From positions 1 to 61,893 of the forward strand of contig CALMZO010000261.1 of the NCBI GenBank assembly GCA_937870825.1: DNA of 61,893 nucleotides. Direction: 5' to 3'. Positions 1 through 61,893 of the stretch are shown here, piece by piece. The position numbers and the translations under genes were made by a program. This DNA is from an uncultured Chloroflexota bacterium. Its GTDB lineage: Bacteria > Chloroflexota > Anaerolineae > UBA4142 > SHND01. The notes under the pieces were generated by a model. That model saw only the letters and a program-made list of their open reading frames with translations, had not been told where the DNA came from and searched no databases. Numbering within the stretch: position 1 is the first letter of the stretch; each line of letters begins with the position of its first letter.

Positions 1-75
1 TTACGCCAGAGGATGCCCGCGCTTGGTTTGCTCATTGTGGCTATCTCATCCCTTGAATCATTTAGGAATCCGTTC
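1..75 (+). mobile_element. 3' end of an IS630-type insertion sequence (partial)
   Basis: Frame 3 of the plus strand reads TPEDARAWFAHCGYLIP and stops at 54-56. This resembles the C-terminal tail of IS630/Tc1-mariner DDE transposases, which often end in a xxFxHCGY-type motif. The stop is followed by about 19 bases that would be the right terminal repeat, ending next to a TA at 76-77. IS630 elements insert at and duplicate TA, so the junction with coxL at 76-77 fits. The rest of the element lies outside the window. Family assignment rests on a 17-residue tail and is from memory, so it is moderate. Confidence 0.6.
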
Positions 76-327
76 TAATGTCGGCATCCACGCCAGTTTG
101 TACGGCACCAAATCCGCGCCCGTTATCACTGCCGCGACGCCCGGGGTTGCCAACGCTTTTTCTTTGTTGATGCTTTTGATTTTCGCGTGCGCGAACGGCG
201 AGCGCACAATGTCGAGCCACAACATACCGGGGAATTTAATGTCCTCGATGTAATTGCCGCGCCCGCGCAAAAATCGCGCGTCCTCTTTACGTTTTACGGA
301 ATGTCCGAATCCTAATGCTTCAGCCAT
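58..327 (-). pseudogene. coxL: coxL 5' fragment: molybdenum hydroxylase large subunit, cut by an IS
   Basis: Only the first ~84 codons of a CO-dehydrogenase/xanthine-dehydrogenase-type large subunit remain. Recognisable blocks are GFGHSVKRKEDARFLRGRG, the segment MLWLDIVRSPFAHAKI and PGVAAVITGADL, which match the N-terminal ald/xan hammerhead domain of CoxL. After MPTL (near 76) the reading runs into IS630-type sequence and stops at 58. The full family is about 770-800 residues, so the molybdopterin-binding part is absent here. The start at 327 has a GGAG seven bases upstream; an earlier in-frame ATG at 354 lacks one. Gene order M-S-L on the minus strand is the classic coxMSL order. Without the large subunit this copy cannot make an active enzyme. 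Confidence 0.75.
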
Positions 328-403
328 AGTTTTTCTCCAGTGTTCAGTGTTCAATGTTCAGTATTCAGTCACGATTCACGGAATACTGTTCACTGATGAC
401 TGA

Positions 404-874
404 TTACTGATTACTCGCCATCTTTTCCGCCGCGTATTTCACCGAGTCCACGATTCCGTTATAGCCCGTGCAGCGACACAGGTTTCCCGAAATCGCCCAA
501 CGAATTTCATCTTCGCTCGGATTCAGATTCTTTTTCAAGAACGCGACGCTCGTGGGCATCATGCCCGGTGTGCAGAATCCGCATTGCAGTCCATGTTTCT
601 CGTGGAACGCTTCTTGAATCGGCGAAAGTTTTCCGTTTTGGGTCAGTCCTTCGACGGTGGTGATTTTTTTTCCGTTCGCCTGGACGGCAAACATCGTACA
701 CGATTTGACGGGGACGCCCTCCAACAAAATCGTACACACACCGCACGAGGTTGTATCACAACCGACGTGCGTCCCCGTGAGGTTCGCGTTCTCGCGAATG
801 AAATGCGCGAGCAATAAACGCGGTTCCACATCGTCGCTGTAATCCTTGCCATTGATGTTGATGGTTACGTTCAT
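404..874 (-). CDS. coxS: Molybdenum hydroxylase small subunit, [2Fe-2S] protein (CoxS)
   Basis: A 156-residue electron-transfer subunit of a CO dehydrogenase/xanthine dehydrogenase-type molybdoenzyme. Residues ~1-78 form a plant-type ferredoxin fold with CDTTSCGVC plus a downstream Cys (SCTMFA). Residues ~85-150 form the second cluster domain with CGFCTPGM and CRCTGY. All eight cysteines expected for two [2Fe-2S] clusters are present, and the length is normal. It lies about 100 bp downstream of coxM and 76 bp upstream of the coxL remnant, on the same strand. The substrate cannot be read from this subunit: CO, a purine, an aldehyde or another N-heterocycle are all possible. Confidence 0.93.
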   Translation of the reverse strand: MNVTININGKDYSDDVEPRLLLAHFIRENANLTGTHVGCDTTSCGVCTILLEGVPVKSCTMFAVQANGKKITTVEGLTQNGKLSPIQEAFHEKHGLQCGFCTPGMMPTSVAFLKKNLNPSEDEIRWAISGNLCRCTGYNGIVDSVKYAAEKMASNQ

Positions 875-879
875 AAGAA

Positions 880-975
880 ATACTGACCACAGACAGCAGA
901 CAGCAGACAGCAGACGAGATTCCTCTCTCCGTTCGGAATAACAAAACGTCGCCCGTCGTCCGTCGTCCGTCGTCG
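880..975. repeat. Short tandem repeats between coxM and coxS
   Basis: The gap contains a run of cagacag-type units (about 885-915) and a run of cgtccgt-type units (about 950-975). A similar attcagt/gttcagt repeat sits between coxS and coxL (about 338-415). They look like simple-sequence expansions in intergenic DNA. No hairpin followed by a T-run is visible, so the operon should remain co-transcribed. Confidence 0.55.
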
Positions 976-1842
976 CTATCCTTTCGCTCTCGCAATCGCT
1001 TTTTCAAGCGCGCGCATCGTCAACACGCGCACAAGGTTGCGTTTGTAATCCACACCGCCGCGCAAATCCGCGTTCGGTTCGCAATCTTCTTGCGCGAACA
1101 CTGCCGCGCGTTTAATCCATTTCGTTTCGGGCATCTCGCCGCGTAACGCGTCTTCGGAACGTTTTGCGCGCAATGCTTGCAAACCAAGATTCGTCATGCC
1201 GATGCCGATTTGTTCAATTTTGCCTGACGCGTCGAGATTCAATTGCACGGCGACGCCTGCGGTCGCGAAATCGCCCACCTTGCGTTCCATTTTCAAGTAC
1301 GCGCCCCCACTGCGCGCGACGGGCGCGGGAATTTGCACCTCTGTCAAAATTTCATCAGACGCGAGCGCGGTCGAAAACAGTCCCGTAAAGAAAGCGTCAA
1401 CCGCAATCGTTCGATTTCCCGCCGCGCCCGTTGCGACAACTTGCGCCCGATATGCGAGCATCGTCGCGGGATGGTCGTTCGCGGGGTCGGCGTGCGCGAG
1501 ATTGCCCGCGAGCGTCGCGCGATTACGCACAATCGGGTCGGCGACCGATAACGTTGTGTCGTACAAGAGAGGATACTTTTCGCGCACGAGCGCGGAATCT
1601 TCGAGTTGAGATTCGCGCGTCAGCGCGCCAATTTTCAACCATCCGCCTTCTTCGCGGATATAGTCCAGCCCGCCGATGCCGTTAATGTCCACCACCATCG
1701 CGGGCTGTGCGAGCCGAAATTTCATCAGAGGAATGAGGGATTGTCCGCCCGACAAAATTTTCGCCTCAGGATTGGATTTGAGCAGCGCGAGCGCATCGGG
1801 GATAGACGCGGGCGCCGCGTATTGAAACTGTGCGGGAATCAT
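976..1842 (-). CDS. coxM: Molybdenum hydroxylase medium subunit, FAD-binding (CoxM)
   Basis: A 288-residue FAD-binding subunit of a CoxMSL-type complex that passes electrons from the iron-sulfur subunit to an acceptor. The N-terminal PCMH-type FAD domain has LSGGQSLIPLMKFRLAQP (near residues 30-47) and TLAGNLAHADPANDHPA (near 110-126), the two FAD-binding signatures of the family. The C-terminal ~110 residues form the CO_deh_flav_C domain. Length is typical. The ATG at 1842 has a strong GGAGGTGAT ribosome site. It is the first gene of the operon, about 210 bp downstream of a near-consensus promoter at 2063-2092. Confidence 0.92.
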   Translation of the reverse strand: MIPAQFQYAAPASIPDALALLKSNPEAKILSGGQSLIPLMKFRLAQPAMVVDINGIGGLDYIREEGGWLKIGALTRESQLEDSALVREKYPLLYDTTLSVADPIVRNRATLAGNLAHADPANDHPATMLAYRAQVVATGAAGNRTIAVDAFFTGLFSTALASDEILTEVQIPAPVARSGGAYLKMERKVGDFATAGVAVQLNLDASGKIEQIGIGMTNLGLQALRAKRSEDALRGEMPETKWIKRAAVFAQEDCEPNADLRGGVDYKRNLVRVLTMRALEKAIARAKG

Positions 1843-2062
1843 GCAATATCACCTCCATTGGTGAAAATGCCGCGACAGCGCAGGGTTCATTAACGCCAAT
1901 GAATACGCACCGATCGCGTGAGTGGTCGCACGCGGTCACCCTCACCTTTTGGAACAAGCTGGGCGACAACGCGCGAACGTCGCGCCCCGGCGTTGGGGCG
2001 ATAGCTCAATTTGTGGGAAATGCTAAAAAGAGGAAGCAGTTTGCAGAAGCAACACTCACGCA

Positions 2063-2092
2063 ATTATACAACTCGCGCAAACGCGTTGTCAA
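2063..2092 (-). promoter_or_regulatory. Sigma-70-type promoter of the cox operon
   Basis: On the minus strand TTGACA (2092-2087) and TATAAT (2068-2063) are separated by 18 bases. Both hexamers are perfect consensus. The 5' untranslated region to coxM would be a little over 200 nt, in which I see no known riboswitch. Confidence 0.75.
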
Positions 2093-2109
2093 TCGAAAAT
2101 ATTTCGAGA

Positions 2110-2159
2110 GCGAAAAATAGGAAACCCGCTCTGTTAAAAGCGGGTTTCCTATTTTTCGC
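2110..2159. terminator. Bidirectional terminator between the TRAP and cox operons
   Basis: A perfect 21-bp inverted repeat (2110-2130 with 2139-2159) with an 8-base loop. The outer part of each arm is A- or T-rich, so both strands give a G+C stem followed by a T-run. It ends the TRAP operon (minus strand) just before the cox promoter. Confidence 0.9.
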
Positions 2160-2189
2160 ACATTCCACTTGGCGTCCGGTTCTTTTTCT

Positions 2190-4346
2190 TTACGCACTCA
2201 CCGTCACACGCAATTCGCGGCGCGTGCGCCACAGGTGCAGCACAACTGCGACGAACAAGAGCGCGAATCCTACCGCATCAAAACGCGTGTCCGCCGCGAG
2301 CAAGAGCATTCCGCTGATTCCAAAAATGACGCGTTCGATGAGCGTTGCATCTTTCAAAAACCATCCGCCGAATGCGACAGAGAACGCGGCGACCGCGAGA
2401 CATGCGGTAAAGAACACCCATACGATTGTCGTGATTGGCACTGTGTCCCACAACAACAGCAAACCCAGACCGTCAGGACTGAGCGTGAACATGAACGGCA
2501 CGAGGAACGCGGGCAAGCAGTATTTCCACGCGAGCAGCATCGTCGGGTACGGTTTGCCGCCGGTAATCGCGGCTGCCGCGAACGGCGACAATGCCGTCGG
2601 CGGCGAAACATCGGACAGCACCGCGTAATAAAAAATAAACATGTGCGCGGCAACTTCCGGGACGCCGACTTGCGCGAGCGCGGGCACCACCATCACCACC
2701 GCGATAATGTACGATGCGGTAACAGGCACCGCGAGTCCCAACACCCACACGGCGATGGCGGCGAACGCGACGGTGAACAAGGGAACACCCCCCCCCAGTC
2801 CGACGATGAGTCCCGAAATTTTCAGACCGAGCCCAGTGAGCGTGACCACTGAAACGATGATGCCTGCGCACGCGGTGGTCGCCGCGACAGAGATTACGCC
2901 GCGCCCGCCGCCCTCGAACGCGCGAAGGATGCGGTACGAGTCCACGTCGCCAATCATGCCGCGCACATGCCGATAGATGATGATGGCGGCGGCGAGCGAT
3001 GCCGCGAGCATCATTCCCCAAAACGCGGCGGTGGGGGGACGAAAATTGAACGCGAGCCACAACACCAATGCGAGAACCAATCCTGTTGTGCCAGCCCAGA
3101 GCGAAGTCAAGCGCGTCTCTTTCCGCAGAAAACTCAATGCGAACGCGATCGCGATAGACCAAAAGACTGCCATGAACGCGGTCATGCCGAAAGCCATCAA
3201 CACCGCGACGGCGAACAATGACGTAAAGTGATACCCGTACTTGAGCGTCAATTCCCAAAACGGGAGCGTTTTAATTTCGACCGCGCGCGTTTTCATGCGC
3301 CGCGAATCCGCTTCAATCATCAAGAAACATGACAAGTAGTACAGTATCGTCGGAATCGTCGCCATCACCAGCACTTGCAGATAAGTGATTTCGAGATATT
3401 CCGCGATGAGGAATGCTGCCGCGCCGAGCGTTGGAGGTGAAAGAATCGCGCCGAGTCCTGCCGCCGATAAAATTCCGCCTGCGGTATTTTTGTCATACCC
3501 CGCGCGCTTTAACATGGGCCACGCGAGCGCGCCGAGGGTGACCGTCGTCGCGACGCCGCTGCCCGAAACGGTGCCGAGCAAAAATCCCGCCGCCGTCACC
3601 GTTCGCCCCGGACCTGCGCCGCTGTTCGAGCGTCCCATCGCGGCGAATGCCCAATCGAGAAAAAATTTTCCCGCGCCGCTGTATTCCAGCACCGCGCCGT
3701 AAATGGTGAACAGGACAATAAACGTCGCGGCAACGTCGAGCGGCACCCCAAAAATTCCTTCGAGCGTCAAATAATTTTGTCCGACGATGCGCGGAATGCC
3801 GTACCCGCGATGGTCGAACGGCTCCGGCATGTACGGACCGAGAAACGCGTACGCCAAAAACGCGAGCGTAATCGCCGCAAGCGCCCAGCCCGTCGTGCGC
3901 CGCGTCGCTTCGATGATGAGAACAATCAAAATAATTCCGAACGCGATTTCGGGCGTTGTCGGACGCGTAATGCGTTGCAGCGCGGATTCGTAAATCAATA
4001 AAAGATATACAAGACTCGCGACGGCAAGCCCCGCCAGAACAATGTCGTACCACGGCACGCGTTTGAGGTCGCGTTTCGTCAATGGATAAAACAGGTAGGT
4101 CAACACCAAGACGAGCATCAAAAACGTTGCGCGATAAACGTGCGTGGTGACCGCGTATTGTGTCCAGTACAACGCGTATACCGAAAGCCCGATGCACAAC
4201 GCGCCCGCAATCCAAGCCCACACTCCTTGAAATTTGCGCGTCGCCGATTCGCTTTCAAACTCTTGAATGATTTCATCCAACTTGTCTTGTTGAATGACAT
4301 CTTCAGGTTCCCGCGCAGTGGGAACAGGTAAAGAAGATTGTGACAT
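2190..4346 (-). CDS. TRAP transporter permease, fused small and large membrane subunits (TAXI type)
   Basis: A 718-residue multi-spanning protein of the TRAP 4TM/12TM fusion class, in which the DctQ-like and DctM-like subunits are one chain. These permeases use an ion gradient to import organic acids delivered by a periplasmic binding protein. Hydrophobic segments recur throughout, with the large-subunit signatures GTVSGSGVATTVTLG, AAGLGAILSPPTLGAAAFLI and SDVSPPTALSPFAAAAITG. I chose the ATG at 4346 (MSQSSLP): a longer reading from 4379 would begin inside the hairpin at 4359-4397. The binding protein gene lies just upstream in the same operon. Substrate unknown. Confidence 0.93.
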   Translation of the reverse strand: MSQSSLPVPTAREPEDVIQQDKLDEIIQEFESESATRKFQGVWAWIAGALCIGLSVYALYWTQYAVTTHVYRATFLMLVLVLTYLFYPLTKRDLKRVPWYDIVLAGLAVASLVYLLLIYESALQRITRPTTPEIAFGIILIVLIIEATRRTTGWALAAITLAFLAYAFLGPYMPEPFDHRGYGIPRIVGQNYLTLEGIFGVPLDVAATFIVLFTIYGAVLEYSGAGKFFLDWAFAAMGRSNSGAGPGRTVTAAGFLLGTVSGSGVATTVTLGALAWPMLKRAGYDKNTAGGILSAAGLGAILSPPTLGAAAFLIAEYLEITYLQVLVMATIPTILYYLSCFLMIEADSRRMKTRAVEIKTLPFWELTLKYGYHFTSLFAVAVLMAFGMTAFMAVFWSIAIAFALSFLRKETRLTSLWAGTTGLVLALVLWLAFNFRPPTAAFWGMMLAASLAAAIIIYRHVRGMIGDVDSYRILRAFEGGGRGVISVAATTACAGIIVSVVTLTGLGLKISGLIVGLGGGVPLFTVAFAAIAVWVLGLAVPVTASYIIAVVMVVPALAQVGVPEVAAHMFIFYYAVLSDVSPPTALSPFAAAAITGGKPYPTMLLAWKYCLPAFLVPFMFTLSPDGLGLLLLWDTVPITTIVWVFFTACLAVAAFSVAFGGWFLKDATLIERVIFGISGMLLLAADTRFDAVGFALLFVAVVLHLWRTRRELRVTVSA

Positions 4347-4358
4347 GATGAATAAAGA

Positions 4359-4397
4359 CCCCAAGTGATTTGTGAACAACGGTCAAAACACTTGGGG
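4359..4397 (-). terminator. Hairpin between the TAXI binding protein and permease genes
   Basis: Inverted repeat with arms CCCCAAGTG and CACTTGGGG (9 bp, 21-base loop), followed on the minus strand by TCTTTATT. It sits between the binding-protein stop (4502) and the permease start (4346). It probably acts as a weak terminator or mRNA stabiliser that makes more binding protein than permease, a common arrangement for uptake systems. Confidence 0.6.
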
Positions 4398-4501
4398 TCA
4401 AGGGGGCGTGAGTGTCTCCGCGTTCGCAAGTGGTTGGTTCGGATGGGGAACCTATCACCCGCGAGCGCCTTTTACGCAATTACCATTTCACCTCTCACGT
4501 T

Positions 4502-5641
4502 TTATTGTGGCTGCCACGCGCCTTTTTCTTTATAAAACTTGATCGCGCCGGGATGGTACGGAATCGAAGAGCCGACGGCAGCCGATTCAACCGTAAATTT
4601 TTTCGCTTCGGGATGCACCGCGCGGATTTGGTCAACATTGTCGAACAAGGTCTTGAGAATCCGGTACGCGAGCTCGGGATTCATGTTCGCGTTCACGAGC
4701 AAAATGTTGCCGATACCGATGCCCGGAATGTCTTGGTCGAAGCCCGCGTAGGTTTTCGCGGGCAGATTGAACGCGGTATAGACCGGTCCCCATTTTTCTT
4801 GCAACGGCTTGACGAGTCCGCTCGTGTCCACGAACTTGACTTTTAACCCGGCGGTCGAAACGAGGTCGGTGACAGCCGAGGTGGGGAGACCCCCAATCCA
4901 AAAGAACGCGTCAATCTTGCGGTCTTTCATGGCGGCAACGGATTCCGCAACACTCAAGTTGTCGCGCGTCACATCGGCTTTTGGATTCAAGCCCGCGGCT
5001 TCCATTGCGCGGTCGGCGAGAACTTCGGTGCTGCTGCCTGCAGACCCGACCGAGATGCGCTTGCCCTTCATGTCCGCAATGGTGTTGATGCCCGAGTCTT
5101 CCAACGCAACGACGTGAAAGAAACTTGTATACAGCGTGGCGAGGGTGCACGCGGGAATCGGACCGGTGTCTTTGTAAACGCCTTCGCCTTTGACCGCGAT
5201 ATACGCGGAATCAATTGTGGACATGCCGAGGTCGGCGTCGCCCGAATTGACGAGTTTGTTGTTGTCCACTGAACCGCCCGTCACTTCGGCGGTGACTTCG
5301 GTGTTGCCCATTTTTTCGGTCAAGATGCGCGCGATGCCCCCGCCGTACGGAAAGTACACGCCGCCTGTGCCGCCCGTGCCAATCACCAGACGCAGTTTGC
5401 CATCCGGAATTGGTTTGTTGGCAGCTTCGAGCGTGCAAGGCGCAGTATATTCTGCCATCGCTGGCGCCGCGGTCGGTTCGGGCGCGCTCGTCGCGGGTGC
5501 GGGGGCAGAGGTGGGCGGTGCGGCGGTGGGCGGTGCGGCGGTGGGCGGTGCGGTGGTGGGCGATGCGGCAGGGGAACATGCCGCAATCAAAAGCATCAGG
5601 ACGAGGACCAAAATTGAATAGCTGGCAAGACGGACCTTCAT
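4502..5641 (-). CDS. TAXI-family TRAP solute-binding lipoprotein
   Basis: A 379-residue extracytoplasmic binding protein. The first ~25 residues are a lipoprotein signal with the lipobox IAACS, followed by a linker of PPTAA repeats that tethers the domain to the membrane. The mature part has the TAXI start GTGGTGGVYFPYGGGIA, then VTGGSVDNNKLVNSGDADLGM and KGKRISVGSAGSSTEVLA. TAXI proteins bind small carboxylates such as glutamate for TRAP permeases; the ligand here is not known. The ATG at 5641 follows AAGGAGGAG, which decides the start over the in-frame codon at 5716. Confidence 0.93.
   Translation of the reverse strand: MKVRLASYSILVLVLMLLIAACSPAASPTTAPPTAAPPTAAPPTSAPAPATSAPEPTAAPAMAEYTAPCTLEAANKPIPDGKLRLVIGTGGTGGVYFPYGGGIARILTEKMGNTEVTAEVTGGSVDNNKLVNSGDADLGMSTIDSAYIAVKGEGVYKDTGPIPACTLATLYTSFFHVVALEDSGINTIADMKGKRISVGSAGSSTEVLADRAMEAAGLNPKADVTRDNLSVAESVAAMKDRKIDAFFWIGGLPTSAVTDLVSTAGLKVKFVDTSGLVKPLQEKWGPVYTAFNLPAKTYAGFDQDIPGIGIGNILLVNANMNPELAYRILKTLFDNVDQIRAVHPEAKKFTVESAAVGSSIPYHPGAIKFYKEKGAWQPQ
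5511..5570 (-). repeat. Four 15-bp tandem repeats in the lipoprotein linker
   Basis: Four direct copies of a 15-base unit (starting 5511, 5526, 5541, 5556; the last two slightly diverged) encode a repeated Ala/Pro/Thr pentapeptide just after the lipobox of the TAXI binding protein. Copy number is likely to vary between strains without breaking the frame. Confidence 0.85.
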
Positions 5642-5882
5642 TGCTCTCCTCCTTGAGATGGTGATTATGCCAACGCATCTCGAAAATGGATGTTCGATAA
5701 ATTGCAGCTGCGGCAATCAAATGGCGATTCCATGAGTTTCCGGGCGAGCGAGCATTTTTGAGGTGCGTTGTAGTGGGACTATAGCGCGTTAAAAAAAACA
5801 CCGCGTGAACAGAGGGCGCTCAATTGTAAAAAACTTGTGAAAACCTCCCATCTCGGGCGAACAGACGTTGCCACACGACAGA

Positions 5883-6008
5883 CGGCGACTGCAAAGTCCC
5901 TTGACAAGGAGGTGTCATTTCGAACGGAGTGAGAAATCTCGGCTGCCCCGCGTAGTGAGATTTCTCGCATTCGCTCGAAATGACAGTTAACGCGACTTGG
6001 CAGTTGCC
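5883..6008. repeat. Palindromic ~125-bp intergenic element, copy 1
   Basis: The element is almost self-complementary. It begins GGCGACTGCAAAGTC and ends with the near-complement GACTTGGCAGTTGCC. An inner pair GTCATTTCGA...TCGAAATGAC flanks GAGAAATCTC...GAGATTTCTC. Copies lie at 9646-9770 and, inverted, at 38679-38803. It codes for nothing convincing. The terminal inverted repeats and dispersed copies suggest a MITE or large REP-like element. Copy 1 lies just downstream of the response regulator stop. Confidence 0.85.
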
Positions 6009-6031
6009 CTGCCACACGACAAGCCGAGTTT

Positions 6032-6724
6032 TTATTCGCGTTCGAAGCGATATCCAATCCCGTACTCGGTCAACAAATGGCGCGGATTCAGGGGGTCGTC
6101 CTCAATTTTTTGGCGCAGGCGGCGGACGTACGCGCGCAAGTATTCTGCCTCGTTCCCGTATTCGCTGCCCCACACGGCTTGGAGCAAATGACGATGCGTA
6201 ATCACTTTGCCCGCGTTTCGCATCAAATAGTGCAGCATATCAAATTCGGTCGGCGTCAGCTTGATGGGCTCGCCGCGCCGCGTCACCTTGCGCGCGTTCG
6301 CGTCGAGATGAATTTCATCCGCGCGAAAATGTTCTGCGGCTGTGCCCGGCGCGCTTTGCGGCTGCGCGCGCCGCAATATCGCGCGCACGCGCGCAAGCAA
6401 TTCCGCGATGCCAAACGGTTTGGTGAGGTAATCGTCCGCGCCCATATCGAGCGCGGCGACTTTGTCTTTTTCTTCGCCGAGCGCGGTGAGAATAATAATG
6501 GGCGTCAAAAAAGTTTGGCGAATGCGCCGCGTCGTCTCGATGCCGTCCATCGTCGGCATCATCAGGTCCATGATGACCAAATCTACCGCGCGCGTATTGA
6601 GAATCGCGAGGGCTTCGAGTCCATTCGCCGCAAGCTGGGTGGCAAACCCGCGCGCTTCCAAATTCTTGCGAATAAAATCGCGCAGCGGCGGTTCGTCGTC
6701 AACGATGAGGACGGTGTTTCGCAC
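6032..6724 (-). CDS. OmpR/KdpE-type response regulator
   Basis: A 230-residue DNA-binding regulator. The receiver domain (residues ~1-118) has the acidic pair DD at 9-10, phospho-accepting Asp53 (IMDLMMP) and the KPF lysine (YLTKPF). The C-terminal winged-helix (OmpR) domain (~130-228) ends LTEYGIGYRFERE, typical of KdpE relatives. It follows its histidine kinase partner (6772-9432) by 47 bp and should be co-transcribed from the promoter at 9530-9558. It starts at GTG 6724. No kdp genes are seen, so a potassium role is not implied. Confidence 0.93.
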   Translation of the reverse strand: MRNTVLIVDDEPPLRDFIRKNLEARGFATQLAANGLEALAILNTRAVDLVIMDLMMPTMDGIETTRRIRQTFLTPIIILTALGEEKDKVAALDMGADDYLTKPFGIAELLARVRAILRRAQPQSAPGTAAEHFRADEIHLDANARKVTRRGEPIKLTPTEFDMLHYLMRNAGKVITHRHLLQAVWGSEYGNEAEYLRAYVRRLRQKIEDDPLNPRHLLTEYGIGYRFERE

Positions 6725-6771
6725 GAGCGTTGAAAATGACAGGTGACGGACGACGGGCGATTGTTACCGCG

Positions 6772-9432
6772 TCACGCGTCACGCGCCACCTGTTCCCTCT
6801 CCGATGGCAATTCAAACGCGATTATCGTTCCTCGCGCTGAATCTTCCACCCAAATTTTTCCGCCATGTGTGGTGATGAATCCTTTGCAGATGGCAAGTCC
6901 AATGCCCGCGCCGCCAATGTGGCGCGTGATGCCATTTTCGACGCGATAGAAACGGTCAAAAATTTTCTCGCGATGTTCCGGCGGAATGCCCGGTCCCTCA
7001 TCCGCGACGCGCACAATCACGCTTCCATTGTCGCGCTGCGCGGAAATTTTGATGGGCGAATCCGCAGGGGCATACTTGAACGCGTTCTCGAATAAATTTC
7101 GCAATACGGCTTCGAGACGCAGCGGGTCTGCCATCAGTAGTGGAACATCGTCGTCAATCGCGTACACGATGCGCGCGGTGTTTGCCAGGTGCGCGTGCTG
7201 CGCTGCGCGTTCCGCAATGTTTTGCAGCGAACACCATTCGCGATGTACGGTAAACATGCCCGCTTGAATGCGAGACAAATCCAGCAAGTCCGTGACGAGA
7301 TTGCTCAAACGGTCCACTTCCTTTGACGCCGCTTGCAAAAAATCGCGCTGCGCGTTCGCGTCCCATTGCACATCGTCTTCGAGCAGCGACGTGATATTGC
7401 CCTTGATGCCCGCGAGCGGTGTGCGTAGTTCATGCGACACGGCGGTAATGAGCGCGGACTTGATGCGGTCCAATTCTTTGTCGCCGGTCACATCGAGCCA
7501 AAGCTCCCCGCGTCCAATCACTTGATTTTTTTCATCGGTGACATTGAACGATTGCAAACGCAAATCGAGCGCGCGCCCGTCGCGTCGCAGCGTAAGTTCG
7601 CGCACTGCGCCGTTTGGTTCGCGCGCGGGTTTCGTCTCGGCGTGGGCGAGCAATCGCTCTTGAAGCGAGGATGCCGTCGCCTGGGACACCGCGTCGGGCG
7701 GCAAATCCGCGAGTTCGCAAACGCGGCGATTGAAATAGACGACGCGCCCATCGGGATTCGCGAGGACCAAACCATCGTTCAAGGATTGCACAATCGCCTC
7801 GAGCGTGCGCGTTTGTTCCCGCAATTTTTCGTCGGTGAGCCCAAAGAGCGCGGCATTCTCGATTGCCATTGCCGCGTGATTCGCAAAATTGACAATGAGT
7901 TGGATTTCTTGCGGCGCGCATTCGTGCGCATCGCGCCAATACAGCACCAGGGCGGCGTGCGGGGCGTGCCGCGTGATGAGCGGCACGGCGACGAGCGCGC
8001 GAAATCCCTCCAAGCGCGCGCGGGCGCGAAACATTTCCGGATAGGTCGGGTCATCCTTGGTGTCGCGCACCTGAACCAATTCGCGCGTCAACATTGCGCG
8101 CAGCGAAGGCGAGTTTTCATCGGGCGGCAAATGCAGCGAGTTGATGCTCCGAACGTATTCGGCGGAAAGTCCGCGCGCGGCGCGCAATCGCAAGGTGTTC
8201 GTACGTTCGTCGAGAATCACAATCGCGCACATGTTCACGTTGAGCAAGCGCTGCACCTGTTCGAGAATCGTGTCGAGAACGCGCGGCGAATCGAGGGTTG
8301 AGACGACAGCGGTGCTGGTATCGAGCAGTGTGTTGAGTTCGGTGATGCGGCGCTCGATATTTTGCTCCATCGTCGCCAGCGAACGCGAGAGCGCGCCCAC
8401 CTGGTCTTGCCGCGCTGCAATGTTTTGCAATTGCGCGCGGTCGGTGCCGGTGACATCGCGTCGACTAATTGCCGAACTGAAGGCGGATAATTTTTCAAGC
8501 GGTGAAATGACGCGGCGCGACAAGACCACCCAAAACAAAATGCCGCCGCCGACAAACACTGCAATCGCGATCAGCAGGCCATTGTGAAACGCGCGGCTCG
8601 TCGCAAACGCGACATCGGTGGGACGCTGGACAATCACCGTCCACTGTACGGTCACAATCGGCGCGTAACTGCGAAGCCATTCGCGCCCCGCATCGTCGCG
8701 TCCAATGAGCGAACCTTGCTGTCCCAACTGGGCGCGATTGATTTCATCGGGGAATTCCGGACGCGCATAGCTGAGCAGCCGCGCGGGATTCGAATCGCCG
8801 ACGATTTGTCCCGATTCGTCCACCAACGTCACGCGCAGCGGGTCATCGGGGTCCGACGCAATTTTTGCAAGGGGACCGGAAAGACGATGCAGTGAAAGAT
8901 TGGTGGCGACGATGCCCAGATACGCGCCTGTGTCCGCGTCGCGCACGGGCATCACGGCAGTCACAATCGGTACATTGGTTGTCGGGGAAATGCGTCCGTT
9001 GGAAAGAAACGGACCGGCGAGAATTTGTGACTTGCGAAAGTGTTCCCGAAAGGAAAAATCCGCGCCGATGGTACTGCCCGGCGCCTCGGGGTAATGGTAG
9101 CGCATGATGCCTTTGGCGTTGAGGAGATAGACGAGGTTGATTTCGGTGCGCGCCGTCGCGATGTTGGCAAACAGCGGGCGCAATGTTTCAACATCCCCCT
9201 CCTGCACCGGGCGAAGCGGCGCGAGCGCATTGACGGTGTTGAGTGAATTTTGAAGAATCGCGTCGGTTTCGAGCGCGATGGATTGTGCGAGCGCAAGGTC
9301 TGCGGCTTGTACATCGCGTTCGAGACGCGCGCCTGCGAGCCAATCAAAAATGATGGCGGCGATGAGTACGGGGATTACAAACAGCAGATAAATCGCAAAC
9401 AGTTGTAATCCCAAATCGCGGCGGAGATTCAA
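6772..9432 (-). CDS. Membrane sensor histidine kinase: Cache, HAMP, GAF, PAS, HisKA, HATPase
   Basis: An 886-residue sensor. Transmembrane helices at ~10-33 and ~286-303 bracket a ~250-residue extracytoplasmic sensing domain of double-Cache type (SFREHFRKSQILAGP resembles the dCache core). A HAMP linker (~304-360), a GAF domain (~380-530), a PAS domain (~540-650) and the kinase follow. His667 lies in AVSHELRTPLAGIKGN, the N box is NLFENAFKYA (~779-788) and the G boxes are DEGPGIP and GAGIGLAI. The dimerisation region resembles KdpD. It phosphorylates the adjacent OmpR regulator. The extracellular Cache domain suggests a small-molecule ligand, unknown here. Confidence 0.92.
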   Translation of the reverse strand: MNLRRDLGLQLFAIYLLFVIPVLIAAIIFDWLAGARLERDVQAADLALAQSIALETDAILQNSLNTVNALAPLRPVQEGDVETLRPLFANIATARTEINLVYLLNAKGIMRYHYPEAPGSTIGADFSFREHFRKSQILAGPFLSNGRISPTTNVPIVTAVMPVRDADTGAYLGIVATNLSLHRLSGPLAKIASDPDDPLRVTLVDESGQIVGDSNPARLLSYARPEFPDEINRAQLGQQGSLIGRDDAGREWLRSYAPIVTVQWTVIVQRPTDVAFATSRAFHNGLLIAIAVFVGGGILFWVVLSRRVISPLEKLSAFSSAISRRDVTGTDRAQLQNIAARQDQVGALSRSLATMEQNIERRITELNTLLDTSTAVVSTLDSPRVLDTILEQVQRLLNVNMCAIVILDERTNTLRLRAARGLSAEYVRSINSLHLPPDENSPSLRAMLTRELVQVRDTKDDPTYPEMFRARARLEGFRALVAVPLITRHAPHAALVLYWRDAHECAPQEIQLIVNFANHAAMAIENAALFGLTDEKLREQTRTLEAIVQSLNDGLVLANPDGRVVYFNRRVCELADLPPDAVSQATASSLQERLLAHAETKPAREPNGAVRELTLRRDGRALDLRLQSFNVTDEKNQVIGRGELWLDVTGDKELDRIKSALITAVSHELRTPLAGIKGNITSLLEDDVQWDANAQRDFLQAASKEVDRLSNLVTDLLDLSRIQAGMFTVHREWCSLQNIAERAAQHAHLANTARIVYAIDDDVPLLMADPLRLEAVLRNLFENAFKYAPADSPIKISAQRDNGSVIVRVADEGPGIPPEHREKIFDRFYRVENGITRHIGGAGIGLAICKGFITTHGGKIWVEDSARGTIIAFELPSEREQVARDA

Positions 9433-9529
9433 AGTGAGGTGACAGCGGACAGGTGACGGGCTTGCGCGTCACGGGTCTTGTTCAAAGAACGACCTGCGTC
9501 AAGGTCCGGAATTGCATTGTGGTGGGAAA

Positions 9530-9558
9530 ACTATACGAGGGATGATTGCGAATGTCAA
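9530..9558 (-). promoter_or_regulatory. Promoter of the kinase/regulator operon
   Basis: Minus-strand TTGACA (9558-9553) and TATAGT (9535-9530) with a 17-base spacer, about 100 bp upstream of the kinase ATG at 9432. Confidence 0.7.
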
Positions 9559-9645
9559 TGTCAAAAATTAACTGCAGCCGGCGCCTTGGCGCGGGGAGGG
9601 ACGAGGCGAAAGCGAAAATGGATGTGGCGCAACCGTACCTTTTAG

Positions 9646-9770
9646 GGCATTTGCAAAGCCCCTTGACAAGCGAATGTCATTTCGAACGGAGTGAGAAATC
9701 TCGTCTGCCGCGCGTCGTGAGATTTCTCGCATCCGCTCGAAACGACAGTTAACGCGACTTGGCAGTCGCC
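9646..9770. repeat. Palindromic ~125-bp intergenic element, copy 2
   Basis: Same element and orientation as 5883-6008. Shared blocks are CCTTGACAAG, TGTCATTTCGAACGGAGTG, AGAAATCTCG, GAGATTTCTCGCAT and CAGTTAACGCGACTTGGCAG. It lies in the divergent gap between the kinase operon and sucC, ending only ~13 bp before the sucC -35 box. It could affect that promoter by forming a cruciform or RNA hairpin; this is inference. Confidence 0.85.
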
Positions 9771-9782
9771 GTGCGCAAGCGC

Positions 9783-9811
9783 TTGTGTGGCATGGATACG
9801 TCAGGTATAAT
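9783..9811 (+). promoter_or_regulatory. Promoter of the sucC operon
   Basis: TTGTGT (9783-9788), 17-base spacer, TATAAT (9806-9811), about 75 bp upstream of the sucC GTG start. Confidence 0.6.
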
Positions 9812-9887
9812 TCGTTGCAACGGAATTCAAAAATCAATTTACACCGACCATTTTGAATGCGTTGCATCTCTATTTTGCGGAGCCGCT

Positions 9888-11030
9888 GTGAAATTACACG
9901 AACATCAGTCCAAAGAAATTTTTTCGCGCTATGGCATTCCAACCCCAAAAGGCAAAGTCGCGTACGATGCGGAAAGTGCGCGCGAAATTGCCAAAGAAAT
10001 CGGCAAGCCCGTTGTGGTCAAGGCACAAGTGTTGGTGGGCGGGCGCGGTAAGGCGGGCGGCGTCAAACTCGCGAAAACGCCCGACGAAGCAGAGCAGCAC
10101 GCCGACGCGATTTTGGGAATGGACATCAAGGGATTGACCGTACGCAAAGTGCTGGTTGACCCGGCAGTGCCAAACAAAGCAGAGATTTATTTGGGAATCG
10201 TCGTTGACCGCAATGCGGGCGCGCCGGTGATGATGGCATCCGCCGCGGGCGGCATGGACATCGAAGAGGTCGCGCGCGTTACACCGGAAAAAATCAAACG
10301 CGAAACGATTGACCCCGTGCTTGGTTTGCAGTCCTATCAAGCGCGCGAATTGGGGTACGGCATCGGGCTGGACAAAAAACGGGTACCGGCGTTTGTCAAA
10401 ATTGCGCTTGCGCTCTATCGCGTCTTTGTCGAAACGGACGCATCGCTCGTGGAAATCAATCCGTTGTTTATTACTGCCGATGATGCGCTGCTCGCTGCCG
10501 ATGGAAAACTCGTCCTCGACGACAGCGCGCTCGACAAACATCACGATTTGGAAATGCTGCGCGACGCGGACGAAGAAAATCCTGCCGAACGCGAAGCGCG
10601 CACTGCCGGTCTCTCGTTCGTCAAGTTGGACGGCAACATCGGCTGCATGGTGAACGGCGCGGGTCTCGCCATGGCGACGATGGACGTAATCCAATTTTAC
10701 GGCGGTGAACCCGCGAACTTTCTCGACATTGGCGGCGGCGCAAAAGCGGACAAAGTTGCTGCCGCGCTGCGAATTATTCTCGCGGACGCGAATGTCAAAG
10801 CGGTGCTGCTCAATATCTTTGGCGGCATTACGCGCGGCGATGAAGTGGCGCGCGGCATTGTCGAGGCGTTGAATCAAGTGAAAACCGATGTACCAATGGT
10901 TGCGCGCATCGTCGGTACGAACGCCGAAGAAGGGCGCAAAATTCTCGCGAGCGCGAATATGAAAACTGCCGCATCGTTGGAAGAAGGCGCGCGCATGGCG
11001 GTCGAAATTGCAAAGGCAAGCGAAAAGTAA
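9888..11030 (+). CDS. sucC: Succinate-CoA ligase, beta subunit
   Basis: A 380-residue ATP-grasp subunit that converts succinyl-CoA to succinate with formation of a nucleoside triphosphate in the TCA cycle, paired with SucD. It starts with [21 protein letters not shown]. Typical blocks are [37 protein letters not shown] and [11 protein letters not shown], with FLDIGGGA and [15 protein letters not shown] near the C-terminus. The GTG at 9888 matches the family N-terminus; an in-frame codon at 9759 would add a foreign extension overlapping the repeat element. The partner sucD lies 2.1 kb downstream, separated by two other genes, which is unusual because sucCD are normally adjacent. Confidence 0.95.
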
Positions 11031-11115
11031 AAAGTTAATCGGCAAGTTGCCGCGCTAAAAGTACCAAGCCGAAGGCGAAACTTTTAGCTTTTAACTTTCA
11101 ACTTTTAACTTTTAC

Positions 11116-12447
11116 ATGAATTGGGAAATTCTCGGCGACGAAGCCGTTGGATACTTGCGGCATCTGCTCTGCCTCGAAACGGTAAATCCCCCGGGCAACG
11201 AAATCATCGCGTGTCAGTATCTCGCAGATGTTTTGGCGCGCGACGGAATCGAATCCACGATTGTCGAAACTGCGCCGACGCGCGGCAACCTCGTCGCGCG
11301 CCTGAAAGGGAATGGTCGCGCCGAACCGTTGTTGCTCATGGTGCATCTCGACGTTGTGCCTGTCGAACGCGCGCGTTGGAAACATGACCCGTTCGGCGGT
11401 GAAATCGAAAATGGTTTTGTATACGGACGCGGCGCGCTCGATACCAAAGAACTCGCGGCGATGGAACTCGTGGTCTTGTTGTGGCTCAAACGCAACAACG
11501 TCCCGCTCGCGCGCGACGTGATTTTCATGGCGAACGCGGACGAAGAAGCGGGCGGCACGTTTGGCGCGAAATGGATGGTGGAAAATCGGCCCGACTTGAT
11601 TCGCGCGGAGTATGCAATCAACGAAGGCGGCGGTTTCGGCACACCGATTCTGGGCAAACGCATTTATGGAATCCAGACAGGCGAAAAAGGCACCGCGCGT
11701 TTTTCGTTGCGCGCGCATGGCAAACCCGGTCACGCATCCGTTCCGCAATCCGATAACGCGGTGCTGAAACTCGCGCGCGGCTTGGACAAACTGGGCAGCG
11801 CGTCGTTCCCCTTGCACGTGACACAAACCGCGCGCAATTACGTGGAAGGACTGTCCAAAGCGATTGGCGGACTCGCGGGCGTGTCTCTGCGCGCGCTGCT
11901 TGAACCCAAGAACAATCCGCGCGCGTTTGAACAATTGCCGCTCGACGAGGGGATGAAAGGTTTGCTGTACGCGATGTTCCACAACACCGCGACGCCGACA
12001 AAACTGAACGCCGGTTCCAAAATCAACGTCATTCCCTCCGTTGCCGAAGCGCAAGTGGACGCGCGGCTCGTGCCGGGACAAACGCCTGAAACTTTTTGGC
12101 GCGAATTGCGCGCGGTGTTGGATGATTCCTACGAAATTGAATTTCATCAGCCGACGATGACCGGCATCGAAGCAGACCCGCAGTCGCCGTTGTACGATAC
12201 GATGGTGCGCGCGCTGCAGCGACATGATTCGGACGCGATTGTCTTGCCCGATTTGGTTGTCGGCGCAACGGACGCGCGGCATGTGACAAGACTTGGAACA
12301 AAAGTGTACGGTTTTTGTCCCATGTTCGACAGTGCCAGCGAAATGGAACGCGTGCACGGCGACGATGAGCGCATCTCGCTGAAAAATGTTGCGTTTGGCA
12401 CGCGCGTGTTGTACGAGGTCGTGAGTGAGTTTGCTCAAAAAACATGA
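11116..12447 (+). CDS. M20-family zinc peptidase (amidohydrolase/dipeptidase type)
   Basis: A 443-residue cytoplasmic metallopeptidase of the M20/ArgE/DapE/CPG2 group. Metal and catalytic blocks are LLMVHLDVVP (His ligand and catalytic Asp), YGRGALDTK (bridging Asp) and ANADEEAGG (general-base Glu and ligand Glu). A lid/dimerisation domain follows (GKPGHASVPQSDNAV, AQVDARLVPG). Full length. It starts 85 bp after sucC and overlaps the next gene by the ATGA junction, so the genes are probably one transcript. The substrate (dipeptide, N-acyl amino acid or similar) cannot be decided. Confidence 0.92.
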   Translation: MNWEILGDEAVGYLRHLLCLETVNPPGNEIIACQYLADVLARDGIESTIVETAPTRGNLVARLKGNGRAEPLLLMVHLDVVPVERARWKHDPFGGEIENGFVYGRGALDTKELAAMELVVLLWLKRNNVPLARDVIFMANADEEAGGTFGAKWMVENRPDLIRAEYAINEGGGFGTPILGKRIYGIQTGEKGTARFSLRAHGKPGHASVPQSDNAVLKLARGLDKLGSASFPLHVTQTARNYVEGLSKAIGGLAGVSLRALLEPKNNPRAFEQLPLDEGMKGLLYAMFHNTATPTKLNAGSKINVIPSVAEAQVDARLVPGQTPETFWRELRAVLDDSYEIEFHQPTMTGIEADPQSPLYDTMVRALQRHDSDAIVLPDLVVGATDARHVTRLGTKVYGFCPMFDSASEMERVHGDDERISLKNVAFGTRVLYEVVSEFAQKT

Positions 12448-13130
12448 ATCCCGATGACGTGGTTCTCGTCGCGCTCATCAATACGCCGCGCGATTTGGAA
12501 ATTGCAACGCGCGAACATTGGTATCGGATTCCGTCGAAACATGCGCCGAAATTTTTTTCGGGCGCGCAGTATCTCGCCTTTTATTTGCCGCGCGCGTTCG
12601 GCGAACGCAAGTGGAGCATTGACACCTACGCGACGGTGCGCGGGCATGAACTCGCGCGCCGCGTAGACTTGATTCCCGAAGAAGCGCAGCATCCGCGCGC
12701 GAACGAAATTTATTACAAACTGCAGTTGGGGGAAATGGAAACGCGCGAGCCGCCGATTGTTTCAAAACGCGGACGCCGCGTTTTGTTTCTGTGGACGAAT
12801 TGGGAAAAATTTTCGACTGCGCGCGAGTGGAATGATTTGTATTTGCGGACGCCTGCGCACGAAAAATTGTACGACGCCTTGCGCGCGGACAATATGGATG
12901 TCGAACGCGAAATGTTTGTGCACGAAGGGCGTTCGCGGTATCGCGTAGATTTCTTGGTGTACTTGCCGCAAGGACAGATTGTCATTTCTGTCGGCGAAAA
13001 GGCGGCGCAAGAAAAATTGGGCAAGCAGATCGCGCTGACGGTGACGCCGAACGAAATCGAAAATCACTTGGCGCGCGTGCAAAGGACCATTCAACGCGCG
13101 GCGCGCGAATTGAAACAAAATTACGTGTAG
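12444..13130 (+). CDS. Unrecognised 228-residue protein in the sucC-sucD operon
   Basis: I do not recognise a family with confidence. The protein is soluble, basic and free of signal or membrane segments. It has conserved-looking blocks HWYRIPSKHAPKFFSGAQY, RGRRVLFLWTNWEKFSTA and VDFLVYLPQGQIVISV near residues 170-185. The last block, preceded by EREMFV, has the hydrophobic-D-strand character of a PD-(D/E)XK nuclease core, but the Lys is not convincing, so this is only a suggestion. Its start overlaps the M20 peptidase stop by 4 bp, indicating translational coupling. Codon usage matches its neighbours. Confidence 0.75.
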   Translation: MNPDDVVLVALINTPRDLEIATREHWYRIPSKHAPKFFSGAQYLAFYLPRAFGERKWSIDTYATVRGHELARRVDLIPEEAQHPRANEIYYKLQLGEMETREPPIVSKRGRRVLFLWTNWEKFSTAREWNDLYLRTPAHEKLYDALRADNMDVEREMFVHEGRSRYRVDFLVYLPQGQIVISVGEKAAQEKLGKQIALTVTPNEIENHLARVQRTIQRAARELKQNYV

Positions 13131-13152
13131 GGCGAATACATGAATTCGCCCT
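13128..13152. repeat. Perfect 11-bp inverted repeat upstream of sucD
   Basis: Arms GTAGGGCGAAT and ATTCGCCCTAC are separated by three bases, directly before the sucD ribosome site. There is no T-run, so it is not a convincing terminator. It may stabilise the mRNA end of the preceding gene or be a small dispersed palindrome. Confidence 0.6.
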
Positions 13153-13164
13153 ACGGAGGAACGG

Positions 13165-14031
13165 ATGAGCATTCTCGTTGATAAACATACGCGATTGTTG
13201 GTGCAGGGCATCACGGGGCGTGAGGGGCAGTTTCATACAAAAAATTCGATGGATTACGGGACGAATGTTGTCGCCGGTGTGACGCCGGGACGCGGCGGCG
13301 AAACCGCGTTGGGCGTGCCGGTCTTTGACACCGTGAGGGAAGCGGTGGAGCAAACCGGCGCGAACGTTTCGGTGATTTATGTGCCTGCCGCGTTCGCCGC
13401 CGATGCGATGTTGGAAGCGAGCGATGCGGGCATTTCGCTCGTCGTTTGCATCACGGAGCGTGTGCCTGTCCAAGACATGATGCGCGTGAAACATCAATTC
13501 AATTTGCACGGCACAAAACTGATTGGACCGAATTGTCCCGGCTTGATTTCGCCCGGTCAGGCAAAAGTTGGAATCATTCCCGGTGAGATTTGTACGCCGG
13601 GGCATGTGGGCTTGGTCTCACGCAGTGGCACGTTGACGTACGAAGTGGTTGACGCGTTGACGCGGCAAGGCGATGGCCAGTCGACCTGCGTCGGCATTGG
13701 CGGGGACCCGGTGCGCGGTTTGAACTTTATTGAAATTTTGGAATTGTTTCAGAGTGACCCGGAAACGCACGCGATTGTTTTGATTGGTGAAATTGGCGGG
13801 ACGGACGAAGAAAAAGCCGCCGCGTACATTCGCGCGCATGTGACGAAACCGGTCGTCGCGTTCATCGCCGGACAAACCGCGCCGCCCGGAAAACGCATGG
13901 GTCACGCGGGCGCGATTATCGAAGGCGGCACGGGCACGGCAGAAGAAAAAATCAAAGCGTTCCATTCTGTGGGTGTTTCCGTCGCGCGTTACCCGGTCGA
14001 GTGTGCCGAGTTGATTCGCAAGGCATTGTGA
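13165..14031 (+). CDS. sucD: Succinate-CoA ligase, alpha subunit
   Basis: A 288-residue CoA-binding and phospho-histidine subunit. The N-terminal CoA domain has [19 protein letters not shown] and GVTPGRGG. The middle has [11 protein letters not shown] and [17 protein letters not shown] with GIGGDPVRG. The active-site His is in [11 protein letters not shown]. Length is normal for SucD. GGAGGA lies 3 bp before the ATG at 13165. It works with SucC (9888-11030), from which it is separated by the M20 peptidase and an unknown gene in the same direction. Confidence 0.96.
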
Positions 14032-14145
14032 ACAAGGTAGGGTAAGGGCGAAGCTGCGCGGAACAAATAAAACTCTTGAAGATTCGCAGGACTCGTTCCG
14101 ATTCGTGCAGAGTCGCGTTTTGTGTTTTAGGTTTCTGTCGCGAGG

Positions 14146-14376
14146 TTGGGATTGGAAAATCATGCCAAGTCGCCGACGCTCGATTTGGAAATTTACGCCG
14201 GCTGTTGGATTGCGCTGGTGCGCGGACGCGTGGTGGCATCGGGAACTTCGGCGCACGAAACTCTGTTACACTGCCGCGCGATGCGCTTGAAGGACGAACC
14301 GATTTTGAAATTTATTCCATCGAGACGCCGGACGACCGATACGACAACGCCAAAAAAAACCAATGAGCATTCTTGA
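14146..14376 (+). CDS. Small DUF5678-like protein
   Basis: A 76-residue protein starting at TTG. The core LEIYAGCWIALVRGRVVASGTSAHE followed by EPILKFIPS matches the pattern of DUF5678 domains (a 'Y-x-G-x-W-V-A-L...G-x-V-V-A-x-G' hairpin, then a helix and a 'PV...VP' strand), from memory of the family. Function unknown. The C-terminus overlaps the start of the CCA-adding enzyme gene by 14 bp in another frame, so the pair is probably coupled. The start codon is uncertain and no strong ribosome site is visible. Confidence 0.55.
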   Translation: MGLENHAKSPTLDLEIYAGCWIALVRGRVVASGTSAHETLLHCRAMRLKDEPILKFIPSRRRTTDTTTPKKTNEHS

Positions 14377-15799
14377 AACATTGCGCGCGTTTTTGAAGCG
14401 GCGCGGCGAACGTGTGTATTTGGTGGGCGGTAGTGTGCGCGATGTTTTGCTCCGGCGCGAAACGCACGACCTCGATGTCGCGGTGCAGGGGAGCGCGCGA
14501 AATTTGGCGCGTGCGTTCGCGGACGAAATTCGCGCGGCATTTTATTTGATGGATGAAGAGTTCGACGTGGCGCGCGTGATTTTGGAAATTGCGGATGGTT
14601 CGCACGACATTGTGGATTTTGCGCGTCAGCGCGGTAACTCGATGGCGCAAGATTTAGCCACGCGCGATTTCACTATCAACGCGATGGCGGCGGACGCGGC
14701 GGCATGGAACGGCGACCCGAACGAAATCATTGACCCGTTTAACGGGCGCGCGGATTTGGCAGCGCAACGCGTGCGCGTCGTTTCCGAAACGGTGTTTGAA
14801 CATGACGCGGTGCGTTTGCTGCGCGCGGCGCGCATGGAGGCGGAATTCGATTTTGTTTTAGAAGACGACACGGAAAAATTGCTGCGCCGCGATGCTCCGT
14901 TCATTGAATCCGCGCCAACGGAACGCGTGCGCGATGAGCTGATGAAAATTATCGCCGCGCCGAATGTGCTGCGAAATTTGAATCGGCTCGACGCGTTGGA
15001 TTTGTTGGGACGGGTTTTGCCCGAAGTGAACGCGATGCGCGGGGTGACGCAATCACCGCCGCATGTGTACGAGGTGTTGGAACATTCACTGCGCGCCGTT
15101 GCTGCGGCGGAAGAGACGGAACGCGCGGGCTATTTGAATTTGGCACAGGGCGCGTTCGGCGCACAGCTGCGCGAACATTTTTCGCAAATGGTTTCCGGCG
15201 CGCGCACGCGGCGCGAGTTGCTGCGGCTCGCGCTGCTTTTGCACGATGTCGGAAAACCCGCGACGCGCGCGGTGGACGAAGCAGGACGCATTCGATTCTT
15301 GACGCATGAAAAAATCGGCGCGGAAATTGTCGGACCCGCGCTGCGGCGTTTGAAATTTTCGAACGAAGAAATCGCGCACGTGAAAACGATTGTGGCAAAC
15401 CACATGCGTCCATTGTGGCTCTCGGAAAGCGGTGTGAGCAATCGCGCGGTGTATCGTTTTTTTCGCGCGACGGGGGATGCCGGTGTGGATGTCGTCGTGC
15501 ATTCGTGGTGTGACCAACGCGCGATTTTTGGCGGCGAAACGGATGACCCGGAAATTCACGCGCTGCACGCGGTGATTGGAAAATTGCTGGACCGGTTTTA
15601 TCACGCGCACGCCCAGGTCGTCGCGCCCCCGTCGTTGGTCAACGGTGGTGATGTGATGCGCGCGTTGAACATTCCGGGCGGTCCGCGCGTCGGCGAAATC
15701 CTGGACGCGGTGCGCGAAGCGCAAGCGGTTGGCGAAGTGACCACGCGCGCACAAGCCATCGAACGGATTTTGCAGTTGGCGCAGCCGCAAAAAATTTGA
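14363..15799 (+). CDS. CCA tRNA nucleotidyltransferase / poly(A) polymerase family, with HD domain
   Basis: A 478-residue class II nucleotidyltransferase that adds or repairs the CCA end of tRNAs. Residues ~15-150 form the palm: VYLVGGSVRDVLLRRETHDLDVAV contains the GGxVRD and DxD signatures, and LATRDFTINAMA the template-region motif. FEHDAVRLLRAARMEAEF and the neck follow. An HD domain (ALLLHDVGKP; THEKIGAEI) occupies residues ~260-400. The tRNA genes in this window encode no CCA end, so such an enzyme is required. Whether it adds CCA, only A, or C cannot be read from sequence. Confidence 0.92.
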   Translation: MSILETLRAFLKRRGERVYLVGGSVRDVLLRRETHDLDVAVQGSARNLARAFADEIRAAFYLMDEEFDVARVILEIADGSHDIVDFARQRGNSMAQDLATRDFTINAMAADAAAWNGDPNEIIDPFNGRADLAAQRVRVVSETVFEHDAVRLLRAARMEAEFDFVLEDDTEKLLRRDAPFIESAPTERVRDELMKIIAAPNVLRNLNRLDALDLLGRVLPEVNAMRGVTQSPPHVYEVLEHSLRAVAAAEETERAGYLNLAQGAFGAQLREHFSQMVSGARTRRELLRLALLLHDVGKPATRAVDEAGRIRFLTHEKIGAEIVGPALRRLKFSNEEIAHVKTIVANHMRPLWLSESGVSNRAVYRFFRATGDAGVDVVVHSWCDQRAIFGGETDDPEIHALHAVIGKLLDRFYHAHAQVVAPPSLVNGGDVMRALNIPGGPRVGEILDAVREAQAVGEVTTRAQAIERILQLAQPQKI

Positions 15800-15824
15800 C
15801 CCTCTTAAATGAATCCCCTATAAT
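15796..15824 (+). promoter_or_regulatory. Promoter of secDF
   Basis: TTGACC (15796-15801), 17-base spacer, TATAAT (15819-15824), about 98 bp upstream of the secDF ATG. It begins at the very end of the CCA-adding enzyme gene. Confidence 0.75.
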
Positions 15825-15921
15825 CTTTCGTCGCTTGCGCGAAAACGGCGCGCGCTAACGCGCTGTGCGGTCACGCAAAATCCATTTTCCAATCTCCAAT
15901 CTCTCCTCCTGAAAGGTCTCG

Positions 15922-18369
15922 ATGCGTCAACGTACTTTTATTTCCTTTGCTTTAATTGTTTTGCTCACGATTGTTACCGGCTGGTTGTCGTTGAGCAATC
16001 CGACGATTACACTGGGCGATATTTCGCGCGAAATTCGCGTGCATCTCGGTTTGGACTTGCAAGGTGGCTTGCGCGTGCTCCTGCAAGCCGATGTCCCCGA
16101 AGGCACTGTGGTGGATGCGGGTTCGATGCAGGTCGCCCGCGATATTATCGAACGCCGCGTGAACGCGCTCGGCGTTGCCGAACCGTTGGTCCAACTTCAA
16201 GGCACCAACCGCATTGTGGTGGAACTGCCGGGCATTCAGAATCCAGACCAGGCGATTCAAGTGTTTGGCGGAACGGGTCTGCTGGAGTTTGTGGACGCAG
16301 GTCCCACAGGTCTGGTCGAGGGCCAAGAAATCCAAACGACCGGTCCGACACTGGACAATTCGTGTTCGGACAGTGTGGCGCAAGCGAATCCGACGGCGGT
16401 CCCCACCGTCTCCCCCACGTCCGCGATTTCCCCGACGAACACGGTTACGAACACCAACCCGATTGATGCGGGAACTGTCTATACGACAGTGATGACCGGC
16501 GATTGTTTGCAGACCGCGACGGTGGTGTTTAACCCAACGACGAATCAACCGGAAATCTCATTCACGCTCAAAGGCGACGGGGTAAAAATTTTTGGTGACT
16601 TTACAACCGCGAATGTCGGCAAGTTTTTGGCGATTGCCCTGGACAAACGCGTAATTTCCTCCCCCACCATTAATTCCCCCATCACCGGCGGCAGTGGTGT
16701 GATTGAAGGCAGGTTTACGCTCGAGGAAGCCAACAACCTGGCAGTGCAATTGCGGTTTGGTTCGCTGCCGATTCCACTTCGCATCGAGACGACGACAAAC
16801 ATTGGTCCGACACTCGGTCAAGATTCGGTGGACCGCAGTCTCGTCGCGGGCGCGATTGGATTGGGAATCGTTTCGTTGTTCATGATTCTGTTTTATCGCG
16901 TGCCCGGTGTCGTGGCAGTCGTTGCGCTCACAATTTATGGTTTCCTCTCGTTCACAATCTACAAGGTGGGCGTTCCCGGATTCTTTCCTTTCGTGACCTT
17001 GACCTTGCCGGGCATTGCGGGTTTCGTGTTGTCACTCGGCGTTGCGGTGGACAGCAATTTCCTTGTCTTTGAACGCATGAAGGAAGAATTGCGCGCAGGG
17101 CGTCCACTGCCGCAAGCCGTCGAAATTGGTTTTGACCGCGCCTGGTCGGCGATTTTGGACTCGAACGTCGCGATGGTGATTTCGTCCGGGATTCTGCTCT
17201 GGTTCGGGACCAGTTTCGGCGCGAGTTTGGTCGCCGGGTTCGCGTTGACGCTCGGCATCGGCGTCATGTTGAGCATTTTTACGGCGGTCTTTGTCACGCG
17301 CACAATTTTGCGATTCCTCATTGACGTCGGGCTGTTTCCGAATTTGTGGTGGTGGGGTGTCAAACCGGATGCGAGTGGTGTTCATGCCGCACCCAGCGCG
17401 CGCAACGCGCGCATGATTGATTTCGTCGGCAAACGGCGTTGGTATTTTCTGCTTTCGCTGCTCATGCTGATTCCCGGACTCGTCGCGATGGGCATCAATT
17501 GGTCCCGTACCGGCGCGCCGTTTGAACTGGGTATTGATTTCACCGGCGGCACGAACTGGGAAATTACGGATGTGTCGCGCATTCCGACAACAGACGAAGT
17601 GCGCGCCATCTATGGACGCTACGGAATTCGTGATGCAACCCCGATTCCGGAAACGCTCGAAGGCAAACCTGCATTCTTGATTCGTTCCAGTCAAGTGCTG
17701 CCCGAAGTGAAACTGCAAATCGCGAACGATTTGCGCGCGCTCGTCGGCAATTTTACCGAAGTGCGGTTTGAATCGGCGGGTCCGCTGATTGGCGCGGAAG
17801 TCGCGCAGCGCGCGGCAATTGCGGTACTGCTCACTTCGCTCGGGGTGCTGTTGTACATGGCTTTTGCGTTCCGCAATGCGCCGCACGCGTTTCGGTATGG
17901 CGTGTGCGCGATTATTGCGATGGTGCATGATGTTCTCGTCGTGCTCGGCGCGACGGCGATTTTTGGAATTTTGTTCGGCTGGCAGTTTGATTCTCTGGTG
18001 TTGACAGCCGTCCTGACCGTCATCGGGTTCGCCATCAACGACACGATTGTGGTGTTTGACCGCATTCGTGAAAATGTGAAACGCGTTCACAACACCACGT
18101 TCGACGACATTGTAAATCACAGCATCATGGAAACGCTCGGACGTTCGCTGAACACGCAGTTGGCCGTCGCGTTCACACTCACCGCGTTGACCTTGTTTGG
18201 CGGCGTGACAACCCAACAGTTCACACTCACAATGCTTATCGGTCTCGCCAGTGTCACATACTCGTCCATTTTCAACGCCGCACAATTCCTCGTGGTGTGG
18301 GAGCATGGACAGGTAGGAAATTTTTTCCGCCGCTTGTTCGGGCGACAACCGAAAGAAGCGACTGCCTAA
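15922..18369 (+). CDS. secDF: SecD-SecF fusion, protein translocase auxiliary membrane protein
   Basis: An 815-residue fusion of SecD (residues ~1-490) and SecF (~500-800), which use the proton motive force to help export through SecYEG. SecD starts with one helix and HLGLDLQGGLRVLLQ, has the large extracytoplasmic P1 domain and a five-helix bundle with FVLSLGVAVDSNFLVFERMKEE. SecF has LGIDFTGGTNWEI and the matching motif VIGFAINDTIVVFDRIREN. A Ser/Pro/Thr-rich stretch (~residues 150-185) interrupts P1 and looks like an inserted linker. Ribosome site GAAAGG precedes the ATG at 15922. A strong terminator follows. Confidence 0.95.
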   Translation: MRQRTFISFALIVLLTIVTGWLSLSNPTITLGDISREIRVHLGLDLQGGLRVLLQADVPEGTVVDAGSMQVARDIIERRVNALGVAEPLVQLQGTNRIVVELPGIQNPDQAIQVFGGTGLLEFVDAGPTGLVEGQEIQTTGPTLDNSCSDSVAQANPTAVPTVSPTSAISPTNTVTNTNPIDAGTVYTTVMTGDCLQTATVVFNPTTNQPEISFTLKGDGVKIFGDFTTANVGKFLAIALDKRVISSPTINSPITGGSGVIEGRFTLEEANNLAVQLRFGSLPIPLRIETTTNIGPTLGQDSVDRSLVAGAIGLGIVSLFMILFYRVPGVVAVVALTIYGFLSFTIYKVGVPGFFPFVTLTLPGIAGFVLSLGVAVDSNFLVFERMKEELRAGRPLPQAVEIGFDRAWSAILDSNVAMVISSGILLWFGTSFGASLVAGFALTLGIGVMLSIFTAVFVTRTILRFLIDVGLFPNLWWWGVKPDASGVHAAPSARNARMIDFVGKRRWYFLLSLLMLIPGLVAMGINWSRTGAPFELGIDFTGGTNWEITDVSRIPTTDEVRAIYGRYGIRDATPIPETLEGKPAFLIRSSQVLPEVKLQIANDLRALVGNFTEVRFESAGPLIGAEVAQRAAIAVLLTSLGVLLYMAFAFRNAPHAFRYGVCAIIAMVHDVLVVLGATAIFGILFGWQFDSLVLTAVLTVIGFAINDTIVVFDRIRENVKRVHNTTFDDIVNHSIMETLGRSLNTQLAVAFTLTALTLFGGVTTQQFTLTMLIGLASVTYSSIFNAAQFLVVWEHGQVGNFFRRLFGRQPKEATA

Positions 18370-18380
18370 CCCGGAAAGAA

Positions 18381-18415
18381 AACGCCAAGACCGGAAATCG
18401 GTCTTGGCGTTTTTA
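18381..18415 (+). terminator. Intrinsic terminator after secDF
   Basis: A 13-bp stem AACGCCAAGACCG/CGGTCTTGGCGTT with loop GAAAT, followed by TTTTATG. It ends only 16 bp before the next gene's GTG, which argues against the longer in-frame start at 18404. Confidence 0.92.
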
Positions 18416-18430
18416 TGTTATGATACGCGC

Positions 18431-19279
18431 GTGACGCGCGACCTCATCCACATTCGCAAAGGCACGCTGCCGGACCTCTCTCAAATTCAAGAATTTACGC
18501 AAAACACATTCAGTTGGGGCGATTATTTGCCAAAGGCATGGAACGATTGGGTACGCTCCAAGCGCGGCGATTTGCTCGTGGCAGAAATCGAAAGAAAAGT
18601 CGTCGGCACGATTCATGTGCGCTATCTGGAAAACTATGAAGCGTGGCTGGAAGGCGTGCGCGTACGGCACGAATTTCGCAAGCGCGGCGTCGCCGGCGCA
18701 ATGATTCAAGCGGCGCACGAACGCGCGAAAAAGAAAAAATGCCGCATCATTCGTCTCGAAACCGGCGTGGACAATCATGCCGCGCAGCGCGCGTTTGAAA
18801 AATTTGGCTATCGCGCCATCGTCGAGTACGCAGAGTTTAAAGCCAAGACCGGGCAGGGCGAAATGACTGCGCGCCTCGCAACGGCGGACGATGTGAGCGC
18901 GTGTTGGTCACTGTGGGACTCGTCGTGGCTCAAACGCGCGAGCAAGGCGATTGTGCCTGCGGTGTACGGGTGGCGCTGGTGGGAATATACGCGCGCGCGC
19001 CTGATGAATGATATTCTCGGCGAGCGCGTCTGGATGATGCGACGCGCATTCCTCGTGCTGCGTGAGATGGACCGTGAGAGCTTGGACATTCTCGTGTTGG
19101 TCGGCGCGAAACGCGATGCGATGAAATTGTTGTCGGATGTGAAATGGATTGCGGCGCGCAAGAAGAAACAAGATGTGTATTGGCTCGCGCCGCATAGTCC
19201 GCGCGCGGAAACATGGGCGAGCGAGGCGCGCTACAAGCTGGACGAAACGGGACTGGTCATTTATGCGTGTGAGTTATAA
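18431..19279 (+). CDS. GNAT-family N-acetyltransferase
   Basis: A 282-residue protein with an N-terminal GNAT domain (~residues 5-145). The acetyl-CoA loop is VRHEFRKRGVAGAMIQAA, and VDNHAAQRAFEKFGYRAI is the fold's terminal block. The C-terminal half (WSLWDSSWLKRASKAI, WRWWEY) is unlike a second complete GNAT copy but may be a degenerate one. The acceptor substrate is unknown. The GTG at 18431 is preceded by TATGAT at 18419-18424, only six bases upstream, so the mRNA may be nearly leaderless. It overlaps the next gene by 17 bp. Confidence 0.85.
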   Translation: MTRDLIHIRKGTLPDLSQIQEFTQNTFSWGDYLPKAWNDWVRSKRGDLLVAEIERKVVGTIHVRYLENYEAWLEGVRVRHEFRKRGVAGAMIQAAHERAKKKKCRIIRLETGVDNHAAQRAFEKFGYRAIVEYAEFKAKTGQGEMTARLATADDVSACWSLWDSSWLKRASKAIVPAVYGWRWWEYTRARLMNDILGERVWMMRRAFLVLREMDRESLDILVLVGAKRDAMKLLSDVKWIAARKKKQDVYWLAPHSPRAETWASEARYKLDETGLVIYACEL

Positions 19280-20132
19280 ACGCCTCGCGTTTCTCGTTTC
19301 GCTTTGTGTTTTGCTCGCGCGTGTTGTGATGGATGTTAGTGCGCAGGACGATGTTGCTGCCCAAGTGTTGCGCCGCATCAATCGCGCGCGTGCGAGCGCG
19401 AATTTGCCCGCGCTCGTTCGCCACGCGCAGCTCGACGCGGCGGCACAAGGACACGCGAACGATTTATTGCAAAACGGCGCGGGGTTGGGACATCGCGGCT
19501 CGGACGGTTCCAACATCAAACAACGCATTGCGCGCGTGGGGTACAGCGGCGCGTTCGTAGGCGAGAATTGGGCAGGGTACCGCACGCTCGACACGATATT
19601 TGAATTCTGGTTGAGTGACCCGCCGCATCGGAAAAATATCTTGAACGCGCGCTATGTTGACGTGGGCATCGGCGTCGCGGTACGCCCGAATGGGGGTTAC
19701 ATCGTCGTGACCGATTTTGGGGCGCAAGGAAACGGTGCGGAATCGAGTGCAGTACAGCAACCAACCAAAGCGTCGCGCAAAAAAACCGCGACGCCTGTTC
19801 CCGCAAAACCAAAACCCAAGCCCACTCGTCAGCCGACCGTGAAGCCGACGCGCAGAGCAATCAGTGCGCCGACGCGAGTTCCAACCCAACTTCCGACAGT
19901 GGTTCACATCGCACTCGCACAAGCGCCCGCACAAAAAAAAGTTTTGCCCCTGCGCGCTCGCGGGAAAATAGCGCGCAATGTACTCTACGGGCGCGCAGAG
20001 ATTTCTATTGCCGTGTTGAAACCGCAGCCGGACGCGACGCGGCTGTGGCTGGGCGGAGCGTTGTCGGTGGGGGGCGCGCTGTTGTTGTGTGTTGCGATTG
20101 CGGGGCATCGCCGTCGCCGTTGGTACAGATAA
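19263..20132 (+). CDS. Secreted, membrane-anchored CAP-domain (SCP/PR-1) protein
   Basis: A 289-residue protein with an N-terminal signal peptide (cleavage near VSAQD). A CAP domain (~residues 30-155) carries the conserved GHRGSDG, GENWAG and WLSDPPHRKNIL, with the two His and the Glu typical of the fold. A Lys/Pro/Thr-rich linker (~165-235) follows. A C-terminal hydrophobic helix (LWLGGALSVGGALLLCVAIAG) ends in RHRRRR-like positive charge and anchors the protein with the CAP domain outside. Bacterial CAP proteins have no agreed activity. The start at 19263 lies inside the end of the acetyltransferase gene. Confidence 0.9.
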   Translation: MRVSYKRLAFLVSLCVLLARVVMDVSAQDDVAAQVLRRINRARASANLPALVRHAQLDAAAQGHANDLLQNGAGLGHRGSDGSNIKQRIARVGYSGAFVGENWAGYRTLDTIFEFWLSDPPHRKNILNARYVDVGIGVAVRPNGGYIVVTDFGAQGNGAESSAVQQPTKASRKKTATPVPAKPKPKPTRQPTVKPTRRAISAPTRVPTQLPTVVHIALAQAPAQKKVLPLRARGKIARNVLYGRAEISIAVLKPQPDATRLWLGGALSVGGALLLCVAIAGHRRRRWYR

Positions 20133-20136
20133 ATCT

Positions 20137-21720
20137 ATGGATGCTGTGAACCCTCTCGTCTCGCGTTTCATTCAAGACCAGGTCGCGCTGCTTGCAGACC
20201 ATACGCGCACGTTGTACGCACTGAGCGCGGATGTGCTCGCGTCACGCGCGGATTTTGTTTCGCAATGGGCGTTGTTGCTGGAGCATGAAACGTTCGCGCC
20301 CAGTGTGGCACCGACAAATGACGCGGTGGAGCAAGCGACTCGCCGCTTTCTCGACGCGTTAAACGCGCAGGCAGACCTTGCGCGTTATTTGCACGGCATT
20401 GCGGAATGGAGTCAAGAATTTCACGCGAACGGCAACGACTATGTTGATGCGACGCGCTGGCTGGCCGCGTTTCGCCGCGCGCTGCTGCCAATTTTGTTGC
20501 AGCAGTATTCGGCAGGCGCGGAATTGGAATTGGTGTTTCGCGCGTTGGATGTACACGAACGCGCTGTGGCAGGCGTCATCGCGGCATCGGAAATTCAAAT
20601 TACACAAAAACAATTGGCACGCGGGACGCATCAGCGGGCAGTGGGACGCTTGACAGAAGGCATCGCACACGCATTAAACAGCACGCTCACAATTATCGTG
20701 GGACGCGCGCAAATTTTAGAAGAGCAGGTGACCGAAGAAGCGCAGCGCGAAGAATTGCGCGCGATTCAAAAAAATGCGCGCGCGGGCGCGGACTCGCTGA
20801 AACGTTTGCAGCAGTTCGCTGTCAAACGCGAAACGCAGGAACCGACGCGCATTGACGTGAATGTTTTGATAAATGATGTGGTGCAGTTGACGCGGTTTCG
20901 TTGGCGGGAGGATGCAGAGGCGAGCGGCATTACGATTGATGTGGTCAAAGACCTCGTGCCGGTGCCGCCGGTGCTCGGGAACGCAGGACATTTGCGCGAT
21001 GCGCTGGTGGAATTGATTTTGAACAGTGTCGAAGCGATGCCTTTGGGCGGACTGCTCACGATTCGCACGGAACAATTGGAGGGCCAGGTCCAGATTGCGG
21101 TAACCGACCGGGGCGAAGGGATGGACGACGCGACCTCTACGCGCGCGACGGAAGCATTGTTCACCACAAAAGGACTGGGGCATATCGGCTTGGGTTTGTC
21201 TGTGGTCGCAAATGCCGTACGGCAGATGGGCGGAACGTTCGCGCTGGAAAGCGAACAGGGACGCGGGACAACCGCATTGATTGTGCTGCCGATTGCGCCG
21301 CAGCTGCAGCTGCCCGCGGATTTGCGTCCGACGCGCATTGCGCGCTGGGCGAGCATCCTGGTGGTGGACGATGAACCGATGGTGCGCGATGTTGCCGCGC
21401 GTACGTTTCTCTTGCGCGGCTTTCGTACGGTTGCCGCCGATTCGGGCGCGGACGCGGTGCGATTGTTTTCGGAGCAAGGTCCGTTTCAGGTGGTGATTGT
21501 GGATTTGGGAATGCCGGGGATGAATGGTTTTGAAACGGCGCGCGCCATCAAGAATCAAAGCCCGCGCACGATTGTAATTTTGATGACGGGCTGGGCGGCA
21601 GAACTCGACACGAAAAAAATGCGTGAGGCGGGAATTGACCGCGCAATTGCGAAACCCTTTGATGTCGACCAGGTGATTCAATTGATTAGTGAGGCGTTGG
21701 CGATTCAGGAAAAGATGTAG
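20137..21720 (+). CDS. Hybrid histidine kinase with C-terminal receiver domain
   Basis: A 527-residue soluble kinase. The N-terminal ~170 residues are helical and unassigned, possibly a sensor domain. The H-box reads GRLTEGIAHALNSTLTIIVGR: the His is present but the usual acidic residue after it (HD/HE) is Ala. A HATPase domain follows (ELILNSVEAMPLGG N-box, DRGEGMD, GHIGLGLSV). A receiver domain occupies ~410-525, with DDEP, the Asp in VDLGMPGMNG, and the KPF lysine. It starts 4 bp after the CAP gene and precedes a LuxR-type regulator with its own promoter. Loss of the acidic H-box residue may alter kinase or phosphatase balance. Confidence 0.88.
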   Translation: MDAVNPLVSRFIQDQVALLADHTRTLYALSADVLASRADFVSQWALLLEHETFAPSVAPTNDAVEQATRRFLDALNAQADLARYLHGIAEWSQEFHANGNDYVDATRWLAAFRRALLPILLQQYSAGAELELVFRALDVHERAVAGVIAASEIQITQKQLARGTHQRAVGRLTEGIAHALNSTLTIIVGRAQILEEQVTEEAQREELRAIQKNARAGADSLKRLQQFAVKRETQEPTRIDVNVLINDVVQLTRFRWREDAEASGITIDVVKDLVPVPPVLGNAGHLRDALVELILNSVEAMPLGGLLTIRTEQLEGQVQIAVTDRGEGMDDATSTRATEALFTTKGLGHIGLGLSVVANAVRQMGGTFALESEQGRGTTALIVLPIAPQLQLPADLRPTRIARWASILVVDDEPMVRDVAARTFLLRGFRTVAADSGADAVRLFSEQGPFQVVIVDLGMPGMNGFETARAIKNQSPRTIVILMTGWAAELDTKKMREAGIDRAIAKPFDVDQVIQLISEALAIQEKM

Positions 21721-21721
21721 A

Positions 21722-21750
21722 TTGACACAATGTCACAGCAAGAGTATTGT
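21722..21750 (+). promoter_or_regulatory. Promoter of the NarL-type regulator
   Basis: TTGACA (21722-21727), 17-base spacer, TATTGT (21745-21750). The ATG is at 21759, so the transcript would start at or within about two bases of the coding sequence. This suggests a leaderless mRNA. Confidence 0.65.
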
Positions 21751-21758
21751 AGAACGGA

Positions 21759-22409
21759 ATGCCAAGTATTGTTGTTGCCGATGACCATGCCCTTGTGAGA
21801 CAAGGCATCCGCGCGCTGCTGGAACGCCCGGGCGATATGCAAGTGGTCGCCGAAGCCGAGGACGGACAGCAGGCAGTCCAACTCACGTTGCAGTTGCAGC
21901 CGGATATTTTGCTGATTGACCTTTCAATGCCCCGCTTGAACGGTCTTGAAGCGCTGCAGCGGTTGGCTGCCGGTGGTTCCAAAACGCGCGTGATTGTTGT
22001 TTCCATTCACGCGGACGAAGCGATTGTTCTGCGTGCACTGCGTTCGGGCGCGAAAGGATATTTGCTGAAAAGCGCGTTTCAGGAGGAATTGTTTCTTGCG
22101 GTGCGGGCGGCAGCAAGCGGAGAAATTTACCTTTCGCCCAAATTGGCGTCCATCGTACTCGACAATGTCATCTCGAATTCCAAACAGCCCTTGACAACCA
22201 ATCTCTTGGAGCGGCTCTCGACGCGTGAACGCGAAGTGTTTCAATTGATTTTGGAAGGCAATACGAATCGTCAAATCGGCGCGAAATTGCAAATTTCCAT
22301 CAAGACGGTGGACAAACATCGGACGAACTTGATGAAAAAATTGGGAGTACATGACGTGAGCGGGCTAATGCACATTGCGGTTCAGCAGGGCTTACTCTAC
22401 GTCCGATAG
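21759..22409 (+). CDS. NarL/LuxR-type response regulator
   Basis: A 216-residue regulator. The receiver domain has DD at 9-10, the phospho-acceptor Asp54 (LLIDLSMP) and the Lys in YLLKSAF. The C-terminal LuxR helix-turn-helix is LSTREREVFQLILEGNTNRQIGA with SIKTVDKHRTNLMKKL. It follows the hybrid kinase gene (20137-21720) and is a plausible target for it, but it also has its own promoter. A terminator ends the unit. Confidence 0.93.
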   Translation: MPSIVVADDHALVRQGIRALLERPGDMQVVAEAEDGQQAVQLTLQLQPDILLIDLSMPRLNGLEALQRLAAGGSKTRVIVVSIHADEAIVLRALRSGAKGYLLKSAFQEELFLAVRAAASGEIYLSPKLASIVLDNVISNSKQPLTTNLLERLSTREREVFQLILEGNTNRQIGAKLQISIKTVDKHRTNLMKKLGVHDVSGLMHIAVQQGLLYVR

Positions 22410-22426
22410 CACACAATTCAGCTCAT

Positions 22427-22453
22427 GACCCCGGCGATGGGGTCTATTTTTTT
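22427..22453 (+). terminator. Terminator after the NarL-type regulator
   Basis: Stem GACCCC/GGGGTC with loop GGCGAT, followed by TATTTTTTTTC. Confidence 0.85.
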
Positions 22454-22641
22454 TCTTTGTAGGGTGATGACACCATAGGATTTGAGGCACAGCTAAGGTA
22501 TATTGGATATATCAGCGGACGGGGACCGAGAGCATCCCCGTATTTTGCTGAACGTCGTGTACAAAAGACTCGTCCTTGGTCCAACGATGTATCAAGTGCG
22601 AGTCTTTGTTCATCTCAAGCGAAAGACTTTTGGATAAGCGA

Positions 22642-23199
22642 ATGGCAAATGGTTCAACTGCTGCCAACTTGAAATCGTTGGCAAGCCTGGCAGCGTTTCT
22701 TTCCGGTACTCAGGCAGACCCCGAACAACTCAAGGACGTGCGCTCGTTTTTCGGATATATGCGCGCATCGAATCAAGGGCAATCGCGTTTAGCGTGGTAC
22801 GAAACGCTTTTCGAAATGGCGCCGCAGGCATACTTGATAACCGACGCGTTGGGTTTTATTCGCGATGCAAATGCAACCGCCGTTGAAAAGTTCGGGATCG
22901 ATTTGGAATCGTTGGTTGGGCTTCCGCTCAAATTTCTCTTGCCCGACGAAGAAATTGTCTTTACATTGTTCCCCGAAGAAGAAACTTGCCCCGCTGCCTA
23001 TGTCTCCAAATTTCAGTTCGAGTTCCAACTCGCTAAAAAGCCGCATTACTATGTTCGCGGCAGTGTAACCCAGGCGTACGACTCCCAAGCCAAAAGCATG
23101 TGTTTCCTCTGGCTGTTGGACTTGGAATTTGATACCTTGGAACCCCTCCCGTTCATCCGCACGAGCGAGACTGCTTCTGCTTCGATGAGTCAAGATTGA
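22642..23199 (+). CDS. PAS-domain protein without an output domain
   Basis: A 185-residue soluble protein. Residues ~55-165 resemble a PAS sensor fold (YETLFEMAPQAYLITDALGFIRDANATAVEKFG, then a late-PAS strand AKSMCFLWLLDLEF). No kinase, GGDEF, phosphatase or DNA-binding output follows, so it may act in trans with one of the nearby kinases; this is inference. The ATG at 22642 is the likelier start; an in-frame TTG at 22576 would add 22 residues. The 230-bp gap upstream holds the terminator at 22427-22453 and a small palindrome near 22538-22558, nothing else seen. Confidence 0.7.
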   Translation: MANGSTAANLKSLASLAAFLSGTQADPEQLKDVRSFFGYMRASNQGQSRLAWYETLFEMAPQAYLITDALGFIRDANATAVEKFGIDLESLVGLPLKFLLPDEEIVFTLFPEEETCPAAYVSKFQFEFQLAKKPHYYVRGSVTQAYDSQAKSMCFLWLLDLEFDTLEPLPFIRTSETASASMSQD

Positions 23200-23258
23200 T
23201 TGGTAATATCCTCTCCCGTCAAGGACATTGGCGTTCTAGAAAGCAACGGTTAAAGCAA

Positions 23259-23645
23259 ATGGATGTGCATCGTCGCGAGAAACCCGCGTTCGGGGTGCTC
23301 TGGTCGGAAGTGCTGGCAGATCACAGTGCGCCAGGGGGTGTTGTGCAATTTGTCGCTGCCATCGACGCGTCCCCGCTCGGCGCGGGGAGCCACATCGCCA
23401 CGGTGAGCGCGGTAGGCGATATCAACATCGGCGTCGCCATTCATACGCAACAAGTTATCGTGCTGTTGGGAGAATCCGCGCGCCATACACGTAAAATTTA
23501 TCAAATCCCGCGCGATTTGGGCGCACACGATGGCACATACAAACTCCAAGTCACGTTTCAGGGACTGACGATATTGAATGTGCAACTGAACGGCATCGCG
23601 TTGTGGCAAGTCAACGAGAGCGACGCAGACACATTGTCCGCGTAA
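23259..23645 (+). CDS. Unrecognised 128-residue beta-rich protein
   Basis: No family recognised. The protein has no signal peptide or membrane helix and is rich in alternating hydrophobic strands (VVQFVAAIDAS, VIVLLGESAR, YKLQVTFQGLTILNVQLNGIALW), suggesting a small beta-sandwich. It follows the PAS protein by 60 bp on the same strand. The ATG at 23259 was chosen over 23196, which would overlap the PAS gene. There is no terminator between it and the S9 pseudogene on the opposite strand. Confidence 0.6.
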   Translation: MDVHRREKPAFGVLWSEVLADHSAPGGVVQFVAAIDASPLGAGSHIATVSAVGDINIGVAIHTQQVIVLLGESARHTRKIYQIPRDLGAHDGTYKLQVTFQGLTILNVQLNGIALWQVNESDADTLSA

Positions 23646-23648
23646 TTT

Positions 23649-24308
23649 TCAAACTGACGCGTTACCTTTGCGGTGGCGTTCAAACCAATCGCACATGCAC
23701 GCGCTCAAGGTTTTTACGTGCGGTGTCTCGCCACTGCTATGCGGCTCGCGCGGATGCATCACTTACATCATCAAGTCGCTTGCCACGCCCCGGTCTTTGC
23801 ACGCGCGAAACAATTCGCATCCTTGACGCATCGGCACACCTCTATCTTGTTCGCCGTAAACAATCACTACGAGCGTTCGGGCATTCACGACAAAATTTCC
23901 TTGGCGAAAATTTGTCGTACACACGTTGCCCGTTCGTACGGATTCGCGCCGTCCAAGTGAATTTCATCCCAAACGATTCGTTTGCGAAATTGCCACGCCG
24001 TCACGCCTCCCCGTAACTCCCCCGCCAAATCAATTCTTTCCCATTCGGCGACCAAACAAATTCTCACCCGTGACCTCGCCCCGCGTCACAAGGGACGTAT
24101 TGCGCGTAGCGACAGCCACTATCCCCACACGCGTCCATTGCGGCTGCGCTTCAAAAGAGATTTGAACGTACCCGTGTTCTTGCCGCGCAAGAAGCTCTCG
24201 CGTAACTTTTTGGCAAGCGCAAGCGATTGTTAGAGATGGCACGATAATGGGCGCTGATTTGTCTGTGCTAAGATGTGCCGCGCGGCAAACAGCGAACTGT
24301 GTTCGCAA
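23649..24308 (-). pseudogene. Decayed S9 prolyl oligopeptidase-family peptidase
   Basis: Minus-strand fragments in different frames line up with an S9 peptidase. A propeller piece reads TSLVTRGEVTGENLF, then after a frameshift WSPNGKELIWRGSYGEA. A catalytic-domain piece reads AWQFRKRIVWDEIHLDG and NPYER. After another shift comes FVVNART, VYGEQDRGVPMRQGCELF (catalytic Asp region), an in-frame stop, then PREPHS (catalytic His) and CDWFERHRKGN. The middle of the protein, including the nucleophile serine, is missing. At least two frameshifts, one stop and a large internal deletion show decay rather than sequencing error. Confidence 0.8.
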
Positions 24309-24344
24309 TCATTTTGTCACTTGGGGAAGGACGAAGGATAAAGG

Positions 24345-25121
24345 ATGAACATGGACCAGGTCATCGCTTACATTGTCATTTTTCTTGCCGCGCTCGCGGC
24401 AGGGGCGATCAACGCGATTGCGGGGGGGGGAAGTTTGGTGTCGTTTCCCGCGCTCGTCGGTTTTGGCGTGACCGAAAAATTGGCGAATACGACGAACAAC
24501 GCGGCACTGTGGCCCGGTTCGATTTCGGGCATGTTTGGTTTTTGGGAGGAAGTAAAACGCGCGAAAAAATTGGTCGCGCTGCTCGCGATTCCGAGTCTGG
24601 TGGGCGGACTGCTCGGCGCGTACATTTTGGCGCAGACGCCCGAACATGTTTTTCGTCAATTGACGCCGTTCTTGATTTTGTTTGCGACGCTGCTCTTTGC
24701 CGCGCGCGATTTTTTTACCAAACTCACACGGCGCGGCGCGGGCGAGACGGACCACATCACCGGCGTCGGCGGGGTCGCGGGATTTCTTTTGCAACTCGTC
24801 ATCGCCACATACGGCGGCTTTTTTGGCGCGGGGCAGAGTATCATGATGATGGCAGCGTTCAGCATCATGGGCGTGCGCGACATTCATGAAATCAACGGTA
24901 TCAAAACTGCATCGGCGGTGATTGTCAACGGCGTCGCGTTAATTTACTTTATTTCGCAGGGACTCGTCATTTGGCATCTCGCGATTTGGATGGGCATCGG
25001 CGCGATTGTCGGCGGCTATGTCGCAGCGCGAATTTCGAAACGCATCAATCAGAACGTGCTGCGGTGGACGGTGATTGTGATTGGGTTGGTGGTGTCAGTT
25101 GTCCTTTTTCTGCGCGGTTAA
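24345..25121 (+). CDS. TSUP (TauE/SafE) family membrane transporter
   Basis: A 258-residue protein with about eight membrane segments, of the sulfite/sulfonate exporter TauE/SafE group. Signatures are AGAINAIAGGGSLVSFPALVGFG near the N-terminus, GGLLGAYIL, and FFGAGQSIMMMAAF in the second half (the duplicated motif). Members move organosulfur compounds or other small anions; the substrate is not known. An in-frame poly-G tract (9 G) encodes the conserved Gly triplet. It is single and followed by a strong hairpin. Confidence 0.9.
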   Translation: MNMDQVIAYIVIFLAALAAGAINAIAGGGSLVSFPALVGFGVTEKLANTTNNAALWPGSISGMFGFWEEVKRAKKLVALLAIPSLVGGLLGAYILAQTPEHVFRQLTPFLILFATLLFAARDFFTKLTRRGAGETDHITGVGGVAGFLLQLVIATYGGFFGAGQSIMMMAAFSIMGVRDIHEINGIKTASAVIVNGVALIYFISQGLVIWHLAIWMGIGAIVGGYVAARISKRINQNVLRWTVIVIGLVVSVVLFLRG

Positions 25122-25158
25122 AAAAAATCTCGTCGCATGGCGACGAGATTTTTTTTGT
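25121..25158. terminator. Bidirectional terminator between convergent genes
   Basis: A 17-bp stem (AAAAAAAATCTCGTCGC with its complement) and loop ATG, with an A-run on one side and a T-run on the other. It serves the TSUP gene (plus) and the Ig-like protein gene (minus). Confidence 0.92.
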
Positions 25159-25161
25159 TCT

Positions 25162-26508
25162 TTATCGTATTCCCAATCCTTGCCCACACACTAACGGCGA
25201 ACCTGTACGGTCCGTGATGCATCCTTGTACACTGACCGCGTTCTGGAAACCACTGGGAACGCTGATGACGATATTAGTAAATTGCTGCGAGTACGGAATG
25301 GCGCCGACGTTCGCGTTGCCGACCACCTGACCAAATTGATTAAAGGCGGTGAGTTGAATTTGTCCAGGCGCGTTCTGGTTGTTGTAGAAATATTGAACGG
25401 GGACATTTACCGCGCCGAAACCCGCTTGCTGCGCGGGCGAGAGAAAGATGGAATTTTGCTGTGAGGGCGGCGGCGTCGGTGTTGGAGGCGGTGGGTTGTT
25501 TACGTACACCGTCGCGACGTTGTCAACGCGCTGCCCGCGACAAAATGCCGTAAGAATGTAGGACGTGGTGACCTGGGGTGCGAGAATTGTCTGCCCCGGG
25601 GCTTGCACGGGACTGGCGCCCGCCGGAGTTTGAAGCCGCACTTGGTCAGAATTATAAACGGGTCCCCATACCAACGTTGTGGATTGCCCGCGTTGAACGG
25701 TCGAAGGGCTGGCGTAAAATTGAGTGATTTGCGGAACGCCGTTGCATCCTGCTTGCGGTACGATAAACTGCGCGTCGATTTGTGGACCAAACAAAATCCC
25801 ATTCGGCGCGCGCAACTGCCACACACTGCGGTACGTGCCGGGCTGCTGCGGGGCAACCATGTTGACGCTGAGGTTCACAATTTGATTGGGCGCGGTGTTC
25901 GGGACGGGGGCGGGCGACCGCGCGCCGAAAGAGCCGCCGGAAATATTTTGCAAACCGTACGTGCTAATCCAAATGCACGAGCCGGTATTTTGCATTTGCC
26001 ACGTTTTTTGAAAAGACGTACCGGGCGGAATTTGTGAACCGTCAGGATAAGTCACATCGCCGAGAAAACGCGCGGCGACGACGCAGGGGTTGGGCGTGCG
26101 CGTGGGACCGGGCGGTTGATTGCCTTGAACATTGATAAAGACGGATGCCTGTCCCGTCACACCTTGCGAACTGGTTGCCTTGACGACAATCGTATGATAG
26201 CCCGGCGTCGTCGTCCAATACTGAATTACAAAGAATGGCGAAACGGGCACTCCATTGGTTGGTGAGCTCGTGGTGATGGCAACGTTGTCAACAAAAAGCT
26301 GCACAAAGGCGATACCGCCCGCCGCTGTCGAATTGGACGCGATGCCGATGGTTTGCCCCGGTTGAAACGTCATCCCGTTCACGGGATTCTGTATCACAAC
26401 CTGAGTGCCGCCAACTTGGGTGGGCGGCGCGGCGCGAATTGCATGTGGTGTCAGGAGGAACGTGAGCGCGACGAGCGCGAGGAAAACAAGGGCGAGCGAT
26501 TTGTGCAT
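25162..26508 (-). CDS. Secreted protein with NBR1-type Ig-like domain
   Basis: A 448-residue exported protein. Residues 1-27 are a signal peptide (FLALVALTFLLTPHAIRA). An Ig-like N-terminal domain is followed, at ~145-250, by a segment recognisable as the NBR1 central Ig-like domain: PPGTSFQKTWQMQNTGSCIW, YGLQNISGG, VNMVAPQQPGTYRSVWQLR. This domain is frequent in Chloroflexota secreted proteins. Two further beta-sandwich stretches and a Pro-rich linker (PPPPTPTPPPS) follow. Probably binds or assembles at the cell surface; no enzyme motif is seen. The ATG at 26508 is preceded by AGGGTAA; the longer reading from 26607 would overlap the next gene. Confidence 0.85.
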   Translation of the reverse strand: MHKSLALVFLALVALTFLLTPHAIRAAPPTQVGGTQVVIQNPVNGMTFQPGQTIGIASNSTAAGGIAFVQLFVDNVAITTSSPTNGVPVSPFFVIQYWTTTPGYHTIVVKATSSQGVTGQASVFINVQGNQPPGPTRTPNPCVVAARFLGDVTYPDGSQIPPGTSFQKTWQMQNTGSCIWISTYGLQNISGGSFGARSPAPVPNTAPNQIVNLSVNMVAPQQPGTYRSVWQLRAPNGILFGPQIDAQFIVPQAGCNGVPQITQFYASPSTVQRGQSTTLVWGPVYNSDQVRLQTPAGASPVQAPGQTILAPQVTTSYILTAFCRGQRVDNVATVYVNNPPPPTPTPPPSQQNSIFLSPAQQAGFGAVNVPVQYFYNNQNAPGQIQLTAFNQFGQVVGNANVGAIPYSQQFTNIVISVPSGFQNAVSVQGCITDRTGSPLVCGQGLGIR

Positions 26509-26544
26509 CAAGTTACCCTGTAGGTGAAAATGTTTCGCGTTGGG

Positions 26545-26573
26545 ATTATCTAACAAACGCGCGGATAGCGCAA
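26545..26573 (-). promoter_or_regulatory. Promoter of the Ig-like protein gene
   Basis: Minus-strand TTGCGC (26573-26568), 17-base spacer, GATAAT (26550-26545), about 35 bp upstream of the ATG at 26508. Confidence 0.55.
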
Positions 26574-26594
26574 TGGGCTGTGCCATTGGATTTT

Positions 26595-28238
26595 TCAGGG
26601 CAACCAATCCGTCGGAATTTCATCCGAAAATTCACTCGTCACCTGACGCAGATTGCTGCCGCCAACATCCACAAGGAAAACATTCCAGTTGCCCGTCCAG
26701 CCCGCGGCGAGCAGACGATTGCCGCGCCAGGCGACAGGTTGGATGCCATTTTGAGAATCGCCGTCCGGTGGTTCGAGTAGAATGCGTTGGTCGGCGCCGC
26801 TCGCGTTCATAATCCAGCCGCGCCAATTTTGTTGGCTGCCAATATCTTTCGCCGACCACGCGATTTGGGCACCGTCAGGCGACCACAGCGGATTTGTATT
26901 GATGAGGTCGTTGTCGGTGAGCTGCCGTTCGTCCGCACCGCTGCTGCTCACAACAAAAATGCTCGGATACAACACCGCGCCCGGAACGCGCACGCGCGGC
27001 ACGGCGGCAAACGCGATGCGTCCGCCATCGGGGGACCAACTCGGCGATGGTGAATAATCGGCGACGACGCCCGTTGCGGCAGAAAGCTTCAACAATACTT
27101 TTGCATTACCCCCATTAGCGTTCATTGTCCACAATTCCGGCGCGCCCGCGCGCGGCGTGCGAACGAAAACAATCCGCCTGCCGTCCGGCGACCAATCGGG
27201 ATGCGAATCGCTGAATGCCCCGCCGGCGCGCGCCGAGAGGTCAAGCACGTTGCCGCCATCAAAATCCATCACAAAAATGTGATGCACCACATTCGGCGAT
27301 GATGTAACGGCGCGCTCAAACACAACGCGTTCGCCATCGGGCGAATAACGCGCGCCAAAATTACTTCCGCTTTGCGTGAGGGTGCGGCGCACGACACCAT
27401 TTTCGCCCAGCGCATAAATGTTGTATGCGCCATCGCGATTCGATGACACCAGAATGCTGCCGCCCGTCGGAAGATTCGGCGCGCGTGTCGGACGCGGAAC
27501 AGGCGTCGGTCCCCGCGTCGGCGTTGGCGGCGCTTGCGCGATTTGCATTTGCGCGTTTGAACCTTCGAGGATTACGAATTCGCTGCTCACCCAGCCGATT
27601 GTCCCCGAGCCGGATGGATACATCGCTTGATACCAGGAACCGTCCGCTAATTTTGCACTGAGCAAGATACGCGTCCGGTCGGGAATGCGCGCGAGAATTT
27701 CATAATTTGTCCCCGGACCCGCGCGCATTCGCAGCACGCCGCCGTCGCCTTGCACGATTGCAAACACCGCACCTGCCGGCGGTCTCGGCGCGACAAAGCC
27801 GACGGGCAATCGTGTCACATCTCCACTCGGTACAACCACCTGTCCAAAAATCCATCCGACTTGACCCGACGCCTGCGGATATTCAATCGCGAACCATTGC
27901 GCGTCCTCTGTGCGCGACAGCAACTGAACAAAGTTGTCTTTTTGCAAACGTCCCAGAATGCGCGCGGTTGTGTTTGGTTGTTCGCGCACGCGCAGTGTAT
28001 CGGTGACAATGGCAGTGACGGGTGAAACGCTTGGCGTGCGTGAAGCGCGGGGCGTTAACGTGGGAAAAGGGGTGCGCGTATTGCGCGGTGTGCGCGTGGG
28101 TGTTGCGTTCGGCGTTGGCGTAGGGGAGGGGGAACACGCGGCGAGGAGAGCAAAAAGCAATAGGACAAAAAAAATGAAACCCGTTTTCTCCTCCGGCGAA
28201 GCGAGAACTACGGGTTTCGTTTTTTTTGCGACAGTCAC
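26595..28238 (-). CDS. Lipoprotein with two SH3 domains and a TolB/WD40 propeller
   Basis: A 547-residue surface lipoprotein. The signal ends in LLAACS and is followed by a Thr/Pro/Arg-rich linker. Two bacterial SH3 domains lie at ~80-145 (VTDTLRVREQPNTTARILG) and ~155-230 (GGVLRMRAGPGTNYEILA). The C-terminal ~320 residues form a TolB-like propeller with repeats of the type SPDGERVVFE, SPDGRRIVFVR, SPDGGRIAFAA, SPDGAQIAWS. SH3 domains of this kind often bind cell-wall material. It is a paralogue of 28312-29778 upstream. The GTG at 28238 precedes a hairpin at 28168-28226 that overlaps the first codons, so a later start (after GGAGGAG near 28193) is possible. Confidence 0.85.
   Translation of the reverse strand: MTVAKKTKPVVLASPEEKTGFIFFVLLLFALLAACSPSPTPTPNATPTRTPRNTRTPFPTLTPRASRTPSVSPVTAIVTDTLRVREQPNTTARILGRLQKDNFVQLLSRTEDAQWFAIEYPQASGQVGWIFGQVVVPSGDVTRLPVGFVAPRPPAGAVFAIVQGDGGVLRMRAGPGTNYEILARIPDRTRILLSAKLADGSWYQAMYPSGSGTIGWVSSEFVILEGSNAQMQIAQAPPTPTRGPTPVPRPTRAPNLPTGGSILVSSNRDGAYNIYALGENGVVRRTLTQSGSNFGARYSPDGERVVFERAVTSSPNVVHHIFVMDFDGGNVLDLSARAGGAFSDSHPDWSPDGRRIVFVRTPRAGAPELWTMNANGGNAKVLLKLSAATGVVADYSPSPSWSPDGGRIAFAAVPRVRVPGAVLYPSIFVVSSSGADERQLTDNDLINTNPLWSPDGAQIAWSAKDIGSQQNWRGWIMNASGADQRILLEPPDGDSQNGIQPVAWRGNRLLAAGWTGNWNVFLVDVGGSNLRQVTSEFSDEIPTDWLP
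28168..28226 (-). terminator. Terminator-like hairpin over the 5' end of the SH3/propeller gene
   Basis: Stem GAAACCCGT/ACGGGTTTC flanking a 25-base loop, with T-runs on both sides. On the minus strand it would form inside or just before the start of the 26595-28238 gene and could attenuate it. It may instead be a second terminator of the upstream gene. Confidence 0.5.
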
Positions 28239-28242
28239 GATG

Positions 28243-28290
28243 CGAAAAAAATCAACGCGAGATGCTCACGTCATTGTGAACATCTCGCGT
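28243..28290 (-). terminator. Terminator after the upstream SH3/propeller gene
   Basis: Stem of 10 bp (ACGCGAGATG/CATCTCGCGT) followed on the minus strand by TTGATTTTTTTCG. It ends the 28312-29778 gene. Confidence 0.8.
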
Positions 28291-28311
28291 GAAAACGAAA
28301 ATGACAAAACG

Positions 28312-29778
28312 TTACGGACCAATGGCAAGTTTTGCATACACCCAAAGGTCAGGATGTACGTTGGAATCCACAATCTTGCGCGCATCGGTGCCGTTCGTGC
28401 GAATCGCAAAAATTGCCCAACCCAGTCCGCCCTGGTCACTGCGGTAAAAGAGCCATGCGCCGTCGCTCGACCAAATCGGCATGCCGTGTGTGCCGACATC
28501 GGTTGTGATTTGGCGGCGGTTCGACCCGTCGGCGTTTGCTATCCAAATTTGTGACAGCCCTTTGTCATCCAGGGCTTGAAACGCGATTTGTTGTCCACTG
28601 GGCGACCATGCGCCCGCGCTGCCGCCTGTGACAAGCGTGGGATTGTTCGGGTCGCCGTCGAACGCGTTGATGCTCAACACCGAACCGCATTCGGCGCCCG
28701 AACGACAACCGTCGAACAAAAGGAATGTCCCTGCGTTGGGCTGCCATGCCGGACGCCAACCGTCGACGATGATTGTCGGCGCGTTGTTGGGACCCACGCC
28801 GATGCGTTTGACGACGCTTGTGAGTTGATTGCCGGGCACGCTGTTGTACGCGAGGTTGTTCCCGTCAGGCGACCAGGTGGGATAACCGGCAGTTGATTCT
28901 TCGGTGACGGTGCTGATGAAAGCGCCCGTTGAAGAGGCAATTGCAATTCCGAGCCCGCCAACATCGCGGCGCACGCGATAGGCGAGGCTCCCGCCGTCGG
29001 GCGATAACGCGGGTTCGCTTGCGCCCGAAATGATTTGCTGCAAGCCGGTACCGTCCGCGCGCACGCGATAGATATTGAATGTGCCATTTTCGTACGAATC
29101 AAAGAAAATGCTGCCCGGTGGCGTGCCGCCTGTAGCAGGTGGCGTATCGCCGGCACTCACCGTTGGGACCGCTGTCGCTTGCGCTGTTGTGGTCGCTTCG
29201 ACTGTTGCCGAAACGGTTGCTTGCGCCGTAGCGGCAGCCGTCGGCGCGGTGGTTGTCGCCCCCGGTGTCTCTGGTGCGATTGTGATGGTCGGGATACCGG
29301 CTGTCGGCTGCACCGCAACTTGAGTGGCGGCGGCGGTCGGCGAGGTGCCTGAGATAGAAGGCAGCTGCGCGAGAGCCGCTGTGGTATCAATGCGTTCGGC
29401 AATGACCCACGCGGTGGTCTGTTCCCCCAGCGGGTAATTGATTTGCAGCCAGGTCGAATCTTCGGTACGTCCGACAAGCGTTACGATGTCATCTTTTTTC
29501 AAGACACCCAAAAGGGTGGCGCGCGTGGTGGGTTGTTCGCGCACATTCAAAGTGGATTTCACAACGCCTGTCGCAGGCGTGGGGGTATTGGTTGGGGGTG
29601 GCGTATCGGTTGGAGCAACAGTGGGTACGTCAGTAGCAGTCGGTTCAGGTGTTTCCGTTGGCGCTTCGGTTGGAACTGCAGTCGGCGGCGGTGGCGGTTC
29701 GGGCGTGGGAGTCGGTTCCGCCGCGCAGCCGAGCAAAACAACGCTCACAAGGAGCAGCAGCGCAAGGATGCGATACAT
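28312..29778 (-). CDS. Lipoprotein with one SH3 domain and a TolB/WD40 propeller
   Basis: A 488-residue paralogue of the neighbouring gene. The lipobox is LLGCA, followed by a ~60-residue Pro/Thr/Glu linker. One SH3 domain (~75-140; VKSTLNVREQPTTRATLLGVLKK) is followed by a long Ala/Thr/Val/Pro-rich stretch. A propeller (~230-480) has SPDGGSLAYRV, SPDGNNLAYNS, SPSGQQIAFQA, SSDGAWLFYRS. The ATG at 29778 follows GGAGGAAATC, a very strong ribosome site that decides the start against the in-frame codon at 29925. The tandem paralogues suggest an old duplication with gain or loss of one SH3 copy. Confidence 0.87.
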   Translation of the reverse strand: MYRILALLLLVSVVLLGCAAEPTPTPEPPPPPTAVPTEAPTETPEPTATDVPTVAPTDTPPPTNTPTPATGVVKSTLNVREQPTTRATLLGVLKKDDIVTLVGRTEDSTWLQINYPLGEQTTAWVIAERIDTTAALAQLPSISGTSPTAAATQVAVQPTAGIPTITIAPETPGATTTAPTAAATAQATVSATVEATTTAQATAVPTVSAGDTPPATGGTPPGSIFFDSYENGTFNIYRVRADGTGLQQIISGASEPALSPDGGSLAYRVRRDVGGLGIAIASSTGAFISTVTEESTAGYPTWSPDGNNLAYNSVPGNQLTSVVKRIGVGPNNAPTIIVDGWRPAWQPNAGTFLLFDGCRSGAECGSVLSINAFDGDPNNPTLVTGGSAGAWSPSGQQIAFQALDDKGLSQIWIANADGSNRRQITTDVGTHGMPIWSSDGAWLFYRSDQGGLGWAIFAIRTNGTDARKIVDSNVHPDLWVYAKLAIGP

Positions 29779-29853
29779 GATTTCCTCCGTTTTGAAAAAG
29801 GGTAGGACAAAGGTGTTGCGGCAGGTTTGCTTTTGTCCTACAAACAAGCGGCG

Positions 29854-29882
29854 AGTATAGGGTGATTCAAAAAGCATGTCAA
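29854..29882 (-). promoter_or_regulatory. Promoter of the SH3/propeller gene
   Basis: Minus-strand TTGACA (29882-29877), 17-base spacer, TATACT (29859-29854). It is divergent from the ABC transporter promoter about 45 bp away. Confidence 0.75.
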
Positions 29883-29924
29883 CTTTACAGATTGCTGACA
29901 GTCTTGGGTTATCTTTCGTTCCCA

Positions 29925-29953
29925 TTGCCGCTCTGGTGGGAAAGGACTATAAT
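29925..29953 (+). promoter_or_regulatory. Promoter of the ABC-2 transporter operon
   Basis: TTGCCG (29925-29930), 17-base spacer, TATAAT (29948-29953), 49 bp upstream of the ATPase ATG at 30002. Confidence 0.7.
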
Positions 29954-30001
29954 CTTGGCAGCGCGCACTTGAACAGCCGCACCTCGCGCGCCCCCCAATC
30001 C

Positions 30002-30955
30002 ATGGACATACTTATTCGCGCCGAAAATCTCACGAAACAGTTTCTCGCGCACGGCGCGCTTCCCCATACCGCCGTTTCAGCCTTGAATCTCCAAGTCCAT
30101 GAAGGCGAAGTGCTGGGGTTGCTCGGTCCGAATGGCGCGGGCAAGACGACCACAGTACGAATGCTCACCTCGATTCTCAAACCGACGGCGGGGCGCGCGA
30201 CGATTGCAGGACATGATGTGGTGACCGATGCGCGGCATGTGCGCGGCATCGTCGGACATCTAACTGAATTTCCCGGCTTGTACTTGCGAATGAGGGCACG
30301 CGAGTATTTGGACTTTTACGGCGAATTGTACGGAATGTCGCGCGCCATGCGCCGCGGGCGCGCGGACGAATTGCTCATGCAATTTGGAATTGCCGACGCG
30401 GCGAACCGGCGGCTTTCGGAATTTTCCAAAGGGATGCGCCAAAAGGTTGCCCTGATTCGCTCGATGCTGCATTCCCCGCGTGTCCTTTTTTTGGACGAGC
30501 CAACTTCTGCGATGGACCCGCACAGCGCGAAACAGGTGCGTGACGCGGTAGCACAGCTGCGCGGGCAAGGGCATACTGTTTTTCTCTGCACGCACAATTT
30601 GTATGAAGCCGAAACGCTCGCCGACCGTTTGGCGTTGATTCGCAAAGGCGAGCTCATCGCGCTCGGCACCGCGCAGGAATTAAAAACAAAATTTCTCGGC
30701 GCGCCGACCATCGAAATTCGTTTGGCGAAACCGTTGGGACAAGCGTGGTCAACATTCATGCAGAACGGCGGCGCAGAAAAATTTCACGTCGAAGAATTTA
30801 CCGAAACGTACTTGCGCTATCGTACTGCCGAGCCCCAACTTAACAATCCGCGCTTGCTCAAAGCATTGAACGAAGCAGGCGCGGAAATTGTGACGGTCTC
30901 GGAAGCCGAACAAAGTCTGGAGCATGTGTACTTGAAACTGGTGGAGAATGTCTAA
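30002..30955 (+). CDS. ABC transporter ATP-binding protein (ABC-2 exporter type)
   Basis: A 317-residue nucleotide-binding subunit. Walker A is GPNGAGKTTT, the signature is FSKGMRQKVAL, Walker B is RVLFLDEPTSAMD, and the switch is CTHNLYEAETLADR. The C-terminal ~80 residues form the DUF4162-like extension common in ABC-2 exporters. The start at 30002 (MDILIRAENLTKQF) lies downstream of the promoter; the in-frame codon at 29876 lies upstream of it and is rejected. It works with the permease encoded 55 bp downstream. Confidence 0.94.
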   Translation: MDILIRAENLTKQFLAHGALPHTAVSALNLQVHEGEVLGLLGPNGAGKTTTVRMLTSILKPTAGRATIAGHDVVTDARHVRGIVGHLTEFPGLYLRMRAREYLDFYGELYGMSRAMRRGRADELLMQFGIADAANRRLSEFSKGMRQKVALIRSMLHSPRVLFLDEPTSAMDPHSAKQVRDAVAQLRGQGHTVFLCTHNLYEAETLADRLALIRKGELIALGTAQELKTKFLGAPTIEIRLAKPLGQAWSTFMQNGGAEKFHVEEFTETYLRYRTAEPQLNNPRLLKALNEAGAEIVTVSEAEQSLEHVYLKLVENV

Positions 30956-31009
30956 CCTGTCCGTCGGGTGGTAACCGAACGCGGTTCCGGTTCGACCTGG
31001 CAAGCCATC

Positions 31010-32500
31010 ATGAGCGAATTCACTCTGACAGCCCCGGCTGTCTCACATCAAGCACCCGCGCAAAACTATGGCGTTGGTGAAACCCTGCGCGACGCGTTCA
31101 TCATCACGCGCCGCGAATTTCGCGACTCGCTGCGCGATTGGCGCATTGTCGCACCGATTTTGATTCTCACGCTGGTGTTTCCGGCGATTATGAATTTCAC
31201 GACCCAAGTGGCGATTAACTTTGTCGAAGAATACAGCGCGACGATTATCCCGATTCGGTTGATTCCATTCGGTCTGATGATTGTGGGATTTTTCCCCATC
31301 ACGTTTTCGCTGGTCATCGCATTGGAAACTTTTGTTGGCGAAAAAGAACGCAACAGTTTGGAGCCGCTGCTCGGCGCGCCCATGTCCGACGCGTCATTGT
31401 ATTTGGGAAAATTGTTTGCGGCGACCGCGCTGCCGCTTGCCGCGAGTTATATCGGCATCGGCGCGTACTTGGCGTGGCTATTCGTCACGATTGGCTATCT
31501 CGCCGACCCCGTGATTCTGCTTCAGATTCTATTGTTGACGACAATGGAAGCATTGGTGATGGTTACGGGCGCGGTGGTCGTTTCTTCGCATACGACCAGC
31601 GTGCGCGCGGCGAATTTGCTCGCGTCGTTCCTTATTATTCCGATGGCGTTTCTGTTGCAGGCGGAGAGCGTGTTGTTATTTTGGGGCAACTATGCAGTGT
31701 TGTGGTTCATCATCGCCGCGTTGGCCGTTCTCGACTTTATTTTTATTCGGATGGGGATTCAAACATTCAACCGCGAAGAAATTCTCGCGCGCGAAGTGGA
31801 TGAATTCACGCTCAAGCGCGCGGTGCGGCAGCTCGCAGACCAGTTCCGCGTGAACGGAAAATTTTCCGCGCGGGGGCTTGTGACGCAAGATGTGCCCATG
31901 ATTTTGCGCGCGAATCGTTTGCCGATTTATTTGACTTGCGCGACAATGCTCGTGACCTTTCTCGTCGGTTGGGCATACGCGGCACAGTATCCGCTACCGC
32001 CGGAATTGATGCAGCCGCTGCGCGTGCAGAAGGATTTCGCGACGAATGCTGCAGCCGCGAACATGACGTTCATGCCGCAAATTAACACGCCCGCGATTTT
32101 TTTGCACAACGCGCGCACACTCGTCATTTCGACCGCGTTGGGAATTGTTTCCTTCGGGGCTTTGGCACTGATGTTGTTGATGGCGCCGGTCGGGGTTGTC
32201 GGTTTTCTCACGGCAGAACTTGCCTACGCGGGAACCAATCCGCTCTTGTTTCTTGCGGGGTTCATTTTGCCGCACGGCCTGTTTGAATTGCCCGCCGCGT
32301 TGTTGGCAACTGCGCTCGCATTGCGAATCGGCGCATCCATCATTTCGGGCTCGCGGCGCGGCGAACGCAGTGGTTTCATCGTGGCACTCGCCGATTGGCT
32401 CAAAGTGTTTGTCGTCGTCGTGCTGCCTCTGTTGCTCGTCGGCGCATTTGTCGAATCCAATATTACACCGCGCGTCGTCGCGTTCTTGTTCGCGCGTTAA
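31010..32500 (+). CDS. ABC-2 type permease
   Basis: A 496-residue membrane subunit with about eight or more hydrophobic segments. A large region near residues 240-330 (FNREEILAREVDEFTLKRAVRQ) lies between them. The block VGEKERNSLEPLLGAPMSDASLYLGK is typical of ABC-2/NatB-type permeases, and the last third resembles stage II sporulation protein M/DUF95 membrane segments (FLHNARTLVIS...). It could therefore be a fusion of an ABC-2 permease with a SpoIIM-like domain; this is inference. The start at 31010 is chosen by context; a GTG at 30968 in frame is also possible. Substrate unknown. Confidence 0.85.
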   Translation: MSEFTLTAPAVSHQAPAQNYGVGETLRDAFIITRREFRDSLRDWRIVAPILILTLVFPAIMNFTTQVAINFVEEYSATIIPIRLIPFGLMIVGFFPITFSLVIALETFVGEKERNSLEPLLGAPMSDASLYLGKLFAATALPLAASYIGIGAYLAWLFVTIGYLADPVILLQILLLTTMEALVMVTGAVVVSSHTTSVRAANLLASFLIIPMAFLLQAESVLLFWGNYAVLWFIIAALAVLDFIFIRMGIQTFNREEILAREVDEFTLKRAVRQLADQFRVNGKFSARGLVTQDVPMILRANRLPIYLTCATMLVTFLVGWAYAAQYPLPPELMQPLRVQKDFATNAAAANMTFMPQINTPAIFLHNARTLVISTALGIVSFGALALMLLMAPVGVVGFLTAELAYAGTNPLLFLAGFILPHGLFELPAALLATALALRIGASIISGSRRGERSGFIVALADWLKVFVVVVLPLLLVGAFVESNITPRVVAFLFAR

Positions 32501-32513
32501 GGGGAAATTTTTT

Positions 32514-33275
32514 ATGGCTCAAGTTATTTTGCTGGGTACGGGCGCGGCATGGAGTGGACCAGACCGCGAGAATACCTTCATGCTCGTGCGCGGCAAAACG
32601 ACGAACGTGCTGATTGACTGCGGCGGCAGTCCCACGCAGCGGCTCGCTCACATCGGCGTGAAACCTGATGAAATTGACCACATCATTCTCACGCACAATC
32701 ATCCCGACCACATTTACGGATTTCCCTTGCTCCTGCTCAATGCATGGATGGCGGGACGCCAACGCGCAATCAACGTCCATGGCTTGCGAGGCACAATTCG
32801 CTCGGCGAAAAATATCTTGAAGGCGCTGGATTTTCATTTGCTCCCGAATTTTACTCCCATTCACTATCACAAGATTTTTCCGAACAGCGTCACCTCCTTG
32901 TCGCCAATGGGCGAGTTCGATATCGCTGCCGCGCCGACGACCCATTTTGTGCCCACGCTTGCACTGCGCGTGACGGAGCGCGCGACCGGTGAGGCATTCG
33001 CGTACTCTGCCGATACATCGCCGAATGACAATGTTGTTCAAGTCGCACGCAACGTAAAATTTTTCCTGCACGAAGCGACCATGTTGGATGAACCCAAAGA
33101 AGGACATTCGACAGCTGAAGAAGCGGGCGAAGAGGCGAGCAAAGCAAATGTGGGTGAGTTGATTCTCATTCACGTTCCACCAAATGTCGAACCCAAAAAA
33201 TGGCGCGCTGCCGCCAAACAAAACTTTCGCGGCAAAGTGCGCGTGGCGAATGATTTCGACGTCATCGAGTTTTGA
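32514..33275 (+). CDS. Metallo-beta-lactamase-fold hydrolase (RNase Z/AtsA-like)
   Basis: A 253-residue metal-dependent hydrolase. It begins VILLGTGAAWSGPDRENT and has LIDCGGSPTQRLAHIG and the metal-binding HxHxDH motif in LTHNHPDHIYGFP. Later ligands are in THFVP, YSADTSP (Asp) and HSTAEEAGEEA (His). The layout follows the RNase Z/arylsulfatase AtsA-like branch, but the exosite arm of RNase Z is not obvious, so an exact activity is not claimed. GGGGAAATTT precedes the ATG at 32514. It follows the ABC permease by 13 bp and ends in a terminator. Confidence 0.88.
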   Translation: MAQVILLGTGAAWSGPDRENTFMLVRGKTTNVLIDCGGSPTQRLAHIGVKPDEIDHIILTHNHPDHIYGFPLLLLNAWMAGRQRAINVHGLRGTIRSAKNILKALDFHLLPNFTPIHYHKIFPNSVTSLSPMGEFDIAAAPTTHFVPTLALRVTERATGEAFAYSADTSPNDNVVQVARNVKFFLHEATMLDEPKEGHSTAEEAGEEASKANVGELILIHVPPNVEPKKWRAAAKQNFRGKVRVANDFDVIEF

Positions 33276-33283
33276 AAAAAAGG

Positions 33284-33309
33284 AACCCCGTCCTGAAATG
33301 GACGGGGTT
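33284..33309 (+). terminator. Terminator after the MBL-fold hydrolase
   Basis: A 10-bp stem AACCCCGTCC/GGACGGGGTT with a 6-base loop, followed by GTCATTTCG. The T-run is weak on the plus strand, but the A-run upstream could make it work in reverse. Confidence 0.65.
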
Positions 33310-33327
33310 GTCATTTCGTTGAGGGTC

Positions 33328-33355
33328 TTGAAAATTTCCCCTCTTTTGCTAAAAT
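33328..33355 (+). promoter_or_regulatory. Promoter of the SDR gene
   Basis: TTGAAA (33328-33333), 16-base spacer, TAAAAT (33350-33355), about 80 bp upstream of the SDR ATG. Confidence 0.55.
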
Positions 33356-33436
33356 GACCGCCGCTTGTTCGAGTGGCGTGGAACGCACAAGCGCAAAGGC
33401 GCATAAACTGCGCGCTCTCACGCAGGAGATTTTACC

Positions 33437-34174
33437 ATGAGCGATGAAAGAGTTGCTGTCGTCACCGGCAGCGGCAAAGGCATTGGACGCGCAATCGCCG
33501 AACGATTGGCGCGCGATGGCTATCGCGTGGTCATCAATTACCGACGCGATGCGGCTTCCGCACATGAAACATTAAACGCCGTGCAAGCGGTCTCACCCGA
33601 ATCCGTTGTGCTTCAAGCCGACGTGGCGACGCCGAACGGTGCGCGCGAATTGATAGAGAAAACGCAAACGCAATTCGGGCGACTCGATGTGTTGGTGAAC
33701 AACGCGGGTCCCTTTTTGGTGAAACCCGTCTTTGATACGACGGTGGAAGAATGGCAAGAAATCATTGACGGCAATCTTTCGTCCGCGTTCTATTGCATCA
33801 AAGCCGCGCTGCCGCTGATGCGCGGGCAAAAAAGCGGACACATTATCAATCTCGGTTCGCTCAACGCGGAAAATGCGCGCGGCGCGCCGACGACGGTCGC
33901 CTACAACGTTGCCAAAACAGGACTGGTGGTGCTGACGAAATCTGTCGCGCGCAGTGAAGCGCGGCATGGCATCCGCTGCAACATTGTCAATCCGGGCTTT
34001 ATCGAAACCTACGCGACAAGCGATGCGGACAAACGCGAACTGCCCAGCATTATTCCACTCGGCAAGTTGGGTCATGTCGAGGACATTTCCAATCTCGTCG
34101 CATACTTGCTTTCCGAGCAGGCACATTACATTACAGGTTCTGTGATGAATGTGCATGGCGGACTTTGGGTGTAA
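33437..34174 (+). CDS. Short-chain dehydrogenase/reductase (FabG-like)
   Basis: A 245-residue NAD(P)-dependent oxidoreductase. The cofactor motif is VTGSGKGIGRAIAERLA, with Arg residues after the second strand (INYRRD) that favour NADPH. NNAG is present, and the catalytic residues are Ser in NLGSLNAE and Tyr/Lys in YNVAKTG. The C-terminus LLSEQAHYITGSVMNVHGG is typical of the classical group. The substrate cannot be inferred. It is 15 bp upstream of an M24 peptidase gene, so the two probably share a transcript. A CAGGAG ribosome site precedes the ATG. Confidence 0.93.
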   Translation: MSDERVAVVTGSGKGIGRAIAERLARDGYRVVINYRRDAASAHETLNAVQAVSPESVVLQADVATPNGARELIEKTQTQFGRLDVLVNNAGPFLVKPVFDTTVEEWQEIIDGNLSSAFYCIKAALPLMRGQKSGHIINLGSLNAENARGAPTTVAYNVAKTGLVVLTKSVARSEARHGIRCNIVNPGFIETYATSDADKRELPSIIPLGKLGHVEDISNLVAYLLSEQAHYITGSVMNVHGGLWV

Positions 34175-34189
34175 AGAGAGGGATGAGGA

Positions 34190-35287
34190 ATGAGTAACGA
34201 GCGACTGGCGAGACTGCGCGCCCTCATGGCACAACGCGATACGGATGCCGTTGCGATTGTCCCGTCCGCGAATTTGTTTTATCTCACGGGCGTGCACATG
34301 CACTTGTCCGAGCGTGTCACGCTCGCCCTGATTACGCGTGATGAGGCGCATCTGATTGTTCCCGCGCTCGAAGTACCTCGCGTCGAATCGCGCACAAAAA
34401 TTCCGTTGACGCTTCATTCGTGGAGTGACGCGGAGTGGGTGCAAGCAGGTTGGGACTCGCTCAAGCGCGCGCTGTCGCTGGATGGAAAAAATGTCGCGGT
34501 GGACTATTATGCCGCGCGGGTGTTGGAATTGACACAGTTGCAACGTTTTGCGCCGACGTTGCGCTTGAGCGACGCAAACGAATTGTTCACCGCTCTGCGC
34601 ATGACCAAAGATGCGAGTGAAGTGGACGCGATGCGCCGCGCGGCGCGCGTGCTGGAAGATTCGATTAACGCGCTCATTCCCGAAATTCGCGTCGGCAAAC
34701 GCGAAAACGAACTCGCCGCGCGCTGGCAGTGGCTCATGTTTGAACACGGCGCGGACACCATTCCTGACGCGCCGATTGTAGCAAGCGGTCCCAATTCCGC
34801 GCAGCCGCATACGACCTCTACGGCGCGCGAATTACAAAACGGCGACATGCTCATTCTCGACGGATGGTGTACGGTTGACAGTTACTATGGCGACATTACG
34901 CGCACGTTTGCGCTCGGCGATGTTTCGGATGAAATGAAACGCGTGTACGAAACGGTCAAGCGCGCGAATGAAGCGGGCAGGGCAGGAGCAAGACCGGGCG
35001 CGTTGTGCCAGGACGTTGACCGCGCCGCGCGTGCTGTGATTCGTGACGCGGGGTACGGCGACTTTTTTTTGCATCGCACGGGGCATGGGCTTGGACTCGA
35101 AGTTCACGAAGCGCCGAACATGGTGGAAGGGGACACGCGCGCCTTGACACCCGGCATAACCTTTACCGTCGAACCCGGAATCTATCTCGCGGGCATCGGC
35201 GGTGTCCGCATTGAAGACGATGTTGTCGTTACCCAAGACGGCAGCGAGAGCTTGATGATATCGTCGCGCGAGCTGCGTGTGTTATAA
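34190..35287 (+). CDS. M24-family Xaa-Pro aminopeptidase/creatinase-like
   Basis: A 365-residue metallopeptidase. The N-terminal creatinase-like domain (~1-130) is followed by the pita-bread catalytic domain. All five metal ligands are present: Asp in LDGW and in YGDITRTF, His in HRTGHGLGLEVHEAP, Glu in FTVEPGIYL and Glu in VRIEDDVVV. Length fits PepQ/PepP-like enzymes that release residues before proline. The start follows GAGGAATG. A TATAAT at 35283-35288 overlaps the stop and may drive the next gene. Confidence 0.94.
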   Translation: MSNERLARLRALMAQRDTDAVAIVPSANLFYLTGVHMHLSERVTLALITRDEAHLIVPALEVPRVESRTKIPLTLHSWSDAEWVQAGWDSLKRALSLDGKNVAVDYYAARVLELTQLQRFAPTLRLSDANELFTALRMTKDASEVDAMRRAARVLEDSINALIPEIRVGKRENELAARWQWLMFEHGADTIPDAPIVASGPNSAQPHTTSTARELQNGDMLILDGWCTVDSYYGDITRTFALGDVSDEMKRVYETVKRANEAGRAGARPGALCQDVDRAARAVIRDAGYGDFFLHRTGHGLGLEVHEAPNMVEGDTRALTPGITFTVEPGIYLAGIGGVRIEDDVVVTQDGSESLMISSRELRVL

Positions 35288-35321
35288 TCCGCGCGCCCTT
35301 TTTTCCACTGCGTAATTCCGC

Positions 35322-36359
35322 ATGAATTCTTCTGCACGATACAATTTTTCGCGCGTCCTTGTCGCCGTCGTCGTTTCCCTTTTCGCTATCTGCGTTTTCA
35401 TCCCGCTGCTGTACGATATTGCAGGCGTGCGGACAAATTTAGAGGAGCGCCTCGCGCCCACGCTGGTCGCGCAAATTCGACGCAGCACGCGCGTGCCGCG
35501 CACCCGAACGCTCACGCGCGAAATGGAGATTCCACCGACTGCCCTTTCTGCAACCGAAATCCCTGCGGTCCCACTCTCCACCGTCTCTGCGCTGAACGGC
35601 ATCCCAATTGCCCGCCTCGTTCAGATTTCCGAATCAACAAGCATTCACCTCCGCGACATTTACGCGCTGGGGCAATCGCTGGGACGCAACCCGCGCGCAA
35701 TTTCCAAAGTCGGCGACAGCACGATGGTCTATCCGCCATTTCTTGCGACGTTCGACCGTAAGGATTATCGGCTCGGACAATTCGCGTATTTGCAAAGCAC
35801 GATTGATTTTCATGCGGGCTCGTTCGGACGCGAAAGCGTCGCGGTAAAAAAGGGAATGCACACATGGTCCCAATTCAATCCCGCTTGGGCGATTCCCGAA
35901 TTGTGTCTGCCCGACGAAGGACCGCTGGAATGCGAATTGCGTTTACAGAATCCGAGCATCGCGATAATTCGCCTCGGCGCGAACGACACGGAATTGCCGC
36001 GCGAGTTTGAACGTCAGCTCGGCGCGATTGTAAAATTTTGTTTGGCGCGCGGAATCATTCCGGTGCTCGGCACAAAACCCGACCGTTACGAAGGCGCATC
36101 GAATCTCATCAACAATATCATTCGCAAAACGGCATCGGCGTACAGCATTCCGTTGTGGGACTATGATTTGATTGCGGGAACAATTCCGGGACGCGGACTG
36201 GAACCGGACGGCTTGCACATGAAGGGGGGGGGGACGCGCGATTTCAGTTCGCGCGCGGCGATGCAAGCAGGCGACGCGCTGGAAGACTTGACCGCGCTGC
36301 TGCTGCTCGATGCGATTCGACGCGAAATTGGCGCCGAGTCCTTGGCGGCGAAAAAATAA
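35322..36359 (+). CDS. Membrane-anchored SGNH-hydrolase-like protein
   Basis: A 345-residue protein with one N-terminal membrane helix (~15-35) and an extracytoplasmic SGNH-type domain. Block I is KVGDSTMVY (Ser), block III is RLGANDTE (Asn), and block V is DGLHM (Asp/His). SGNH enzymes remove or transfer acyl groups on polysaccharides or peptidoglycan. The canonical Gly block II is not obvious. A 9-G tract encodes GlyGlyGly right after block V. It is convergent with an acyltransferase gene whose C-terminus is also SGNH-like, which suggests related work on the cell envelope. Confidence 0.82.
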   Translation: MNSSARYNFSRVLVAVVVSLFAICVFIPLLYDIAGVRTNLEERLAPTLVAQIRRSTRVPRTRTLTREMEIPPTALSATEIPAVPLSTVSALNGIPIARLVQISESTSIHLRDIYALGQSLGRNPRAISKVGDSTMVYPPFLATFDRKDYRLGQFAYLQSTIDFHAGSFGRESVAVKKGMHTWSQFNPAWAIPELCLPDEGPLECELRLQNPSIAIIRLGANDTELPREFERQLGAIVKFCLARGIIPVLGTKPDRYEGASNLINNIIRKTASAYSIPLWDYDLIAGTIPGRGLEPDGLHMKGGGTRDFSSRAAMQAGDALEDLTALLLLDAIRREIGAESLAAKK

Positions 36360-36360
36360 A

Positions 36361-36402
36361 AAACGGGAGAAACATTTTCACTCGAAAATGTTTCTCCCGT
36401 TT
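36361..36402. terminator. Bidirectional terminator between two SGNH genes
   Basis: An 18-bp stem (AAACGGGAGAAACATTTT with its complement at 385-402 of this kilobase) around a short loop. A-rich on the left and T-rich on the right, it serves both convergent genes. Confidence 0.92.
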
Positions 36403-36405
36403 CAT

Positions 36406-38604
36406 TTAGGGCGAGGCTTGCCTAACGACTTGGGCGATGAGATTTGCATAGACCCGCGCGCCTTCCGGGCGGAGATGAATGCCATCTTTCCAAAAGTATT
36501 CGGCGTGTTGATGGCTCAGCCCGTTCCAATCAACGAGCATCGCCTTCGGATATTTCTTTACGCCCTCGGCGAGCGCAAGATTATTCGGGGCTTGCCACTT
36601 GCGCGGCACTTTGGTCGTCAAGAAAATGACGCGCGGCACATCACGCAGCACACTCATCATTTCATCGAATTGTTTCGCGCTGAACGTGCCGTTGTTGCCC
36701 AGATGAATCACCACAATCGGCGCGAGCGAGTTGGTCTGTTGACGCGCGCGGAGCAATTTGATGGCTGCCGAAACCTGGCGACCCAATTTCGCGTCCACAT
36801 CCACATCCAAACCAACTTGGCGAAAAGAATGAATCGCGCCCAACATGACGGAATCGCCAATCGCCAGAATCGGCGCGGGTCCGTTGCGTGGCGGGACAGG
36901 ACTTTGCGCGACAGGATTCTTGACAACGCGCGCAGGCGGCGCCGTTTTGCGCGCAATGGGTTTCGGTGCAGGGGTTGCCGGACGAACGATGCCCGACTTG
37001 AGCTCTGCCAATTCCAAACGCTGTTGACATTGCTCACTGCATCGCGCGCGATTTGTTTTGGCGAACGTGTTTGTCTCCGCGCGGCGCAAGCGCCAATTTT
37101 CCGCGTCGGCTTGGAGCGGATTCGTTACCCGTGCGCGACGCAATACAATCGAGCGCAGCCAGCTGTCTTGCGGGTACGAAAACGCGGATTCCGGCGCGGG
37201 GGCGTGGACCGGTTCTTCGTCTTCTAAAATAATGTACGATACCCGCGAAAACTCGGATGAGGTTTCGGATTCCTCAATCACTTGTTCTTGCGGTGCAATG
37301 CTCGGTTCATCCGAAACCGTTTCCTGTTCTTCAAGCATCAACACAAAATCGGGTTCCGGCATCGGTTGCGCGTGAATCACGGCGTTAGCTAACGCATACG
37401 CGCCGACGGCAATGTACGCTCCACAAAAAATCGCCAACGCGCTTGTCAGCCAACGCCGCGCGCCGCGCAATTGCGTCCATTGATTCCACACTTTACCGAG
37501 CGCGCCGTTGCGAAGCGGGGATTCAACAAGACGGAACGAAATTTCTGCGAGCGCGAACGTCAGCGCGAAACGCAGCACAAGTAGCGGCGTACCTTCGAGC
37601 GTCGTATCCAACTGCGGGCGCGTCACCATGAACACGGGCCAGTGCCACAAATACAAACTGTACGAGCGCAGTCCGACCCACCGCAGCACGCCGAATCCCA
37701 ACACAGGCGCCATGAGTGGTGACGTCGGCGCGACAACCGATGCAATGACAAGCGCGGTGGCTGCCGCGACGACAAGCATGCCGCCTTGATACAAGAACGG
37801 GTCAAACTCGGAGAGGAACAAACATGCCGCAATCAACACGCCGAGCGATGCGGCTCCCAAAATCTCCAGCGCCCATTTTCGCCAATTGCCAGTACTGGCA
37901 AGTTTGACAAATGCGAGCGCCGCGCCAATCAGCAGTCCTGCCGCGCGCGTATCCGTCCCATAGTAAATGCGCGAGGGGTCGGCGTCGGGCTGAAATTGCG
38001 CGCCCATCCACAAAGCCGAAATCGTCGCGCCAAACATCAACACGAGCATCGCCGCGCGCGGTTTCCATCGCGTCAACACGAAAACAAATATGAGGGGCCA
38101 CAACAAATAAAATTGTTCTTCGACCGCGAGCGACCACAAGTGTCGCAGCAGAGACGGGCGCCCCATCTCTTGAAAATAACTCTGCTCGGCAAAAATCATG
38201 TACCAGTTCGTGACGTATGCAAACGCGGCAAGAACATCCGCGCGCAGGGATGCGACTTCTTCGGGCAGGAACATGACCGCGTATATCAAAACCGCGCCGA
38301 GCAGTGCAAACAGCGCGGGGAGCAAACGCCGCGCGCGCCGCTGCCAAAAATTTTTCAGGGAAACAGAATTGTGCGCGCGATATTCTGCGAGCAAAAGGGA
38401 TGTGATGAGATAGCCGCTCACCACAAAGAAAATTTCGACGCCGAGAAAGCCGCCGGGCAGCCACAACACATCGGCGTGATAAAAAAGAACGGCGAGAACG
38501 GCGAGCGCGCGCAGCCCATCGAGCGCGGGCAGATAGCTCAAACGGGAATGATTCGAGGGTGCCTTGGGCGGGGTGGCACGCGAGGACAAGATTTTTGACG
38601 ACAT
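36406..38604 (-). CDS. Acyltransferase-3 membrane protein with C-terminal SGNH domain (OatA-like)
   Basis: A 732-residue integral membrane O-acetyltransferase. The N-terminal ~390 residues are the acyltransferase-3 domain with about ten helices: YLPALDGLRALAVLAVLFYHA, FLGVEIFFVVSGYLI, WQRRARRLLPAL, SLAVEEQFYLLWP. A ~200-residue acidic and Lys/Pro-rich linker follows. The extracellular SGNH domain (~560-732) has ILAIGDSVMLGA, VIHLGNNGTF and DGIHLRPEGAR, giving Ser, Gly/Asn and Asp/His. This layout matches OatA-type enzymes that O-acetylate peptidoglycan or other surface glycans. The target polymer is not known. Confidence 0.92.
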   Translation of the reverse strand: MSSKILSSRATPPKAPSNHSRLSYLPALDGLRALAVLAVLFYHADVLWLPGGFLGVEIFFVVSGYLITSLLLAEYRAHNSVSLKNFWQRRARRLLPALFALLGAVLIYAVMFLPEEVASLRADVLAAFAYVTNWYMIFAEQSYFQEMGRPSLLRHLWSLAVEEQFYLLWPLIFVFVLTRWKPRAAMLVLMFGATISALWMGAQFQPDADPSRIYYGTDTRAAGLLIGAALAFVKLASTGNWRKWALEILGAASLGVLIAACLFLSEFDPFLYQGGMLVVAAATALVIASVVAPTSPLMAPVLGFGVLRWVGLRSYSLYLWHWPVFMVTRPQLDTTLEGTPLLVLRFALTFALAEISFRLVESPLRNGALGKVWNQWTQLRGARRWLTSALAIFCGAYIAVGAYALANAVIHAQPMPEPDFVLMLEEQETVSDEPSIAPQEQVIEESETSSEFSRVSYIILEDEEPVHAPAPESAFSYPQDSWLRSIVLRRARVTNPLQADAENWRLRRAETNTFAKTNRARCSEQCQQRLELAELKSGIVRPATPAPKPIARKTAPPARVVKNPVAQSPVPPRNGPAPILAIGDSVMLGAIHSFRQVGLDVDVDAKLGRQVSAAIKLLRARQQTNSLAPIVVIHLGNNGTFSAKQFDEMMSVLRDVPRVIFLTTKVPRKWQAPNNLALAEGVKKYPKAMLVDWNGLSHQHAEYFWKDGIHLRPEGARVYANLIAQVVRQASP

Positions 38605-38678
38605 GCGCGCGCGGAATTTTAAAAATTTTTCGCGTCTATTATACGACGAATTTGTTGAGAATTTTGCCTGATTCGCAG

Positions 38679-38803
38679 GGCAACTGCAAAGTCGCGTTAA
38701 CTGTCATTTCGAGCGAATGCGAGAAATCTCACTACGCGCGGCAGCCGAGATTTCTCACTCCGTTCGAAATGACACCTCCTTGTCAAGGGCCTTTGCAGTC
38801 GCC
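38679..38803. repeat. Palindromic ~125-bp intergenic element, copy 3 (inverted)
   Basis: Reverse-complement orientation of the element at 5883-6008 and 9646-9770. It begins GGCAACTGCAAAGTCGCGTTAAC and ends CCTTTGCAGTCGCC, with the same inner TGTCATTTCGA and AGAAATCTC arms. It lies in the 75-nt to 200-nt zone upstream of the acyltransferase gene and downstream of the DUF1269 gene. Confidence 0.85.
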
Positions 38804-38833
38804 GTGCCCGATTCGTTAAAGATTGAAGACAAA

Positions 38834-38874
38834 AAGGCAAAAGTGGCTGCTTGATTGCAACCACCTTTTGCCTT
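38834..38874 (-). terminator. Terminator after the DUF1269 gene
   Basis: Stem AAGGCAAAAG-TGG/CCACCTTTTGCCTT (one bulge) with a 14-base loop, followed on the minus strand by TTTTTGTC. Confidence 0.85.
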
Positions 38875-38900
38875 GCTTCACCAAACGACATGGGAAATTG

Positions 38901-39470
38901 TTACGCGTTATCGGTAGGCGACGCCATCCCTCCGGTCGCGAGGGCATCGCCCATTTTCAGCGACTTGATGGCAATGTCGTGTTCATGTGCCATCTGCTGT
39001 GCGGCGACTGCATTCATCTCCTCCGACAAAAGTTCGACCCCTTGGTCTTTGACCAGTGTTTCAAGAAATTCGACATAACCCGCTTCGGTGAGAACGACGA
39101 GCGCGGCTTGGTGCGCTTCCAGTTCTGTACCGATTTTTTCTAAACGTTCGTGCGGAATGCCCGCATCAAAAAAGCTTGCCGCAGTACCGCCGACTGCCGC
39201 ACCGAGCGCCGCGCCGGCTACGATGCCCGCAGGTCCGGCGATCATTCCGAGCACACCGCCGAGAATCCCACCGACGGTGGCGCCGCGTGCGCCGGTCACG
39301 TCAACGGTTTCGTGAATATGCAATTTGCCGTCATCGGTGCGCCACACGACGGCGGCATCGAAAATTTCTACGCCCTGATTTTCCTTTGCCGTGCGAATTT
39401 TTGCCAGCGCGCGTTCGGCTTGGTCGGTCAAAGGAAATTTGGCAATCAGAATTTGAATGCTTTCACTCAT
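38901..39470 (-). CDS. DUF1269 family membrane-associated protein
   Basis: A 189-residue protein of the DUF1269 type. A ferredoxin-like N-terminal part (QILIAKFPLTDQAERALAKI, then VWRTDDGKLHIHETVDVTG) is followed by a Gly/Ala-rich segment (~65-105; GGILGGVLGMIAGPAGIVAGAALGAAVGG). That segment resembles glycine-zipper membrane helices. The C-terminal part (VVLTEAGYVEFLETLV) may repeat the first fold. Function unknown, possibly stress-related. Monocistronic, with a TATACT box at about 39519 as a possible -10. Confidence 0.82.
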   Translation of the reverse strand: MSESIQILIAKFPLTDQAERALAKIRTAKENQGVEIFDAAVVWRTDDGKLHIHETVDVTGARGATVGGILGGVLGMIAGPAGIVAGAALGAAVGGTAASFFDAGIPHERLEKIGTELEAHQAALVVLTEAGYVEFLETLVKDQGVELLSEEMNAVAAQQMAHEHDIAIKSLKMGDALATGGMASPTDNA

Positions 39471-39563
39471 AGCAGCTCACACGTGAGAAGGAAATCGCAA
39501 AATGGTACACGAGAGGAAGCGTGACAGTGAGTATAGCACTGTAATGTGCCATCCGAAATTTTT

Positions 39564-39670
39564 CTAGTGCATCCTTAACCAACTTGTTTTGCGTACCGCT
39601 GCGTTGCAAGACGCTTTCTAAACGATTTCATTGTGCGCGACTCACAAGAGCTTGTTTAATGCTGCACTAG
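39564..39670. repeat. Imperfect inverted-repeat element of ~107 bp
   Basis: The ends CTAGTGCATCCTTAACCAAC and the complement of the other end, CTAGTGCAGCATTAAACAAG, match at most positions over ~27 bp. The right end overlaps the stop codon of the 39667-40782 gene. It could be a small non-autonomous element or the scar of one. Only one copy is visible in the window. Confidence 0.45.
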
Positions 39671-40782
39671 CAAAACGTCATGGTAGTCGCGAATGCGCCT
39701 CCCGATGTGCTCGGTAAAAAGAACCGTCCGCCATCCGGCAGTCCGCGCGCGACAAGCACTTGCAGTGTGATGCAAGGTCCGCTGCTCGTAACGGGACTAA
39801 AGGTCAATGAATGAGTATGCCGTCCCGGCGGAATGTTGACGCCGACCAATTGCGATTGTCCCCAATCTTTGTTCCGTCCCTGCTTGGCAGGATCCAAGAA
39901 TACGACACGCCACTCCATTCCGACATCGTTCGGGTTCGTGTTGAGAAATGTCGCGGTAAAGGTAACATCTTGGCGTTGTGGCGGTGGATTGGGCGAAACG
40001 CTCAACCCCGTAATGTAAACATCCGGCGACAGTCCGGGCTGTTGTGTCGGTGGTGGAGCGGCGGCGGGCGTTTGCTCTTTTGCTTCCGGCGCGCCTTCGG
40101 AATTAAAATCGTCCGGCTCTGTTGCCCCGCCGATATCGCCCACATTCCGGATGGGACCGCCGGGCGTAATCGTGGGAATTGCGGTCATGACAGGACGAGT
40201 GGTGGTTGGTTCCACGACCAGCGGAGGCGGTGTGACCGTCATCGGTATCCGCGTCGTATTGGCGTTCACGTTTTCTGTCGTGGGCACCGCGCGCGTGCGT
40301 GTGGCGGTCGCGGTTGGGACGACACGCGTCGTTCCGATGGCGATGGCGGTTTGTGGTGGAATGCGCGTCGGCAAACTCTCCGCGTCGGCGAACGAAATCG
40401 AATCAAGGTTAAACAAGATGTATGCCAGCGCGGCAACCAACAGCAAAATGATGCTTGCCAAAAGAAATGGCAGAGCAAGTCCCCGTCCGCGTGGCGGCAC
40501 GCTTTCGGCTGCAGTTGGCGCAATCAGTTCCGCCATTGCATCCGGAGCGGGTGGGGGAGCAATCGTCTTGGTTTGAAACGGGTCTGCTTCCGTCCACTGC
40601 GTTCCGTCATAGACGTACCATTTTCCGGTATTTGCGCCGATCATCCAATCGTGACCTTGCGCGTCTTGAATGCTCAAAGCATGAAGCGCGTTGTCGAATT
40701 CTTGTTCGTTGATGATACCGACAGAGAATTGTCCGCGCAGACGAAAGTATTCATCTTGTACGCGACGAAATTGGTCATGCAT
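39667..40782 (-). CDS. Membrane protein with cytoplasmic W-rich domain and outer Ig-like domain
   Basis: A 371-residue protein of unrecognised family. The N-terminal cytoplasmic part (~1-85) has YFRLRGQFSVGIINEQEFDNAL and WMIGANTGKWYVYDGTQW, a pattern I associate with Chloroflexota regulators fused to FHA or kinase modules. One membrane helix (~105-125; LPFLLASIILLLVAALAYILF) follows, then a ~130-residue Thr/Pro/Val linker. The C-terminal beta-sandwich (~255-371; VYITGLSVSPNPPPQRQDVTF) is CARDB/Ig-like. The ATG at 40782 is preceded by CGGAGT. Probably surface exposed. No catalytic motif is seen. Confidence 0.75.
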   Translation of the reverse strand: MHDQFRRVQDEYFRLRGQFSVGIINEQEFDNALHALSIQDAQGHDWMIGANTGKWYVYDGTQWTEADPFQTKTIAPPPAPDAMAELIAPTAAESVPPRGRGLALPFLLASIILLLVAALAYILFNLDSISFADAESLPTRIPPQTAIAIGTTRVVPTATATRTRAVPTTENVNANTTRIPMTVTPPPLVVEPTTTRPVMTAIPTITPGGPIRNVGDIGGATEPDDFNSEGAPEAKEQTPAAAPPPTQQPGLSPDVYITGLSVSPNPPPQRQDVTFTATFLNTNPNDVGMEWRVVFLDPAKQGRNKDWGQSQLVGVNIPPGRHTHSLTFSPVTSSGPCITLQVLVARGLPDGGRFFLPSTSGGAFATTMTFC

Positions 40783-40830
40783 TTTGTACTCCGTTGCCCG
40801 ATGCATCATTCACCCGCTTGCGGGTTGCGC

Positions 40831-40873
40831 GAAGCGAAGAATCTCGACGCAGCCGTACAAGATTCTTCGCTTT
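40831..40873. repeat. 13-bp inverted repeat upstream of the membrane protein gene
   Basis: Arms AAGCGAAGAATCT and AGATTCTTCGCTT are separated by 15 bases, next to a smaller hairpin (ACCCGC/GCGGGT) at about 40812-40825. On the minus strand it would form in the gap between the PBP gene end and the next gene. The T-run is short, so a terminator role is uncertain. Confidence 0.6.
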
Positions 40874-40911
40874 GTTCCATATCTCGTGAAAGGGTAGGAT
40901 TTGGATTGCCT

Positions 40912-43272
40912 CTAATTCGATGCGCCCGCGCACGGACTGTACTGTGTTGGCTGTCGCGACAAGCGGTGTGCTTTAATCCATTCTTCCACCTTGCCGCGCG
41001 CGAGTCGCACATCAGACTCGGGCGATTTCAAATAGTAACGCGTCTCGACAACTTCGGGGGGACAGCCGGGTCCTGCGCGCAGTCCGTTCGTTTTATCCAC
41101 TTTGACGGCGACGAATCCGTCATCTGCCTGCGCGGGCGTTTGTTCGGCGAGAAAAATTTCTGTTACGCGGTCGCCGCAGCCGCGCGCGATGCGTCCGGTT
41201 GACTTGCATACAGTCGCTTGCACCAGCCCGGTCGGAATCCGAAACGGATGCGGTGCAATCGTGTTAAAGGGTTCGCGCTCGGCATAAATGCGCGTCATCA
41301 CATTGTGCCAAATCGGCGCGGCGCCGGTGATGCCCGTTACTTTTTCCATCTCTTCATTGCGCGGGTTGCCGACCCAGACTCCGACGACAAGTTCAGGTGT
41401 GTATCCCAGCGTCCAGTTATCACGAAAATCATTGGTCGTTCCGGTTTTCACGGCGGCAGGACGCGCCGTTTCTTCTTTGCAAGTGGTTGTGCCATCAATA
41501 CAGAGTTTCAATGGACTGTTTTGTCCAAAGGCGGGCGTCCGCGCTTTGTTGTCCGAGAGCACGCTCGTTATCAAGTACGCATACCGCGGGTCGAGCACTT
41601 GCTGGCCGGTCGCCTTGTGCTTGGCGGTGTCAAATATCACATTGCCCTGCCCATCCACAATTTTTGTAAATGGTGTAAGCGGCACGCGTACCCCTTCATT
41701 CGCAAAAACGGCGTAGGCGCCCGTCAGTTCCACCAATTTCACTTCGCCGCCTCCCAACGTGAGCGAAAGCCCGTAGCGCAGCGGGTCACCAAAAGTGTTG
41801 ATGCCAAAGCGCTGCGCGCTGGCAATCATGCGCGGGACGGTCACGTAATATAACGTTTTAATTGCCGGAATGTTGTATGAATTTGCCAGCGCGGTCCGGA
41901 CTGAAACCATGCCGTGTTCTTTTTCATCATAGTTGACGGGCACGTACGGCTCTTCGTCGTCCGGAAATTCGGTCTTGACATCGAGAATCGGCGTCGCCAG
42001 CGTCCACCCTTTTTCCAACGCGGTGACATAGTTGATGGGTTTAATCGAAGAACCCGGCTGGCGCAAGCGATTCGCCACGTTCACTTGCCCGTCAATGGAT
42101 TTGTCGTAAAAATTTACACTGCCGACCATGGCGTAAATTTCGCCGGTTTGCGGATTGGCAACGACGACGGCGGCGCTGCGTACATTCTTGGCGCGAATCA
42201 GCGCGATTTGTTTGCGCGCTTCTTCTTCGGCAATCTGCTGAATCTTGGGGTCAATGCTTGTATAGACTTGGAGCCCGCCGTTGTAGACAATTTCGGGTCC
42301 GTATTTTTGTTCCAATTGTTCGCGGACGTATTCGACAAAGTGCGGGAATTTTTGTGCGATGCCCGCGTTGCAATGTTTTTGAAATTCGTCCGAGGTCAAC
42401 ATGCGCGCCGTTTGCGCGGAGGCATTGTTCGCTTGTCGTTCGCCCAAAAACCCTTCACGCACCATCGAAGCGAGCACAATCTTTTGGCGTCCGAGCGCGG
42501 CTTCCGGGTTCCGGCACGGGTCGTACAAATAGGGCGCTTGAGGAAGTCCCGCGAGCAAGGTGGCTTCATTCAAATTCAGGTCTCGCACATTTTTTCCAAA
42601 GTACGATTGCGCCGCCGCTTGCACGCCATAAGACAAATTGCCAAAATTAATCGTGTTCAAGTACATTGCGAGAATTTCAGATTTGGAATAGCGTTTGGTC
42701 AGTTCAAGCGCGTACAACGCTTCGCGCAGTTTGCGCGTCAAAGTAACTTCCGGTGTGAGCAGCGTATTTTTTACAACCTGCTGTGTAATGGTTGAGCCAC
42801 CGACGCTCGGTCGCCCGTCACGGTAAAAATAGTAGAGCGCGCGCGCAATGCCTTCGACATCAATTCCGGGATTATCAAAAAAGGTCGGGTCTTCCGTTGC
42901 AGTGACGGCTTGAACCAAGACCGGCGGCAGGTCTTGTGCGGTGACGAGCGTGCGCCGTCCGCCCTGCCGGTCAAAGACTTCGAACAAGAGGTCGCCGTAA
43001 CGGTCATAGATTTTTGTGGATTCGTTGACTTGGATTGGCTCCAGTTTGATTTCTTGCGGGACGAGACTGGAAACGTACATATAACCTGCGACGGCGGTGC
43101 CGGCGATGCTGCCGCAGGTCAAAAGGAATAACAAGGTCACAAACCCAAAACTGCCCAACAGCACGTTGCGGGTGCCGTGTCCGCTGTGACGACTTGTCTC
43201 GCGACGTTTAAGAATGCGGGTGTAATACGGTTTGAAAGTTGACGAGTCAACACGGTTTAGACGCTGTTTCAT
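40912..43272 (-). CDS. Class A penicillin-binding protein (PBP1A type)
   Basis: A 786-residue bifunctional peptidoglycan synthase. A basic cytoplasmic tail and one membrane helix (~43-68) lead into the GT51 glycosyltransferase domain. It has TATEDPTFFDNPGIDVEGIARA (catalytic Glu), GGSTITQQVVKN and RKLREALYALELTKRYSK. The transpeptidase domain has the acyl-enzyme Ser in QPGSSIKPINY (SxxK), SYN (SxN) and VKTGTTNDFRDNW (KTG). Both activities look intact. The short C-terminal tail has no PASTA domain. The start at 43272 was chosen because the in-frame GTG-type codon three residues earlier has no better ribosome site. Confidence 0.95.
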   Translation of the reverse strand: MKQRLNRVDSSTFKPYYTRILKRRETSRHSGHGTRNVLLGSFGFVTLLFLLTCGSIAGTAVAGYMYVSSLVPQEIKLEPIQVNESTKIYDRYGDLLFEVFDRQGGRRTLVTAQDLPPVLVQAVTATEDPTFFDNPGIDVEGIARALYYFYRDGRPSVGGSTITQQVVKNTLLTPEVTLTRKLREALYALELTKRYSKSEILAMYLNTINFGNLSYGVQAAAQSYFGKNVRDLNLNEATLLAGLPQAPYLYDPCRNPEAALGRQKIVLASMVREGFLGERQANNASAQTARMLTSDEFQKHCNAGIAQKFPHFVEYVREQLEQKYGPEIVYNGGLQVYTSIDPKIQQIAEEEARKQIALIRAKNVRSAAVVVANPQTGEIYAMVGSVNFYDKSIDGQVNVANRLRQPGSSIKPINYVTALEKGWTLATPILDVKTEFPDDEEPYVPVNYDEKEHGMVSVRTALANSYNIPAIKTLYYVTVPRMIASAQRFGINTFGDPLRYGLSLTLGGGEVKLVELTGAYAVFANEGVRVPLTPFTKIVDGQGNVIFDTAKHKATGQQVLDPRYAYLITSVLSDNKARTPAFGQNSPLKLCIDGTTTCKEETARPAAVKTGTTNDFRDNWTLGYTPELVVGVWVGNPRNEEMEKVTGITGAAPIWHNVMTRIYAEREPFNTIAPHPFRIPTGLVQATVCKSTGRIARGCGDRVTEIFLAEQTPAQADDGFVAVKVDKTNGLRAGPGCPPEVVETRYYLKSPESDVRLARGKVEEWIKAHRLSRQPTQYSPCAGASN

Positions 43273-43346
43273 ACCACGCAATCTAAGAGTTTCAGAGACA
43301 GATGTAAATCGGCAGAGGGCGCAATCCGTTGTAGGACGATTCTGAC

Positions 43347-43386
43347 AAAAAGTACAAGCCCGCTTTGTAGCGGGCTTGTACTTTTT
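43347..43386 (-). terminator. Terminator after ribY
   Basis: A perfect 18-bp stem AAAAAGTACAAGCCCGCT with its complement and loop TTGT. Either strand ends in TTTTT. It separates ribY from the PBP gene downstream. Confidence 0.95.
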
Positions 43387-43397
43387 CCAAAACTTTG

Positions 43398-44381
43398 TTA
43401 CTGGAGGTATTCGTTGGTAAACGCTTGTTTCACATCCACAGGCACAGAAATGAATCCGGCATCGCGCATAAACTGTTCCATTGCCTGCCAGTCCTCAAGA
43501 CGCGTTTCGCCGATGCGCGAATTTTTCCACATGGGCAGCGACGCCATCAACACCGCTTTGCTAATCGCCGATTTTTCGCCGCCCGCTTCGGGAACGCGCT
43601 TGACGGCGATTTGAAATGCTTCGTCGGGATTGTTCAGCGTGTCTTGAACGCCGCGCACGAGCGCGCGCACGAAACCGCGCGCAAGTTGCGGACGATTTTT
43701 CACCGTCGCTTCATTCGTCGCGACGCCATTTCCCACCAGCCGCGCAAATTCCCATGTTTTGATTTGGTTCACCGCTTTGCCTACTTGCTCCAACTGCACC
43801 GGCTCGTTGTTGGCGTACACCACTGCCGCGTCCACTGTGCCTTGCGTCAATGCTTGCGCTTGAGTGAATCCGATATTTTCCGCGCGCACATCCTGCTCAT
43901 TGATTTTTTGGGTGAATAACAACGCGCGCCATGCGGTGTACGACGCGCCAAAGAGTCCGGGCAGCCCAACTTTTTTACCCACGAGGTCTTGCGGCGTCTT
44001 TATATTTTTTTCGGCAAGCGAGGCAACGGAAATTGGATAGGCATTATACCAGTTGCCGATGTACACGAGCGGAATTTTTTGCGCGCGCGCCTGCAAAATT
44101 TGGTCGCCCGTCACAATCGCAAAGTCGGCTTGATTCGCGCCGACGAGTTTCACGCCGTCAAATTCAAAGCCCCAGTTGTAATTGACCTTGATGCCTTCCT
44201 GCGTGAAATATCCTTTTTCTTCCGCAACGTAGAATGGCGCATATTGGACGTTCGGAATGTAACCCATCACCAACGTCACTTCGGTTATTGGCGTCGGCGT
44301 AGGCGAGGGGGGGGAACACGCGGCGATGCCGACGAGAGCGGCAAGCGCAAGCAAAACGACAGAGATGGTGAAACGTTTCAT
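43398..44381 (-). CDS. ribY: NMT1/THI5-like substrate-binding lipoprotein, probable riboflavin binder RibY
   Basis: A 327-residue lipoprotein (lipobox GIAACS, then a Pro/Thr linker) with an NMT1/THI5-like fold. Family blocks are MGYIPNVQYAPFYVAEEKGYF, VKLVGANQADFAIVTGDQIL, KVGLPGLFGASYTAW and VDAAVVYANNEPVQLEQ. Members usually bind thiamine precursors. Here an FMN riboswitch lies directly upstream, and RibX/RibY riboflavin transporters with this fold were predicted in Chloroflexi, so riboflavin or a flavin precursor is the likely ligand. The ATG at 44381 follows GGAGGAAAATT. The permease is encoded upstream of the riboswitch. No ATPase gene is nearby. Confidence 0.85.
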   Translation of the reverse strand: MKRFTISVVLLALAALVGIAACSPPSPTPTPITEVTLVMGYIPNVQYAPFYVAEEKGYFTQEGIKVNYNWGFEFDGVKLVGANQADFAIVTGDQILQARAQKIPLVYIGNWYNAYPISVASLAEKNIKTPQDLVGKKVGLPGLFGASYTAWRALLFTQKINEQDVRAENIGFTQAQALTQGTVDAAVVYANNEPVQLEQVGKAVNQIKTWEFARLVGNGVATNEATVKNRPQLARGFVRALVRGVQDTLNNPDEAFQIAVKRVPEAGGEKSAISKAVLMASLPMWKNSRIGETRLEDWQAMEQFMRDAGFISVPVDVKQAFTNEYLQ

Positions 44382-44410
44382 AATTTTCCTCCACGCGAGT
44401 CCTTCTCGCG

Positions 44411-44444
44411 AAAAATAAAATGCCCCGAATAAAAATTTCGGGGC
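44411..44444 (-). terminator. Second terminator in the ribY leader
   Basis: Stem GCCCCGAA/TTCGGGGC with a 7-base A/T loop, followed on the minus strand by ATTTTATTTTT. It lies 30 bp before the ribY start and downstream of the first riboswitch terminator. Confidence 0.75.
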
Positions 44445-44481
44445 GCGGCTAACACAAAGCAACGCATGCCCGCCGCAAAAC

Positions 44482-44510
44482 AAAAACCCCGAACAAAATT
44501 TTTGTTCGGG
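44482..44510 (-). terminator. Riboswitch expression-platform terminator
   Basis: Stem CCCGAACAAAA/TTTTGTTCGGG with almost no loop, followed on the minus strand by GTTTTTGTTTTG. It lies ~60 nt after the FMN aptamer. The interval has complementary GCGCG-type segments that could form the anti-terminator. Confidence 0.8.
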
Positions 44511-44571
44511 ACATTTGACGCAAACGGATGCGCGCACGCGCAAGACGACAACGCGTCACGCGTGCAACTTT

Positions 44572-44772
44572 ACCTCTTTCATCCGGACTATACCGTCGGC
44601 TTTGGAATTTCACCAAATCCTGCTTCGACTCAAACCTATGCGTGTCTCATGGCGAACCATGTTCGTCCGACCTCACAAGTTTTATGTCGTCGCTCGTGGG
44701 CTTGTACCACCGATCGGGAATTTGTGCGCTGCGCTGGTGTTCCGCGCATCGCCCATCACCCTGCCCCGAGGT
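44572..44772 (-). ncRNA. FMN riboswitch (RFN element)
   Basis: On the minus strand the conserved RFN blocks appear in order: CCTCGGGGCAGGGTGA, AATTCCCGATCGGTGGT, AGCCCACGAGC, GGTGAAATTCCAAAGCCGAC and GGTATAGTCCGGATGAAAGAGG. P1 closes with ACCTC/GAGGT. Loop L2, normally GTGAAATTC, carries a 33-nt insertion (44723-44755) that can fold as TGCGC/GCGCA. It is downstream of its own promoter (44811-44838) and upstream of two terminators and ribY. It should switch ribY off when FMN is abundant. It lies after, not before, the permease gene ribX. Confidence 0.95.
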
Positions 44773-44810
44773 GTATTCGGTTGTCGGTCACACAGAACTT
44801 GACCGAGCCA

Positions 44811-44838
44811 ATTTTACGAAAATAACGGAGCGCGTCAA
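44811..44838 (-). promoter_or_regulatory. Promoter of the FMN riboswitch-ribY transcript
   Basis: Minus-strand TTGACG (44838-44833), 16-base spacer, TAAAAT (44816-44811), directly after the ribX stop. It gives ribY its own riboswitch-controlled transcript. Confidence 0.7.
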
Positions 44839-44843
44839 ATTTT

Positions 44844-45674
44844 TTAACGCGTCGTATTGTGCCAGGGCATCAACGCGCGTTGAAGCAGGGCAACGCTGAT
44901 GTACATTGTCAGGTTCATCAAAATCAACGCGAGGATTCCTGCAAACAAAAGCGGTGTATCAAATTGCCCGCGCGCAAAATTGAGCAAAAAGCCGATGCCC
45001 CGGTCTGCCCAGAACAATTCGACGACGAGGACTCCGATGACGGACAGTGTGATACCGACGCGCACACTCCCAAAAATGTACGGCAGCGTCGCGGGCAATT
45101 CGAGTTTGAAAAAAATTTGACGCGAAGTCGCCGCGTACGATTGCATCACTTGACGCTGTTCGACGCTGATGTTGCGTAATGCCGCAATCATATTCACGAG
45201 CATCGGAAAAAACGCGACGAGCGCGCCCATCAATGCGTTCGACCAAAAGCCATTGCCGAGAATGATGAGAACGAACGGCGCAATCGCAAAGATGGGCAGT
45301 GATTGGGAGGCGATGATAAACGGCGAAACAATTTTTTCGAGCAGCGGCGATTTCGCCAACGCATAACCGAGCGCGGAGGAAAATACAAACGCGAGCGCGA
45401 ACGCGACGAGCGCTTCGCTCCATGTGAGCGTCACATGCCGCGCGAGCGTCCCGTCATTCCACGCGACGATAAAGCGACGCGCAATATCGGACGGCTTGGG
45501 CAAAAAAAATGTCGGGATGTTTTGAATTTGCGCGAGGATTTCCCACGCGAGCAAGACGAAGGCGATGATGAAAATGACGATGGCAGCTTGTCGTGCGAAA
45601 GTGGAAAAAGGGAATGCAGTGGGTTGAGCTTCTGTTTCGCCTTCCACGCGTTCAATGCGTTCGATGTTTGCCAT
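44844..45674 (-). CDS. ribX: ABC transporter permease, probable riboflavin permease RibX
   Basis: A 276-residue membrane subunit with about six helices, of the SsuC/TauC/ThiX type. It contains LLAWEILAQIQNIPTFFLPKPSDIARRF near the N-terminus. The EAA-like cytoplasmic loop is MQSYAATSRQIFFKLELPATLPYIFGSVRVG. The neighbouring FMN riboswitch and RibY-like protein suggest riboflavin uptake. The cognate ATPase is not in the window. The ATG at 45674 lies 9 bp after a hairpin (45683-45706) and has no clear ribosome site, so translation may be limited or coupled to hairpin folding. Confidence 0.85.
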   Translation of the reverse strand: MANIERIERVEGETEAQPTAFPFSTFARQAAIVIFIIAFVLLAWEILAQIQNIPTFFLPKPSDIARRFIVAWNDGTLARHVTLTWSEALVAFALAFVFSSALGYALAKSPLLEKIVSPFIIASQSLPIFAIAPFVLIILGNGFWSNALMGALVAFFPMLVNMIAALRNISVEQRQVMQSYAATSRQIFFKLELPATLPYIFGSVRVGITLSVIGVLVVELFWADRGIGFLLNFARGQFDTPLLFAGILALILMNLTMYISVALLQRALMPWHNTTR

Positions 45675-45682
45675 AAAAAGAA

Positions 45683-45706
45683 ATAGACCTCGCGAACGAG
45701 GTCTAT
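45683..45706 (-). terminator. Hairpin between tRNA-Arg(UCG) and ribX
   Basis: A 10-bp stem ATAGACCTCG/CGAGGTCTAT with tetraloop, followed on the minus strand by TTTCTTTTT and then the ribX ATG. It can terminate the tRNA transcript. For a ribX transcript starting at 45705-45732 it would lie at the extreme 5' end. Confidence 0.7.
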
Positions 45707-45732
45707 TATTGCTGTTGACTTGAACATGTCAA
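45705..45732 (-). promoter_or_regulatory. Probable ribX promoter
   Basis: Minus-strand TTGACA (45732-45727), 16-base spacer, AATAAT (45710-45705), placed between the tRNA and its terminator hairpin. Confidence 0.5.
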
Positions 45733-45738
45733 CACAGC

Positions 45739-45811
45739 GCCCACGGACGGGCTCGAACCGCCGACCTTTTGTTTCGAAGACAAATGCTCTATCCGATTGA
45801 GCTACGTGGGC
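45739..45811 (-). tRNA. tRNA-Arg (anticodon UCG)
   Basis: A 73-nt cloverleaf on the minus strand. The acceptor is GCCCACG/CGTGGGC, the D-stem GCTC/GAGC, and the anticodon arm TTTGT-CTTCGAA-ACAAA. The T-arm has GGTTCGAGCC. The anticodon loop CTTCGAA gives UCG, decoding CGA/CGN arginine codons. CCA is not encoded. A promoter lies at 45830-45858 and a terminator at 45683-45706. Confidence 0.96.
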
Positions 45812-45829
45812 AATTCGCAAAGCGGCAGA

Positions 45830-45858
45830 ATGATAGAATAAATTCAAGCGTTGGTCAA
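45830..45858 (-). promoter_or_regulatory. Promoter of tRNA-Arg(UCG)
   Basis: Minus-strand TTGACC (45858-45853), 17-base spacer, TATCAT (45835-45830), 19 bp before the tRNA 5' end. The -35 box touches the stop codon of the preceding gene. Confidence 0.65.
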
Positions 45859-45859
45859 T

Positions 45860-46294
45860 TTAACGTCGCGCCGTTTCCTTGTCGCGTTTCTCCAACAACA
45901 ACGCGTACGCGCCATCCCATGGCGTTCCCCAATCGCGTTTTGGCACATTCACGTTTTGCAAATGTTTCGCCATATCTTTGACGACGGCGGGAACGAGATT
46001 CCATTTGTTTTCCAAAACGGCTTGCTGCAATTTCGCTTCGGCAGATTTTGTCCAGAACCACTCATTGCGAAACCGGTCCGCTTTAATCCAATAGTCGCGT
46101 TTTTCCCATGCCGTACACGTCTCGTCAATCGTCTCGTCAATTTGATGCAGTGTGAGGACGATAAACGCGGTGAGGTCACGCACTTCGTCGTCCACTTTTT
46201 TCTTGCCTACCAATTCGCGCATCGCCAACACGGTGGCTTTGGTGTAGCGGTCACGCCGTTTGCCTGCATTATCGGGATTGATTAGGTTGCCCAA
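45860..46294 (-). CDS. Unrecognised 144-residue helical protein
   Basis: No family assigned. The protein is charged and predicted mostly helical: TKATVLAMRELVGKKKVDDEVRDL, then FIVLTLHQIDETIDETCTAWEKRDYWIKADRFRNEW. No signal or membrane segments. The TTG start at 46294 follows AGGAGATG at a good distance. It is preceded by a promoter (46325-46352). It seems monocistronic and stands just upstream of tRNA-Arg(UCG). Confidence 0.75.
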   Translation of the reverse strand: MGNLINPDNAGKRRDRYTKATVLAMRELVGKKKVDDEVRDLTAFIVLTLHQIDETIDETCTAWEKRDYWIKADRFRNEWFWTKSAEAKLQQAVLENKWNLVPAVVKDMAKHLQNVNVPKRDWGTPWDGAYALLLEKRDKETARR

Positions 46295-46324
46295 TAGAAC
46301 ATCTCCTGTAGACCATTTGTTCGG

Positions 46325-46352
46325 ATTATCCGCAAATTCATTTTCGGGTCAA
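46325..46352 (-). promoter_or_regulatory. Promoter of the 144-residue protein gene
   Basis: Minus-strand TTGACC (46352-46347), 16-base spacer, GATAAT (46330-46325), ~30 bp before the TTG start. Confidence 0.6.
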
Positions 46353-46376
46353 GCTAACGTCAGAGATTCTTTTCAT

Positions 46377-46424
46377 GAAAAAGATGACCCACGCTGCGCT
46401 GAATAACGTGGGTCGTCTTTATAA
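46377..46424 (-). terminator. Terminator after the secreted-protein pair
   Basis: Stem AAGATGACCCACG/CGTGGGTCGTCTT (one mismatch) with a 13-base loop. On the minus strand it follows the stop of the 46439-46897 gene by ~15 bp, and CTTTTTC-type sequence follows. Confidence 0.75.
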
Positions 46425-46438
46425 AGATCATTTCCTTT

Positions 46439-46897
46439 TCAATAGATTTTGTTTCCAGTTGTTCCTTCCCATGCCGATCCTGAACTCTGTTTGCGATAAA
46501 AAGAACCTGCTGCCTGATACCGCTGAGTTTGCCATGGTTGGCAATTTAGGAACGGTCCAACTGGCTTGTTTCCCGGTCCTACGGTAGCATTATATGTGTC
46601 TTTGTATCCTCCATTTAGCGTAAGCGTCCATGTAGTACCACATGTTTCATAGCCGCCGATCCATGTCGAGATTACGTAGCTCTGCGGTGCAAATGTATGG
46701 GCTGTTACGAGCCAAGTGGTCTGTCCCCATGACGCACATACGTTTCCTGATAGATTCCCTCCCGTAACCGGGTAATTTGTCACCACAGTGGAAAATGGCG
46801 AACAAGAGCTATGGCTTGCTCGCGCAGTGTACGCAAATCCAAGAGTTGCGAGTACGATTACTAGTACTGCAAGCAGCTGGGAGGCTATTCTATTCAT
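46439..46897 (-). CDS. Small secreted protein, unrecognised
   Basis: A 152-residue exported protein with a clear signal peptide (LLAVLVIVLATLGFAYTARA). The mature part is small, polar and rich in Gly, Thr, Ser and aromatics (WGQTTWLVTAHTFAPQ, YETCGTTWTLTLNGGY). Its five or so cysteines could form disulfides. No family recognised. Its start overlaps the end of the upstream gene by 8 bp, so the two are coupled. Base composition is visibly more A+T-rich than the surrounding genes, which may indicate transfer. Confidence 0.72.
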   Translation of the reverse strand: MNRIASQLLAVLVIVLATLGFAYTARASHSSCSPFSTVVTNYPVTGGNLSGNVCASWGQTTWLVTAHTFAPQSYVISTWIGGYETCGTTWTLTLNGGYKDTYNATVGPGNKPVGPFLNCQPWQTQRYQAAGSFYRKQSSGSAWEGTTGNKIY

Positions 46898-47723
46898 GGC
46901 ATACCTCAGCAGATTGCTTCGTAAACTGGAAGGCTTCCTCTATAGCGGGGTTCGGAGCATAAAGTTCAATGGGGCTATTGATTTCTTGGCTTGTTGCAAT
47001 AACGTTTCCGGACGAATCAACACGCTGAGAATATGAAGAAACAACGCGTCCAAGCTCGTCGAGCTGAACCTGACTTGTGGTAATAATACCGTCACGAGAT
47101 TCTCTTAGTTCCCATGCCGTAAATTTCTCACCGACAATCGTTTTTTCTGGAGAGACTGTTATTTTGAGGGTGTGAGAAGGGTACGTTGGCAAAGGTAAAA
47201 TAGTTTCTTTCCAGCCATTCCTAGCCATTTTCTCCAGTTCGAGAAATATAGGTAGGCTACCCGACAATTGCACGGCGCTCTCGTTAGCCCAGCTTTGCCT
47301 GCAATTGTTATTTCCGCTTGGAGCCATAGTTGGGTAGCCTGTGCCAAAAACGATTGTTGTTCCTCCCTGTGTGATCAATAACTCTTGATGAAGTGAACCA
47401 TCCTCACGCCAGGCAACTACATGAGCCCTGCTAGGAGCGTTGCTTGCATTTACTTCAACCCATGATTCTACCGTTATAGATTTTCCATTGGCAGGATCGG
47501 GACCGTTTCTGAGAAAATAATTCTGAGCTGTTGTCCAATGCAGAACCTTCCCGGCAAATTGGACATTCACAGCATAGCTGGGGACTTTATTCTTCGGCGG
47601 TATCGAGGATCCTAGTGAGTCTTCCACAGAAGATGAAGATGAGGACCCCCAAACCGTAACCAGCAGAGTTAGGACAAGAGTGAGGGCCAGTAGGAGGATT
47701 ATACCTTTTCGAGAATTTCTCAT
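46890..47723 (-). CDS. Signal-anchored exported protein, unrecognised
   Basis: A 277-residue protein with an N-terminal hydrophobic segment (GIILLLALTLVLTLLVTVWG) acting as a signal or anchor, followed by a Ser-rich stretch. The rest looks like a beta-rich extracytoplasmic domain (VNVQFAGKVLHWTTAQNY; LHQELLITQGGTTIVFGTGYP). No family recognised. GGAGGTGATTG precedes the ATG at 47723, a very strong site. It forms a two-gene unit with the small secreted protein downstream. A+T content is higher than in neighbours. Confidence 0.75.
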   Translation of the reverse strand: MRNSRKGIILLLALTLVLTLLVTVWGSSSSSSVEDSLGSSIPPKNKVPSYAVNVQFAGKVLHWTTAQNYFLRNGPDPANGKSITVESWVEVNASNAPSRAHVVAWREDGSLHQELLITQGGTTIVFGTGYPTMAPSGNNNCRQSWANESAVQLSGSLPIFLELEKMARNGWKETILPLPTYPSHTLKITVSPEKTIVGEKFTAWELRESRDGIITTSQVQLDELGRVVSSYSQRVDSSGNVIATSQEINSPIELYAPNPAIEEAFQFTKQSAEVCHE

Positions 47724-47803
47724 CAATCACCTCCATTTTCTAAAATGCTTAGATTGTGTAGACGCTTATCGTGAAAAGCGCGCCATTGTTGCTCAAAATA
47801 AAG

Positions 47804-47876
47804 GGCGACCGACGGGTTTCGAACCCGTAGCCTTCTCATCCACAGTGAGACGTGGTACCCTTCCACCACGGTCGCC
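47804..47876 (-). tRNA. tRNA-His (anticodon GUG)
   Basis: Minus-strand cloverleaf with encoded G-1 opposite C73, the tRNA-His identity feature. The acceptor is GCGACCG/CGGTCGC, the D-stem GTGG/CCAC, and the anticodon arm TCTCA-CTGTGGA-TGAGA. The T-arm is ACGGG-TTCGAAA-CCCGT. CCA is not encoded. It lies 45 bp downstream of hisS on the same strand, so it may be co-transcribed with its own synthetase. Confidence 0.96.
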
Positions 47877-47921
47877 GTTACAAAACCAAGTATAACACAG
47901 CTGCGCGTCGGCAAAAAATTT

Positions 47922-49244
47922 TTACGCGCGACGCGTTTTTTCTTGCAGCGTCGTTGCCAATACATTGCGCGCGATTTGTTCTTGCGCGCCCGTTTGTAAA
48001 TCGCGCAGGGTTACCACATTCGCGGCGGCTTCGTCGGGTCCGATGATGATGACAAATGGAATCCCGCGCGCGGACGCGTATTTCAACTGCTTGCCCAAAC
48101 TGTCGAGGTCGTACCAAACTTCGGTGTTGAAATTCGCCGCGCGCAATTCCATCGCGACGGCGAGTGCTGTCGCGCGGCGTTCGGCATCGAACACTGTGAC
48201 AAAAACGTCCACCACTGTTTTTCCTAAATCGGGCGGATACATATCCAATTCGTCCATCACGTCAATAATGCGTTCGATGCCGAGTGATGTGCCGGTGACG
48301 GGCAGCGAATTTTTGCTAAAGAGTCCGACGAGTCCGTCGTACCGCCCGCCGCCGGTGAGTGAACCAATTTTCGGTTCCGTCACCACCGTTTCAAAAATCG
48401 GACCCGTGTAATATTCCAAACCACGCACCATCGTCAAATCAATTTGCAAACGTTCGGGCTGAACGCCGAGCTCACGCGCAAACTGGACAAGTTGCCCCAA
48501 TTCGTTAACGCCTTCGATGCCGCCCGGGTACGCGCGAAATTGTTCGCGCCACGCGTTCAAGTCATTAACGGGCAAGGCAATCAAATCAAAAATCTTCGCG
48601 ATGGTTTCCGATGAAATTTCCGCGCGCAGCATTTCTTCGCGCACGCCATCCTGTCCAATCTTTTCCAATTTATCAATCGCGCGATAGAGATTGGGGAGAA
48701 GGGCAGGAGCGACGCCGGAATATTCGCCGAGCGCGGTCAACACCTTGCGATTGTTGAGTTTTGTCACGAATTGCTTGAAACCCAATTCGCTCAAAACTGT
48801 AAAAATCATCGCGACGATTTCGGCATCGGCGAGCATGGACGACGTGCCGACAATGTCCGCGTCGCATTGATAAAACTCGCGATAACGTCCTTTTTGCGGA
48901 CGTTCCGCGCGCCACACCGGCGCGATTTGATAACGCTTGAACGGTTTGACCAATTCGGGATTCATGGCGACGACGCGCGAAAGCGGCACCGACAAATCGT
49001 ACCGCAGCGCGAGGTCTTCTTTGCCTTCGCGATGGCGCGCGTCATAAATTAATTTTTCCGCGTCGGGTCCGTATTTGCCCATTACCGTCTGCTGCAATTC
49101 AAGAACCGGCGTTTGCAATGGCTCAAAGCCGAAACGCTCAAAGACGCGTTCGACGACGCCGATAACGTAACGGCGCTTGAGCATTTTTTCCGGGAGCATG
49201 TCGCGCATTCCGCGCGGCACGCGGGGTTCGACAAACGTTGCCAT
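47922..49244 (-). CDS. hisS: Histidyl-tRNA synthetase
   Basis: A 440-residue class II synthetase that charges tRNA-His. Motif 1 is around PRGMRDMLPEKMLKRRYV, and motif 2 is RYQIAPVWRAERPQKGRYREFYQCDADIVG with its catalytic Arg. The HisA motif is LDLTMVRGLEYYTGPIFE-like (IDLTMVRGLEYYTG). Motif 3 is GGRYDGLVG...GTSLGIERI. The C-terminal anticodon-binding domain (~345-435) has VFVTVFDAERRATALAVAMELR. ATG 49244 follows AAGGATTC at good spacing and was preferred over the TTG two codons earlier. It is preceded by a His-rich leader and terminator. Confidence 0.97.
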   Translation of the reverse strand: MATFVEPRVPRGMRDMLPEKMLKRRYVIGVVERVFERFGFEPLQTPVLELQQTVMGKYGPDAEKLIYDARHREGKEDLALRYDLSVPLSRVVAMNPELVKPFKRYQIAPVWRAERPQKGRYREFYQCDADIVGTSSMLADAEIVAMIFTVLSELGFKQFVTKLNNRKVLTALGEYSGVAPALLPNLYRAIDKLEKIGQDGVREEMLRAEISSETIAKIFDLIALPVNDLNAWREQFRAYPGGIEGVNELGQLVQFARELGVQPERLQIDLTMVRGLEYYTGPIFETVVTEPKIGSLTGGGRYDGLVGLFSKNSLPVTGTSLGIERIIDVMDELDMYPPDLGKTVVDVFVTVFDAERRATALAVAMELRAANFNTEVWYDLDSLGKQLKYASARGIPFVIIIGPDEAAANVVTLRDLQTGAQEQIARNVLATTLQEKTRRA

Positions 49245-49304
49245 GTTCAAGAATCCTTTCGCGTAGCGAAAACACTATGCACGGGTGAAATGAAAAAGTA
49301 GAGA

Positions 49305-49335
49305 AACAAAAAAGGCGTGGAAAAAAATCCACGCC
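49305..49335 (-). terminator. Attenuator terminator in front of hisS
   Basis: Stem GGCGTGG/CCACGCC with loop ATTTTTTT, followed on the minus strand by TTTTTTGTTTC. It lies between the His-rich leader peptide and hisS. The GGCG of its left arm can instead pair with GCGCC (49369-49373) near the end of the leader ORF, giving an anti-terminator. Confidence 0.85.
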
Positions 49336-49362
49336 AAATTTTTTGTCAGAGAAATTTCAAAT

Positions 49363-49452
49363 TCAATCGGCGCCGCAAGAGAGCATCAACGAGTGATGGG
49401 TTGCATGAAAAACATGCACAGGATGGTGATGATGAAATGATGCTTGCGCCAT
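49363..49452 (-). CDS. Histidine-rich leader peptide of hisS (attenuation)
   Basis: A 29-codon ORF on the minus strand starting MAQASFHHHHPVHVFHATHH and ending CGAD before TGA. Eight of 29 codons are His, including a run of four. This is the hallmark of ribosome-mediated attenuation: when His-tRNA is scarce the ribosome stalls on the His codons and the anti-terminator forms. The segment GGCGC at the second codon (49446-49450) can pair with GCGCC (49369-49373), and the latter with GGCG of the terminator, giving the classic alternative 1:2, 2:3 and 3:4 pairings. The ATG is about 5 nt from the predicted transcript start, so it may be leaderless. Confidence 0.85.
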   Translation of the reverse strand: MAQASFHHHHPVHVFHATHHSLMLSCGAD

Positions 49453-49463
49453 GATTAGAAGGG

Positions 49464-49492
49464 ATTTTACCACATTCCCAAACCCGCGCAAA
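49464..49492 (-). promoter_or_regulatory. Probable promoter of the his leader-hisS transcript
   Basis: Minus-strand TTTGCG (49492-49487), 17-base spacer, TAAAAT (49469-49464). It lies just downstream of the hutH stop. The -10 box is good and the -35 box weak. Confidence 0.5.
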
Positions 49493-49496
49493 AAAA

Positions 49497-51050
49497 TTAA
49501 TGCGTCGCGTCAAAAATGACGCACGTTTGGATGAGGTGCGCCGCCATTTCCAAATCGTGACGCAACACGCGGTCGGTGTCCAAGTAGGGCACATCTTGCC
49601 GCAAGCGGCGAAACACTTGGCGCGTGCCTTCGCCCAACATATCATCGCCCTTGCCTTCATTCCGCAAACGCAAATCAATCGCTTGGGCAGCGGTGACGAG
49701 TTCGATGGCGAGAATGTGTGTGGTGTTCCAAACGATTTCGCGCAAATGGCGCGCGGCATTCGCCGCCATCGGTACGTGGTCTTCTTGATTCGCGCTGGTG
49801 GGAATCGAATCGAGTACGTCGGGATGGGCGAGCGTTTTGTTTTCGGATACAAGCGCGGCGGCGGTCACTTGCGCCATCATCAAACCGCTGTTGATGCCGC
49901 CGCGTTCAATCAACATCATCGGCAAACCGTCATTCAATTTCCCGTCGAGCATCCGAAACGTGCGCCGTTCGCTGATGCTGCCAATTTCGGCAACCGCAAT
50001 CGCCAACAACGCGCTCGCCATTGCCACCGTTTCGCCGTGAAAATTTCCGCCCGATAACGCGATGCCGTTTTCGCCTTCGACAAAAATCAATGGGTTGTCC
50101 GTCGCCGCGTTAATTTCTTCTTGCAGCCGCGCAATCGCATATTCCAACGCGTCACGCGCCGCGCCAACGACTTGGGGCGCACAGCGAATCGAATACGCGT
50201 CTTGAACGCGCTGTGCCTTGTCCACGAGATGACTGCCGCGCGTCAACTCGCGCACGCGGGCGGCGATTTCCTTTTGGCCGTGATGACGCGACGCGTCATG
50301 AATGCGCGCGTCGAACGCGTGGGACGCGCCGCGCATCGCTTCAAGCGTGAGGGCGACGGCGAGCGCGGAATGTTCAATGAGATTTTGCGCGTCGTGCGCG
50401 GCGAGCGCGATGATGGCGGTGGAAACGGCTGTACCGTTGTTGAGCGCGAGTCCCTCTTTCGCTTCCAAAATCAAACGCGGAATCGCGGCGCGCTGCATCG
50501 CGATTTTTCCGCTGACGCGTTCGCCCAGATACATCGCCTCGCCGCTTTCACGTTCCAAGTCATTTTCGTCCGTTGAAAGGACAAGCGCGAGATGCGACAA
50601 CGGCGCGAGGTCGCCGCTCGCGCCGACGGAACCTTTCGCGGGGATGATGGGATGCACGCCGCGATTCAACATTTCAATCAGCGTTTCGACAATTTCGACG
50701 CGCACGCCGGAAAATCCTTGCGCGAGCGTGTTGGCGCGAATGAGCATCGTTGCGCGCACAACCTCCTCGGGCAGTGGTTCGCCGACGCCGACCGCGTGAC
50801 TCGTAATCAGCTTTCGCATCAGGTCGCGCGCTTGTGCGGCGGAAACATGCACATTTGCAAAAATGCCAAAGCCGGTGTTGATGCCGTAGGTCATGCGTTC
50901 GCCGCGCGCAACAATGTTTTCCACCCACGCGCGACTCGCCGCGATTTTTGCGCGCGCCGATTCCGCGAGCGTCACCTTGAAATTTTCGCGCGCGACATTC
51001 ACAACGTCTTGGATGCCAAGCGTCTCACCAAGTACGACAAGATTGTTCAT
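49497..51050 (-). CDS. hutH: Histidine ammonia-lyase
   Basis: A 517-residue enzyme that deaminates histidine to urocanate. The MIO cofactor tripeptide Ala-Ser-Gly lies in GSVGASGDLAPLSHLAL, the catalytic Tyr in ERMTYGINTGFG, and NGTAVSTA and the C-terminal NQEDHVPMAANAARHLREI block are present. Length matches HutH. No other hut genes are adjacent, so the rest of the pathway is elsewhere or the enzyme serves another role such as a PAL/TAL-like substrate. The start at 51050 (MNNLVV) was chosen over 51065. It lies upstream of hisS, giving a cluster of histidine-related genes. Confidence 0.93.
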   Translation of the reverse strand: MNNLVVLGETLGIQDVVNVARENFKVTLAESARAKIAASRAWVENIVARGERMTYGINTGFGIFANVHVSAAQARDLMRKLITSHAVGVGEPLPEEVVRATMLIRANTLAQGFSGVRVEIVETLIEMLNRGVHPIIPAKGSVGASGDLAPLSHLALVLSTDENDLERESGEAMYLGERVSGKIAMQRAAIPRLILEAKEGLALNNGTAVSTAIIALAAHDAQNLIEHSALAVALTLEAMRGASHAFDARIHDASRHHGQKEIAARVRELTRGSHLVDKAQRVQDAYSIRCAPQVVGAARDALEYAIARLQEEINAATDNPLIFVEGENGIALSGGNFHGETVAMASALLAIAVAEIGSISERRTFRMLDGKLNDGLPMMLIERGGINSGLMMAQVTAAALVSENKTLAHPDVLDSIPTSANQEDHVPMAANAARHLREIVWNTTHILAIELVTAAQAIDLRLRNEGKGDDMLGEGTRQVFRRLRQDVPYLDTDRVLRHDLEMAAHLIQTCVIFDATH

Positions 51051-51114
51051 TGTGAAAAAAATCAATTGCGCCGCACATAGATTGATTCTATAATGCGGCG
51101 CACGATTGAAAGGA

Positions 51115-51443
51115 CGCCCCCGGCGAGACTCGAACTCGCAACCTGCGGATTAGCGTACTCCATCAGGTTTCCCTGACAAGCACAAAGCTTTTGGAGTCTG
51201 GACTATATCATCACTGAAAAATTCTCAGTGTCTCGCGTATAGTCTCTGAGGTGTCCGTGATGGTTCCCTGCTGATTGCCCATTGTTGCATCCAGTACACT
51301 TTTTGCGCTGTCACGCTCAATGACGTTGTAGCGGCACCGGCTTTAGGGGGTTCCAGCATATAGCGAGATTCTACCCGCGCGCGTTTTCCGTGTGCGGGCA
51401 CTCCGTGCAAAGTCCGTCGCTCTATCCTTTGAGCTACGGGGAC
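51115..51443 (-). tRNA. tRNA-Arg (anticodon UCU), interrupted by a group I intron
   Basis: Exon 1 (51443-51410) has acceptor GTCCCCG, D-arm GCTC-AAAGGATA-GAGC and the 5' anticodon stem ACGGA-CTT. Exon 2 (51153-51115) has CTAATCCGC, T-arm GCGAG-TTCGAGT-CTCGC and acceptor CGGGGGC, discriminator G. Joined, the anticodon loop reads CTTCTAA, i.e. UCU, decoding AGA/AGG. The A27-C43 pair is mismatched. The intron splits the anticodon between positions 34 and 35. CCA is not encoded. Confidence 0.92.
51154..51409 (-). ncRNA. Group I intron in tRNA-Arg(UCU)
   Basis: A 256-nt insertion ending in G (51154) and preceded by U (51410), as group I splicing needs. The internal guide GAGU just inside the intron pairs with ACUU of the exon, giving the U-G wobble at the 5' site. 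Conserved core strings are present: TCAGAGACTATACG (51249-51236) and GATGATATAGTCC (51212-51200), whose AGACTA and TAGTC parts form P7. CAATCAGCAGG fits the P/Q region. No homing endonuclease ORF fits. By size and host it is probably of the IC3 type found in bacterial tRNAs. Confidence 0.9.
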
Positions 51444-51453
51444 AGTTGCAAGT

Positions 51454-51481
51454 ATTGTAAGCGATTCACACATTGCGTCAA
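51454..51481 (-). promoter_or_regulatory. Promoter of tRNA-Arg(UCU)
   Basis: Minus-strand TTGACG (51481-51476), 16-base spacer, TACAAT (51459-51454), 11 bp before the tRNA 5' end. Confidence 0.7.
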
Positions 51482-51497
51482 GGAGAAACATTGAGTT

Positions 51498-52634
51498 ATG
51501 CGAATTGACCGAATTGAATTGCGATTGATTGAAATGCCGCTGCTTGCGCCGTTTGAAACGTCGTTCGGCGTCGAGACGGTGGAAGAACATCTGATTGTGC
51601 GCGTGGACGGCGACGGCATCACGGGGTGGGGCGAATGTGTCGCGTCGGAAGGTCCGTGGTACAGCTACGAGACGAATCAGACCGCGTGGCATGTGCTGCG
51701 CGATTTTTTGATTCCGTTCGTTTTTGAAAATGAACTCCGCGCGCCGCAAGATTTTCCGAAACTCGCGGCGCGCGTGCGCGGACACAACATGGCAAAAGCG
51801 GGACTCGAAGCCGCGTTGTGGGACTGGTTCGCCAAAGGGCAGGAGAAATCGCTCGCGCAGATGTTTCACGCCGCGCAGCAAATCGAACGCGATTCAAAAA
51901 TTCCCGAAAAAATTACAGTGGGCGTCAGCGTTGGTTTGCAGTCGTCCGCGCAAGAATTGGTCGCGCGGGTGAGGGGATTCCTCGACGAGGGTTACACAAG
52001 GATAAAAATCAAAATCAAGCCGGGGAGGGATGTCGAGTTGGTGCGCGCGTTGCGCGCCGAATTTCCACACATCCGATTGCAGGTGGATGCAAATTCCGCT
52101 TACACGTTAGCGGATACAGACGTTTTTCGCGCGATGGATGATGCGAATCTGCTGCTGATTGAGCAGCCGCTCTCGAACGACGATATTTTTCAACACATCA
52201 AATTGCAGCGCGAATTGAAAACCGCGATTTGTTTGGACGAGAGCATTCATTCGGCGGACGATGCAGAAGCCGCGCTCCAAATGGGCGCGTGCCGCATCAT
52301 CAATATCAAACCCGGACGCGTCGGCGGATTTACGCAAGCTATCAAAATTCATGACCTTGCCGCGCAGCACAACGCGCCCGTGTGGTGCGGCGGCATGTTG
52401 GAAAGCGGCATCGGTCGCGCCGGAAACGTCGCGATAGCGTCACTGCCGAATTTCACACTGCCCGGCGATTTGTCCGCGAGCCGACGTTATTTCCGCCAAG
52501 ATATTGTGGAACCGGAATTTCAAGTGGACACAGAGGGAATGATGCGCGTGCCGACAGGGGGGGGAATCGGCGTACAGATTGTGATGAAAAATTTGGACGC
52601 TGTGACGCAATCGTCGCAACTGTTTCGTCGGTGA
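51498..52634 (+). CDS. menC: Enolase-superfamily OSBS/N-succinylamino acid racemase
   Basis: A 378-residue enzyme of the muconate-lactonising subgroup. The Lys pair lies in RIKIKIKPGRD. Metal ligands are Asp in LQVDANSAY, Glu in LIEQPLSND and Asp in CLDESIHSADD. The second catalytic Lys is in INIKPGRVGG. The signature CGGMLESGIGRAGN is typical of o-succinylbenzoate synthase/N-succinylamino acid racemase. No other men genes are near, so racemase activity is at least as likely as menaquinone synthesis. The symbol is therefore tentative. AAGGAG precedes the ATG. Confidence 0.88.
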   Translation: MRIDRIELRLIEMPLLAPFETSFGVETVEEHLIVRVDGDGITGWGECVASEGPWYSYETNQTAWHVLRDFLIPFVFENELRAPQDFPKLAARVRGHNMAKAGLEAALWDWFAKGQEKSLAQMFHAAQQIERDSKIPEKITVGVSVGLQSSAQELVARVRGFLDEGYTRIKIKIKPGRDVELVRALRAEFPHIRLQVDANSAYTLADTDVFRAMDDANLLLIEQPLSNDDIFQHIKLQRELKTAICLDESIHSADDAEAALQMGACRIINIKPGRVGGFTQAIKIHDLAAQHNAPVWCGGMLESGIGRAGNVAIASLPNFTLPGDLSASRRYFRQDIVEPEFQVDTEGMMRVPTGGGIGVQIVMKNLDAVTQSSQLFRR

Positions 52635-52637
52635 AAC

Positions 52638-52690
52638 TGAAGAAATGCGAAACCCGTTATCTTGGAGATCACGGGTTTCGCATTTCTTCA
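52638..52690. terminator. Bidirectional terminator between convergent genes
   Basis: A perfect 20-bp stem (TGAAGAAATGCGAAACCCGT with its complement) around a 13-base loop. It overlaps the stop codon of the minus-strand kinase gene. Each side is A/T-rich outside a G+C core. Confidence 0.88.
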
Positions 52691-53893
52691 ACTATCTGCA
52701 ACCTTGAGCGTGAGGTGAAACGCCGCGCCTTTGCCGAGATTGCTTTCTGCCCAAATTTTTCCACCGTGCAAGCGAATGATTTCGCGGCAGATAGCAAGCC
52801 CTAGCCCCGAACCTTTGTCCTCGACTTGTTCGCCGCGCTTGATGCGATAAAAGCGGTCAAAAATTTTTTCGTGTTCGCCGGGGTCAATGCCGACACCCGT
52901 ATCGCGCACAATCACTTCGACATCGCCGTTCGATTGCTGCGCGCTCAACGTGATGCGTCCGCGTTCGGGCGTGAACTTGAGCGCGTTCTCGATGAGGTTC
53001 GAGAGGACTTGATGCAAGCGCAGCGCGTCGGCAGAGACGAGCGGCAAATCTTTGCTTTGTTCAATCTCAAGCGCGATGTGACGTTGTGCCGCTTGCGCGC
53101 GAAATGCCGCGCGCACTTGATTAAGCAGCATCGTCACTTGGAGCGGCTGCTGGTCAATGTGGTAATAGCCCGCGTCCATGCGGGAAAGGTCGAGAACATC
53201 GTCCACCATTTCCGCGATGTAACGCATCTCTTGTTCCGCGACTTGGACGTAGCCAATGGTGTCCTCACTCAAATTTTCTTTGCCCGTGCGAATCAATTCG
53301 AGATACCCTTTGGCGACGGCGATGGGATGGCGCAAGTCGTGTGAGACCATTGAAAAAAAAGATGCTTTCGCTTTGTCCAATTCTTTCAAGCGTTCGTACG
53401 CGGCTTGCAGTTCGGCATAGTTTTGCGCGAGCTGTTCGTTTTTCATTTCCACTTCGCGCTGCAAGCGTTGATTCTCGCGCCGCAGAATCGCTTCCGTCAC
53501 CGCGCGTTTCACTACCTCGCGCACTTCGTCGGCGTCGAACGGACGCTTGTTGATGATGTAATCGTTCACGCCTGCGCGCAGCGCTTTGATGGCAGTTTCT
53601 TCCGAACCGTACGCGGTCGTGAGAATCACCATCGTCTCGGGCAATTCGCGTTTGAGAATCGCCAACACATCCGTCCCCATAATTCCCGGCAGCACCAAAT
53701 CGAGCAGCACGAGGTCCGGTTTGAGTTGGCGCGCGTGAACGAGTCCCGATTCGCCATCGGCGGCGAATTTCAAAACATATCCTTCGTTGCCAAGAATTTC
53801 GGTGAGGATTTCTTGATTGAGCGGCGTGTCGTCAATGACGAGGACGGTGCCGCGTGGGGCGGGGGAGTTTCGCGTAGTGAAAACACTATCCAT
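52688..53893 (-). CDS. Response regulator-histidine kinase hybrid (REC-HisKA-HATPase)
   Basis: A 401-residue cytoplasmic protein. The receiver domain (~15-135) has IDD, the phospho-acceptor Asp in LLDLVLPGI, and the Lys in NKRPFDADE. A coiled coil (~135-180; LQREVEMKNEQLAQNYAELQAAYERLK) leads to the HisKA His in FFSMVSHDLRHPIAVAKGY. The HATPase has NLIENALKFTP, DTGVGIDPGE and GSGLGLAICREI. This receiver-first layout is typical of kinases controlled by another kinase. The coiled coil joins the input to the dimerisation helix. Single gene, convergent with the enolase-superfamily gene. Confidence 0.92.
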   Translation of the reverse strand: MDSVFTTRNSPAPRGTVLVIDDTPLNQEILTEILGNEGYVLKFAADGESGLVHARQLKPDLVLLDLVLPGIMGTDVLAILKRELPETMVILTTAYGSEETAIKALRAGVNDYIINKRPFDADEVREVVKRAVTEAILRRENQRLQREVEMKNEQLAQNYAELQAAYERLKELDKAKASFFSMVSHDLRHPIAVAKGYLELIRTGKENLSEDTIGYVQVAEQEMRYIAEMVDDVLDLSRMDAGYYHIDQQPLQVTMLLNQVRAAFRAQAAQRHIALEIEQSKDLPLVSADALRLHQVLSNLIENALKFTPERGRITLSAQQSNGDVEVIVRDTGVGIDPGEHEKIFDRFYRIKRGEQVEDKGSGLGLAICREIIRLHGGKIWAESNLGKGAAFHLTLKVADS

Positions 53894-53961
53894 GGAAAGA
53901 AGAATCGCAATGTTTCCACAAAGGGGAAAATGTTATGCGAATGAGAAGACAAAAACCGTCA

Positions 53962-54834
53962 TTACAAATACTTGCCGACGATTAAATCAAGGCGCGCGCG
54001 CGTTTCATTCGGGACGAGCGCGGGATTCGTGACGATTGCGTTTTCGAGTGCGTGAAGACACGCGCAATCATGCAGCCGCGCGTTTGCGATGGGCAGGGCG
54101 GTGCGAAGAATTTGTTTGCCCACTTGCGCGTTCTTGATGAGATTTTGTACAACCAATTCGGCTGTCACAGTATCATGCGATTCGTGCCACACGTCATAGT
54201 CTGTCACCATTGCAATCGCGGAATAGCCGATCTCTGCCTCGCGCGCGAGCTTTGCTTCGGGAATTGCGGTCATGCCGACAAGGTCGCAGCCGAGTTGACG
54301 ATTGATGCGTGATTCGGCTTTGGTCGAAAACATCGGTCCTTCGATGACGACGAGGGTGCCGCCGTTGTGCGCGCGTGCGCCCGTTTGTTTTGCCGCATCG
54401 TACAGAATCGCGTTCATGTCCAAACAAAACGGGTCGGCAAAGCCAACGTGCGCGACGAGTCCGTCACCGAAAAAGGTGTACGCTTTCTCACGGTTACGCG
54501 TTCGGTCAAACAATTGGTCGGGGATGACAATATCGAGCGGCGCGTAATCTTGGCGCAAGGAGCCAACCGCTGTGACGGAAATCAGATATTGAACACCGAG
54601 CGATTTAAAGCCGTAAATGTTTGCGCGTGAATTTAATTCCGTCGGCGTCACGCGATGTCCGCGCCCGTGACGCGGGAGGAACGCGACGCGCACGCCGTCG
54701 AGCGTGCCCGTGATGTAGTCGTCACTCGGTTTGCCGAACGGCGTGTTGATTTCGATTTCCTCAACGTCCTGCAAATCTTCAATGTTGTACACACCACTGC
54801 CACCAATCACACCAAAGCGAATTGCGTCGGTCAT
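53962..54834 (-). CDS. mtnP: S-methyl-5'-thioadenosine phosphorylase
   Basis: A 290-residue purine nucleoside phosphorylase of the MTAP group, which splits methylthioadenosine to adenine and methylthioribose-1-phosphate in methionine salvage. Blocks are FGVIGGSGVYNI, FLPRHGRGHRVTPTELNSRANIYGFK, VTAVGSLRQDYAPLDIVIPDQLFD, VIEGPMFSTKAESR and GMTAIPEAKLAREAEIGYSAIAMVTDYD. The Ser/Asn pattern of the purine pocket is typical of MTAP. The start at 54834 (MTDAIRF) is favoured by GGAG upstream. A promoter lies at 54879-54907. Confidence 0.93.
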   Translation of the reverse strand: MTDAIRFGVIGGSGVYNIEDLQDVEEIEINTPFGKPSDDYITGTLDGVRVAFLPRHGRGHRVTPTELNSRANIYGFKSLGVQYLISVTAVGSLRQDYAPLDIVIPDQLFDRTRNREKAYTFFGDGLVAHVGFADPFCLDMNAILYDAAKQTGARAHNGGTLVVIEGPMFSTKAESRINRQLGCDLVGMTAIPEAKLAREAEIGYSAIAMVTDYDVWHESHDTVTAELVVQNLIKNAQVGKQILRTALPIANARLHDCACLHALENAIVTNPALVPNETRARLDLIVGKYL

Positions 54835-54878
54835 GCTAGGATGCTCCAAAAGAAATTTGTCGTTGCCTAACGTGCGTC

Positions 54879-54907
54879 ATTATAAACGCGACAGGAACGC
54901 GCGACAA
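54879..54907 (-). promoter_or_regulatory. Promoter of mtnP
   Basis: Minus-strand TTGTCG (54907-54902), 17-base spacer, TATAAT (54884-54879), ~45 bp before the mtnP ATG. Confidence 0.6.
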
Positions 54908-54918
54908 GCAGAAATAAA

Positions 54919-54950
54919 AGAAACCGCGCGAAAAAAATCGCGCGGTTTCT
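54919..54950 (-). terminator. Terminator of the tmRNA gene
   Basis: A 12-bp stem AGAAACCGCGCG/CGCGCGGTTTCT with an 8-base A/T loop, followed on the minus strand by TTTATTTC. It lies 7 bp after the tmRNA 3' end. Confidence 0.9.
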
Positions 54951-54975
54951 TTAAGGTGGAGCTGGCGGGAATTGA

Positions 54976-55258
54976 CACTTATCTCCCTGATTTTCATCAA
55001 GGCGTTGACTATCTCTTGAACTTGCACTATCTTGTTCAAGTCCCTCGGCGTATTGTAAGGAGGTTAATATAGTTTTCCTCCTTACCCTAGTACTCCATGC
55101 TTACAAGTGTAGGAGTCTATGAGTCGATGCAGGGCTTATTCTTTCGAAATCACCCCTCAGGATTAGCATAACCACCGAAAAGGTTTTAGCATTTCCTGAT
55201 AAAGCCGAGTTTGTTCCTAACAGATTTCTCTGATAGGGGGCTCGTCCCGTTTAGACAA
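54976..55258 (-). ncRNA. Group I intron in the tmRNA T-loop
   Basis: A 283-nt insertion preceded by U (55259) and ending in G (54976). GCCC inside the intron pairs with GGGU at the exon end, giving P1 with the U-G pair. Core strings are CATAGACTCCTACAC (55121-55107) and AAGAGATAGTCAACG (55017-55003), whose AGACT and AGTC parts form P7. No endonuclease ORF fits. Group I introns at this T-loop site are known in a few bacterial tmRNA genes. Confidence 0.88.
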
Positions 55259-55546
55259 ACCCGCGTCCGAAAAGTTGAACCACAAGTGACTACAAGCTTA
55301 GCCAGTCTTTGAGGATGGGCAGCTAACTTTTATTAGCAGCGCATCTTACTTGCGCAAACGGACTCGACTGTCAGAGTTGCTTGCGCCGAGCCGATAGTTG
55401 ACATGATTAATGTCTTCGTCAGATGCTATCGGCATTGCATCCGAGATACCCCATCTTGGTGACGCCCGGCATACGCGTTTTGGGGGAACCCGTATGTGGA
55501 CGCCGCAGATTTAACTGCGGACCTCGAGGAAATCCCTAGCTACCGA

Positions 55547-55591
55547 TTAGGCAGCGAGCGGGAGCGCCGCGAGGTTGGTGCGTGTGTTCGC
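55547..55591 (-). CDS. tmRNA proteolysis tag
   Basis: Resume codon GCG at 55591 and the tag ANTRTNLAALPLAA, followed by TAA at 55549-55547. Like other tags it ends in a hydrophobic LAA-type degron for ClpXP-like proteases. The resume codon is inferred from the usual Ala/Gly start and could be offset by a codon. Confidence 0.85.
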   Translation of the reverse strand, partial: ANTRTNLAALPLAA

Positions 55592-55706
55592 ACATACAAT
55601 TGTGTCCGTTTTATGGTGGACAGACGCCACCGCTTGCCACTTGCAATCTTCCCTCCCCGTCGAAGCCGTGCAGCCCCGAATGTGAGATAGATTATAGCAT
55701 GAAAGC

Positions 55707-56837
55707 TTACGAGAGCTCCCACAACACCACTTCCGGCGCGCAATTAAATCGCATCCTCGGCGCGCCGCCGCCTTCCAAGCCAATGCCGCGCGAAACGTAT
55801 ACCGTCATTTCGCCAACCTGAATACGTCCCGATTCAAATTTTTTGCCATAGAGCGAACCCGCATACAGCGCGCCGATATAGGGCAGGCGCAATTGTCCGC
55901 CGTGCGTGTGTCCTGACAATTGCAAGTCCATGCCCGCTTGTGATGCTTCGGGCGCGAGGTCAGGCGTGTGATATAAAAAGATACGAAAGGTGTCGCGTCC
56001 CGTACCGTTCAATGATTGAAGCAAGCGCGGTCCATCAATGAACGGTTTGTGCGTACACTCGATGCCGATGATTTCGATTTTTTTGCTTTCGTGTTCAATC
56101 ACCGCGCGCTCGCCGCGCAGCCAATGAATGTTCATTCCCTCCAATAATTTTTCTACGACATCGGGCGGGTCAACGGCGGGACTGCCGCTGACCGCATAAA
56201 CGCCCAACGGGGCATCGAGTTCCGCCAATACCGAACGCGCGTGTTCTTGCGCGAGCGCGTCTTGCGTGTACGACAAATTGAGAAAATCGCCGGAAAACAA
56301 AATCAAGTCCGGCGCGAGCGCTTGTACCATGTCGAGCAGTTCACGTTCGCGCGCGGTGATGCGTTCGACGTGAATGTCGGCGAGATGCAGCACGCGCAAT
56401 GGTTTTTTGAAACCGAGTTTCGGTGATTGCAATTTCTGATGCGTGAGCGTGAGGCGATGCGGCTCGTACCAAAAACTGTAAAGCACCAATGCAGTGCCGA
56501 TGAGTTGAAGCGGAATCCAATAGGGGAACGGGACAAAAAATGTGAAAGGGGCGCGCAGCAACGCAAGCAAAAACGTCGGCGGGTTTGACGGACCGAACGA
56601 TTTGCCATACCGGGGCAGAAAAGAAATTGTGACCCAATCCCCTACAAAGAACGCGAACAAAATCGGGGCAGTGAGCCAATCGAGACGCGCGGCGAGAAAG
56701 GCAAGCGCAAACAACAGCACCGCAAACAATGGCGCAATGACATAGTGCATCGCATCAATCGGCGCAAACGCCAAATCAAATTCGTTGCCCGAATTGCCGG
56801 GGAATGTTTTACGTTTTGAAAAGTCTTTTGGTTGCAT
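55707..56837 (-). CDS. Membrane metallophosphoesterase (YaeI/YkuE-like) with altered GNHD motif
   Basis: A 376-residue protein with three to four N-terminal membrane helices (~30-130) and a calcineurin-like phosphoesterase domain (~145-376). Motif I is LHLADIHVER, motif II is LFSGDFLN, and motif V is LSGHTHGGQLRLP. The usual GNHD/E of motif III, expected after GVYAV, reads SGSPAVDPPD, so the metal-binding Asn and catalytic His are missing. Activity may be lost or changed. The His of motif IV appears as FLYHTPD. It ends 30 bp upstream of the tmRNA on the same strand. Confidence 0.87.
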   Translation of the reverse strand: MQPKDFSKRKTFPGNSGNEFDLAFAPIDAMHYVIAPLFAVLLFALAFLAARLDWLTAPILFAFFVGDWVTISFLPRYGKSFGPSNPPTFLLALLRAPFTFFVPFPYWIPLQLIGTALVLYSFWYEPHRLTLTHQKLQSPKLGFKKPLRVLHLADIHVERITARERELLDMVQALAPDLILFSGDFLNLSYTQDALAQEHARSVLAELDAPLGVYAVSGSPAVDPPDVVEKLLEGMNIHWLRGERAVIEHESKKIEIIGIECTHKPFIDGPRLLQSLNGTGRDTFRIFLYHTPDLAPEASQAGMDLQLSGHTHGGQLRLPYIGALYAGSLYGKKFESGRIQVGEMTVYVSRGIGLEGGGAPRMRFNCAPEVVLWELS

Positions 56838-56954
56838 ACCTTGAAATTATACTTGCGTTGACGTGATTCTCCATGCGGGCGGGTGACACAAACGAGAATC
56901 CGCCACACTGCATCAAAAACCACGTTTGAGCCGCCATCCGGTGCGAACCTCTGT

Positions 56955-56983
56955 TTGCTCCATGCGCGGCGCGATGTTACAAT
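56955..56983 (+). promoter_or_regulatory. Promoter of the PhoD-like gene
   Basis: TTGCTC (56955-56960), 17-base spacer, TACAAT (56978-56983), 48 bp before the ATG at 57031. Confidence 0.6.
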
Positions 56984-57030
56984 GCGCCACAATGTTCCTC
57001 GTTTGATTCACTTCCGCGCGACGAACTCTT

Positions 57031-58383
57031 ATGACTTGGCGCTCTTGTTTCGTGTTTGCCTGGCTGATTCTTTTCGTTGGCGGATGTCAAGCGCGCACGA
57101 TGGCAACGCTCTCAGCCGGAGCGGTCATGACGCACGGTCCAGTTGTGGGTGCCGTCACTGCCCGGACTGCTCGCGTATGGCTTCGCACGAGTGGTCCCGC
57201 AAGTGTGAAAATCGAATCTGCGGCTGACGGTCAGACGCAGACGAAATATGTTTCGGGCACATTTGTTTCCGATGACAAAAACGATTTCACTTTACAGATT
57301 CCACTGGAAAACCTGACTCCGGCAACGCAATATGATGTAACCGTGTGGGTAAATGAGAGTGCACAACCCCGACAAGGACGCTTTAGAACATTTCCAAATG
57401 AAAACAATGCGGCGCCCTTCAAAATGGTCATTCTGACTGATTTTGGATATTTGCAAGCTCCGGTGTCGAACCGGGTCTTTGAACTCGCGGCTGCAGAAAA
57501 TCCCGACCTGGTTTTTATTGGCGGTGATTTTGACCATCGCGACCCGAAACTTGTCCCGGCGAAACGGCAAATGTTTCAAGACCTGTACTCGGATGACCCT
57601 AATGCCCCGCTCGCCGATTTTGCAAAATTTATTCTGCACAATTATCCGCTTGCCTACCAATGGGATGACCACGATTACGGCGGCGACAATTCCGACCGCA
57701 CGGCGACATGGCGCGAAAGCGCACTGCAGGTCTATCGTGAGTATTTTCCGTCCTATCCGATGGGGAAATACGGCATCTATCAGTCTTTTCGATATGGCAA
57801 AGAGGTTGAGGTTTTTGTGCTGGACGGACGTTCGCAGCGGGACCCAAATCAAACGCCGGATGATGCGAATAAATCTATGCTGAACGGCGAGCGTCATCCT
57901 GACGGCCAAGTGCAGTGGCTGTTGGATGGTTTGAAAAATTCAACCGCCACATGGAAATTAATCATGTCGCCCTCTGTACTGAATCGAACAATGCACAAGA
58001 CCGATTCGTGGGCAAATTTCTCACATGAGCGAGAGACGATTCTCAATTTTATTAAACTGGAAAAAATTGATGGTGTCATTGTAATTGCAGGGGACTTGCA
58101 TGGCGGCGCACTGGATGATGGACGCAACGCGGGGATCCCTTCCGCCGTGATTCCGAGCGTGAATCTGCCAACATGCATGTCAGTCCCACGAGCCAAATTG
58201 GGAGAGTGGTCGCACGGTGTTTATGGCGACGCGTTAAAAGACAAAAACAATACACCATGTGTGGGGTATGGTGTGGTTACGATGCAGGAAAGGCACGCGC
58301 GCATCGCCATCAAAGACGGAAGTGGTAGTTTGAAACTGGAAATGAACATGGTTTCGCCAACAAGTTTTCGTTCAAATCCATAA
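57031..58383 (+). CDS. PhoD-like alkaline phosphatase lipoprotein
   Basis: A 450-residue secreted phosphoesterase. The lipobox is LFVGGC. An N-terminal fibronectin-like domain (~30-125; VGAVTARTARVWLRTSG) is followed by the PhoD metallophosphatase domain. It contains VILTDFGY, FIGGDFDHRDP, YQWDDHDYGGDNSD, VLDGRSQRDP, GERHPDGQVQWLLDGL and IAGDLHGGALD. The Asp/His pattern fits a binuclear metal site. The first motif (TDFGY) replaces the usual ASC/GDxxY form, so substrate specificity may differ. It acts outside the membrane on phosphomonoesters or diesters. Confidence 0.9.
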   Translation: MTWRSCFVFAWLILFVGGCQARTMATLSAGAVMTHGPVVGAVTARTARVWLRTSGPASVKIESAADGQTQTKYVSGTFVSDDKNDFTLQIPLENLTPATQYDVTVWVNESAQPRQGRFRTFPNENNAAPFKMVILTDFGYLQAPVSNRVFELAAAENPDLVFIGGDFDHRDPKLVPAKRQMFQDLYSDDPNAPLADFAKFILHNYPLAYQWDDHDYGGDNSDRTATWRESALQVYREYFPSYPMGKYGIYQSFRYGKEVEVFVLDGRSQRDPNQTPDDANKSMLNGERHPDGQVQWLLDGLKNSTATWKLIMSPSVLNRTMHKTDSWANFSHERETILNFIKLEKIDGVIVIAGDLHGGALDDGRNAGIPSAVIPSVNLPTCMSVPRAKLGEWSHGVYGDALKDKNNTPCVGYGVVTMQERHARIAIKDGSGSLKLEMNMVSPTSFRSNP

Positions 58384-58430
58384 AATGCGGACTCTGTTGA
58401 CAGAGACTCTGCGAGTTAGGAACGTGAATT

Positions 58431-60161
58431 ATGAAGAACGTGATAAGAGTACGGATATTTTCCTTTTTGCCCTGGATGTGCCTCGGTTTGATTTTGATTC
58501 TGGCAACCTACAGCACCGCACAGTATTCCCACGTCAGTGCACAAGAGGCACAAACAGCAGAGCCAACCTTTACATTTAGTGCGCTCTCGGCAAGCGTTAA
58601 ACCGGATGCCAAGCCGTTTGGATTGTTGTTGGAGCCGACGCGTCATCTTACTGCCGATTCCCAATACTTTTATCGCTCGGCGGAAGGGCTGCAAGCGCTA
58701 AAGAACTTGGGTGTTTCCACACTTTTCTATGTGGTAGACCGCAACAACTGGCGTGCGCTGTATGACGATATTTCGGGTGCGCCACAGCCATATCCGGCGG
58801 GGATTTATCCGGGCGAAGCGGTGGACATTGCCAAAGCGATTGGCGCGGAATTGGTGCCAATGCTTAATGTGACGCTGGTGTGCGAACACATTCCGGGAAC
58901 AGAGTATACGTCCCAGAACATGACATGCGAACATGCCAAAGCCAAAGACTCGGTTGCCCTGGTCAAATTGCTCAAAAAAGAGACCAAGAAAAAAGGTGTC
59001 GTCTTTGAACGCGTCGTAATGGGATTGGAACCGTACGCGGGGTGTGCATACTGGAGCAATCCGCGCGGTGTGGATTGCACCATCGGAAATCCGAAAGGGC
59101 AGCATCGCATCGGGTTACCCGCCGAAGAGTACGCAAAACGCGTCAAGGCATGGGCGGCGGCGATTCACAAATTCGACCCGCACATCAAAATTGGCGCGCA
59201 CATTCAGACCAATACATACTTTTGTCAAACGGGCTGCAATCGTTCATGGTCGCAAGTGGTCTTGGAAGATGCCGGACAGGTGATTGACTTTGTTTTGTTG
59301 CATCAGTACTTTCGCATACCGCTGCCAAAACCCATTACGGAACAACAGGGACAAACCTATTCCTATTACCAAAATCAAGACGACATCATCAAGCGCAAAA
59401 AAGAGCGCACCGGAATGCCTTCGGTGGGTCGCTCCGAAATCGTAAAATGGGCGCCTGCCAACAAAAAGAACATGCCCATCTGGTATCCCGAATTTTATGC
59501 CTCTATCCTGGACCATAAACTGGATGACAGCGGCACACAAGGCGAATTGCCGACGGACGAGGACTTTGCGAGTGTACGCAGTTCGGTGTATGGCGGAATC
59601 GCGTTGGGGGAATTGTATCTCGATTTACTCTCCCCCGTTGGAAAAGGCAAGAATATGCGTCCGGGCGCGGCGCGCGCGGCGTTCCATCACTTGTTTTCCT
59701 ATGTCACCTTTCTCGCTTCGTTCCAACCGCCTCACGGCCCAAGTCAAACCATGATTTTTACGCCGGGTTGGCATGTTCTCCAGAGTCTGAAAGGTTTCGC
59801 AGGCAAAGAGTGGATGGGCGTGAAAGCGAAAGGCATCCCCGTCAATTCAACCGGACGCCCCTCACTCAAAGCGTACGCGGCGCGCGCAGGCAAACAAATC
59901 ACCGTCGCGGTGTTCAATCACGAGACCACTCTCACGTCTACGGTTGACCTGAAATTCAACAATCTCCAAATACGCAAAGTTCGAGTCACGCGCATCGGCG
60001 ATTCAGCCGCTTCCATTCTAGATTTCAACAATCCAATTACGCCCGACCTCATCGTCCCGTCACTGTCTGCCTTGCCGAAAACGCAAATCAAAAAATGGGG
60101 TATTGACAATCTCGCGGTCGGTCCGCACTCGGTGACTGTTTTGACCATCACGCTCAAATAA
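58431..60161 (+). CDS. Secreted TIM-barrel protein, glycoside hydrolase-like
   Basis: A 576-residue exported protein with an N-terminal signal segment (WMCLGLILILATYSTAQ). The main domain (~60-480) looks like a clan GH-A beta/alpha barrel. Possible acid and nucleophile Glu are in VVMGLEPYAGCAYW and MPIWYPEFYASIL, located where GH51-like arabinofuranosidases carry them. A C-terminal beta-sandwich (~490-576; QITVAVFNHETTLTSTVDLKFN) also fits that architecture. I could not name the family with certainty. It follows the PhoD-like gene by 47 bp and shares its direction, and it ends in a terminator. Confidence 0.72.
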   Translation: MKNVIRVRIFSFLPWMCLGLILILATYSTAQYSHVSAQEAQTAEPTFTFSALSASVKPDAKPFGLLLEPTRHLTADSQYFYRSAEGLQALKNLGVSTLFYVVDRNNWRALYDDISGAPQPYPAGIYPGEAVDIAKAIGAELVPMLNVTLVCEHIPGTEYTSQNMTCEHAKAKDSVALVKLLKKETKKKGVVFERVVMGLEPYAGCAYWSNPRGVDCTIGNPKGQHRIGLPAEEYAKRVKAWAAAIHKFDPHIKIGAHIQTNTYFCQTGCNRSWSQVVLEDAGQVIDFVLLHQYFRIPLPKPITEQQGQTYSYYQNQDDIIKRKKERTGMPSVGRSEIVKWAPANKKNMPIWYPEFYASILDHKLDDSGTQGELPTDEDFASVRSSVYGGIALGELYLDLLSPVGKGKNMRPGAARAAFHHLFSYVTFLASFQPPHGPSQTMIFTPGWHVLQSLKGFAGKEWMGVKAKGIPVNSTGRPSLKAYAARAGKQITVAVFNHETTLTSTVDLKFNNLQIRKVRVTRIGDSAASILDFNNPITPDLIVPSLSALPKTQIKKWGIDNLAVGPHSVTVLTITLK

Positions 60162-60180
60162 AATTTTTTCCGCACCAAGA

Positions 60181-60214
60181 AACGAGCCGCCCTAAAGCAG
60201 GGCGGCTCGTTTTG
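60181..60214 (+). terminator. Terminator after the glycosidase-like gene
   Basis: A 13-bp stem AACGAGCCGCCCT/AGGGCGGCTCGTT with loop AAAGC, followed by TTGTTATTC. Confidence 0.92.
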
Positions 60215-60570
60215 TTATTCGCGATTCATCATCCAGAAGATTCGTCCCATACCACATAATCTTTTCAACCGTTTTGCCGTTGCCTAAGCGCGTCAACGCG
60301 GTTGGATAGGCAAGTTCGACATTGGTTCGACACAGAGAGTAACATTATTCCAAAGTTATCAAACCTTTCGCGCGGCGCTACGCGCCGCGCGAGACTAAAG
60401 ACTAAGCCGAGTCCGGTGAGCCAAAGCAATTCTATGAATTGAAAGAAAGTACTGATTGGAATTGTTGAAAATCTTTCTGGAAAGATAAGCAGAACAGATG
60501 CTACTAAGTGGTGAACAATTGTGCTAGAATATAAAAGATGTTTACCTTTTGCAAGAAAGGTTAGGGAACG
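60215..60570. other. Intergenic stretch, 356 bp, no gene seen
   Basis: Contains a 10-bp G+C-rich hairpin (about 60369-60392, CGCGCGGCG with its complement) without a T-run, then A+T-rich DNA leading to a possible TAGAAT -10 box near 60526 in front of the Panacea gene. No open frame with family features. Composition changes here, from the chromosomal background to the A+T-richer toxin-antitoxin unit. Confidence 0.5.
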
Positions 60571-61080
60571 ATGATGAAACTAATATTCGACCCAATGAAA
60601 GCAGTTGAAATCCTGCTGTACATTGCCGAACGCGTACCCAACCTGTATCACGCCCTGAAAATAATGTATTTCGCTGACAAAGCACATCTTTCAGAATATG
60701 GGCGGCTAGTCTCTGGAGACCACTATATTGCGATGCGCCTCGGACCCGTCCCAAGTGGGACATACGACATTGTGAAATTCGTGCGCGGGGATGGAATCTT
60801 CACATTTGATGAATCAATAAAAGAGGCGTTCACAGTTAAAGGACGCAATACAATTGAACCAAAACGACGCCCCGATTTGGACACATTGAGTGAATCAGAA
60901 ATGGAGTGCCTAGATGCTTCTATTAGTGAGTATGGGAATATGTCCATGACTCGATTGAAAAAAGCTAGCCATGATGCTGCGTACGAGGCAGCAGATGAGA
61001 ATGAGGACATTTCGTTGGAATCAATCATTACAACTCTTCCGAATGGAACAGAGGTTTTAGCATATATGCGCGACGAGTAG
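60571..61080 (+). CDS. Panacea-domain (SocA-like) antitoxin
   Basis: A 169-residue protein of the Panacea (DUF4065/SocA) family: ALKIMYFADKAHLSEYGRLVSGDHYIAMRLGPVPSGTYDIVK is nearly diagnostic. Panacea proteins are the antitoxin component of many toxin-antitoxin pairs, and in Caulobacter SocA works as an adaptor. The next gene starts 5 bp after its stop and encodes a candidate toxin. A+T content is higher than in neighbouring genes, suggesting mobile origin. GGTTAGGGAACG lies upstream of two consecutive ATG codons; either could be the start. Confidence 0.9.
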   Translation: MMKLIFDPMKAVEILLYIAERVPNLYHALKIMYFADKAHLSEYGRLVSGDHYIAMRLGPVPSGTYDIVKFVRGDGIFTFDESIKEAFTVKGRNTIEPKRRPDLDTLSESEMECLDASISEYGNMSMTRLKKASHDAAYEAADENEDISLESIITTLPNGTEVLAYMRDE

Positions 61081-61085
61081 CATAA

Positions 61086-61538
61086 ATGTCTCAACTCGGT
61101 AACTTTGTTAGTGAAGATGACCTTGAGACACTTATTCGGGAACGCTTAATCCCCGGAGTAATACTCCATGTTTGGTGCGACTTTACGACGCCGCCCAAAG
61201 AAAAATTTCTTGTTGTGCTTTCGACAGAGCCAGAGTGCCTAGTTTGTCTTATAAGCTCAAAGATACATCCCTTCAACCAAAAGAAAGAGAAACTTGTCGC
61301 CTCGCACGTAGAATTGCATAGAGCCGATTACGATTTTTTAGACCACAATTCTTACGCGAATTGTAATAACGTTTATATGATGGAAATTGGCGAAATTGTT
61401 GACCAATGCAAAAAGGTTTTTAGTCGCATAAAGGGCAATTTGACCGAACCGGATTCAGGGCACGTCCTGAGGGCGATTCAAGATTCTGTCTTGGTTAGTG
61501 GCAAGCATAAAAAGGTGACGAGTGCTAGCTTAAAGTAG
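61086..61538 (+). CDS. MazF/PemK-like toxin candidate paired with Panacea
   Basis: A 150-residue protein. The N-terminal part (PGVILHVWCDFTTPPKEKFLVVLS) and the middle (CLVCLISSKIHPFNQ, YDFLDHNSYANCNNVYMMEIGEIVD) follow the order of a PemK/MazF-like SH3 barrel: GxIxxxxF, KxRPxLVL, SS/TS, then HSYV and IGxL-type blocks. The match is weak in places and is inference. It starts 5 bp after the antitoxin gene. The cellular target, perhaps mRNA or tRNA, is unknown. Confidence 0.7.
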   Translation: MSQLGNFVSEDDLETLIRERLIPGVILHVWCDFTTPPKEKFLVVLSTEPECLVCLISSKIHPFNQKKEKLVASHVELHRADYDFLDHNSYANCNNVYMMEIGEIVDQCKKVFSRIKGNLTEPDSGHVLRAIQDSVLVSGKHKKVTSASLK

Positions 61539-61751
61539 AATAATTGTTTGCATAAAGCTAAACCCCTTCTGCACATCAGTACCAGAAGCGCATAACACTC
61601 ATCGCTTGTTCCACTTGGAGTAGATGGGTGTTTTTGTTTCTCTCGCGTTTCCTTAACCTATGGTAGCATTCCCCGCGTTTCATCCCCACTGATAGGTTGC
61701 GCGAATCACTCATTGCATTTCCCCCCCACGCGCGTATAATCTCTCTCACCT
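61539..61751. other. Intergenic stretch before the truncated methyltransferase-like gene
   Basis: No gene is recognised. A minus-strand frame reads SGTSDECYALLVLMC with no clear relatives. The right part holds the promoter at 61713-61740. Confidence 0.4.
61713..61740 (+). promoter_or_regulatory. Promoter of the truncated gene at 61752
   Basis: TTGCAT (61713-61718), 16-base spacer, TATAAT (61735-61740), 11 bp before the ATG. Confidence 0.65.
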
Positions 61752-61865
61752 ATGAACGGACACGATAAATTTTTCAACGCGCTGCGCGATGTGTTTGTCG
61801 GCGCAAAGGTAGAAGGTAAAGTGGACCCCTTTGTCAAGACACAATTTGGGTCAAAGTTAAGATAG
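61752..61865 (+). pseudogene. N-terminal fragment of a DNA methyltransferase-like gene
   Basis: Starts MNGHDKFFNALRDVFVGAKVEG. In my memory, this 'FFxALRDVFVGAKVEG' N-terminus belongs to adenine-specific DNA methyltransferases of restriction or defence systems (type IIG/III-like). After KVEG the frame enters sequence that looks like an IS end and stops 14 codons later. Only ~22 native codons remain, so the assignment is tentative. Confidence 0.45.
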
Positions 61866-61893
61866 CTTGTCTCCTTTGGTTTGAGAGAGAAAG
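61818..61893. mobile_element. Probable insertion sequence end at the right contig edge
   Basis: From about 61818 the sequence leaves the methyltransferase frame and reads GTGGACCCCTTTGTCAAGACAC, a pattern similar to terminal repeats of IS3-type elements. TTTGGGTCAAAG follows. The element continues beyond the window. Family and exact boundary are not certain. Confidence 0.4.

Follow-up and report, generated by a model that had tools for sequence, protein, structure and literature searches.

A predicted His-codon leader peptide and transcription attenuator in front of hisS in an uncultured Chloroflexota bacterium

Background

In Escherichia coli the pheST attenuator, with its pheM leader, is a case of leader-peptide attenuation acting on a synthetase gene. 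The His leader of the gamma-proteobacterial his operon (RF00514; PMC9413887, as far as its available text goes) combines a short ORF carrying a run of His codons with alternative antiterminator and terminator hairpins. Outside that group, Naville & Gautheret (2010; PMC2965389) predicted His leaders before the Bacillus genes hisS* and hisZ and, in the portion of the paper at hand, gave none as then shown outside the Proteobacteria and Actinobacteria. For the his operons of Firmicutes such attenuators are described by Ashniev et al. (2022), whose main text, in its accessible form, mentions Chloroflexi once and hisS never; Chloroflexi also enter the leader-gene count of Korolev et al. (2016; PMC4833913), the available part of which does not discuss a hisS case. 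T-boxes are reported in Chloroflexi by two surveys.

The initial annotation of the present locus knew of no described hisS case in the Chloroflexota. That statement holds in so far as we found no His leader described before hisS for Chloroflexi, Chloroflexota or Anaerolineae, judged mostly from listings; the attenuation survey of Lopatovskaya et al. (2010) may hold cases from Chloroflexi. It needs qualifying in that the Bacillus hisS* prediction of Naville & Gautheret (2010; PMC2965389), seen in excerpt, is a hisS-like precedent.

Results and discussion

Gene layout and proposed mechanism

The window, i.e. the whole 61,893-nucleotide stretch analysed here, belongs to an assembly of 7.2 Mb in 446 contigs. 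Read on the minus strand from hutH towards hisS, it contains in order a -10-like hexamer, a 29-codon ORF, a hairpin followed by a T run, and hisS (Table 1). The hisS protein scored 384 bits on TIGR00442 (cutoff 287) and the hutH ORF 571 bits on TIGR01225 (cutoff 539). A His-rich leader of 29 codons, eight of them His with four in a run, followed by a terminator, had been placed at 49305-49492 with no strand given; these coordinates fit, the ORF is present on the minus strand, running from an ATG at 49452-49450 to a TGA at 49365-49363, and a hairpin with a T run is predicted behind it.

Table 1. Coordinates of the elements discussed in the text (positions in the window unless a locus is named)
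Feature	Position	Strand	Remarks
Leader peptide ORF, MAQASFHHHHPVHVFHATHHSLMLSCGAD	49452-49363	minus	29 codons, 8 His; His clusters kept in relatives
Four-His-codon run, CAT CAT CAC CAT	49423..49434	minus	putative stall site
Segment 1, GGCGC	49446..49450	minus	pairs with segment 2 in minimum-energy fold; kept in genus
Segment 2, GCGCCGA	49367..49373	minus	candidate antiterminator 5' half; overlaps leader ORF end
Segment 3, TTGGCGT	49331..49337	minus	antiterminator partner of segment 2, or part of terminator 5' arm
Intrinsic terminator (predicted)	49308..49335	minus	stem 49335-49314, T run 49313-49308
hisS, histidine--tRNA ligase	47922..49244	minus	presumed regulated gene
hutH, histidine ammonia-lyase ORF	49497..51065	minus	ends 44 nt upstream of leader ATG
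Predicted -10 hexamer, TAAAAT, TG extension	49464..49469	minus	11 nt upstream of leader ATG
tRNA-His (GTG)	47803..47875	minus	46 nt between hisS stop and tRNA
Second His leader, before hisZ-led operon	L227 9100-9400; relatives L228-L247		found by eye

We consider it highly probable that hisS is under ribosome-mediated transcription attenuation of the type known from trp, his and pheM, with charged tRNA-His as the sensed signal. The initial proposal of such attenuation is borne out as far as sequence can tell by the ORF with its His codons, the terminator, the alternative pairing and the conservation seen in the family survey; from these we infer the start site, the stalling, the kinetics and the response to histidine. 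Transcription would start just upstream of the leader ORF, as predicted below. With ample charged tRNA-His the ribosome would reach the leader stop codon and cover segment 2, whereupon the terminator (segments 3:4) could form and RNA polymerase would halt before hisS. Were charged tRNA-His scarce, the ribosome would stall on the His run and leave segment 2 free to pair with segment 3 once this has been made, so that the terminator would be pre-empted and hisS transcribed.

Terminator and alternative pairing

The predicted terminator reads GGCGTGGA-TTTTTT-TCCACGCC-TTTTTT, with eight pairs of which six are G-C, and its T run ends 63 nt upstream of the hisS start. A terminator scan of 49800-48900 returned two hits, both of them this single hairpin read on either strand; as shuffled sequence gave a mean of 1.9, the scan alone proves nothing. 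Folding of the leader, which had been suggested as a check, gave a minimum-energy structure of -48.3 kcal/mol against -29.6 +/- 3.6 for 200 shuffles (z -5.2), and this fold includes both the terminator and a GGCGC:GCGCC pairing. The complementary segments previously pointed out, GGCGC (49450-49446), GCGCC (49373-49369) and GGCG (49335-49332), all exist, the first two being those that pair in this fold. The role of GGCGC as a pause segment fared less evenly: by eye it is found in all four leader-bearing members of the genus, but it is not at the leader start in five carriers from the other family of the order, and thus is not a general part of the system.

A second hairpin, TTTCGC-TAC-GCGAAA (49271-49257, minus strand), adjoins the hisS ribosome-binding site by eye, and the same hairpin can be seen in the leaderless relative L004. 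It would suit a leader working mainly by a translational or Rho-linked route, through coupling or sequestration of the ribosome-binding site rather than through an intrinsic terminator. Such a route appears most improbable to us, given that a stem-loop with a T run separates the leader from hisS and lies 63 nt ahead of the start of the gene.

Under transcription attenuation, segment 2, which in the window occupies positions -14 to -5 relative to the leader end, is the predicted 5' strand of the antiterminator. The window's own duplex is unremarkable against shuffles of its own strand (z -1.0, p 0.18), and among 27 leaders the duplex reached p 0.05 against shuffles of the leader's own upstream strand in nine, with a median z of -1.2. 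Partners were also exchanged between loci. Across 24 loci of the class, segment 2 and the terminator formed duplexes with a mean of -16.2 kcal/mol when paired with their own partners and -14.0 kcal/mol (sd 0.49) when permuted, and none of 20,000 permutations was as good as the true pairing. The own duplex beat the mean with other families at 18 of the 24 loci (Wilcoxon p 0.002), and the gain was 1.7 kcal/mol when one locus was taken per family. Between families, this partner-swap test alone bears on compensatory change in the two helices.

In the window's order the end region of the leader ORF carries CCGCGCC or a near form, which can form a helix with GGCGTGG in the 5' arm of the terminator, and in the alignment of all nine order carriers GGCGTGG can alternatively pair with CCACGCC. 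The helix of segments 2:3 was intact in 97.2% of the cells of this alignment versus 24-46% when the segments were slid. Both 2:3 and 3:4 are near-invariant within the order, with covariation no higher than in shuffles (for the terminator, 68 of 500 shuffles did as well); since the 2:3 helix hardly varies, covariation is uninformative at this level. Other families use other letters for the pairing, e.g. GGGTCGCGTC with GGCGTGATCC in L029, and in a few loci (L018, L014 and L202) the pairing involves a stretch deep within the ORF rather than its last part.

Folding scenarios were modelled for the 27 leaders, with no shuffled control. With the ribosome at the leader stop codon, the terminator folded in 27/27, at least 78% of its 5' arm being paired, as is to be expected because these hairpins were picked as terminators. 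With the ribosome placed on the first His codon of the cluster and the polymerase at the end of the loop, at least 6 nt of the 5' arm or loop were paired upstream in 26/27. Once the 3' arm was complete behind a stalled ribosome, the minimum-energy fold left the terminator open in nine of the 27 and closed in all others, among them the window. In the model with no ribosome, the terminator forms in the window and fails to form in eight other leaders. As so few terminators remain open in the complete RNA, antitermination must rest on the order of folding, and the attenuator switch is accordingly predicted by these models to be a kinetic one.

Predicted start of transcription

The initial annotation had named transcription starting downstream of the ORF as a finding that would count against it; by consensus call, the promoter-like -10 site lies upstream of the leader. 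All -10 sites used here are such consensus calls. In 26 of 44 leaders (14/27 hisS, 12/17 hisZ) the start codon lies 8-11 nt past the best -10-like hexamer, whereas shuffled upstream sequences gave a mean of 4.2 and a maximum of 9 (200 runs). Transcription starts about 7 nt past a -10 hexamer, which would leave few nucleotides before the AUG; the spacing thus suggests that many of the leader mRNAs are probably leaderless or nearly so. For Corynebacterium ilvBNC, leader peptide formation reportedly takes place without a ribosome-binding site (Morbach 2000), so that a leaderless start of a leader peptide would have a precedent.

Survey of hisS upstream regions

Lack of conserved His codons among relatives had been named beforehand as a ground for rejecting the proposal, and His clusters do recur: in four of the six genomes of the genus, in five of ten of the order's other family and in eight of 21 families of the class. 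Within the genus, the leaders identified by eye are those of the window and MARVVSHPHHTHHRMMFSCRAN, MAQQFLAHSHDTHHTLMLFCRAG and MAQRTWSHLHHHSHPFERLLYRAA; the other two members have no leader by eye, hisS following soon after a hutH-like end. The five of the other family are counted among ten testable genomes.

The class-wide search covered 396 genomes, 134 of which had hisS at E 1e-60, and 119 upstream regions of at least 150 nt were examined. Fourteen of the 134 lie outside the survey, nine being from family f40 and five from f5 (one of these five from the genus of L189 and L193); L024 and L180 were omitted for too short an upstream and locus L031 was added to arrive at 119. The duplicates L002 (of L001) and L032 (of L011) were removed before counting, as was L130, a gene-end artefact. 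Our filter found a terminator in 49 of the 119 regions; the presence of terminators in relatives is set by the definition of that filter and so is not independent evidence. An ORF with at least three His in nine codons and ending near the terminator was present in 25 of the 49 (24 without L130); 40 shuffles of the pre-terminator sequence averaged 1.9 such regions and never exceeded 4. Clusters of at least four His occurred in 16 regions (shuffle mean 0.28, maximum 1), and the count on the reverse strand was 0. At both thresholds His was the residue most often clustered in leader ORFs; at three or more, Arg (20 regions) and Ser (17) were often clustered too, if less so than His and each with three times as many codons.

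These counts bear on the reading in which the hairpin does no more than terminate hutH and the His-rich ORF arose by chance. Two facts would agree with it: the ORF follows the same-strand hutH at a distance of 44 nt, and the scan of 48900-49800 showed no other terminator-like hairpin. It is nevertheless very unlikely, for the order of ORF, terminator and hisS recurs in other families behind different upstream sequence, His-clustered ORFs number 25 against 1.9 in shuffles, and a -10-like site sits between hutH and the leader ORF.

In total, a His leader with terminator was found by the filter in 24/119 regions, belonging to eight of the 21 families of the class (f21 5/27, f2 5/10, f23 4/4, f1 4/6, f9 2/2, f5 2/12, f48 1/2 and f15 1/2). 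The remaining 95 regions had no His leader by the filter, and 13 families had none in 54 regions. Additional carriers in the Anaerolineae are L043, L050 and L053; L152 (MIIFNIHPHQHHPHSH) is His-rich by eye though missed by the filter, and perhaps L141 and L161 are too. At the level of the phylum, no His leader was detected in the 30 best-scoring TIGR00442 loci (best 30 of 146 hit genomes), two of which are from the same class; these are 26-32% identical to the window's hisS, and only two have a terminator by the filter. A search of 20 genomes of the order with a pattern for the segment 2/3/4 core gave fewer hits than the reversed-pattern control and missed the window's own leader, and therefore tells nothing; one hit (L226) has a true-looking terminator, but by eye the downstream gene is not an amino-acid gene.

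Outside the genus the peptides, viewed unaligned, vary in sequence and in length from 11 to 42 residues. Clustered His residues can bind metal, and so the ORF might encode a working His-rich small protein, metal-binding for example, with a terminator behind it. We give this reading almost no credence: apart from the divergence of the peptides by eye, the position before hisS, and before the his operon described next, suits sensing of His-tRNA, and the last part of the ORF often also serves as an antiterminator strand.

The hisZ-led operon and T-boxes

The same genome contains an operon hisZ-hisG-hisD-hisC-hisB-hisH-hisA-hisF, each gene over an NCBIfam cutoff. In front of it, by eye, stand a separate His leader, MFSRFDSSFVEIDAPHFAHHHHVHGVNRVRSD, and a terminator-like hairpin. 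The hisZ-like set comprised 21 upstream regions, namely that of the window genome and 20 chosen from among weaker matches, family membership being checked for the former alone. By eye a His cluster precedes hisZ in 18 of the 21, L240, L243 and L244 being those in which none was seen. The filter recovered leaders in 15 of 17 terminator-bearing regions (15/21 overall; shuffle mean 1.0, maximum 5, 100 shuffles); the extra ones seen by eye are L227, L228 and L232, whose terminators the filter missed. In an alignment of ten of the 12 order loci (L229 and L230 left out), a GGGGTGA/TCACCCC pairing was intact in 90% of cells versus 29-53% when slid, with no clear covariation. The layout of these leaders looks unlike that of the hisS leaders.

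All 20 genomes of the order sample contain T-box matches, and in 16 of them the curated cutoff is exceeded. The present genome has seven RF00230 matches, two over cutoff; the nearest downstream genes, which are putative targets, are those for aspartokinase and an AlaX-like protein (below its cutoff), trpE, pheS, valS, leuS and serS. None of the seven is on the hisS or hisZ contig, and an Rfam search found no T-box or other attenuator family at the hisS leader, either in the window or in 13 related loci.

The tRNA-His gene behind hisS

By eye there is no terminator between hisS and the tRNA-His gene that follows it, and the tRNA may be read through from hisS. A promoter-like site, TGTGTTATACT, lies just before the tRNA, so co-regulation of the two is merely possible. 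A nucleotide search found a single tRNA-His copy in the assembly; since that search overlooks tRNA-His genes that ARAGORN detects in relatives, a divergent second copy is possible. Among 114 loci with enough downstream sequence (one genome being represented twice), tRNA-His lies within 600 nt of hisS in 14, eight with a leader and six with none found, so that the neighbourhood is independent of the leader. Beyond tRNA-His there is a tRNA-Arg(TCG) at 45737-45811 (minus strand), and this pair recurs in relatives.

A wider reading, which we offer tentatively and regard as rather doubtful, is a closed loop. In it hisS and the sole tRNA-His gene found would form a read-through unit, and charged tRNA-His, sensed through a leader mRNA that is probably leaderless, would set the level of both enzyme and tRNA, beside a second, dissimilar His attenuator on the biosynthetic operon and in a lineage that uses T-boxes for several of its other synthetase genes.

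Other elements in the window

A group I intron (RF00028, 54.6 bits; 54985-55268, minus strand) overlaps the 3' part of a tmRNA gene (RF00023; 55235-55670, minus strand); ARAGORN made no tmRNA call, as would fit an interrupted gene. Another group I intron, at 51181-51419 on the minus strand (57.6 bits; within the region 51120-51440), splits by eye the anticodon loop of an apparent tRNA-Arg(TCT). In the order sample, 11 of the 20 genomes carry one or more group I introns over cutoff. The window also has an FMN riboswitch (RF00050, 84 bits) at 44567-44777 on the minus strand.

Comparison with known systems

The locus would extend leader-peptide attenuation to a phylum for which none was found described, and to a housekeeping synthetase gene. 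With T-box matches before valS, leuS, serS, pheS and trpE and a codon-counting leader at both His units, this genome is well suited to the question of why the sensing of a single amino acid should depart from that of others. The leaders that are likely leaderless pose a further one, namely whether coupling as tight as attenuation demands can be had when translation begins at a 5'-terminal AUG.

T-boxes (RF00230) likewise sense the charging of one tRNA and control synthetase genes by antitermination, but do so without a leader ORF. The pheST attenuator differs in its Phe codons, its phylum and its RNA. RF00514, with the same general design, controls the his biosynthesis operon and not hisS; it gave no match at the gathering threshold in the window, and 13 related loci likewise gave none at E 0.5. 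The hisS leader, which matched nothing in the Rfam copy searched, is a candidate for a new entry there. The predicted leaders of the bacilli, in the part of PMC2965389 to hand, likewise place a His-codon ORF and an attenuator before a hisS-family gene and hisZ. In those Firmicutes the gene is the paralog hisS*, found alongside a hisS that a T-box controls, and its leader resembles that of hisZ; in the Chloroflexota studied here the gene is a hisS that passes the TIGR00442 cutoff, and its leader does not resemble the one before hisZ. The attenuation mechanism as such is already known, and what is fresh relative to these systems is the wider histidine regulon and the probable leaderless start.
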